Virus record (IMG/VR): IMGVR_UViG_3300037502_000754 | Location: 1 to 30,912 of that record | Reading direction: 5' to 3' (one strand) | DNA length: 30,912 bases | Source: a virus | Shown: positions 1 through 30,912 of the stretch, in pieces | How positions within the stretch are numbered: the stretch's first letter is position 1 | Layout: each line of letters starts with the position of its first letter | Position numbers and translations under genes: made by a program | The notes under the pieces: generated by a model | Seen by the model: only the letters and a program-made list of their open reading frames with translations | What the model was told of the DNA's origin: nothing | The model's database searches: none

Positions 1-1305
1 CTCCTGCGCCAGTTCATCGACGCGACCACGCTGTCGATCCACGGCAACATGAGCGGGTTCATCTCGGAGGCCCTGAACATCAGCAAGGGGCCGGTGAAGA
101 TTGAACTCGGCAGCCTGAAGACGGTCTCGGCCAGCACGGACGACATCCAGAAGGGCATCAAGACGCTGTCCTTCCCCGCCCCGCCCAACACCCTCATGCA
201 GGCCATTGCCCAGCTTGAGACCCGTGCCCAGCGCATCGGCGCGACCACGGATGCTGCTGCGGGCGACATCAACAAGGTCTTCCAGCCCACGACCATGCAG
301 ACGATGGTCGAGCAGTCGCTGGTGATGTTTACCTCGGTGCAGGAGTTCCTTCTGCACTCTTGGTCCAAGGAACTGAACAAGATCTATCGCCTCCACGGGA
401 TCTACTTCCGTGGGATCGAGAGCTTCATCTCGGTCAGCCCGGAGGGGCCGGAGGAGATGGTGGTCAGCGATCAGGACTTCATGGACGACATGCTCATCAT
501 GCCCGTGGCTGATCCCAGGATGATGAACCAGCAGAGCCGCCTCCAGAAGGCGCAGTTCCTGTTCGACTTCGCCACGAAGAACCCCCTTGTCGCCAACAAC
601 CCGGAAGTCCTGCTCGCGGTGTCGAGGAGGCTGCTAGAGGAGATGGAAATTGACGGGATTGACAGCATTCTTCCGCGATCTGTGGATCAACTACCGGAGC
701 CTGCGCCGGATCCGAAGGCCATGGCTGAGCAGGCGAAGGTCCAGGTCGAGCAGCAGAAGCTCCAGCTAGAGGCCCAGTCGGCGCAGCAGCAGTTGCAGAT
801 TGAAGCGCAGAAGATGCAAGTCGATCAGCAGATGAAGCAGGCGCAGATGGTCGGGGACCAGCAGCTTCAGCAGCTTCGCATCGAAAACGAGCGGATGTTG
901 CAGGAGATGCGAATCCAGAACGAGGCCGAGATCGCGCGCATGAAGCAGGAATACGAGAACGTGCGCGTCCAGCAGGAGCTTGCCGCCAAGCAGTCCATGG
1001 AGGCCCAGAAGGCCAAGATGGAGGCTGACACGAAGATCATGGTGGCGCGCATCGGTGCTGCCGGTGCGGATGTCCCCGGAATCGAAGCCGTGACCTCGTC
1101 CACGCAGCAGCTTGCGACGAGCATGGGCGAGGATGTGCGCCTGATGATCTCGCAGATGGAAGCCCAGAACGCTGCCCGCGACCAGCGCATGATGCAGATG
1201 ATCCAGTCCCTCATGCAGTCCATGGGCGCGCCGCGCAGGATCATCCGTGGTGCCGATGGCAGGGCAGAGGGCGTCGAGGTCGTACCCGGAGGGATGATGC
1301 AATGA
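1..1305 (+). CDS. Portal protein, C-terminal part (5' end outside window)
   Basis: The frame is open from the first base, so this is the C-terminal 434 residues of a longer protein; the first internal Met (position 49) is not a credible start. The region resembles the C-terminal half of podovirus portal (head-tail connector) proteins: a helical, Met/Gln-rich segment with residues such as FQPTTMQTMVEQ, then a long Gln/Glu/Lys-rich coiled coil (about residues 235-345 of the visible part) and a basic C-terminus. Portals form the dodecameric DNA entry ring at one capsid vertex. Its place upstream of scaffold and capsid genes agrees. No nuclease or peptidase motif is visible. The family call rests on overall pattern, and the missing N-terminus limits certainty. 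Confidence 0.72.
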   Translation, partial: LLRQFIDATTLSIHGNMSGFISEALNISKGPVKIELGSLKTVSASTDDIQKGIKTLSFPAPPNTLMQAIAQLETRAQRIGATTDAAAGDINKVFQPTTMQTMVEQSLVMFTSVQEFLLHSWSKELNKIYRLHGIYFRGIESFISVSPEGPEEMVVSDQDFMDDMLIMPVADPRMMNQQSRLQKAQFLFDFATKNPLVANNPEVLLAVSRRLLEEMEIDGIDSILPRSVDQLPEPAPDPKAMAEQAKVQVEQQKLQLEAQSAQQQLQIEAQKMQVDQQMKQAQMVGDQQLQQLRIENERMLQEMRIQNEAEIARMKQEYENVRVQQELAAKQSMEAQKAKMEADTKIMVARIGAAGADVPGIEAVTSSTQQLATSMGEDVRLMISQMEAQNAARDQRMMQMIQSLMQSMGAPRRIIRGADGRAEGVEVVPGGMMQ

Positions 1306-1604
1306 AGCAGCCAGCGATGGAGTGGCGACCGGCAATGGATTGCTGGTTGCTGAGGACGGAGCAGCCCCTTGCCGAGCGTCATGTGCGCGCTTGCAAGGAC
1401 TTCATGCTGAAGATCCAGGCGGGGCGGCGCATCGGGCTGATGCCGGGCGACATCCGCGACGATCTGGACGCAAGCGTCCGCGCGCTCAACGAGAACCGGA
1501 TCAAGCAATGGGCTGCTGGCCCGAGCATGGACGGGCGCGGGGAGATCACGGTGTTCGGCGCGACGCAGGGCACCGGCAAGACAATCATGGACATGGGAGC
1601 CTGA
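1302..1604 (+). CDS. Hypothetical protein (100 aa), between portal and structural genes
   Basis: Starts in an ATGA overlap with the portal stop, preceded by a good GGAGGG ribosome binding site, so translational coupling with the portal is likely. The N-terminal half contains Trp and Cys residues (MEWRPAMDCW) and a helical middle with an Arg-rich stretch (KIQAGRRIGLMPGDIRDDLD). The C-terminal GATQGTGKT resembles a P-loop GxxxxGK[ST] by chance: it sits ten residues from the end with no Walker B motif, so I do not call it an ATPase. Function is unknown; position suggests a small late protein, possibly virion associated. Confidence 0.6.
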   Translation: MKQPAMEWRPAMDCWLLRTEQPLAERHVRACKDFMLKIQAGRRIGLMPGDIRDDLDASVRALNENRIKQWAAGPSMDGRGEITVFGATQGTGKTIMDMGA

Positions 1605-1605
1605 C

Positions 1606-2127
1606 ATGGCAGCGACTTGGCGAGCGACCTCTGGTGCGGTGGCGTATGCCTCCAGCAAGGACATGCTGGATGTCTTCAACGCGACCGGCACGGCCCGCGT
1701 GATCAGGGTCTACAGGTGCTACTGGTTCAACAACGGCACGGGCGCGGTGACGGGCGTCATCACGACCGCTCAGGTGCGCCGCATCACGGCAGCGTCCTCG
1801 GGCACCGCTGTGACCCCGGTCAAGCACGACACGAACTCTTCGGCGCTCGACGCCAATACGACCTGTGGTACGAACCGCACGGTCACCGGCAGCGACATCT
1901 TCCGCCGCTTCCTGTTCGTCAACGAGGAGCCGGTGGTGGCGGGTACGACGATGGCCAACTGGCTGACGCTGGTGCCATTTGCCGAAATCTGGAACGCAGG
2001 CTACGGCGACACCAACGTCGAGCCGCTCACGTGCCGGTCAAGCGAGGGCGTGCAGCTTCTGCACAGCGGCACCTCGGCGGTCGGCACGGCTGACCTTGAG
2101 ATCGAGTTCACCGACGCGGCTTCGTGA
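1606..2127 (+). CDS. Probable virion protein with a single copy of a repeated beta domain
   Basis: A 173-residue Ser/Thr/Gly/Ala-rich protein of beta-strand character with no signal peptide or membrane segment. From about residue 22 it follows the same pattern as each half of the 2301-3560 product: an FN near the start, then RRITAASSGTAVTPVKHDT, a TGSDIFRR segment, and a closing NVEPLTCRSSEGVQLL. This implies one domain here and two tandem copies in the larger neighbour. Ribosome binding site GGGAG lies just upstream of the ATG. A role as a head decoration or appendage protein is inferred from composition and late-operon position only. Confidence 0.65.
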   Translation: MAATWRATSGAVAYASSKDMLDVFNATGTARVIRVYRCYWFNNGTGAVTGVITTAQVRRITAASSGTAVTPVKHDTNSSALDANTTCGTNRTVTGSDIFRRFLFVNEEPVVAGTTMANWLTLVPFAEIWNAGYGDTNVEPLTCRSSEGVQLLHSGTSAVGTADLEIEFTDAAS

Positions 2128-2128
2128 C

Positions 2129-2308
2129 ATGAAGACGCTGCGCCATCGGTCGTGCCTGCATGAGTTCGAGGTCGAAGACGACTTCGCCGCTCGCATCGAG
2201 AACGATCTCAACGGTGGCCTCGGCCCGGCATCGCCGCCGGTGGTCTGCCCTGGGTGCAAGATCCCCTCGCGCTACAGCCAGTTCGTCGTGGTGACGCCGG
2301 ATGCCTGA
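2129..2308 (+). CDS. Small Cys/His protein (59 aa), possible zinc ribbon
   Basis: The ATG begins one base after the stop of the preceding gene, and the end overlaps the next gene by 8 bases. The peptide begins MKTLRHRSCLHEFEVEDDF and near the C-terminus has CPGCK. The Cys-x-His near residue 9 plus the later Cys-x2-Cys near residue 41 give four potential metal ligands in the arrangement of a short zinc ribbon. The late-operon position and tight packing support it being real. Function is unknown. Metal binding is inferred from ligand spacing. Confidence 0.55.
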   Translation: MKTLRHRSCLHEFEVEDDFAARIENDLNGGLGPASPPVVCPGCKIPSRYSQFVVVTPDA

Positions 2309-3560
2309 GACGCTGTACCTCAAGCTGGACGCTGTCGATGTGCGCCCGCTTGAGGACGCGCTGCTGGCGATCTTCAACAACGAGACCTCGGACGACCGGC
2401 GGTATTTCGAGCTTGTCTCGCTGCGCGTCTCCCCCAGCGCCCCCATCTCCAACAACACCGCTGGCGTGGGTCGCGCGGCGTCGATGTCCATCGCGCGCAT
2501 CACGGCGATTACCGGCGGCGACACGGTGACGCCAATCCTGATGGACACGGCAGACGCGAGCCTGCCCTCTCAGGTCGTCATCGCCAACAACCCCGACAGC
2601 GTCACGGCCACGGACACCTTCCGCCGCATCGCTGACGCGCCTGCGTACTCGCTCACCGTTGCCAACACGCAGTTCTCCAGCCGCACCTATGGTGGCAGCA
2701 TGGTGACGCACCAGAAAAGCCACTTCGCTGATATCTGGCGCGGCGGCGAGAGCGTCAATGTGGAGCCGATCATCCTGCGCGAAGGAGAGGGAATCGGTAT
2801 CTTCCAAAACAGCTACGGCTCGCAGCATTCGATGCAGACCGCAGCGGTTGTGACGAACACCGCGACCGGCGCAACGTACATCTGTCGGTCCACCGATCTT
2901 TCGACCGACCGTCGGTTGAACGAGGCTAACTTCGCGATCTTCAACGGATCTGGCAGCGGCGTCGTGCTAGCCGTGAAACTCTGGGTGCTGCCGATGGACG
3001 GCGAGGCTGTCCTCCAGCCTGCGCTTCGCATCTGCCGCGTTTCTGGCATCGGCCTCGGCGGCGACGCGATCACCCCGATCAAGCCCGATACCTCCAAGAG
3101 CATCCCCTCCGCGCTTGTCGTGAAGGGCGGCCCGTTGCAGCCGCGCATCTCGGGTGAGTGGCAAAGCGACTACTACGAGACGCATGGCCTTGTGTACCAA
3201 GCCACGGGCGCTCTGCTCGCCGCATGGAACAGGGCACAGGTAGACGCTGGCACCCTGAGCCGCTCCTTGATGACCAACATCTTCCCGGCCATCGGGGAGA
3301 CGAAGATCGGGATGCAGAGGTCGAGCCTCGGCAACGACCTGATCTTCAGCGCAGAGGCTGGCTACGGGATCATCATCAAGCCGGGCGATGGTCTTGCTCT
3401 GGTCGCTGGCACCGCACTCGCCACGGGCGGCACTCAGGCGACCGCATCAAACTCGACCTTCATCAACTTTGATGTGGAGGCCACCATCCTCCACTACCCG
3501 CCGCCCTCTGCACCGGCTGGCGGAAACACCTACTCCCGCTCCCGCGTCGTGAACAGGTGA
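2301..3560 (+). CDS. Structural protein with two tandem copies of a beta domain
   Basis: This 419-residue protein is internally duplicated. Residues 23-26 (AIFN), 65-79 (ARITAITGGDTVTPI) and 153-158 (NVEPII) in the first half correspond to 212-215 (AIFN), 243-260 (RICRVSGIGLGGDAITPI) and a later GYGIIIKPGDGLAL segment in the second half. The same pattern occurs once in the 1606-2127 gene. Composition is Ser/Thr/Gly-rich and beta-like, with no membrane segment, as in phage surface or decoration proteins. The start overlaps the preceding gene by 8 bases with only a weak GGTGA upstream, so expression probably depends on coupled translation. The virion role is inferred. Confidence 0.68.
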   Translation: MPETLYLKLDAVDVRPLEDALLAIFNNETSDDRRYFELVSLRVSPSAPISNNTAGVGRAASMSIARITAITGGDTVTPILMDTADASLPSQVVIANNPDSVTATDTFRRIADAPAYSLTVANTQFSSRTYGGSMVTHQKSHFADIWRGGESVNVEPIILREGEGIGIFQNSYGSQHSMQTAAVVTNTATGATYICRSTDLSTDRRLNEANFAIFNGSGSGVVLAVKLWVLPMDGEAVLQPALRICRVSGIGLGGDAITPIKPDTSKSIPSALVVKGGPLQPRISGEWQSDYYETHGLVYQATGALLAAWNRAQVDAGTLSRSLMTNIFPAIGETKIGMQRSSLGNDLIFSAEAGYGIIIKPGDGLALVAGTALATGGTQATASNSTFINFDVEATILHYPPPSAPAGGNTYSRSRVVNR

Positions 3561-3564
3561 TGCC

Positions 3565-4107
3565 ATGCTGAAGCAATCGACGGCGCGCAACCTCATGGTG
3601 CTGATGACCGACAGCACCGATCACATCACCGGCAAGACCGGCCTTACGCTCACGATCACGGCAAGCAAGAACGGTGCGGCCTTCGCGTCAATCACCCCGA
3701 CCGTGACCGAGCGTGGCGACGGCTGGTACTCGCTGGCCCTGACCACGGCGCACACCGACACGCTGGGCGACTTCGTCCTCCATGTCACGGCCTCGGGCGC
3801 GGACCCGACCGATGTGCGCGAGGAGGTCTTCGCGGCCCTCCCCGGCGACAGCGTCACGGTCTCGTCGCTGGCATCCGATGTCATAACGGCTGCGTCCATC
3901 TCTGCCGATGCGGTGACAGAGATCCAGAGCGGCCTCGCCACGGCATCCGATCTCTCCACCACCGACACCAAGGTCACGGCAATCAAGGCCAAGACCGACT
4001 CGCTTGCCTTCACGGTAGCGGGTCAGGTGGACGCCAACATCCAGTACGTCAACGACATCCAGGTCAAGGGCACCGGCACCACCGCTGATCCTTGGAACCC
4101 CGTGTGA
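3565..4107 (+). CDS. Ig-like domain virion protein
   Basis: The first ~90 residues have the look of an immunoglobulin-like phage domain: alternating strands (KTGLTLTITASKNG, then GDGWYSLALTTAHTDTLGDF and VLHVTASGADP), with the Gly-Trp-Tyr in the middle strand typical of such modules. The rest is a helical Ser/Ala/Asp-rich stretch ending in a TADPWNPV tail. Such proteins are usually accessory capsid or tail-associated adhesive proteins. The ATG follows an AACAGGTGA site, and the stop shares a base with the next ATG (TGATG). The exact virion location cannot be told. Confidence 0.6.
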   Translation: MLKQSTARNLMVLMTDSTDHITGKTGLTLTITASKNGAAFASITPTVTERGDGWYSLALTTAHTDTLGDFVLHVTASGADPTDVREEVFAALPGDSVTVSSLASDVITAASISADAVTEIQSGLATASDLSTTDTKVTAIKAKTDSLAFTVAGQVDANIQYVNDIQVKGTGTTADPWNPV

Positions 4108-4565
4108 TGTTCGTCTCCTGGGGCGACTCATGGGGCACTTCATGGTCGGATTCGTGGGGCTACGGTGTCGTCCCGCCGGTCCAGACCGGCCCGTCCGTAC
4201 CCCAGAAGTTCCAGCGGTGGGCGTCCTACCAGAAGATTCCGGGGTCGTTCATCCGTCAGGTCTCGCCCGGCGTCTACCTCCGCGTCACGCCCGAGAACCT
4301 CGACCCACAGGTGGTGGTCAACGAAGAGGTCATCGCGCCCGCCGCCACGATCAGCACCAACATCCTTGCCAAGCAGATCCTTGGCGACCGTGCGGTCAGG
4401 AAGATCCGCAGGGAACTGAGGCGGGTCAACGAACTGGAATCCCGCCTTGCCGAGCAAGAGCGCCTGTCCAGAGCCGTCAACGCCAAGCTGCGCGCGACGC
4501 TGGACAGGGAGATTGCCCTCCGCGAGGACGACGAGGATGTCGTCTTCCTGCTTCTCAACTCATAG
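4107..4565 (+). CDS. Trp-rich N-terminus plus coiled-coil protein (152 aa)
   Basis: I take the ATG inside the TGATG overlap with the previous stop; an in-frame ATG 15 bases earlier would overlap more and has no better binding site. The first 17 residues are a short repeat of Trp-Gly-Asp-Ser units (WGDSWGTSWSDSWG). A Pro/Val-rich middle follows (PENLDPQVVVNEEVIAP), then a charged heptad-like helix from about residue 95 (RRELRRVNELESRLAEQERL). A Trp-rich head with a coiled-coil tail suggests oligomerisation and docking to another virion protein, but no function is established. Confidence 0.6.
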   Translation: MFVSWGDSWGTSWSDSWGYGVVPPVQTGPSVPQKFQRWASYQKIPGSFIRQVSPGVYLRVTPENLDPQVVVNEEVIAPAATISTNILAKQILGDRAVRKIRRELRRVNELESRLAEQERLSRAVNAKLRATLDREIALREDDEDVVFLLLNS

Positions 4566-4574
4566 GAGTGACTG

Positions 4575-4823
4575 ATGCCGAAGACCCCCGCATGGCAGCG
4601 CAAGGCCGGGCAGAACCCCAAGGGTGGTTTGAACGCCAAAGGGAGGGCCAGCTACAAGGCCGCGACGGGCGGGACGCTCAAGCCCCCGCAGCCGGAAGGG
4701 GGGCCGCGCAAGAGGTCATTCTGTGCCCGAATGACGGGCATGAAGAAGAAGCTCACCTCGGCCAAGACGGCCAACGACCCCAACTCCCGCATCAACAAGT
4801 CCCTCCGTGCATGGAAGTGCTGA
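4575..4823 (+). CDS. DUF6321-like small basic protein
   Basis: An 82-residue Lys/Arg-rich protein with the hallmarks of the DUF6321 family known from phages: N-terminal NPKGGLNAKGRASYKAATGG, a central RKRSFCARMTGMKKK and the closing SLRAWKC. It follows an AGGAG binding site and ends one base before the next ATG. The family function is unknown. The strongly positive charge allows binding to DNA or to acidic virion proteins, but that is inference. It is one of several tiny basic proteins scattered between virion genes here. Confidence 0.8.
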   Translation: MPKTPAWQRKAGQNPKGGLNAKGRASYKAATGGTLKPPQPEGGPRKRSFCARMTGMKKKLTSAKTANDPNSRINKSLRAWKC

Positions 4824-4824
4824 C

Positions 4825-5454
4825 ATGGAAGATCTGGATTCAGGCGTAATCTACCGTGGTCAAGGGAGGCGAAGGCTGGATGAGATTGTTCCTGACCTTT
4901 CGTATCAAGATCCAACCTTCCAGAGGCCATTTGGGCCAATGGACCTCCTTCTGGAGCCAGGGACTACGGAACGGTTCTTCCCGACCACGCAGCCTCGCAA
5001 CATTGGTGAGTTCATCAATTCCGCATTGAACGATCCGATGGCTACGCAGAAGTTGCTGGATGACGCACGGGCGGCTGGGATTAGGATTGGGATGTCTGCG
5101 GGGCCGCAAGGATCTGGGACGTACTTCACGGCAGAAGCCATTGACCCATGGAAGAACAGGGCGCTAGCCGAGCAGATCGCAGAGGTACTCAACCTAAACA
5201 GGCCCAACAAGTACCGCCAAATTGAGTTGGGTTATGGTCAGTCAGAGGACTTCAACCCGAAATACCAAGCTGAGCCACTCTTGGGTAGGTACAACAGGGA
5301 TTGGGTTAGGCGGATGCCCGGCGAAGGCATGGCTCCGTTCCCCGGAGAATTAGAGTCGTACGAGGTTGAACGGGAGGCAGAGAAGTTGCTAGCTGAGCGT
5401 CTGCTCACGGCAAGGCGGCTTAGGTCAATGAACATGCCGGGGAGAGAACTATGA
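4825..5454 (+). CDS. Hypothetical protein (209 aa)
   Basis: Start chosen at the ATG one base after the previous stop; a GTG 18 bases upstream in frame lies inside the previous gene and is less likely. The protein is soluble, mixed alpha/beta and rich in charged residues, with a segment ASGPQGSGTYF-like at about residues 92-102 (SAGPQGSGTYF) and a C-terminal charged helix (VEREAEKLLAERLLTARRL). I recognise no family. Base composition is visibly lower in GC and codon choice less biased than the head genes, which may mark a recently gained gene. Confidence 0.6.
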   Translation: MEDLDSGVIYRGQGRRRLDEIVPDLSYQDPTFQRPFGPMDLLLEPGTTERFFPTTQPRNIGEFINSALNDPMATQKLLDDARAAGIRIGMSAGPQGSGTYFTAEAIDPWKNRALAEQIAEVLNLNRPNKYRQIELGYGQSEDFNPKYQAEPLLGRYNRDWVRRMPGEGMAPFPGELESYEVEREAEKLLAERLLTARRLRSMNMPGREL

Positions 5455-5612
5455 AGAAGCCCATCTGGGATCGCGCCCGCCCGAAGTCCCTTGGCAAGCC
5501 CAAGGCCCTGTCCCCGGCGCAGAAGGCATCCGCGAAGGCGGCAGCCAAGAAGGCTGGTCGCCCCTACCCAAATTGGGTTGATAATGCCCGTGCCGCGAGG
5601 AAAAAGCGATGA
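5451..5612 (+). CDS. Very small Lys-rich protein (53 aa)
   Basis: Read from an ATGA overlap with the previous stop; it ends in another ATGA overlap with the next gene. The product starts MKKPIWDRARPKSLGKPK, continues with Ala/Lys-rich ASAKAAAKKAGRPYPNWVDN, and ends RAARKKR. Similar short Lys/Ala/Pro proteins with an AGRPYPN motif are familiar from many tailed phages next to virion genes, but no function is assigned. Overlaps on both sides and the motif argue strongly that it is translated. DNA binding through its positive charge is conjecture. Confidence 0.7.
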   Translation: MKKPIWDRARPKSLGKPKALSPAQKASAKAAAKKAGRPYPNWVDNARAARKKR

Positions 5613-5815
5613 TCCATCGCCTCGACCCGGATGAGGTGGAGAACTGGCGTCGCCACCCGGTGACGCAGTACCTCGTCCAGGAGATCCGCAAGCAGAACGT
5701 CCACCACCGCTACCGGATGGCGCAGGACTTGCTGGCGATGGGTCGCGCGCAGGGCTTTGACGAGGCGCTTCAACTCGTAGGGAGGTTGCTTGATTCCCCC
5801 GGAATCATAGAGTGA
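5609..5815 (+). CDS. Hypothetical small helical protein (68 aa)
   Basis: ATGA overlap with the preceding Lys-rich gene. The peptide is helical and charged, with WRRHPVTQYLVQEIRKQN near the start and a second helix (AQGFDEALQLVGRLL). The 'HPVTQYL' pattern occurs in small phage proteins encoded near portal and head genes, but I cannot name a family. It may be a minor virion or assembly factor. No membrane segment or enzyme motif is visible. Confidence 0.62.
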   Translation: MIHRLDPDEVENWRRHPVTQYLVQEIRKQNVHHRYRMAQDLLAMGRAQGFDEALQLVGRLLDSPGIIE

Positions 5816-5834
5816 CCGCAAAACGGAGAGCCGC

Positions 5835-6857
5835 ATGATCCGCCGCCAGAACCGCATGAAGACTTCGGCAGTCGAAGCTGCCTTGGAGATCATCCGAAAG
5901 CAGGGTCGCAACGGGGACACCGAGCTTGCCCATGTGAACCCGCGCGAGAAGGCGATCCTCAAGGCTCTTGGCGGGGCTGGAACCCGAAACCCTCGTACAG
6001 GACTTCTTCAGTATGAGGTCTCTGGAGGCAATAATTCTCAGGGTTCCAGCGGAAACGGAGACTTCGGCGGCTCGATGGGTGGCTATCTTGAGTCTGCCTC
6101 CGCTGGTCCGCCGTCTCCAAGCACGGACAATGATTCTGAGATGGCCGGAAGCGATGCGCTTGAAGACGCGCTCAACGTTGATCGAACGCCCGCTCCCCCT
6201 GTTGAGGACCGTGGTCCGATTGGCCGCGCGCTTGATAGCGTATTTGGACTTGGGCCAAACAGCAGGCCCTTTGGCGGGGCGTTCACCGACCCCCAAAACC
6301 CATACGACTTCACCCTGATGGACGCATTCAGTCCAACCAGTACCGCCATGCGTGGTCTTGCATACGGACTGGGGCGTGGCTTGACTGCTCTGGGTGTTCC
6401 AGAGGGGCCAACCGGCAACCCAATTACCGACATGGCTGCCTTTGAGGGTGGTCCGTCCGGGATGCCCGGCAACCTCGGCACCGGCCTTGGCGAGATGCGG
6501 AGCGAGGCGTTCGTCCCCGTCGCCAACCCCACGCCCCGCTACCTCCGTGGCGGCGAGATGGCACCGCCGCAGGAGATCAGTTCCTTCATCGGCCCCGGCA
6601 TGAGCGACATCCAGCAGCGGGCGCTCATCTCGACCTACGGAACGCAGGGCGTGAACTCCGCTTTCCGTACCGACCCGGTGCGCCGGTACTACGCCAACCT
6701 CCTCTCGCGGGGACTGATCTCGGACGCTGGCGCGCCCGTGCAGAATCCCTATGTTCTTCCCATCGAACAGCAGTATGCTTCTTCGGTTCTCGGTCGCCCA
6801 TTCGCCAATCCGGCTGATGCGGCGGCAACCTACGAGGCCATTCGAGGGTTCCTGTAA
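5835..6857 (+). CDS. Probable virion or internal protein (340 aa)
   Basis: A CGGAGAG site precedes the ATG. The N-terminal ~60 residues hold a motif I know from phage virion or internal proteins: HVNPREKAILKALGGAGTRN, followed by PRTGLLQY. A low-complexity Gly/Ser/Asn region follows (about residues 60-105), then a Pro/Gly-rich middle and a C-terminal region with several Tyr (RRYYANLLSRGL). Lack of membrane segments, disorder in the middle and placement in the late operon suggest an internal virion or minor structural protein. No enzymatic motif is seen. Confidence 0.6.
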   Translation: MIRRQNRMKTSAVEAALEIIRKQGRNGDTELAHVNPREKAILKALGGAGTRNPRTGLLQYEVSGGNNSQGSSGNGDFGGSMGGYLESASAGPPSPSTDNDSEMAGSDALEDALNVDRTPAPPVEDRGPIGRALDSVFGLGPNSRPFGGAFTDPQNPYDFTLMDAFSPTSTAMRGLAYGLGRGLTALGVPEGPTGNPITDMAAFEGGPSGMPGNLGTGLGEMRSEAFVPVANPTPRYLRGGEMAPPQEISSFIGPGMSDIQQRALISTYGTQGVNSAFRTDPVRRYYANLLSRGLISDAGAPVQNPYVLPIEQQYASSVLGRPFANPADAAATYEAIRGFL

Positions 6858-6870
6858 GGGGGTGATCCAG

Positions 6871-6909
6871 ATGAAGAAGAAGCCGAAAAAGGGTGGTCGC
6901 GGCTGCTAA
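6871..6909 (+). CDS. Possible 12-residue basic micropeptide
   Basis: ATG then eleven codons giving MKKKPKKGGRGC and a TAA, preceded by GGGGGTGA about 4 bases upstream of the ATG. It follows directly after the 340-residue gene and before the hairpin that closes this gene block. Composition matches the other Lys-rich tiny proteins of this window. Peptides this short arise by chance, so it is a candidate only. Confidence 0.3.
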   Translation: MKKKPKKGGRGC

Positions 6910-6934
6910 TCAGCCTGCCAGTCGTGAACATCCT

Positions 6935-6974
6935 GGAAGGGGGGATCCGTCCCCCTCCTCTGATCCCCCCTTCC
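6935..6974 (+). terminator. Perfect 13-bp inverted repeat, probable terminator or attenuator
   Basis: Bases 6935-6947 (GGAAGGGGGGATC) are exactly complementary to 6962-6974 (GATCCCCCCTTCC), with a 14-base loop. The stem is very GC-rich and lies 25 bases after the last codon of the upstream gene block. No T-tract follows, so classical rho-independent termination is not assured. A smaller alternative stem (GGGGG at 6940-6944 with CCCCC at 6951-6955) could compete with it. By position it matches the terminator at 10280, which also precedes the promoter-like element. Confidence 0.5.
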
Positions 6975-6998
6975 GCCTCCCTGCCGATCCGCTAGTTT
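6969..6998 (+). promoter_or_regulatory. Promoter-like element, copy A
   Basis: Without gaps this 30-base stretch matches 10315-10344 at 20 of 30 positions. Shared blocks are CCTTCC, TCC, TGCC and a TAG.TT end. Both copies lie directly after a terminator-like hairpin and about 30 bases before the start codon of the first gene of a module (32 bases from the element's end here). A phage-specific promoter, perhaps for a phage RNA polymerase, is the simplest reading. The element does not look like a sigma70 -35/-10 pair. Its left end overlaps the 3' arm of the inverted repeat. Confidence 0.45.
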
Positions 6999-7027
6999 CC
7001 TCTCGGGCATTCCGCCCAAAGAGGAAA
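6996..7027 (+). promoter_or_regulatory. Hairpin enclosing the ribosome binding site of the GroES-like gene
   Basis: TTTCCTCT (6996-7003) pairs perfectly with AGAGGAAA (7020-7027), and inside this GGGC (7005-7008) pairs with GCCC (7014-7017). The 3' arm AGAGGAAA is the Shine-Dalgarno region of the ATG at 7030, two bases downstream of the stem. If transcribed, the fold would hide the binding site, giving possible translational control. The structure is seen in the sequence; the regulatory role is inference. Confidence 0.45.
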
Positions 7028-7029
7028 GC

Positions 7030-7347
7030 ATGAGCAAGAAACTACGACCCCTCTTCGCGAGGGTTGTCGTCCGTGCAGAGACGCTACAGGCGTCCATCGG
7101 CAGCAAATACTCGGCCCTCAACAAGATGGGTTTCGAGATCCCCAAGACCGTCGAAGAGAAGATGATCCCCGACGAGGGCGTGGTCGTCTCCGTGGGCGAA
7201 GCCTGCGAGGTGATGAAGCCGGGCGACCGGGTTCTTTTTGGCAAGTGGGCGGCCAAGCCAATCGCCTTTGAGCCGGGCCTGTACGTCATGCAGGAGGAAG
7301 ACATCATCGGTGTCATCGAGGATGACGCCAAGGCTGTCGCCGCATGA
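7030..7347 (+). CDS. GroES-like co-chaperonin (phage Cpn10)
   Basis: This 105-residue protein shows the GroES pattern along its length: an N-terminal LRPLFARVVVRAE, a flexible central loop, EGVVVSVGEACEVMKPGDRV followed by LFGKW, and a C-terminal YVMQEEDIIGVIE. GroES forms a heptameric lid on the GroEL folding chamber. Phage versions, such as T4 gp31, adapt the host chaperonin to fold capsid protein. Here the mobile-loop region is longer than in bacterial GroES, with GFEIPKTVEEK where hosts usually have a GIVL-type stretch; this fits a changed GroEL contact. The gene is first in the head module and overlaps the scaffold gene by ATGA, supporting a role in capsid folding. Its ribosome binding site lies in a hairpin. 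Confidence 0.85.
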   Translation: MSKKLRPLFARVVVRAETLQASIGSKYSALNKMGFEIPKTVEEKMIPDEGVVVSVGEACEVMKPGDRVLFGKWAAKPIAFEPGLYVMQEEDIIGVIEDDAKAVAA

Positions 7348-8267
7348 CCGAGAGGATCGGAAATCGCGTGGAGGTCACCGATGACGAGGTTCCTGTCGCG
7401 CCTGCGAAGGCTCCTGTCGCCAAGCCAGAAGCCGCAGCCCCCAAGCCCGCGCCGAAAGCTGCTGATCCGGAACCCGAAGAGAAGGGAACGGATTGGGTCG
7501 AGATCGAAGACCCCAAGCTGAAGGCCCGCTTCAATCGCCTCTATCGCCACACCAAGGAGGCGAACGAGCGAGCGGAGAAGACCGAGCGTCAGATCTCCCT
7601 GCTTGCCGAGCAGAACGCCAAACTCCAGAAGGCCCTTGAGACCATCGCCGGTGGCATGAGGGACAAGGAGATGCAGGCGGAACTGGCGACCCTCAAGAAG
7701 GACGCCAAGGAAGCCCTCGCCACGGGCGACACAGAAGCCTTCATGGAGGCCAACGAGCGTCTGCTGGAGATGAAGCAGTCTGCCAAGAAGGAGGCGGAAG
7801 CCCCGGCTCCGGCGGAACCACAGATCTCCCAGACCGAGATGCAAGTCATCAACGCTTGGCAGCAGCAGAAGGACGACGAGGGCGAGCCCCTGCGTCCTTG
7901 GGCCATGCCGAACCATCCCGAGTTCGCGTCCACCCAAGATCTGATCCAGAGGGTGACACGGGCGATGCCGGATGCCTCGGTGCGCGAGATCCTCCGCGAG
8001 GTGGACAAGCGCATGGAAAAGATCCTCGGGGCGGATGACGAGGACGAGGACCAGCCCAACCCGGTTCGCCGGGCGTTTGCCTCGCCCCGTGGCCGACCGG
8101 CTCCACAGGAGCGCGAGCGCACTTCGCTCAGCACTCAGGAGCGAGTCATCGCAGAGGCGATGTTCATGGGTGGGCGCGGTTCGCTCGCCAAGACCAGCAA
8201 GGAAGCACACGAACTCTACCTCAAGCAGAAGAAGGCTATGGGTAGGGTCGTTGCGGTGGAGGATTGA
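7344..8267 (+). CDS. Capsid scaffolding protein
   Basis: A 307-residue, highly charged, mostly helical protein lying upstream of the capsid gene. Residues ~15-45 are a disordered Ala/Pro/Lys stretch (APAKAPVAKPEAAAPKPAPK). A coiled coil follows (about 70-150, with EANERAEKTERQISLLAEQN), then an acidic patch (GADDEDEDQ) and a Lys/Arg-containing C-terminal helix, the usual capsid-binding end of scaffolding proteins. Sequence drift is normal in this class, so the call rests on composition and gene order: co-chaperonin, scaffold, small head proteins, capsid. Starts in an ATGA overlap with the co-chaperonin gene. Confidence 0.78.
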   Translation: MTERIGNRVEVTDDEVPVAPAKAPVAKPEAAAPKPAPKAADPEPEEKGTDWVEIEDPKLKARFNRLYRHTKEANERAEKTERQISLLAEQNAKLQKALETIAGGMRDKEMQAELATLKKDAKEALATGDTEAFMEANERLLEMKQSAKKEAEAPAPAEPQISQTEMQVINAWQQQKDDEGEPLRPWAMPNHPEFASTQDLIQRVTRAMPDASVREILREVDKRMEKILGADDEDEDQPNPVRRAFASPRGRPAPQERERTSLSTQERVIAEAMFMGGRGSLAKTSKEAHELYLKQKKAMGRVVAVED

Positions 8268-8269
8268 CC

Positions 8270-8713
8270 ATGGCAGACATCGAAGTGAACCCCGCAGCCG
8301 GTGCGCTCGCGGACAAGGGCCGGAAGAAGACGGCGAAGAAGGGCAACCGTAGTTGGCAGCCCGCCGCCCCTCTCGGCCTGAAGAGCAGGGACCCGTCCAG
8401 CAGGCTTCGCTGGGTCCACGCCGAGCCAGCCAACATGCTCAAGAAGCGAGCGGAAGGCTGGGAACAGGCGGATGCTGGAGACGCTGTCCACGACCGGCCC
8501 AATGGGGTCGAGTCTGGAGCGGGGAGTGCAGCCGGTGTGCTGGAATACAGGGACATGGTCTTGATGAAGATGCCCGAAGAGATGGCGCAGGAGCGAGATG
8601 CGTACTACCGCAACGCCTCCCAGGACCAGCTTCAGGGGCTGAAGACCAAGACCAAGAGAGACATCCGCTCAAAGACGGGCGTCACCGTCGAGGGCGACAT
8701 CACAATCGACTAA
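8270..8713 (+). CDS. Small head-module protein (147 aa)
   Basis: ATG at 8270 preceded by a GGAGG site; a TTG six bases upstream is in frame but overlaps the scaffold stop. The N-terminus is Lys-rich, followed by RSWQPAAPLGLKSRDPSSRL and RWVHAEPANMLKKRAEGWEQ, a Trp-containing pattern I have seen in phage proteins coded between scaffold and capsid. The C-terminal part has a helix (EEMAQERDAYYRNASQDQLQ) and a beta-like end. It is probably a capsid accessory or assembly protein; I cannot assign a family. Confidence 0.6.
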   Translation: MADIEVNPAAGALADKGRKKTAKKGNRSWQPAAPLGLKSRDPSSRLRWVHAEPANMLKKRAEGWEQADAGDAVHDRPNGVESGAGSAAGVLEYRDMVLMKMPEEMAQERDAYYRNASQDQLQGLKTKTKRDIRSKTGVTVEGDITID

Positions 8714-8734
8714 CCCCTCCAGAAGGAGACCAAC

Positions 8735-9328
8735 ATGACCGACGCTCCCTATGGCCTCCAGGCCATTCGGAACAAGGCTGCTGGCAACACCCTCCGCACG
8801 AAGCTCTACCGAGTGACGGCGACGGGCAACACCCAGGGCCTGTTCATCAACGACCCCGTCCGATTCAACTCGGCGGGCCTCGGCGTGATCCGCCTCTCGT
8901 CCAACGCCGCCCCGAACACCCGCTGCCTCGGCGTGGTTTCGGAGCTGTTTGACGAGAACGGTCGCCCGCTCACGTTCAGCCAGCCGAACCGTGGCCCCTT
9001 CCTCCCCGCCTCGACGGCTGGGTGGGCGGCGGTCTACGACAGTCAGGCGATCACGTTCATCTGCCAGGCCGACGCCTCCGCTGCGGAGACGCTGGTCGGG
9101 CAGTACGTCTCGCTGACGGCTGCGACGAACGGCAACACGGCTGCGGGCACCTCGGTGATGCAGATCCGTGCGGGTTCGGCGGATACGTCCGTGAAGACCT
9201 TCCAGGTGCTGGGTCTGGCTCCGACTGAGGCTCGCGGCCTCGGCTCGGTCGCCAACAACTCGGCTTGGGGCAATGCGTTCATCGACCTTGAGGTCCGCAT
9301 CGCCCTCCACTCCTACACCTCGACCTGA
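8735..9328 (+). CDS. Probable capsid decoration or head stabilising protein
   Basis: A 197-residue beta-rich protein immediately before the major capsid gene, with an AAGGAG binding site. It opens MTDAPYGLQAIRNKAAGNTL, then has short strands and Gly turns (FINDPVRFNSAGLGVIRLSS) through to a C-terminal FIDLEVRIALHSYTST. Proteins starting 'PYGL-Q-I' placed next to the capsid gene are common in podophages and are thought to be head structural or decoration proteins. Decoration is inferred, since no motif proves it. Confidence 0.62.
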   Translation: MTDAPYGLQAIRNKAAGNTLRTKLYRVTATGNTQGLFINDPVRFNSAGLGVIRLSSNAAPNTRCLGVVSELFDENGRPLTFSQPNRGPFLPASTAGWAAVYDSQAITFICQADASAAETLVGQYVSLTAATNGNTAAGTSVMQIRAGSADTSVKTFQVLGLAPTEARGLGSVANNSAWGNAFIDLEVRIALHSYTST

Positions 9329-9343
9329 TAGGGAGGACCGCAC

Positions 9344-10234
9344 ATGACGACCGGAACTGGCAATCTCCCTGAACTCCTGTGGCCCGGCATCTCCACGATC
9401 TGGGCCGACACCTACCGCCGCTACCCGCCGCTGTGGAACCGCTTCATGATCCTGCGTCGCTCGAACAAGGCGTTCGAGAAGGAGCAGGGCGTGACGGGCT
9501 TCGGCCTCGTCGGGCAGAAGGACGATGGTGACAGCGTCCCGTACGTGGACATGCTCCAGGGCTATCAGCGCGAGTACGTCAACCTGACCTACGGGCTGGG
9601 CACGACGATCACCCGCGAACTGATGGAAGACGAGCAGTACAACGTCATCAACAACGTGCCGAAGATGCTGGCTGAGTCGATGCGTCAGACGGAAGAGACC
9701 GTCGCCGCTTCGGTCTTCAACCTCGGCTTCAGCACGATGCTGACGGCGGATGGCAGCGCCTTCTTCTCCTCGACGCACCCGAATGTCCGTGGTGGTACCC
9801 AGCGGAACATCCCCGCTGTCGCCTCGGACCTGACGCAGGCGTCGCTGGAGCAGGCGTACATCGACATCCACGACTGGCGCGACGACTCCGACCTGAAGAT
9901 CAACCTCATGCCCGAGAAGCTGCTGGTCGCCCCGACCAACCGCTTCGTGGCTGAGAAGATCCTCGGGACGAAGTTCGCGGTGGGTTCGGCTGACAACGAC
10001 ATCAATCCGATGGCGGGCCAGCTTGACCTGATCGTGAACCCGTTCCTCACGGACCCGGATGCGTGGTTCATCATCACGAACGCCAAGGCGGGCGCGACGT
10101 TCTACCGTCGCCGCAACGCCGAGATCACCCGTGACAACGAGTTCGACACGGAGATCCTCAAGACGAAGACGACGGCGCGCTTCTCGGTGGGTGCCACCGA
10201 TTGGCGCTACGCCTACGCGAGCGCCGGCAGTTAA
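9344..10234 (+). CDS. Major capsid protein, Mu gpT / HK97-fold type
   Basis: A 296-residue protein with a strong GGGAGG site and highly biased codon use, as expected for the most abundant virion protein. The arrangement fits Mu gpT-like major capsid proteins: an N-terminal helical part (LWPGISTIWADTYRRYPPLW), a central ETVAASVFNLGF, then FFSSTHPNVRGGTQ and LVAPTNRFVAEKILGTKF, and a C-terminal beta region with DAWFIITNAKAGATFYRRR. No prohead protease or long delta domain is seen; the separate scaffold gene upstream serves that role. A terminator follows, so high expression can be insulated from the tail genes. Confidence 0.87.
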   Translation: MTTGTGNLPELLWPGISTIWADTYRRYPPLWNRFMILRRSNKAFEKEQGVTGFGLVGQKDDGDSVPYVDMLQGYQREYVNLTYGLGTTITRELMEDEQYNVINNVPKMLAESMRQTEETVAASVFNLGFSTMLTADGSAFFSSTHPNVRGGTQRNIPAVASDLTQASLEQAYIDIHDWRDDSDLKINLMPEKLLVAPTNRFVAEKILGTKFAVGSADNDINPMAGQLDLIVNPFLTDPDAWFIITNAKAGATFYRRRNAEITRDNEFDTEILKTKTTARFSVGATDWRYAYASAGS

Positions 10235-10279
10235 GTAGCAAATAACTGTTGCTCGACTTCGTAGTACCCAGCAGGGGGA

Positions 10280-10306
10280 GGGGCATCCGAGAGGGTGCCC
10301 CTTTCT
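10280..10306 (+). terminator. Rho-independent terminator after the capsid gene
   Basis: GGGGCATCC (10280-10288) pairs with GGGTGCCCC (10293-10301), nine base pairs with one G-T wobble, closed by a GAGA tetraloop and followed by TTTCTC. This is a textbook intrinsic terminator 45 bases after the capsid stop codon. Confidence 0.85.
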
Positions 10307-10314
10307 CATAGGGG

Positions 10315-10344
10315 CCTTCCCCGTCCTTGCCCGGTGGGTAGATT
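10315..10344 (+). promoter_or_regulatory. Promoter-like element, copy B
   Basis: Matches copy A (6969-6998) at 20 of 30 positions without gaps, and ends TAGATT 27 bases before the ATG at 10372. It lies just after the capsid terminator, so the tail module needs a new start of transcription here. The CCGTCC at 10321-10326 could also pair with GGACGG at 10347-10352. A phage-polymerase promoter is the likely role; this is inference from position and repetition. Confidence 0.45.
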
Positions 10345-10371
10345 GGGGACGGATCAGCAAAGGATCTCTCC

Positions 10372-11808
10372 ATGACCCTCAAGACGCAGTTCTCCGGCCC
10401 CGTTGCCACCGGCATCGACAGGGGCAATCTCTCGCTGAGCAACAAGTCCTTCGGGCGGTTCACCGTCTGGACCCCGCTCACGACCCTCCCGGTCACGGCC
10501 CAGCCCGTTGCGGTGCTGCCGTTCGACGCGGTCCTGCATGAGATCAACATCTGGAAGACCGGGGCCTTCACGGGCGAGGCGGCCTTCAAGTTCGGCACCG
10601 CCACGGGCGGCTCGGACAACCTCGGCAGCATCTCCATCTCGGGCAACTCGGTCTACCGGGCGTTCGTCAACTCGGCCACGGCCCAGACCACCCTGCCGTT
10701 TGGCCACTCGGGCGTCTCTGCCGCCCCGACCCCGATCTACTTCTCGACCGGCACGATCTCCGGTACGACGAGCGCACTCGCCTCGGCTGCCTTCGTTGAG
10801 GTCATCTACACCCGCATCTCCCTGACGGATCGCCCGGATCTTGTTGCGGCGCACAAGGGGAATGACACGACCTATCAGGGGCCGGTTCGGTCTGGCGGCC
10901 AGGATGTCGGCATCCCGTCCCGCGCGGTCTGCGGCAACCTCGTCAGCATCCAGCAGGCGACTGCGGACTCCTCGCCGGTCAGCGGTCAGGTCATCGGGGT
11001 GATCCCCTACGGGGGCTACCTCAAGGAGATCAACTTCTACTGCCGCACGGCTCCCGCTGGCGAGGCGACGGTTCGCTTTGCCATCAACGGGGAGACGGAC
11101 AACCTCGGTAGCGTCACGGTCTCTGCCGCTGGCGTCTACTCGGTCGCGCTGACCTCTGCCGTCCGCGCCACGGTCCCGCTGGGCATCAACAGCGGCTCGG
11201 GCCAGCCGGTCAGGATGTCGGTCCTCGCGGCCTCGGGCGTGGTCACCGGGCTTCAGGGCATGGGCGAGCTTGTCATGGTCCGCAGGGGCCAGTCGGATGG
11301 CTACCCCGGCCTCGGCCAGAAGGAGACGACCTTCCAAGGCCCCATCGCCACGGGCGTCAACCTTGGCTCCTGGGGCAACGCCAAGCCCGAGATCGGGTGG
11401 GGCCGGTTCTCCAAGCTCACGACCACGATCCCCTCGACCAACGGTGTGGTTTCCGGCCTCCTCGTCGGCTACCTCCCCATCGGGGCGGCGCTGGTGGAGA
11501 TCAACTACATCGCTGGCACGGCTGCCGGGGGTGAGGCGACGGTGCGGGCGGGTACGTCCCCCACGGTCTTCACCTCGGACACGCTGGGTGCGGTGTCGGT
11601 CTCTGCGGCTGGCATCTACAGCGTGATCTCCTCGACGGCAGTCCGGGCCTTCGATGACTCGGGCGTCAACCGCGCCAAGAGCGGCGCCACCGCGCAGGCC
11701 ATCTACCTCAACGTCGCGGCTGCTTCTGGTAGCATTGCCACGCTGAGTGCAAACGCGGCGGTTGAGATCGTCTACACCCGCCTCGACCCCTCCATCTACG
11801 GAGTCTGA
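10372..11808 (+). CDS. Virion protein made of three tandem ~155-residue repeats
   Basis: This 478-residue protein is a three-fold internal repeat. Each unit opens with a GP-x-x-[TS]G stretch: FSGPVATG at 7-14, YQGPVRSG at 168-175, FQGPIATG at 321-328. Next comes a hydrophobic turn and EIN: LPFDAVLHEIN at 49-59, IPYGGYLKEIN at 211-221, LPIGAALVEIN at 368-378. Then DNLGSISISGNSVY at 82-95, DNLGSVTVSAAGVY at 243-256 and DTLGAVSVSAAGIY at 403-416. Units 1 and 3 close VEVIYTRIS and VEIVYTRLD. Beta-rich, Gly/Ser/Thr-heavy repeats suggest an appendage, fibre or decoration protein. It starts the post-capsid module behind its own promoter-like element. Function is not established. Confidence 0.72.
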   Translation: MTLKTQFSGPVATGIDRGNLSLSNKSFGRFTVWTPLTTLPVTAQPVAVLPFDAVLHEINIWKTGAFTGEAAFKFGTATGGSDNLGSISISGNSVYRAFVNSATAQTTLPFGHSGVSAAPTPIYFSTGTISGTTSALASAAFVEVIYTRISLTDRPDLVAAHKGNDTTYQGPVRSGGQDVGIPSRAVCGNLVSIQQATADSSPVSGQVIGVIPYGGYLKEINFYCRTAPAGEATVRFAINGETDNLGSVTVSAAGVYSVALTSAVRATVPLGINSGSGQPVRMSVLAASGVVTGLQGMGELVMVRRGQSDGYPGLGQKETTFQGPIATGVNLGSWGNAKPEIGWGRFSKLTTTIPSTNGVVSGLLVGYLPIGAALVEINYIAGTAAGGEATVRAGTSPTVFTSDTLGAVSVSAAGIYSVISSTAVRAFDDSGVNRAKSGATAQAIYLNVAAASGSIATLSANAAVEIVYTRLDPSIYGV

Positions 11809-11809
11809 C

Positions 11810-12154
11810 ATGGCCCGCCCCAAGAACTGGTCCTTCACGCTGGCTAACGCGGAGGCCACGACGATCTACTGGCCCACCGATACGTGGGTTTCCACGCAGG
11901 AATACGCCTTCAACTTCCGGGTCATCTCGGGGTCGGGTTCGTTCCTCGCGGGGTGTTCCGCCTCCTCGACCATTGACCGGGTGCTTCAGACCGGCGTCAC
12001 CTCGGCCCATTGGACGGAGCGTGTGGCGTTCAGCACGGGGACTGCCGCGACCTTCACGGGTCCGGTGTCCTGCTGGCGGCTCACGGTGCGCTCCAGCGGC
12101 GCGGCGACCTACGACCTCATGGCCCTCCAGTCCGGTCCTGAGCGGGTTGCCTGA
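11810..12154 (+). CDS. Small beta-rich structural protein (114 aa)
   Basis: ATG taken one base after the preceding stop; in-frame codons upstream lie inside the repeat-protein gene. The product begins MARPKNWSFTLANAEATTIY and continues as short strands rich in Thr, Ser, Trp and Phe. Its end shares one base with the next ATG (TGATG). Amino-acid style resembles the neighbouring virion proteins, but I recognise no family. A minor virion component is a reasonable guess. Confidence 0.6.
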   Translation: MARPKNWSFTLANAEATTIYWPTDTWVSTQEYAFNFRVISGSGSFLAGCSASSTIDRVLQTGVTSAHWTERVAFSTGTAATFTGPVSCWRLTVRSSGAATYDLMALQSGPERVA

Positions 12155-12528
12155 TGGGCCGGTGGACTGAGCGCAATCGCTGGCGGAGGGGCCAATGGCT
12201 CGTCCGCGACGACGAGAGCGGCTTTGTCCACTACGCCGATCAGGTCGTTCGGCGCTGGGATGGGATGTACGTCCGCAAGGACCAGGATGAGCCGATTGAT
12301 CCGCAATGGTTCATCACGGCTGAGTCCGACCCGACCAACGTCCCGTTCGTCCGCCCCGACCAACCGGCTGGCCCCGCTTGCAAGACCGGGCCTGCCTACG
12401 ATGCGGCGAACCGACCGATCAAGAGCTTCCCCGGCTACAACCTCTATGTGGGCAGCAGCGTCGGGAGCATGGAGATCGAGTGCAGCTTCATCGTGTTCCC
12501 CGACAGCGGCCCCTACCCTCCACGGTGA
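12154..12528 (+). CDS. Hypothetical protein with RKGQWLV-like head (124 aa)
   Basis: Starts in a TGATG overlap. The first ~55 residues have a pattern seen in small phage virion-region proteins: RRGQWLVRDDESGFVHYADQ followed by RRWDGMYVRKDQ and DPQWF. The C-terminal part is beta-like and Pro-rich (GYNLYVGSSVGSMEIECSF). The product is soluble and has no catalytic motif. It lies between repeat or fibre-like genes and the adaptor gene, so a tail or connector role is possible, but unproven. Confidence 0.6.
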   Translation: MGRWTERNRWRRGQWLVRDDESGFVHYADQVVRRWDGMYVRKDQDEPIDPQWFITAESDPTNVPFVRPDQPAGPACKTGPAYDAANRPIKSFPGYNLYVGSSVGSMEIECSFIVFPDSGPYPPR

Positions 12529-12531
12529 CCC

Positions 12532-13221
12532 ATGGCACAGCAGGACAAGGCAACCCTCAAGCAGGCTTTCGAGACCGGAGACGCGCCAACGGGTAGCGAC
12601 TTCGAGAACCTCATCGACAGCCAGTTGAACCTTGCCGAGACCACGGCGCAGACGATCAACGGCCCGGTCAACTTCGCGGGTGGCGTGACGTTCGCGGCGG
12701 TCTCTGCGGCAACGGTCGGCGGCAGCACGGGCACCTTCGGGACCATCACCGCTTCGGCGGGTACGTTCACCCAGGTCTCGGCCAATGGGATCTTCGGGCT
12801 TGCCAAGGCCGAGTGCTACGCCACGGGCACGGGGTTGATCTCCACGACTGCGATCAACTCCTACGTCGTTACCAACGTCGGAACGTCTGCGGAGTTCACC
12901 AACCAGTTTACGCACAACGGCTCCGGTCGCCTTACCTACACCGGCTCGCAGACCAAGACCTTCATGTTCGACGTTGACTTCACGGTCAGCGGAGTGACGG
13001 CGGTCCAGAACGTCGCGGTGCGCCTCGGCAAGGATGGTTCCTCGCTTGCCAAGACCACGATGGAACTTCGGATGGCAGCCTCCTCCGCCCCCTATGCGGG
13101 CCATGTTGGCGGCATCGTGACGCTGACGGCCAACTCCTATGTCGAGGTCTACTCGACTGCGACGCTCAACGTGAGCAACATCCTCTTCGAGAAGTTGAAC
13201 CTACGCGCAAGGGAGGTCTGA
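12532..13221 (+). CDS. Fibre-like protein with C-terminal jelly-roll-type region
   Basis: A 229-residue protein. The N-terminus carries FETGDAPTGSDFENLIDSQL, a motif repeated in variant form at the start of the 21752-22648 tail fibre (FQPTSADFSNLIDS). A stretch of thin Ala/Thr/Gly repeats follows (GGSTGTFGTITASAGTFTQV), as in beta-helical or triple-helical fibre shafts, and then a C-terminal ~120 residues alternating strands, like a small TNF-like knob. This layout suggests a short tail or head fibre. Receptor specificity cannot be read. Confidence 0.6.
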   Translation: MAQQDKATLKQAFETGDAPTGSDFENLIDSQLNLAETTAQTINGPVNFAGGVTFAAVSAATVGGSTGTFGTITASAGTFTQVSANGIFGLAKAECYATGTGLISTTAINSYVVTNVGTSAEFTNQFTHNGSGRLTYTGSQTKTFMFDVDFTVSGVTAVQNVAVRLGKDGSSLAKTTMELRMAASSAPYAGHVGGIVTLTANSYVEVYSTATLNVSNILFEKLNLRAREV

Positions 13222-13222
13222 C

Positions 13223-13936
13223 ATGGCCTCGCCCTACCTCACGATTCTGGAGATCGTGAACGAGGTCTGCGACCGGATGAACATCCGCCGCGTGACCACG
13301 ACGAACCAGAACGCATTCACGAAGAACTGCATCAACCTCCTCAACGACATCATGGAGGAGATGACGGACTTCGGGACTTGGAACGAGTTGCAGGCATCGG
13401 CCTCGGTGACGATGGTCTGCGGGCAGTCGATCTACACCATCGACACCACGACGCTCGCTACGGCCAAGCAGTTCATCCACTCCATCCAGGAGGTCGCGGT
13501 GTCGGGTCGCGTGCCGCCGCTTGAGCCGATCTCGGACAAGAACGAGTTCCGCATGCTCAACCGCGTGAACTCCATCGGCCAGCCGTCGCGCTACATCATC
13601 GAAGGCGTGGACACGCTCGGCAATCCCCGCCTCGGCATCTTCCCGCGCCCCGGTGCGAACTACGCTGGCAACGAGGCTTTCGTGAAGTTCCAAGTGCTGC
13701 CGCCGAAGTATGTGGCGGGGTCGGATGACGCGGTGGTCGTGCCTTTCCCCGGTCGCGTGGTCATCCTCGGCCTCGTCGCTGCGGCGATTCTTGACGAGAG
13801 CGCGGGTGCAGAGACGCGCCAGTATCAGGCAGCGCAGTTGAAGTACCTTGCCGCGCGCAACAATGCCCTTGGACGCCAGACCGCCAAGACGGGCGAGTAT
13901 GTGCGTGTCCAGCCGGGCGTGACGACGAGGTCGTGA
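13223..13936 (+). CDS. Head-tail adaptor protein (tail tubular A / gp4-like)
   Basis: A 237-residue protein directly upstream of the nozzle-like gene, the usual order in podoviruses. The N-terminal half is helical (ILEIVNEVCDRMNI, FTKNCINLLNDIMEEMTDFG), followed by beta segments with TMVCGQSIYTIDTTTL and PRLGIFPRP. The C-terminal helix (ETRQYQAAQLKYLAARNNAL) is typical of adaptor proteins that line the portal exit, such as T7 gp11 or P22 gp4. The adaptor call combines this helix-beta-helix order with gene position. Confidence 0.68.
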   Translation: MASPYLTILEIVNEVCDRMNIRRVTTTNQNAFTKNCINLLNDIMEEMTDFGTWNELQASASVTMVCGQSIYTIDTTTLATAKQFIHSIQEVAVSGRVPPLEPISDKNEFRMLNRVNSIGQPSRYIIEGVDTLGNPRLGIFPRPGANYAGNEAFVKFQVLPPKYVAGSDDAVVVPFPGRVVILGLVAAAILDESAGAETRQYQAAQLKYLAARNNALGRQTAKTGEYVRVQPGVTTRS

Positions 13937-13937
13937 A

Positions 13938-16013
13938 GTGCCCGAGAGGTACTACCAGATAGCGCGGCGCGGTCTCGCCACGAACTTCACCGAGACCGAG
14001 ATCCCGCTCGACTACGCGCAGAGGTTCCGCAACCGCTTCATCAACGCAGCGGGTGGTGCAGAGAAGCGCCCCGGCTACGTCGCGCTCTCGGGTGCATTGC
14101 CCACCAAGGGCATCGTCACGGGCCTGCACGAATACATCGACCGGGACGGTACGGCCACGCTGTTCGCCTCATCCGATGGCATCGTGTTCCGCTACAACGG
14201 TTCTTCTGCTTGGACACAGGTGTGGCAGGCGACCACGGCTGCGCGGCTGCGGTCGGTCCAGTTTGATGACAAGCTCGTCTTCTTCAATGGCGTGGACCGT
14301 CAGGTCTACATCGACAGCGCAACGGCACAGTTCCAGCGGTTGCAGCCGGTCATGGAGAACGGCACTTGCGGCGCGTCCACCTCGGCCAACGCTCTTACGG
14401 ACTCCGCAGTCACGGACTGGACGGCGCAGACCTTCGTGGCTCCCGGCGATATCGTGTTCAACGCCAAGCGTGGGGCATACGGCATCGTGACTGCCGTGAC
14501 CTCGTCGCGGGTGAGCCACACGGCGATCTCGGGTGCGGCGCGAGGGTTTGGCTCCACCCTTGCCCCGATCTCTGGCGCTCCGGTTGGTGGCGATCCGACT
14601 GCCGGTGACGGCTACAAGATCTACGACAGCATCGAGTTGAACGTCGTTTCCTACGATGGCGTCCTCGACAACGTCGCGACCATCGTCTCGACCAGCACCA
14701 GCCCCACGCAGACCTACATCTCCGTCTCTGCCGACAAGGTCTCCAACTGGACCGCGACCACCATGCGAGTGGGCGATGTCGTCCACAACACGACCAAGAC
14801 GGCTGGCTCCTTCGTCTCCGAGATCCTGTCCTCTGGCTTCTACGTCGCGCCCGCGATTGCCACGACCTCGGCGGGCGACTCCATCGTCCTCTACCAGTCC
14901 GCCATGCCGGTCGCGAGTTGGATCCATGTCCACTACGGGCGCGCGTGGATGATCGACTCCCGCGACCCGCGCAACGTCGTGGCCTCGGGGGCGAACGACA
15001 TCCAGGACTTCACGGTGGATAGCCAGTCGCTTGAGACGCGCACGGTGGCGATTGGCAGCCAGCAGCCCGGTGCCGATCCGGCGCGCACGATTGCCTCGTT
15101 CCAGACCTACCTCATCATCGGCACGGAGCGAGCGGTCTACGCCTATCGCGGCACGGCACCGGCTGACCTTGAACCCGCTGGCCTGTTCCCGCAGGGCGTG
15201 GTCGCGGCGGACGGTTTCGTCAACACCGGCAACGACCTGTCCTTCATCGGCTACGATGGACTGCTGTCGATCAGCCTGCTCATCAATACGAACAACCTGC
15301 AACGGTCCAACATCTCGGAGCCGATCAAGAACACGCTGCGCGCAATCATCCGCGATGTGATCGAAAGCCCAAACCCGCAGATCCAGATCGTCAACTACCA
15401 GCGGCGCAGTTGGATCGTGATGAAGATCGCGAGCAAGCTCTACATCTACAACTACGCCAACTTCGTGCTGGACGACGGGAAGATCGTGGCCGGGGCGAGT
15501 TGGTCGGACTTCGACGGGCAGATCGGCCTCCAGAGCGTCCTCTACGTCCGGGCCAACTCCGACCTCCTTCTGGGCGGGGCGGATGGCAAGGTCTACGTCT
15601 TCGACCAGAACACCTATACGGACGACGGGGCGCTGTACCCGACCGAATACATGCCCGGCTGGCTGAACCTTGAGGAGCCGCGCCAGAGCAACCGGATCAA
15701 GAGCGGGTCGTACATCGTGCCCAACTTCCAGGTCGGCGGCAGGGTGGTCTACGACATCGAGTCCACGGGCGACTTCAACCTCCAGTCCTACGACCTTGTG
15801 TCGGTCACGGCGCAGGAGGAGATCGGGGGCCGGGGGATTGGCACCTTCAGGATCGGCACGGACTTCGTGGGCATGGCCCGGACCACGGAGGGCAAGATCC
15901 CCCTTCGCTGGCGGGGCGCCCACTTCCGGGTCTCGTTCCGTACTCTTGACCAGTACGGGCCTGACGTACTGGCCGGATTCACGATATATGGGGACATCCA
16001 CGGGAGACGATGA
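13938..16013 (+). CDS. Tail nozzle protein (tail tubular B-like)
   Basis: A 691-residue protein starting at a GTG, preceded by a GACGAGG site. The opening, with IPLDYAQRFRNRFINAAGGA then EKRPGYVAL, is the conserved N-terminal signature of large podovirus tail tube or nozzle proteins. Long beta-propeller-like stretches follow (VRLRS.QFDDKLVFFNGV-type, IGTERAVYAYRG, FIGYDGLLSI). Size and position right after the adaptor fit a T7 gp12 or P22 gp10-type nozzle, which closes the tail and triggers DNA release. A GTG start in such an important gene may tune its dose. Confidence 0.8.
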   Translation: MPERYYQIARRGLATNFTETEIPLDYAQRFRNRFINAAGGAEKRPGYVALSGALPTKGIVTGLHEYIDRDGTATLFASSDGIVFRYNGSSAWTQVWQATTAARLRSVQFDDKLVFFNGVDRQVYIDSATAQFQRLQPVMENGTCGASTSANALTDSAVTDWTAQTFVAPGDIVFNAKRGAYGIVTAVTSSRVSHTAISGAARGFGSTLAPISGAPVGGDPTAGDGYKIYDSIELNVVSYDGVLDNVATIVSTSTSPTQTYISVSADKVSNWTATTMRVGDVVHNTTKTAGSFVSEILSSGFYVAPAIATTSAGDSIVLYQSAMPVASWIHVHYGRAWMIDSRDPRNVVASGANDIQDFTVDSQSLETRTVAIGSQQPGADPARTIASFQTYLIIGTERAVYAYRGTAPADLEPAGLFPQGVVAADGFVNTGNDLSFIGYDGLLSISLLINTNNLQRSNISEPIKNTLRAIIRDVIESPNPQIQIVNYQRRSWIVMKIASKLYIYNYANFVLDDGKIVAGASWSDFDGQIGLQSVLYVRANSDLLLGGADGKVYVFDQNTYTDDGALYPTEYMPGWLNLEEPRQSNRIKSGSYIVPNFQVGGRVVYDIESTGDFNLQSYDLVSVTAQEEIGGRGIGTFRIGTDFVGMARTTEGKIPLRWRGAHFRVSFRTLDQYGPDVLAGFTIYGDIHGRR

Positions 16014-16685
16014 ATGGCACTCTTTGACTTCCTCGCCCCGGCCCAGACGGCCCTGAACCTTGCCGGTGCCGGTGCTTCGGTCGCCAACCTGTTTGGCATG
16101 GGCCGGAACCGGGCCACCGAGAAGGCTGTCCGGGCGCAGGCAGAGCGGGCGGTCCAGCTTTCGGAAGCCCTTACCAACCCCAACAGCCCCCTGTTCCAGC
16201 AGATGTCGGCTGACGCCCTCCAGCAGCAGCGCACGGCTAGGCTCCAGGGCATCTCTGACTTCGTCCGGGAGCAGGAGAGGCAGGCGAGGCGTTTCCCCTC
16301 TTCCTCGGGCAACGTGAGCCTGTTTGCGCGCAATCCGCGCCGGGACGAGGCCATCGCCCGCGCCATGATGATGGCTGGGCAGAACGAGCAGGCGCAGGCC
16401 AACCAGCAGGCTCGGCAGTTGATCTCCGGTGGCCTGAGTGCCCTTGGCGCATCCACGCAGGCCCTCGGGCAGGCCGGGCAGATGCAGGCCCAGAACCAGT
16501 TGATGCGTCAGGTTGGCGTTCCCTCTGGACTGTTCGGAGCCAGCCGCTTCCTCGGGGAGGCGGCGAAGACGTTGGGTGGTGGGGAAACGAAGCCGACTCC
16601 ACCGTATAGGACAGTCTCCAACCCATTCCTTGATGTCTACGGGAACAACCCGATGTTCGAGGGACGCATGGGGGGAGGCGTCTGA
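16014..16685 (+). CDS. Internal virion (ejection) protein, small (223 aa)
   Basis: The ATG starts directly after the nozzle gene's TGA. The protein is helical, rich in Ala, Gln and Arg, with an amphipathic hydrophobic N-terminus (FLAPAQTALNLAGAGASVAN) and long Gln-rich helices (QNEQAQANQQARQL, QMQAQNQLMRQV). Small Ala/Gln-rich helical proteins encoded right after the nozzle gene are typically ejection proteins such as T7 gp14 or P22 gp7, which insert into the host outer membrane during DNA entry. Identification is by composition and order. Confidence 0.65.
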   Translation: MALFDFLAPAQTALNLAGAGASVANLFGMGRNRATEKAVRAQAERAVQLSEALTNPNSPLFQQMSADALQQQRTARLQGISDFVREQERQARRFPSSSGNVSLFARNPRRDEAIARAMMMAGQNEQAQANQQARQLISGGLSALGASTQALGQAGQMQAQNQLMRQVGVPSGLFGASRFLGEAAKTLGGGETKPTPPYRTVSNPFLDVYGNNPMFEGRMGGGV

Positions 16686-16686
16686 G

Positions 16687-18705
16687 ATGGCAGAGAACGG
16701 CATTGGCGGTCGATTCGGACTCTCTGAAGAAGTTCAGCGTCGTCTTCGCTTTGAAGCCGATGTGCAGAGGATTCTTGCGGAGCAGGAGGCATACGACAGG
16801 AACGTCAATCTCAACGCCCTAGATGCTCCGGGCGCGCCAATTGCCGCTGGAAATGCGGCACAGATTGCCCGTGGCAGGGCGATTGAAGATGTCCTTGGTG
16901 ACATTCCAGGTCGCTTCAACGAGGCGCTTCTTCTCAGTTCGGCTGGCCTTGGTGGTACGCCGTCTCTAGTTTTTGAGCCGCCCCCAGAACCTCCTCGCAC
17001 AATTGACATCAACGAGTTCCTTGAGAGCGCAGAACCCGCCGCTGCCCCGACTCGCCCCGCAAGGAGCGCGCCCGCCGCTGCTCCTTCCTCCGCTGCTACC
17101 CCCATAGACGCCCAGCAGGGGGAGACCGCACCGCAGCAGGACACGCAGAGGGCCGTTCAGATTGTCGGCCAGCTTCTGAACACCGGCTCCCAAGGGCAGC
17201 CCCGCCCGTCCTACGCCAGCGACATTGCGGACGCGCAGAACAGGGTCGCCACCATCCTCGCCCGCTCCCTTCGTGGGATGGACGGGGCCGGAGGGCTTGA
17301 GCGCATTGGTCAGGCGGCAATCGAGACCCTCTCTGGCGGGGGCAAGGTTTCCTTCCCCGAAGCCATGGCCCAGATCGAAGGCAAGGAGTCCAGCCGCGCC
17401 TACAACATCGCCAATGCCCTGAGTGGTCTGGCGAGGGCGCAGAACGCAGGGCAGCTTTCGGCCAAGGATCAGGCGATGCTTGCCCAGCGCAAAGCTGAAG
17501 CCGCCGCCCGCATGGGCAACTCTGAGGCCCGCAACCTCGTCTCTGCCGTGGACAAGATCACCTCTGGCTACGCCAACAAGGCGGCGGCGCAGGAGGCGGC
17601 GTGGGAATACATCAACGACTGGAACGCCCGCAATCCTGGAGCCGACCCCGGTCGCTTCTCTGAGGTCATGCGCGGCACGGCAGACTATGTGCAGTCCAAG
17701 GGTCTTGCTCTTGCTCGCGGGCGCGGTGGCGCTGGCGCTGGCGGCGGCGGTGGCGCTGGCGGCGACGCAAAGGCAGATGGCCTCTACATTGACGAGGACG
17801 GTCAGGAGGCTTTCCGTCCATACACCGATAGCAAGCCGACCCAAGCGATGAGAGAGGCCAATCGGGCGTACCGCAGCGGAGACATCGAAACCGCAATTTC
17901 CATTGCGAGGAGCATCCGAACCAAGGCCATGGGTGGTGCAGGCTCGGCGTCGAAGAGCGACGAGAAGTTCATCGATGACTTTGAGAGGTCGCTTGTGTCA
18001 ACGAACACAGCTCGCAACCTCATACGCCGCACGAAGGATCTTGTCGTTAACAGCCCGGCAGCGACTGGCGCGACTGGATTGCTGTCTCAAGTGGTTGACG
18101 GATTTGGCGCGCAGATCAACAACGTCTTCGGAACTGCCGTAACGGTAAGGCCGGAATCTGGCGCTCCATCCTATGCGATTAGTCAGGCCGACTTGCGAAA
18201 CCAGATCGGTGTTGATCGTGCATGGAACAGGATTACTGGTGGAAACTCCAGTCTCACGGATAGCTTCCGTTGGCTGAATGGAAGGACTGCCAGCGACGCG
18301 CAGGCAATCAAGACGAACTACCTCCTCCTCGCATTCTCTGTGGCGCGGGCTATTGATCCGGGCGGAAGGATCTCGGACAAGGATGTCCAGGGCGTCTTGA
18401 GCGCCCTTGGACAGCGGGGCGCTGGGCTCCTTAACAGCCCAGAACAGATGGCCCGTGCGCTTGATGAGATTGATGCGTACATGCTTGATGCGTTGGAGTC
18501 GAAGCACGGTGTTGGCTCCTATCGACCGGCGTTCCGCGAGCGATATCCAGACTTCGATATCATCCGCAGGGGGACTGGTCGTCGCGCCGCCCCTGCCGCT
18601 CCGGCTGCGCCAGCCCAGCCCGCAGCCCCCGCCGCTGGTGCGCCGCCCGCTTCCACGCCGGGAAGGGTTCTCATTTGGAATCCAGACAAACAGGATTTTG
18701 ACTGA
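16687..18705 (+). CDS. Internal virion (ejection) protein, 672 aa
   Basis: ATG chosen one base after the preceding TGA; longer in-frame extensions lie in the previous gene. The protein is Ala/Arg/Gln-rich and mostly helical, with Pro/Ala linkers (about residues 115-150), a Gly-rich linker (GRGGAGAGGGGGAGGDAK near 340-358) and a second Ala/Pro linker before the C-terminal RVLIWNPDKQDF. This multi-domain build with flexible linkers fits proteins packed in the capsid and ejected into the cell. No transglycosylase Glu-Ser motif is seen. Its stop shares one base with the next ATG. Confidence 0.6.
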   Translation: MAENGIGGRFGLSEEVQRRLRFEADVQRILAEQEAYDRNVNLNALDAPGAPIAAGNAAQIARGRAIEDVLGDIPGRFNEALLLSSAGLGGTPSLVFEPPPEPPRTIDINEFLESAEPAAAPTRPARSAPAAAPSSAATPIDAQQGETAPQQDTQRAVQIVGQLLNTGSQGQPRPSYASDIADAQNRVATILARSLRGMDGAGGLERIGQAAIETLSGGGKVSFPEAMAQIEGKESSRAYNIANALSGLARAQNAGQLSAKDQAMLAQRKAEAAARMGNSEARNLVSAVDKITSGYANKAAAQEAAWEYINDWNARNPGADPGRFSEVMRGTADYVQSKGLALARGRGGAGAGGGGGAGGDAKADGLYIDEDGQEAFRPYTDSKPTQAMREANRAYRSGDIETAISIARSIRTKAMGGAGSASKSDEKFIDDFERSLVSTNTARNLIRRTKDLVVNSPAATGATGLLSQVVDGFGAQINNVFGTAVTVRPESGAPSYAISQADLRNQIGVDRAWNRITGGNSSLTDSFRWLNGRTASDAQAIKTNYLLLAFSVARAIDPGGRISDKDVQGVLSALGQRGAGLLNSPEQMARALDEIDAYMLDALESKHGVGSYRPAFRERYPDFDIIRRGTGRRAAPAAPAAPAQPAAPAAGAPPASTPGRVLIWNPDKQDFD

Positions 18706-21392
18706 TGCCCACTCAGATTGAGGGTCCTGACGGAAACATCTACGAGTTTCCAGATGGCATGTCGCGAGATGACATGCGTGCTGCCATGGCGCGTAAGTTC
18801 CCGTCTCTCGCAGCCCCAGCCGCTCCTCAACAGCCGACCGTCATGCGCGATGTCATGGTCCCGGCTGGACCATCCATGGGGCCGTCTCCATCCCTCACGG
18901 ATGTGCCACTTGAGGGAATGGCCGATTTTGAGCCTAGGCGAGAAGTGGATGTTGGGGCCACGCAGTTGGCTCGCGAAAAGGTTGCCCAAGGTGGTGCGCC
19001 CGCTGGCGTTAGGCTGCGCGCGGGATTCAGCGTTGAGGACCCGGTCAAGGCGGCGAGGCTTGCGTTCAAGGCTGCTGGCTATGGCGATGTGAAACTGCGC
19101 CAGATTGAGTCTGAGGGTCCGTACAAGGGGAAGATCGCCTTCACGCTGCCCAACGGACAGGAGACTCTGTTCGAGGGACCAAGCGACGAGATCAAGCTCG
19201 GTGGTCTTGCAGGCATGGTCGGCCCCGCACTCCCGGCGACCGGAGCGGCTGCTGGCTCCATTGCCGGTGGGGCAACTCCCGTTCCGTTTGGCGCAATCGG
19301 AGGCGCACTAGGTGGCGGGTTTCTGGGCGAGACCGCTAGGACTGGAATCGGTCGCTCCCTTGGCGTGATGCCGGTAGAGGAGCCATGGGCATTGCCGATG
19401 CGAGCGGGTCGTGCTGGTGCGGAAGAGGCCGGTATGCAGGCCATGTTCACCGTGCCCGGCAGGATGCTCAAGGCCGTTGCGACAACTCCTCTTCCAACGT
19501 ACCGGCTGACAGAGGGCGAAATAGAGGCCGCTCTTCGGGACGCCCAGAAGCGCATTGCCGATCTTCAGTCTATCGCCGGTTCCAGAGAGACGATCCGCCC
19601 CACGATGGGCAACGTGCTTGCCGCTACTCCAGGGGGACAGCCGGTCACGGCAGCAGAGGACGTTATCGCTGGCCGTGAAGCCGGTGCCGTCCTCTCGCAG
19701 CGCCAGATCGAGAACACGGAGGCGCTCAACCGCATCGCTCGCGCGGAAGGAATGCTTCCCGGCGATGTGGCGACGAGGGAGGGCATGGCCGGGTATGTGG
19801 CTCCGTCCTCTCTTGGGCAGCGTGTAGAGGGCATTGCGCCCACGACGCAGCAGTTGCAGACGGCAGTTGACTCCCTCGGAGGCCCCGGAGGCGCGTCTTC
19901 TATTGCCCGTCGCATTGACCCACAAGACCCCAAGGCTGGGGAGACGCTGCGAAATGCAATCGACGCAGCAGAAGAGGCCATTTCGGCGGCGACTCGTAGT
20001 GTTAGGGGATTCGTTGAGAGAGCTTCTCAAGGAGCGTCGGTTGTTCCCATGTCAACCAACGCAGCCATGGCGCAGGAGGAGAGGCGCTTGGCAAATCAGA
20101 TGATCCCGCGCCTCACGCAGGAAGACGGTCAGGTCATTGAGCAATGGTTGAAGAGGGACCCCGCAGCCCCGGTTACCGCTGACGAGCTTTTCAGGACGCT
20201 TGAGTCTGTCAGGGCTGCTAAAAGGGCCGAGTCCTCTGCTGCGTTCGGCCAGGGGGCACCATCGGTTGCGATGCTCCAGAACCTTGAGAGGGGTCTGGTC
20301 GCAGACAGGGCAAGGCTTATCCGTTCGCTTCCGAATGGGCAGCAGATCCTCAAGAGCCTTGAGGACTCGGAACAACTGTACGGCACCATGAAGGATAGCT
20401 TCTGGCGTTCCGGGGTGCGTAACTTCATCGGGCATACCAAGGCTAAGTCAGATCCGATCTCCAACTACGCTGTTGGCGAGAAGATACTGAAGGACCCGGA
20501 GGTTGCTTCGATTGTTGTCACCGAGTTGCGTCGGGCTGGTTCTCGCGACGAGATTGAGATCCTGAAGTCCATGGTGCGCCACAGCATCGCTCGCAGGGCA
20601 GTCAAGTCGGGCGGTACGGAGGTGGATGTCAACGCGCTCAGGAAGGAACTGGATGACAACAGGCAAGTTCTGTCGAACCTGTTCACTCCGCGCGAACTCC
20701 AGCAACTGGGCCGTGTTGGCGAGCAGATTGATGGAGTTCGCAAGGTGCTTGGCGTCAAGAACCTTGAGGACAGCGGGAAGTGGTTTGACAACTTCTTCTC
20801 CGAGAGCAACGCATCGAACGCTGCAAGCGTGATGGCTGCTGCGCGCCGACATGACATGGCGACCGGCGACAACCTTGAGCGCGTCATTCGCGGCTATGCA
20901 TCTGCGCGGTTCCTGAACCAGATCGAAGTGCCGTCATCGGTCACGGGACTTCCTCCGTCTATCAACGGCAACAAGCTCATGGACCTCCTCAATGATCCTC
21001 GTCGGGTCGAATGGATGTCCAACGTCTTCGGTCAGGGATTTGCCGAGCGCATGAGGCTCTTGGCCGATGCCGCCAAGCTCATCAACCCGAAGGTCGCTGG
21101 AGTCGAACCGGCCTCTGCCATGACGGCTGCGACAGAAACCGCCCGTGGCCTTCGTACTGCCACCTTTGGGCAGTTGAGCAAGTCGGGTGCAATCATCACG
21201 CGAGCCATTGAGTTCGCGGGTCCGTTCTTCCAGGAGCGCATGGCGAGGGCACTTGTAGACCCAGACTTCACCCTTGAGTCGATCAAGCGTGGTCGGGCCA
21301 TAGCGAAGAATGCTGACCGTGCTGGCGCTCTTGCCATTGGCTTGGCGCAGGGTGCCGAATCAATCCCAACACAATCGGAGATGCAGCAATGA
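18705..21392 (+). CDS. Large internal virion (ejection) protein, 895 aa
   Basis: Largest gene of the window, starting in a TGATG overlap. The N-terminal ~45 residues carry a motif found at the start of several phage internal proteins: GPDGNIYEFPDGMSRDDMRA. A Gly/Ala-rich hydrophobic patch (about residues 175-210, including ATGAAAGSIAGGATPVPFGA) could insert in membrane. The rest is long charged helices up to the C-terminus. It resembles large ejection proteins that make the DNA channel through the cell envelope. No lysozyme or transglycosylase motif was found. Confidence 0.62.
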   Translation: MPTQIEGPDGNIYEFPDGMSRDDMRAAMARKFPSLAAPAAPQQPTVMRDVMVPAGPSMGPSPSLTDVPLEGMADFEPRREVDVGATQLAREKVAQGGAPAGVRLRAGFSVEDPVKAARLAFKAAGYGDVKLRQIESEGPYKGKIAFTLPNGQETLFEGPSDEIKLGGLAGMVGPALPATGAAAGSIAGGATPVPFGAIGGALGGGFLGETARTGIGRSLGVMPVEEPWALPMRAGRAGAEEAGMQAMFTVPGRMLKAVATTPLPTYRLTEGEIEAALRDAQKRIADLQSIAGSRETIRPTMGNVLAATPGGQPVTAAEDVIAGREAGAVLSQRQIENTEALNRIARAEGMLPGDVATREGMAGYVAPSSLGQRVEGIAPTTQQLQTAVDSLGGPGGASSIARRIDPQDPKAGETLRNAIDAAEEAISAATRSVRGFVERASQGASVVPMSTNAAMAQEERRLANQMIPRLTQEDGQVIEQWLKRDPAAPVTADELFRTLESVRAAKRAESSAAFGQGAPSVAMLQNLERGLVADRARLIRSLPNGQQILKSLEDSEQLYGTMKDSFWRSGVRNFIGHTKAKSDPISNYAVGEKILKDPEVASIVVTELRRAGSRDEIEILKSMVRHSIARRAVKSGGTEVDVNALRKELDDNRQVLSNLFTPRELQQLGRVGEQIDGVRKVLGVKNLEDSGKWFDNFFSESNASNAASVMAAARRHDMATGDNLERVIRGYASARFLNQIEVPSSVTGLPPSINGNKLMDLLNDPRRVEWMSNVFGQGFAERMRLLADAAKLINPKVAGVEPASAMTAATETARGLRTATFGQLSKSGAIITRAIEFAGPFFQERMARALVDPDFTLESIKRGRAIAKNADRAGALAIGLAQGAESIPTQSEMQQ

Positions 21393-21556
21393 AGAAGATG
21401 AGCAAAGGCCAGAAGAAGGTCGAGAAGGTGATGGGCGAATACAAGCGAGGGACGCTCCACAGCGGCTCCCCGCGCGGTCCCGTCGTCAAGAAGCGGGGGC
21501 AGGCCATCGCCATTGCCCTCTCGGAAGCCGGTATGTCCAAGAAGCGGAGGAAGTGA
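21389..21556 (+). CDS. DUF6496-like small basic protein (55 aa)
   Basis: Read in an ATGA overlap with the ejection gene. The product shows the DUF6496 pattern: SKGQKKVEKVMGEYKRGTLH, then SGSPRGPVVKKRGQAIAIAL ending SEAGMSKKRRK. The family is known from phages and some bacteria, with no assigned function. Strong positive charge and placement between ejection and fibre genes parallel the other basic small proteins here. The stop shares one base with the next ATG. Confidence 0.82.
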   Translation: MKKMSKGQKKVEKVMGEYKRGTLHSGSPRGPVVKKRGQAIAIALSEAGMSKKRRK

Positions 21557-21744
21557 TGCCCAGCCACTACAACCATGAGAAGACCGAGTCCAAGGCCGAG
21601 AAGGCCCGCGAGTATGGCGGCGGCAAGAAGTCCATGGCCTCCTGCAAGGTGAACTGCCAGTACCCAACTGGCACGATCCCCTCGGCCAAGGTATCCATGG
21701 GGGCGCAGAAGACGAACCCCGCCCGCCGGAACCGCAGCTACTGA
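21556..21744 (+). CDS. Small Lys-rich protein with two Cys (62 aa)
   Basis: Starts at the TGATG overlap. The peptide begins MPSHYNHEKTESKAEKAREY, then GGGKKSMASCKVNCQYPTGT and a basic end PARRNRSY. It is polar, with two Cys spaced by three residues (CKVNC). I recognise no family. Its tight overlap with the DUF6496 gene and clean stop before the fibre gene support translation. Function is unknown; a virion-bound or DNA-binding role is speculation. Confidence 0.6.
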   Translation: MPSHYNHEKTESKAEKAREYGGGKKSMASCKVNCQYPTGTIPSAKVSMGAQKTNPARRNRSY

Positions 21745-21751
21745 GGGTGCC

Positions 21752-22648
21752 ATGACTGCCCTGTCGAAGTCCGCGCTCAAGGCCCTCTGGAAGGCGTACT
21801 TCCAGCCGACAAGTGCGGACTTCTCCAACCTCATCGACTCCTGGGCTGACTACAACGTCAGCCTACAGGCCCTCGGCCAGCAAGTGTCTGCGGGTGGGGT
21901 TGGGGTCCCGAAGTTCGTCTCGACCACGACGGTCGCATTCGTGCCATCCGGGACGACGGGAGAGAGCCTGCTCGGGACGAATACGCAGTCGTCTGCGCTT
22001 TCGGTGCTTGGGCTTTCTTCTCTTTCCGGCGTCACCGTTCCAATCCCGGTTTCGTTCGGTGGAACTGGAGTCGCGTCGCTTAGCGCCAACCATGTGGTCC
22101 TCGGCAACGGGACTTCTGCCGTGCAGCTTGTTGCGCCGGGGACAAGCGGCAACGTACTTACGAGCAACGGAACGACTTGGCAGTCCACGACCCCAGCCTC
22201 AACGGCCCAGAACTTCGTCCAGCAAGTCTACGCTGAGTATTCAGCGCATTCTTCAACTACGACCGTCATGCCGCTTGACGACACGATCCCTCAAAACACG
22301 GAGGGTGCTGAGTTCATGTCGGTTTCGATCACGCCGACATCGTTGAGCAACTATCTGCTGATCAACGTTACTGGGATGCTGTTGGGAAGTGGCAGCCAGA
22401 ACATCGTTGGCGCAATCTTCAGGGACAGCATAGCCGATGCCATAGCGGCGGGATTCTTCTATATAGCGTCCGCTGGTGATGGTCTGATGTTCACTCTTTC
22501 CGTCCGCATTGCTGTCCCGTCAACCAGCACCATGACGTTCAAGTTCAGGGCTGGGCCAGGAAGCGGGACGCTGTATTTCAACGGATACACCGGGCGCTTG
22601 CTTGGCGCGATCCCCAAAAGCACGATCACGGTGACTGAGGTCAAGTAA
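21752..22648 (+). CDS. Tail fibre or receptor-binding protein (298 aa)
   Basis: The N-terminus has FQPTSADFSNLIDSW, echoing the 12532-13221 fibre and likely used for attachment. The middle has the classic tail-fibre repeat GGTGVASLSANHVVLGNGTS with VLTSNGTTWQST. From about residue 155 the C-terminal ~140 residues alternate beta strands like a jelly-roll tip. Together these mark a trimeric fibre whose tip likely binds the host. Base composition is more AT-rich toward the tip, usual in fast-evolving tips. No chaperone gene follows it; the next gene is a membrane protein. Confidence 0.75.
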   Translation: MTALSKSALKALWKAYFQPTSADFSNLIDSWADYNVSLQALGQQVSAGGVGVPKFVSTTTVAFVPSGTTGESLLGTNTQSSALSVLGLSSLSGVTVPIPVSFGGTGVASLSANHVVLGNGTSAVQLVAPGTSGNVLTSNGTTWQSTTPASTAQNFVQQVYAEYSAHSSTTTVMPLDDTIPQNTEGAEFMSVSITPTSLSNYLLINVTGMLLGSGSQNIVGAIFRDSIADAIAAGFFYIASAGDGLMFTLSVRIAVPSTSTMTFKFRAGPGSGTLYFNGYTGRLLGAIPKSTITVTEVK

Positions 22649-22675
22649 CGGCATTCCAACCGATTGAGGCGACAT

Positions 22676-23155
22676 ATGATTGGCTTGGCCTTGTATGCGG
22701 CATGGTGCGCGTTCTGCTGGCGGCTACGCGGCGGTATGATCAGCCAGATCACGCTCCAGCGGTTCGGCTATGCGCTCTCGACGGGCGAGACAAGGATGGC
22801 TTGCGCGTTACTCATGGCGCTGCCGCTTGCCATCTTCAATCCGTGGATGCTCTCGGTCGCTCCCGCAGCCTTCGCCGCCATGACCCTCGGTTACTTCGAC
22901 AAGTCGATGGGGCTTGAGGAGCCGGGACGAGACCATGCGTTCCTCGCGCTCTGGGGCGTCGCGGTGGCGGCCATCATGCTGGTTCCGATTGCGGTCATGC
23001 ATCAATCGCCTTTGGTGCTGGCGTTCTCGGCTCCCGGCCTGCTGGTTGCTGCGGCATACGACATCAACAAGAGGTTTGGCGGTCGATGGACCGAGCGGGC
23101 TGAGTGGATAACCGGAGCGATCTTCGGAGGCATCCTGTGGGCAGCGGCATCGTGA
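22676..23155 (+). CDS. Multi-pass membrane protein of the lysis region (159 aa)
   Basis: ATG at 22676 preceded by GAGG; the in-frame TTG at 22664 is weaker. There are about four hydrophobic helices: residues ~1-15, 42-73 (with ALLMALPLAIFNPWML), 90-110 (FLALWGVAVAAIMLVPIAVM) and 114-126. A conserved-looking CWRLRGGM lies near residue 14, as in several phage membrane proteins of this size. Position at the head of the lysis genes makes a holin-like or superinfection-exclusion role possible, but neither is shown. Confidence 0.6.
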   Translation: MIGLALYAAWCAFCWRLRGGMISQITLQRFGYALSTGETRMACALLMALPLAIFNPWMLSVAPAAFAAMTLGYFDKSMGLEEPGRDHAFLALWGVAVAAIMLVPIAVMHQSPLVLAFSAPGLLVAAAYDINKRFGGRWTERAEWITGAIFGGILWAAAS

Positions 23156-23158
23156 CGG

Positions 23159-23458
23159 ATGAACCTGGAGGACGAGAAGTGGACCATCGGATCTCCAAGA
23201 TGGAGCGACGCCAAGCCCCTCGTTCGTGGATGGAGGTCGAAGGTGTCCGAGATTGATCCCCGCGAGTTCGGTCGCTTGGAGGCCGAAGTGAAGGCCCTGA
23301 CCAAGTGCGTCGAGGAGATGTCCGCCGACCTCAAGGCAGTCAGGAGCGCGCTTGACGCTGCCGGTGGTGGGTGGAGGGTGCTGGTGGCGGTAGGGGCCTT
23401 GTCGGGTGCAATCACAGCCGCTTTGGTGAAGGTGATACCGTTCATTCCATTGAGGTGA
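23159..23458 (+). CDS. XhlA-like coiled-coil plus C-terminal membrane protein
   Basis: The product has a coiled coil (FGRLEAEVKALTKCVEEMSA) followed by one C-terminal membrane span (VLVAVGALSGAITAALVKVI), the layout of XhlA/hemolysin-type holin partners. The first ATG, at 23159, gives 99 residues but has a poor binding site. A GTG at 23243 has GGAGG seven bases upstream and would give 71 residues, the usual XhlA length, so the true start may be there. The lysis module context fits a holin helper that anchors in the inner membrane. Confidence 0.6.
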   Translation: MNLEDEKWTIGSPRWSDAKPLVRGWRSKVSEIDPREFGRLEAEVKALTKCVEEMSADLKAVRSALDAAGGGWRVLVAVGALSGAITAALVKVIPFIPLR

Positions 23459-23461
23459 GAG

Positions 23462-23710
23462 ATGCTGGAGGGGTTTCTTCTCGCTGCACAGGACGACAAG
23501 CCCCTGTGTATGCCTATCCACCAGATCGAGGAGGTCTTGGCTGGATACCGGGAGAAGGCTTGGGTCGCGGGCAGGGTGGACAGCGGCAACATGCTGGTGA
23601 TCTACACCTCGCCAAACGGCACATGGACAGCGGTCGTCATTGCCCCCAACGGGATGGCCTGCGTTGGCCCGATGGGGCGGGACATGAAGCTCGTCGGCAC
23701 GGGTGCCTGA
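23462..23710 (+). CDS. Small protein of the lysis region (82 aa)
   Basis: Preceded by GAGGTGAGAG and separated by only three bases from the previous gene. The start is mildly hydrophobic (MLEGFLLAAQ) and could be a remnant signal sequence. The rest has a beta pattern with SPNGTWTAVVIAPNGMACVG, which resembles small exported proteins ('GTWT...P.G..C') found in phages and alphaproteobacteria. I know no function. It ends one base before the metallophosphoesterase ATG. Confidence 0.58.
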   Translation: MLEGFLLAAQDDKPLCMPIHQIEEVLAGYREKAWVAGRVDSGNMLVIYTSPNGTWTAVVIAPNGMACVGPMGRDMKLVGTGA

Positions 23711-24865
23711 ATGCCAAATCCGGGTTTGAGCCGCGAGGAAGCCTTGCGGCGCGTGGAGACCGTGGAGCAATGCCTCCGCGAGGGCCATGTCCCCACCGGC
23801 ATGACGCCGCAGACCGGAATGCGCGGGGCCTGGGCAGAAGCCATGTTCCGCCTCGGCAAGCGCATCAACGGCAAGACCAGCACCGTCAAGCAGCTTGAGG
23901 AGACCGCCGGTCGCGAGATCGACTGGTCCCAGTACGTCGCCAAGGGCCGCAGGGAGGCTCTGGAGCAGCGATACACCCCTCCCCCTATCCCAGACCCCGA
24001 CATCCCCGTAGAGGCGCTCATAGACCGTCTGGCGGAAGGCTATACCCGCCGCTCGGAGCATAGGGCAGCCAAGAAGTGGATGCGGTTCAGCCTGAAGGAG
24101 GATGGTCCCTACGTCATCGCGGTAGTGGGCGACCCACATCTGGACGACCCCGGCTGCAACTGGCCCCTCCTCAAGCGCGATGTGGAGTTGATGCGGACGC
24201 CTAACGTCCATGCGGTCTGCTTAGGAGATGTGACGAACAACTGGACGGGGAAGCTGGTTCGCCTCTACGCGGAGCAGGAGACGACCCGGACGCAGGCTTG
24301 GAAGCTGGCCGAGTGGTTCTTCGGGGCGGTGCCGTGGATAGTCCTGATTGCCGGGAACCATGACATGTGGTCGGGGGCGGGTGATCCGTTGGACTGGATG
24401 GCTAGGGGCCATGCGGTCAAGCAGGACTGGGCGGCGCAGTTCGAGGTCGCCACGCCAACGGGCCATGTCACCAAGATCGACGCCCGCCACGACTTCAAGG
24501 GCAGCAGCATCTACAACCCCCTGCACGGGTTGATGCGGGCGCGGCAGTTCTCGGACGGGGTTGCCGACATCCTCGCTGCCGGTCACCAGCACCATGCCGA
24601 AATCTACCAAGGGCAGGATGCGTCCAAAGGGAGCAAATCGTTCTGGCTGGTGCGCGCGCGGGGCTACAAGCACATTGACAGCTATGCCGACCAGCACCAG
24701 TACGAGGCGCAGGAGTCGCGGCACGGCTCTACGGTGGGGATCGTCGTGGACCCGGACGGCGGCATCCAGGCGTACACGGATCTCGCGGAGGCCATCGACA
24801 TCATGCGCTACAAGCGCGGGAAGTGGGAGGCTCGTCATGCCAAGGCGTCGCGGCGAGTACGATGA
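23711..24865 (+). CDS. Calcineurin-like metallophosphoesterase (384 aa)
   Basis: The C-terminal two thirds hold the ordered metal-binding motifs of the family: GDPH (D141, H143), LGDV (D173), GNHD (215-218), a later His (ARHD, H260) and GHQHH (291-295). These bind two metal ions for phosphoester cleavage. The first ~70 residues are a separate helical region (EEALRRVETVEQCLREGHVP) resembling a helix-turn-helix, perhaps for substrate or DNA contact. The substrate cannot be told; DNA, nucleotide or phosphoprotein are all possible. It is unusual to see this enzyme inside the lysis module, in the same direction as holin and endolysin. Confidence 0.82.
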   Translation: MPNPGLSREEALRRVETVEQCLREGHVPTGMTPQTGMRGAWAEAMFRLGKRINGKTSTVKQLEETAGREIDWSQYVAKGRREALEQRYTPPPIPDPDIPVEALIDRLAEGYTRRSEHRAAKKWMRFSLKEDGPYVIAVVGDPHLDDPGCNWPLLKRDVELMRTPNVHAVCLGDVTNNWTGKLVRLYAEQETTRTQAWKLAEWFFGAVPWIVLIAGNHDMWSGAGDPLDWMARGHAVKQDWAAQFEVATPTGHVTKIDARHDFKGSSIYNPLHGLMRARQFSDGVADILAAGHQHHAEIYQGQDASKGSKSFWLVRARGYKHIDSYADQHQYEAQESRHGSTVGIVVDPDGGIQAYTDLAEAIDIMRYKRGKWEARHAKASRRVR

Positions 24866-25046
24866 CCCGGACTGGAAGGAGGTCGGGAGCCACCTCGGGG
24901 AGGCGTTCTCCGGCAGCATCCATGAACTCCGCTCCAACGACCCGCCGGGCAAGCCTTTTGAGCCGGTCAGGGGACCAATGGGCTTCTGCATCGACCCATC
25001 TGCCTATCGGCGGAAGCGTCGTCGTAAGGTGGATCCCGCGAAATGA
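24837..25046 (+). CDS. Small basic-ended protein (69 aa)
   Basis: ATG at 24837 has a strong GGGAGG seven bases upstream, and the gene overlaps the phosphoesterase end by 29 bases in another frame. The product starts MPRRRGEYDDPDWKEVGSHL and ends with a basic RRKRRRKVDPAK. It is soluble. No family is known to me. The next gene starts in an ATGA overlap, so this reading is well framed on both sides. Confidence 0.6.
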   Translation: MPRRRGEYDDPDWKEVGSHLGEAFSGSIHELRSNDPPGKPFEPVRGPMGFCIDPSAYRRKRRRKVDPAK

Positions 25047-25306
25047 CCCAGCCCCTGACGGATGGCACGATCTCGGCCCCGCACCTCGACATCATGGAAA
25101 GTGGTCCCGACTCGTACAGAGGGCCGACGCTGGCGATGATCTACCCCTCCCACGACACGAAGACCCCCATTGCCGTAGCCGTACAGCGCGACGGGATGCT
25201 GGTCGTGGCGCAGATCACCCTCCAGCACGCAGCCGGTCTGGCGGCAACCCTGTCAAACCTTGTTGCAACCGAGATCGAAAGGAACCGTGATGGCGTTCGG
25301 ACTTGA
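25043..25306 (+). CDS. Hypothetical protein (87 aa)
   Basis: ATGA overlap with the previous gene. The sequence has a Gly/Pro-containing start and a beta-like core (AMIYPSHDTKTPIAVAVQRD) followed by a helix (HAAGLAATLSNLVATEIERN). No membrane segment or catalytic motif. The last 17 bases overlap the holin gene in another frame. A regulatory role in lysis timing would be a guess. Confidence 0.6.
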   Translation: MTQPLTDGTISAPHLDIMESGPDSYRGPTLAMIYPSHDTKTPIAVAVQRDGMLVVAQITLQHAAGLAATLSNLVATEIERNRDGVRT

Positions 25307-25682
25307 TGACGCAATAGCCGCTGGCCTCAAGGTCATCGACAAGTTCGTGCCCGACCCCGCCGCCAAGGCGAGGGCGGAATTGGAGCTACGCGCCGACCTC
25401 ATGGCGAGCGACAGGGCGCAGATGGAGGTCAACAAGGCGGAAGCTGCGAGTGGCTCGGTCTTCGTCGCTGGCTGGCGTCCTGCCATCGGGTGGGTCTGCG
25501 CTGCAGCCGTGGCGTACACCTACCTCATCGTGCCGGTGGGGATGTGGATTGCCTTCGTCGTCGGGAAGCCCATTGCCAAGCCCCCCGTGCTGGACGCCAA
25601 CCTCTGGGAGCTAATGTTCGCCATGCTGGGCCTCGGTGGTCTCAGGACGTTCGAGAAGATCAAGGGAGTGGCAAGCAAGTGA
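25290..25682 (+). CDS. Holin of the 3-TM superfamily
   Basis: ATG at 25290 with an AAAGGAA site. The N-terminal half is a charged helix (AKARAELELRADLMASDRAQ). From residue 57 the pattern matches the 3-TM holin family: GWRPAIGWVCAAAVAYTYL, then IVPVGMWIAFVVG and a third span ending LGLGGLRTFEKIKG. Such proteins open the inner membrane at lysis. The endolysin gene follows with its GTG overlapping the stop, as expected. The WRP..GW and GLGGLRTFEK motifs are diagnostic. Confidence 0.85.
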   Translation: MAFGLDDAIAAGLKVIDKFVPDPAAKARAELELRADLMASDRAQMEVNKAEAASGSVFVAGWRPAIGWVCAAAVAYTYLIVPVGMWIAFVVGKPIAKPPVLDANLWELMFAMLGLGGLRTFEKIKGVASK

Positions 25683-26203
25683 GCCGCTTCGACGCCTGCC
25701 TGCGCGAGATCCTGCGGCATGAGGGTGGCTGGTCCGACCACCCCAAGGACCCTGGCGGCGCCACCATGCAGGGCATCACGCTCCGCACCTACTCCAAGTG
25801 GCTGGGCCGGGATGCGACCAAGGACGAGCTGCGCAACATCCCCGCAGCGCACCGCGATACGATCTACCGCACCCAGTATTGGGATGCCGTGAGGGCGGGG
25901 GATCTGCCTCCGGGCGTGGATCTCGCGGTATTCGACATGGCCGTGAACTCTGGCCCCGCCCGCGCGGCGAGGACGCTACAGGCTGCGCTTGGGGTACAGG
26001 TGGACGGGAAGATCGGCCCCCAGACGATTCAAGCCGCCAAGGTTGTCCACCCCAGCGGCTTGATCTCGGACTACTGCGACTCGCGTCTGGCGTTCCTGCG
26101 GTCGATTGCTGGTTGGGAGACCTTCGGCAGGGGATGGAAGACAAGGGTGGAGGATGTGCGCTCAGTCGCCACCAAGATGGCTACTGAACCCTCCACACCC
26201 TGA
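25679..26203 (+). CDS. GH108 N-acetylmuramidase endolysin
   Basis: GTG start overlapping the holin stop, with GGGAG upstream. The first 33 residues hold the GH108 signature LRHEGGWSDHPKDPGGATMQ ending GI; the catalytic Glu is E15. The C-terminal part (LQAALGVQVDGKIGPQTIQA and following) is the associated peptidoglycan-binding (PG_binding_3) domain. The 174-residue length is typical. It cuts the glycan backbone of peptidoglycan. No signal peptide is seen, so it needs the holin to cross the membrane. Its 3' end overlaps the convergent gene by 23 bases. Confidence 0.92.
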   Translation: MSRFDACLREILRHEGGWSDHPKDPGGATMQGITLRTYSKWLGRDATKDELRNIPAAHRDTIYRTQYWDAVRAGDLPPGVDLAVFDMAVNSGPARAARTLQAALGVQVDGKIGPQTIQAAKVVHPSGLISDYCDSRLAFLRSIAGWETFGRGWKTRVEDVRSVATKMATEPSTP

Positions 26204-26453
26204 TCCCAAGCCCATTGACCTTGGAGGCAACAAACCTCTTCCGGTGCCGCTTTGCGTAGTTGAAGGCCGCATTCCTGACCGACTGCTGCCGCGCCAGTTC
26301 CAGCGTCTTGACGAGGAACGACTGACCGATCTCCATCCTGTGGAAGGGATAGATCGCCGCCCTGCCCTCACGATCCGGCGGGGGAACGGGCACCTCGTCA
26401 AAGACGATCTCAGATGCGTCCACGACTGTTCGCACTTTGCGTTTGCCAGACAT
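26181..26453 (-). CDS. DUF7303-like protein (90 aa)
   Basis: Start ATG preceded by GAGAGGG. The C-terminal two thirds follow a pattern common in phage early proteins: YPFHRMEIGQSFLV, a helix (RNAAFNYAKRHRKRF) and a final strand GIRVWRV. I take this as a DUF7303-type domain of unknown function; such genes often lie in replication or recombination clusters, and the RKRF...RVWRV part may bind nucleic acid. Its 3' end overlaps the endolysin gene tail to tail. The gene also overlaps the preceding one by 44 bases. Confidence 0.65.
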   Translation of the reverse strand: MSGKRKVRTVVDASEIVFDEVPVPPPDREGRAAIYPFHRMEIGQSFLVKTLELARQQSVRNAAFNYAKRHRKRFVASKVNGLGIRVWRVQ

Positions 26454-26730
26454 CGATTACCCTCTCTCGCCATGCGCGTTCATGCCTGAGCTTCTCGGCC
26501 AGGACGAACGCATCTCGCTTCTTCTTCAGGATCTCTGCGTAGGCAACGGAGGCTAGCGCCTCCGCTTCCTTGTCAGCCGCGCGAGGCAGTTCGGACTTGA
26601 GATACTCTGCTGCGTACACGGTCTTCGCCATGTCTTGCAGGAACTCATAATCCGCCCTCGCCTCGGCAGAGGCCACCCCGATGTCCTCCAGCTTGTCGAG
26701 GTGGGCCTGGATCTGGTCGTCACGGAACAT
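26410..26730 (-). CDS. Helical early protein (106 aa), unknown
   Basis: Starts in a TGATG overlap with the SSB-like gene. The whole product is charged alpha helix, e.g. FRDDQIQAHLDKLEDIGVAS and ALASVAYAEILKKKRDAFVL, ending in WRERVIDVWQTQ. Proteins of this size and helical composition often lie between SSB-like and DUF7303-like genes in phage recombination cassettes. I cannot name a function. Its end runs 44 bases into the following gene in another frame, an unusually long overlap for this operon. Confidence 0.62.
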   Translation of the reverse strand: MFRDDQIQAHLDKLEDIGVASAEARADYEFLQDMAKTVYAAEYLKSELPRAADKEAEALASVAYAEILKKKRDAFVLAEKLRHERAWRERVIDVWQTQSANSRGRI

Positions 26731-27011
26731 CAGAACGGCATGCCGTCATCCGTGTCATCAGCCGGTCCTCTGCTGGCAGGATTCCTCTGGCGCTGGGGCT
26801 GGGGACGACCGACGCCTCTGGAGTCGTCACGCTCCTTCGGCTCGGAGAGGACGATCACGACCTTGCCGTCCTCACTCCGGTGGAGCGGGAGGTAGTCGAG
26901 GAACAGCGTGTAGCCGCTCCCGGACTTGGACGGGAAGGCGCTCCCGATCTTCGTCCAGTAGGTCTTCTGCCGATCCTTGCCGGGCACCCCGGCGATTGCG
27001 TCGAGCCTCAT
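26730..27011 (-). CDS. Small SSB-like protein with acidic C-terminal tip
   Basis: ATG preceded by GAAGAGGAG. The core has KTYWTKIGSAFPSKSGSGYT and LFLDYLPL plus a strand GKVVIVLSEPKE, like a compact OB-type nucleic-acid-binding fold. The tail is disordered, Gln/Arg/Pro-rich, and ends DDTDDGMPF, an acidic tip with a final Pro-Phe as in bacterial SSB, used to recruit repair and replication partners. With ERF recombinase and exonuclease next to it, a single-stranded DNA binding role is likely, but the core is too short and divergent for certainty. Confidence 0.6.
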   Translation of the reverse strand: MRLDAIAGVPGKDRQKTYWTKIGSAFPSKSGSGYTLFLDYLPLHRSEDGKVVIVLSEPKERDDSRGVGRPQPQRQRNPASRGPADDTDDGMPF

Positions 27012-27015
27012 GTTC

Positions 27016-27666
27016 TCACTCCTCTTCCTTGCTGTTGAACGAAGCGATGAGCCGGTCCTTGACGGCCATCAACTCGGTGTAGCCAGCCTCGCTGGCCTCC
27101 TTGACGGCCAGGATAGCCGCCTTGTTCGCGAGCATGACCTCGGCCAGTTCCGTGGCGTCCTTGGCAGCGTTCATGGCGTCGCGGACACGCTTGAACTCCG
27201 ACCGAGCATCCGGCTTGGCGGGCGGGCGGTCCTTCATGCTCTGGACGGTGTTTCCGTCAGCGCCGTTCGCGTCGTCATCCTCCTCCGCAGCGAGGCCGAA
27301 GAAGCTGGCGATCTGGTAACGCCGGGCGAAGGTCATCAGCGACCCCATCTCCTGCATCTTCACGATGCGGGACTGATCCAGCGGCATGCAAGTGCTGACC
27401 AGCCCACCCCCGCCGTGAAAAAGCCTCAAGCACATGACCATGCCATCCTCGCGCTTCTCCAGCGTCTGGGTGAAGGCAAGCCCATTGGCCGACAGGGCCG
27501 GGCGCACGATGTCGAGGATCGCGTCCAAGGTCGCATACGCGAACTTGTAGGATCCACGGTCGCTCTTGACCGCAACCTCGCGGTTCTTGACCGGGTTCGC
27601 CATGCTGCCCTGGGCCTTTGCCAGCGCAGCGTAGAGCAAGCCCTGCTTGTCGATGTTCTCGTCCAT
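27016..27666 (-). CDS. ERF-family single-strand annealing recombinase
   Basis: Start chosen at the second ATG (27666), six bases after GGAGGG; the ATG at 27672 touches the binding site directly. The N-terminal 140 residues match the ERF family: LAKAQGSMANPVKNREVAVK, FAYATLDAILDIVRPALSAN, GLAFTQTL, and the signature GSLMTFARRYQIASFFGLAA with acidic EEDDDAN. ERF proteins anneal complementary single strands for recombination-dependent repair or replication. The C-terminal helix is variable as usual. Its partner exonuclease is encoded immediately upstream. Confidence 0.9.
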   Translation of the reverse strand: MDENIDKQGLLYAALAKAQGSMANPVKNREVAVKSDRGSYKFAYATLDAILDIVRPALSANGLAFTQTLEKREDGMVMCLRLFHGGGGLVSTCMPLDQSRIVKMQEMGSLMTFARRYQIASFFGLAAEEDDDANGADGNTVQSMKDRPPAKPDARSEFKRVRDAMNAAKDATELAEVMLANKAAILAVKEASEAGYTELMAVKDRLIASFNSKEEE

Positions 27667-27668
27667 GA

Positions 27669-28451
27669 TCATCCCTCCTCAGAGACGCGGAGATAGCCCC
27701 GCTTGTCGCGCACGACCTTGATGCCATGTCCCGCCGCAGCGCGCACATCGGCGGGGATCAGCTTCTTGATGGCCTTGTCGGCCTTGTCGAACTGCGTGGA
27801 GTAGTTCTTCGTCGCCATCCACTCGCCAGCCAGCGAGGCCCACTCGTTGTTCCCGGTCATGTCCACCGTGCGGGTGGCCTCTGGCGGCGCGACAATGGCG
27901 ATCTCTCCGGGTGGCATCTTGAGCCTGACGCACTCCCAGAACTCGCGTTCGGCTTCGATCAGCTTGCCCGCGTACTCTAGGTCATAGTCCACCTCGACGT
28001 AGTCGTACTCGTTGCCGCTAATTACCGAGAGGTACGCTTTGGTCACGCGAGCGCAGATCATGTTGTGGTGAAGCTGCGGCTGGTACTTCGCCAGCGTCGC
28101 AGCGAGGCCGAAGCGGTGGGAAACGTGCTTCGCCTCCACGATGCACCCGGCACCCTGTCCATCCAGCGTGGCCGTCATCGGCACGGAGTAGGCGTCGTTG
28201 GCGCAGGACACGCCGCGCTCCAGAACGATCCCGGTCTTCTTCTCGAACCAGGATAGGTTGAAGTCCTCGGTAACGGTGCCAAGCTGAACCGCGAAGACAT
28301 CGCTCAAGTCTTCCGGCTCGCCGCCGGTCTTGACCCGCCACAGGTCGAGGATCTTCTCGCGATCCCCGGACATGATGATGTTCGCATCCGAACCGCCGAT
28401 GCTTGACCGGCGGGCGTCCACCCATTCCTTGCTCTTCGGTGCTGGCAACAT
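27669..28451 (-). CDS. YqaJ-type (lambda exonuclease fold) viral exonuclease
   Basis: ATG at 28451 with a strong AGGAGGG; an in-frame ATG 54 bases upstream lacks one and is not used. The 260-residue product has the YqaJ motifs in order: RRSSIGGSDANIIM (near 14-27), a Glu at ~62 (GTVTED), the catalytic Asp at 97 (TATLDG), then E106 and K108 in VEAKHV, and Gln126 in QPQLHHNM. This PD-(D/E)xK core digests one strand of double-stranded DNA to give ends for the ERF annealer. Upstream lies a 50-base gap, unusual in this operon, with a promoter-like sequence. Confidence 0.88.
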   Translation of the reverse strand: MLPAPKSKEWVDARRSSIGGSDANIIMSGDREKILDLWRVKTGGEPEDLSDVFAVQLGTVTEDFNLSWFEKKTGIVLERGVSCANDAYSVPMTATLDGQGAGCIVEAKHVSHRFGLAATLAKYQPQLHHNMICARVTKAYLSVISGNEYDYVEVDYDLEYAGKLIEAEREFWECVRLKMPPGEIAIVAPPEATRTVDMTGNNEWASLAGEWMATKNYSTQFDKADKAIKKLIPADVRAAAGHGIKVVRDKRGYLRVSEEG

Positions 28452-28478
28452 GGTTCCCTCCTGTTGTTGCGTTGGCAG

Positions 28479-28505
28479 AATGTATGTGCGTTTGCGCGAA
28501 GTCAA
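28479..28505 (-). promoter_or_regulatory. Weak candidate host-type promoter for the exonuclease gene
   Basis: On the minus strand TTGACT (28505-28500) is followed after 15 bases by TACATT (28484-28479). The -35 matches five of six and the -10 four of six consensus bases, but spacing is short. It falls in the only sizeable gap of this operon (28452-28501), which supports a local promoter. Low confidence. Confidence 0.28.
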
Positions 28506-29149
28506 GCGTCTTTCTGCATTCGCACGATGGTCTCCGCGCTGAGTTCATACGGGCGAGACGCCAGCATCCTCGCGCGGGTCTCGTAGCGTTCCTTGCCGGA
28601 GATCCAATGCTCCCTGTCGATGGGGAGAGCTTCGGGGATCGGAAGCTGCAACACGATGCACCTCGCCGTGGTCAGCCATGCCCTGCGCTCGAAGCCATCA
28701 AGGCCAGAGTGCATGCAGTCCCATAGCTCTGGCTCGGTTGCACCCAAGCGTCGCGCGGCCTCCTGCAAGCTCGCCGCGTGGAACTCTCGGGTTCGCGCAA
28801 GCAGCCTCCGCTTCTCGATCTGGATCTCCTTGTTGTTGTCCACATCCTGCACAGCCTGCGAGTCCACCTTGTGCGGGACCTCCTCCGACTGCGCGTTGGT
28901 CTCGTCGTCGTCCAGCCACCGCTGCGCGTTTATCCATGTCGCGGCGTGGGCGATGTATTGCTTGTCCATGCCCCTCTTGGCGGAAGCGTAGCGCCTCGCG
29001 CCCTCCAGGATGTCGGTTGGGCGCATCTTGAGCTTCTCGACTGCCTTGGCCCACGCCTTCTTGGCGTCCGTCTTGCCAACCAGACGAGGGTAGACGGCCC
29101 AGAAGGCGTCGAAGTCAGGCTCGACGGCCTGTCCGGTGAGATCCTTCAT
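28502..29149 (-). CDS. Replication protein-like (215 aa)
   Basis: Starts in an ATGA overlap with the gene upstream. The first ~80 residues hold a pattern usual in phage replication initiator or helicase-loader proteins: FDAFWAVYPRLVGKTDAKKA, then ILEGARRYASAKRG and YIAHAATWINAQRWLDD. In many phages this domain is the C-terminal part of a longer protein with a DNA-binding head; here it stands at the N-terminus, so the usual head is missing. The remaining 130 residues are charged helix and unassigned. Loading or initiation at the phage origin is likely but unproven. Confidence 0.68.
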   Translation of the reverse strand: MKDLTGQAVEPDFDAFWAVYPRLVGKTDAKKAWAKAVEKLKMRPTDILEGARRYASAKRGMDKQYIAHAATWINAQRWLDDDETNAQSEEVPHKVDSQAVQDVDNNKEIQIEKRRLLARTREFHAASLQEAARRLGATEPELWDCMHSGLDGFERRAWLTTARCIVLQLPIPEALPIDREHWISGKERYETRARMLASRPYELSAETIVRMQKDA

Positions 29150-29427
29150 GTCACATCCTTTCCTGCGAGGAGGTCGCGGGCGATGGAGGGCGCATCCCAG
29201 AAGCCGTCGCCCTCCACGATGCGCTGGAGACCGGCGCGATAGCGAGCGATCTCGGCGCGCAACAGCACAATCTCAGCAGCGGCATCATGCTTGTCGCTGC
29301 TGCTGCTCCACATGGAGAATGGTTCCAAGAGTTCCATCGTCTTGCCGTTATCCGAGATGATCTTCGTACCGGCAGGGAAGACGATCTCCTCTGGTGAACA
29401 CAGGCGAGATACAAGATCGTCGCTCAT
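29146..29427 (-). CDS. Small early protein of the MSD family (93 aa)
   Basis: Begins MSDDLVSRL after a GAGG site, in an ATGA overlap with the preceding small gene. An N-terminal beta-like part (EEIVFPAGTKIISDNGKTME) is followed by a helix with AAAEIVLLRAEIARYRAGLQ, the coiled-coil module that recurs in this array. The upstream gene's last codons and this start lie in a 23-base sequence almost identical to one at 30295-30317. Function unknown; probably an early host-modifying or regulatory factor. Confidence 0.6.
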   Translation of the reverse strand: MSDDLVSRLCSPEEIVFPAGTKIISDNGKTMELLEPFSMWSSSSDKHDAAAEIVLLRAEIARYRAGLQRIVEGDGFWDAPSIARDLLAGKDVT

Positions 29428-29441
29428 GGCTTGGCCTCCTC
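29419..29441 (-). repeat. Gene-junction repeat, copy 1
   Basis: The 23 bases match 30295-30317 at 22 positions. Read on the minus strand they carry GAGGAG-type binding site, the last codons Lys-Pro-stop of one gene and ATGAGCGAC, the start Met-Ser-Asp of the next. The last 14 bases of the window (30899-30912) repeat the same sequence, cut by the window edge. Confidence 0.7.
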
Positions 29442-29630
29442 TGCGTTAGCTTTTGGGACTAGCTTGATGTTTGCTCCGTCCGGGAAGATTGCGTTGAGGG
29501 CTGCCTCCAGCACCTCGACACGGGCGCGGAGGCGGGCGATCTCCCTCGCTGCGTCCAATTGAATTGCTGGTGAATCATAATAAGAGTGCATCGAGTTTTC
29601 TGTTAAGAGACGCTCTACAATATCCTTCAC
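29424..29630 (-). CDS. Small coiled-coil protein of the array (68 aa, GTG start)
   Basis: Start set at the GTG at 29630, which has AAAGGAG seven bases upstream and overlaps the previous stop as GTGA; a longer reading from 29696 would run into the previous gene with no binding site. The product begins (M)KDIVERLLTENSMHSYYDSP, has LDAAREIARLRARVEVLEAA (coiled coil) and ends AEEAKP, identical in style to the ESKP end of the 30300-30623 product. The DNA here is clearly more AT-rich than the surrounding operon. Confidence 0.58.
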   Translation of the reverse strand: MKDIVERLLTENSMHSYYDSPAIQLDAAREIARLRARVEVLEAALNAIFPDGANIKLVPKANAEEAKP

Positions 29631-29947
29631 AGCAATACTCCTTTCAATGCAAGTCGAGCAGCACGAATGTGTCCTCGACGAATTCCTTCCGCACAATTAG
29701 CCTCGTCGTTTGTAGTTTCATCCCAGTCCACATCCTCTCTAATATTAGCAGCCATGTCCGCGCCGAAATCGTCTGGAAAAAGATACATATCTGCCAAAGG
29801 CTGTAGAGCCTTTTGCAAGATTGCAATTCGAGACATCATCTCATGCATTGCATCAGCAGCATCGGACGCTACAGTCATGTCCTCGTGCTCGCAGCGCGAC
29901 ATAGCGCGAAGCTGGGTAATCAATTCAATGATGTCATCGTCGCTCAT
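29627..29947 (-). CDS. MSD-family early protein, paralogue of the 30300-30623 product
   Basis: The first 32 residues match those of the 30300-30623 gene at 27 positions: both read MSD.DIIELI.QLRAM.RCE and go on HEDMTV..DAAD. After that the two proteins diverge; this one goes on with a helix (AILQKALQPLADMY) and an acidic middle (FPDDFGADMAANIREDVDWD). This is a clear duplicated N-terminal module with a different C-terminus. Function is unknown. Composition is more AT-rich than the rest of the operon. Confidence 0.62.
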   Translation of the reverse strand: MSDDDIIELITQLRAMSRCEHEDMTVASDAADAMHEMMSRIAILQKALQPLADMYLFPDDFGADMAANIREDVDWDETTNDEANCAEGIRRGHIRAARLALKGVLL

Positions 29948-30303
29948 AACTTGCCCTCTAGCGTCAAGCGAGCCGTTTCCCCGAAATCTGTCTCGGAATA
30001 AAAATCTGGCACCTGAACGTCATCTCCGTGTATGTCGGTATACTTATACGGTTCCGCGTAGAAGCGTAGCGCCGCGCGGAGGCGCTCGATCTCCTGCGCC
30101 ATGCGGACCTCGGCGCCGGTCGGGCCTGCGTATCGAGTACGCAGGAAAACGACCCTCTCCAGCACCTCGACGCGCGCGCGGAGGCGCTCGATCTCGGCGT
30201 CGTGATCTTCTGCCGTGACGAAGAGCGTTGACTGATACGCTTCTTCGTTGATCAGCATGTCGGCTATCTCGCGCGGCGTGACGCGCTTGATCTTGTCGCT
30301 CAT
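29944..30303 (-). CDS. MSD-family early protein with two coiled-coil motifs (119 aa)
   Basis: Starts MSDKIKRVTPREIADMLINE in an ATGA overlap. It contains two copies of the array's coiled-coil motif, DAEIERLRARVEVLERV and AQEIERLRAALRFYAEP, then a Tyr/Asp-rich part (YKYTDIHGDDVQVPDFY) and LTLEGKL at the end, near the LALKGVLL end of the neighbour's product. The duplicated coil suggests dimer or hetero-oligomer formation between members of the array. Function unknown. Confidence 0.6.
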   Translation of the reverse strand: MSDKIKRVTPREIADMLINEEAYQSTLFVTAEDHDAEIERLRARVEVLERVVFLRTRYAGPTGAEVRMAQEIERLRAALRFYAEPYKYTDIHGDDVQVPDFYSETDFGETARLTLEGKL

Positions 30304-30317
30304 GGCTTGGACTCCTC
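30295..30317 (-). repeat. Gene-junction repeat, copy 2
   Basis: Differs from copy 1 (29419-29441) by a single base over 23. It spans the Glu-Glu-Ser-Lys-Pro end of one gene, whose GAGGAG codons double as the ribosome binding site, and the Met-Ser-Asp start of the next. Confidence 0.7.
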
Positions 30318-30623
30318 ATGCAGGCGCTCCAGCCCAACCGGTCGCTTCTCTTCGCGGTCGAACGCGAGGACATCAAGCTTCTGCATGGCCTGACGCACGA
30401 AGTGGCACATGTCCGCAGAGCCGTTCATGTGGAATTTCCCGGTTTTCATCGCAGCGCCAAGAGTGGTGAGGAACTCGCGCGCGGCGGTCTTCAGCGCGTC
30501 GCGCTCGGCGCGCAGACGCTCAATTTCGTCGGCAGCATCGACGACAACTGTCATGTCCTCATGCTCGCAACGCGCCATAGCGCGAAGCTGCGAGATCAGT
30601 TCTATGATATCTTTGTCGCTCAT
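30300..30623 (-). CDS. MSD-family early protein (107 aa)
   Basis: ATG at 30623 with GGAGG six bases upstream; in-frame sequence before it is low-quality Cys/Trp/Arg read-through of the previous gene. The start MSDKDIIELISQLRAMARCE is nearly the same as in the 29627-29947 product. It is followed by DAADEIERLRAERDALKTAA and a C-terminal part with HMNGSADMCHFVRQAMQKLD, ending HEESKP. The helical C-terminus has a Cys and His but no metal motif. Function unknown. Confidence 0.62.
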   Translation of the reverse strand: MSDKDIIELISQLRAMARCEHEDMTVVVDAADEIERLRAERDALKTAAREFLTTLGAAMKTGKFHMNGSADMCHFVRQAMQKLDVLAFDREEKRPVGLERLHEESKP

Positions 30624-30907
30624 GACGGACCTCCATCTTGCTGAACGCCAGCAACAGCAGCGAGACACTTGCTGTATGCGTACTCCAACTCCGCCACACG
30701 GGCGCGGAGACGCTCGATCTCGGCAAGCAGCTTTGCCTCCCTCTCGCCGCTCATGCCGAGCAGGCGGTCCTTCTCAATATTCTCAGCGCGAAGTTCAGAT
30801 GCAACTTCATTAGCAGCCTTTATCTGAACTGCTAGCGCCTTTTCTGAATTAGACGTGAAACCATCAAGAGAGTTGAGTTCGCAATATATTTTGTAAAGGT
30901 CGCTCAT
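30620..30907 (-). CDS. MSD-family coiled-coil protein (95 aa)
   Basis: Starts MSDLYKIYCELNSLDGF next to the right window edge, where the ATG sits in a third copy of the gene-junction sequence. Nearly all of the product is charged helix, including KAANEVASELRAENIEKDRL and LLAEIERLRARVAELEYAYS. The gene ends in an ATGA overlap with the next. It belongs by motif and start to the same array. Function unknown; the upstream gene lies beyond the window. Confidence 0.6.
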   Translation of the reverse strand: MSDLYKIYCELNSLDGFTSNSEKALAVQIKAANEVASELRAENIEKDRLLGMSGEREAKLLAEIERLRARVAELEYAYSKCLAAVAGVQQDGGPS

Positions 30908-30912
30908 GGCTT

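Follow-up and report, generated by a model that had tools for sequence, protein, structure and literature searches.

A three-unit protein encoded beside a phage major capsid gene as a probable natural single-chain trimer of capsid cement

Viral decoration proteins most typically occur as trimers, according to the available part of PMC7602432, and the cement proteins of the phages GP4, Pam1 and KHP30 are trimers that occupy threefold or quasi-threefold sites of the capsid, as far as they are described in the accessible sections of PMC9698820. In the same sections of that paper (PMC9698820), the terminal extensions of the KHP30 and Pam1 cements are placed at the base of the adjacent protomer, in contact with the arms or the E-loops of the major capsid protein (MCP); the N-terminal loop of the Pam1 cement runs under its neighbour towards the MCP E-loops, and the cement of Ralstonia phage GP4 (gp1, 8h89_J, 157 aa) forms 180 trimers at the quasi-threefold axes. 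The KHP40 entry, 7dou, is titled 'Trimeric cement protein'. Gp39 of JBD30 is reported, in the accessible text of PMC11445458, to form homotrimers at the threefold and pseudo-threefold axes of mature heads and to be absent from procapsids. Kinship alone does not fix the capsid site, since the cement of BPP-1 forms dimers on twofold axes (PMC3863775, available part), and Mu, with an MCP of the same broad type as the one studied here, is described without a cement in the available part of PMC11915804. Each chain of the Pam1, GP4, KHP30 and KHP40 cements and of JBD30 gp39 carries a single domain, and no natural fused trimer of a phage cement was found in a literature check that covered titles and abstract openings.

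The window, that is, the whole stretch of DNA analysed here, is an entire virus record of 30,912 bases (IMG/VR record IMGVR_UViG_3300037502_000754), in which the gene under study starts 137 bases past the end of the MCP gene, in the position after the capsid gene where the original prediction had placed it (Table 1). That prediction, made from the letters of the DNA, had read the open frame as a virion protein of three tandem repeats, and the frame, its coordinates and the repeats are all real: the units, of 160, 157 and 161 aa, match each other by BLASTP with E-values of 9e-15 (units 1 and 2), 2e-17 (units 1 and 3) and 2e-18 (units 2 and 3), and their Smith-Waterman scores lie 17.5 to 21 SD over those of shuffled sequences (1000 per pair). 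The motifs that it had listed are also present in the three units when these are compared by eye, namely GPVATG, GPVRSG and GPIATG, followed by LPFDAVLHEIN, IPYGGYLKEIN and LPIGAALVEIN, and by DNLGSISISGNSVY, DNLGSVTVSAAGVY and DTLGAVSVSAAGIY, in units 1, 2 and 3 respectively, with VEVIYTR in the first unit and VEIVYTR in the third. A 501-aa antisense open frame (10354-11859, minus strand) lies over the gene and is probably a by-product of base composition.

Table 1. Coordinates of the three-unit gene, its parts and its neighbours in the window, and of the one-unit genes that replace it in three related contigs (contig coordinates)
Feature	Position	Strand	Remarks
Major capsid protein (MCP), HK97-fold families, Mu gpT/JBD type; presumed binding surface	9344..10234	+	
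Three-unit protein gene, predicted cement	10372..11808	+	478 aa
Unit 1 (arm + predicted jelly-roll-like body: six strands, short helix, two strands)	10372..10851	+	
Arm motif of unit 1, TQFSGPVATG	10384..10413	+	T.[FYH].GP in 28/28 aligned proteins
Unit 2 (element order as unit 1; C-terminal MVRR where the others have YTR)	10852..11322	+	
Arm motif of unit 2, TTYQGPVRSG	10867..10896	+	28/28
Unit 3 (element order as unit 1)	11323..11805	+	
Arm motif of unit 3, TTFQGPIATG	11326..11355	+	26/28; missing in L049 and L051, the two most divergent
114-aa gene, no function assigned	11810..12154	+	50% identical gene 3' of the L041 one-unit replacement
Tail/adaptor-like protein	13223..13936	+	phrog_6013, E 1.4e-5; some genes downstream of the cement gene
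One-unit replacement of the three-unit gene, L040	9061-9522		
One-unit replacement of the three-unit gene, L041	9061-9522		
One-unit replacement of the three-unit gene, L042	2755-3216		

The MCP assignment is derived from PHROG head proteins (E 6e-20 to 1e-23) and from Pfam, where Phage_capsid_4 (4e-19) and also Mu gpT are matched. JBD26, which we take to be a close relative of JBD30, is among the matches of the MCP search, and the closest named MCP, 44% identical, comes from a record named 'Podoviridae sp.', so that the window virus is likely a short-tailed phage. A 3.9-kb contig that was assigned to the MAG of an uncultured actinobacterium carries a 97% copy, which is not proof of host. A portal is matched at the left end of the window (phrog_1216, E 2.6e-5), and a GroES-like gene (7030-7347; Pfam Cpn10, E 9e-9) lies upstream of the MCP gene, as it does in the named MCP relatives as well.

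Among the described systems, the arrangement resembles that of cyanophage Pam1, in which the gene order is portal-scaffold-MCP-cement-adaptor: the cement gene (Pam1_06; 7eel_H) immediately follows the MCP gene, and the adaptor gene then follows directly. The Pam1 cement itself, unlike the window protein, has 140 aa, one domain per chain and no T-x-[FYH]-x-G-P motif, and kinship between the 365-aa Pam1 MCP and the MCP family of the window is not detectable, so that cement and MCP would be combined differently in the two lineages. The cements of the Helicobacter phages KHP30 and KHP40 (7dn2, 7dou) also differ from the window protein in having a single domain in 124-126 aa, and that of GP4 in having one domain per chain on a T = 9 head, with termini that carry no obvious extension according to the accessible sections of PMC9698820. 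JBD30 gp39 is numbered right after the MCP, gp38, like the window gene, but it has a beta-tadpole fold with one domain per chain and is found on part of the virions (PMC11445458, accessible text).

The three-unit gene is kept in most of the near relatives. A search of IMG/VR with the window MCP delimited a near clade of 46 contigs, whose MCPs have 84-100% identity over the portion present; 39 of them have the three-unit gene (cut by the contig end in L026 and L050), three have a one-unit replacement and four stop at most 500 bases past the MCP. After loci with the same MCP frame had been pooled, which left 114 distinct frames here and in the wider sample (the window's own, L012, and partial frames included), the gene was present in 25 of the 26 readable near-clade loci, L040 being the one that represents the three replaced contigs. 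The 28 distinct three-unit proteins that were aligned, the window's included, are 476-482 aa long, and the other 27 are 41-96% identical to that of the window. Against the five close relatives compared, dN/dS is 0.19-0.25, with unit 3 lowest in each comparison, and the gene is thus under purifying selection. A tblastn search of 50,697 phage records with the window protein gave no match at E 0.01.

In a maximum-likelihood tree of the single units, from which identical rows, the cut L026 and L135 (231 aa) were omitted, and in which the single unit of L050 is a fragment of a three-unit gene, the units are grouped by position and not by virus. This holds for all third units (support 98/91), for all first units together with the L050 fragment (98/94) and for the second units minus that of L049 (100/99); the L049 second unit is a long branch of unsure placement, and all second units as a single group reach only 34/44. 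Because the units cluster by position, the triplication most likely predates the clade, with copies that appear to have diverged without homogenisation.

Outside the near clade, the same place is often occupied by a short gene. The wider MCP clade, with about 31-46% MCP identity, was represented by the best 80 of at least 596 confirmed matches and by six named phages, and iterated profile searches seeded by the three window units alone gathered from it proteins of one-unit size, mostly 133-182 aa. Such a member is found in 32 of the 75 readable distinct-MCP loci of this sample, in one case (L108) through the arm only; the other 43 loci, 26 with the arm motif and a body outside the profile and 17 with neither, count against the reading preferred below. 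The three-unit architecture was found in none of the profile-positive proteins in the post-MCP slot of these 75 loci. The first profile matches 33 of 2912 distinct ORFs and the last one 64, every ORF matched by the six profiles tested (it4 left out) starts at most 1.5 kb after an MCP, and none of the 2912 reversed ORFs is matched by any of the six. By hhalign, the units and the one-unit family are aligned with a probability of 95.9, a score of 57.3 and an E-value of 5.8e-9, which is flattered because the one-unit members were gathered with the unit profile, a bias from which the PDB and fold results are free; none of 100 column shuffles scores above 16.2, and without the first 32 (arm) columns the score is 35.8.

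The one-unit family links the units to solved structures. A profile was built from 21 proteins, chosen from the 32 of one-unit size in the last round by omitting those of named phages, truncated sequences and some that were near-copies or of odd length, and against the PDB sequences (E <= 10) it gave six matches in all, namely the cements of Pam1 (1.6e-8), GP4 (4.7e-4) and KHP30 (0.001), a 143-aa 'structural protein' (26de_W, 0.0011), a protein of the R4C baseplate complex (0.3) and the BPP-1 cement (0.88). The predicted fold points in the same direction: the model of the one-unit relative L084 (pLDDT 79.4) matches Pam1 with a Z score of 12.1 (2.2 A, 114 residues aligned), GP4 with 11.6 and KHP30 with 11.0, followed by KHP40 and the R4C baseplate (8gtc), both with 9.3, while unrelated folds reach up to 7.8. 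The BPP-1 cement is matched by the one-unit model with a Z score of 7.0, and its Pfam family, Bbp16, by L084 weakly (E 0.006, below the curated cut-off). The unit profile itself has no match among the PDB sequences at E <= 10, and none to the Pam1 cement, and the sequence kinship of the units to solved cements holds only by way of the one-unit family.

For the three-unit protein, confidence is confined to a single AlphaFold model of five (pLDDT 81.6, pTM 0.87), which counts against the reading preferred below; the other four have pLDDT values of 54-64. In the best model, every unit has a short arm with strands ahead of the body, and the order of the body elements is that of the L084 model; the structure prediction that had been proposed as a check for a repeated fold thus gave one strand and helix order in all three units. 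The predicted models contain a cement-type body, that is, a two-sheet jelly-roll or Ig-like arrangement with one short helix. The top three chain matches of the best model are KHP30 (Z 6.8), GP4 (6.5) and KHP40 (6.0), values that are modest, within the range of common arrangements, and count against the reading; the GP4 match extends over 19..307 and covers two units, which might reflect swapped strands in the model.

By Foldseek, the best whole-chain match is the nepovirus coat of tobacco ringspot virus (1a6c; E 4e-7, TM just 0.14). This coat has three beta-sandwich units in one chain instead of three chains, and is the shell itself, unlike the proposed cement. Engineered single-chain trimers of C1q (5hzf, E 1e-5) and adiponectin (4dou, E 8e-4) are also matched, with TM 0.25-0.27 and an rmsd of about 12 A; these and 5hkj have three units in one chain by entry title and are man-made, and the matches are suggestive only. 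In a viral structure library, the matches listed are largely RNA-virus polyproteins and coats with TM <0.2, together with a 155-aa phage protein (TM by target 0.71) that fits the one-unit family.

The best-supported reading is that the three-unit family consists of phage capsid cement (decoration) proteins, predicted to be present in virions, because its units are kin to one-unit post-MCP proteins that match, in profile and predicted fold, the cements of Pam1, GP4, KHP30 and KHP40. What had first been described as a virion protein of unrecognised family is sharpened accordingly. The gene adjoins the MCP gene in the head module, as do those of Pam1/GP4/KHP30-type cements; these cements have one domain per chain and trimerise by association of three chains, and the protein, with its three units in one chain, is classed as a cement variant and not as an ordinary member.

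Within this identity, we consider that the gene product is probably a natural single-chain cement trimer, with its three arms docked around local threefold axes. An ancestral one-domain cement gene just past the MCP gene would have been triplicated in frame before the clade diversified, and the copies would then have diverged by position, as the unit tree supports. Each unit would consist of an N-terminal T-x-[FYH]-x-G-P arm and a jelly-roll-like body of the Pam1/GP4/KHP30 type, according to the structure predictions and to the profile of the one-unit relatives. The chain would lie on the outer surface of the mature head, at the local threefold junctions of three capsomers, with one chain per site. 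Its three bodies would pack about a pseudo-threefold axis and its arms would dock on three MCP subunits next to it, and a single molecule would thus clamp three capsomers. The replacement of a homotrimer by three domains in one chain, as the original prediction had it, is therefore retained as the best-supported reading, whereas the closed pseudo-threefold packing is one that we infer from one confident model of five, the number three, the three arms and the trimeric relatives. The number of units argues for a threefold site, without proof; at a true icosahedral threefold axis, three different units per chain would force mixed binding orientations, which counts against it.

The three beta-sandwiches in tandem would also fit an elongated head decoration with a single anchor and the domains strung outward, like T4 Hoc and N4 gp17, which are monomers with three Ig-like domains according to the available part of PMC7602432, and the closed packing of the units is model-based; the window protein has three anchor-like arms, and this class of decoration a single terminal capsid anchor. 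Nevertheless, such a string appears unlikely here: an arm motif in each unit, at the frequencies given in Table 1, would be needless for it; a single unit is the entire protein in the relatives, the best-matching solved proteins with such a body are cements, and the pTM of the confident model is not expected of flexibly linked domains. Lower still is the probability of a tail, baseplate or host-binding protein that is merely encoded after the MCP. The related fold in the baseplate-tail complex of the siphophage vB_DshS-R4C and the wide variation of the other occupants of the slot speak for it, but the top sequence and fold matches are capsid cements, the Pam1 cement gene immediately follows that of the Pam1 MCP, and the arm motif tracks the MCP lineage as the bodies change. 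A polyprotein, whose linkers would be cleaved to release three one-unit cements for assembly into heterotrimers, is the least credible: 17 and 14 residues do separate the last strand from the arm of the next unit, and each unit is as long as a whole one-unit relative, but the two linkers have, by eye, no evident repeated cleavage-like sequence besides the following arm.

The proposed single-chain cement trimer is further illuminated by a natural swap in which arm and body are separated. In the best model the arm, T-x-[FYH]-x-G-P, begins 21-23 residues ahead of the first body strand in each unit, and an arm of the same pattern stands at the head of many one-unit relatives and of other bodies in the post-MCP slot. 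The contigs L040, L041 and L042 lie within the clade by MCP, that of L041 being 91.6% identical to the MCP of L039 and 81% to that of L049, both of them three-unit viruses. In place of the three-unit gene they carry the gene of a one-unit protein, 148 aa from the second ATG, that begins MANTTFEGPL, with the arm kept and a different body. BLASTP between the L041 protein and the window protein aligns little beyond the arm, with no significant match past it, and the body has PDB hits at chance level only and no Pfam family. On both sides of the replacement the genes have homologues in the window, namely the MCP gene before it and two genes after it, the latter with 50% and 59% identity. The 114-aa gene of the window delimits the swapped slot on its 3' side, since its 50% identical counterpart follows the L041 replacement.

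The L041-type body (from residue 23-30 on) recurs in 49 loci, made up of the same three contigs, three part-only matches and 43 loci at 59-72% identity. In all ten other loci of this body that were read, the N-terminus is different, and this MCP family lies in the flanks (at most 4 kb) of two of the 48 loci examined, which are those of the L040 and L041 contigs. Since the swap in L040-L042 keeps the arm, while the body recurs elsewhere with other N-termini and mostly without this MCP, the arm would travel with the capsid lineage, the body would be exchangeable and a one-unit chain could replace a three-unit chain, as judged from the sequences. We infer that the arm is a docking element for the MCP lineage of the window, and it is possibly a general capsid-docking peptide of the MCP clade. 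In 26 slot loci among L017 and L082-L141, the arm is found on bodies outside the cement profile, and some of these proteins have merely 74-94 aa.

A more tentative extension, to which we would give rather less than even chances, is that the units are specialised for three non-equivalent capsomer neighbours, the fixed orientation of the chain breaking the local threefold symmetry, and that the arm is an interchangeable plug matched to the MCP lineage, on which bodies are swapped singly or in threes. If this were true, position-specialised units would be a built-in answer to quasi-equivalence. The single-chain trimer proposed above, with protomers that are naturally fused and diverged, would offer a way to ask whether quasi-threefold protomers are truly equivalent. 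Viruses of the L041 type would be a ready control, since a one-unit protein is combined there with an MCP that shares 91.6% identity with the MCP of a three-unit virus. Should the arm indeed be the docking element, it could serve as a portable tag to display one or three different bodies on such heads.

Several other candidates and names were discarded. The gp085c protein of Caulobacter phage RW (501 aa, encoded directly after the MCP) is not a three-unit protein and matches homing endonucleases instead; a match to phrog_26105 (E 8e-7, residues 207-272, function unknown) was set aside, and the name 'Rz-like spanin' (phrog_20969), attached to some one-unit relatives, is unfit for this setting. 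Weak Pfam matches to Reovirus_L2_6th and SusF_SusE were judged to be due to chance, and so were the PDB transporter matches of the full-length profile (E 0.015).

Some further features of the window were recorded. A hairpin with 15 predicted pairs lies between the MCP and cement genes (10274-10307); it was not called by a terminator scan, and it folds modestly better than shuffled sequences (z -1.9, 8 of 200 as good). Immediately 5' of the MCP gene is a 197-aa gene (8735-9328), and the six named relatives inspected have a gene of similar size there; the product of the window gene, without a PHROG or Pfam match at E 1 or a match among the PDB sequences, may be another capsid protein. The products of 12532-13221 and 21752-22648 are otherwise unlike but have a common N-terminal stretch of 30 residues (43%, E 3e-4), which is perhaps an attachment end. 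A second repeat family occurs between the portal and GroES genes, where a 173-aa protein (1606-2127) is followed by one of 419 aa with two halves (2301-3560); the E-values between its units, the 173-aa protein and both halves, are 2e-10, 0.002 and 1e-5, and the pair appears by sequence to be one unit beside a two-unit chain.
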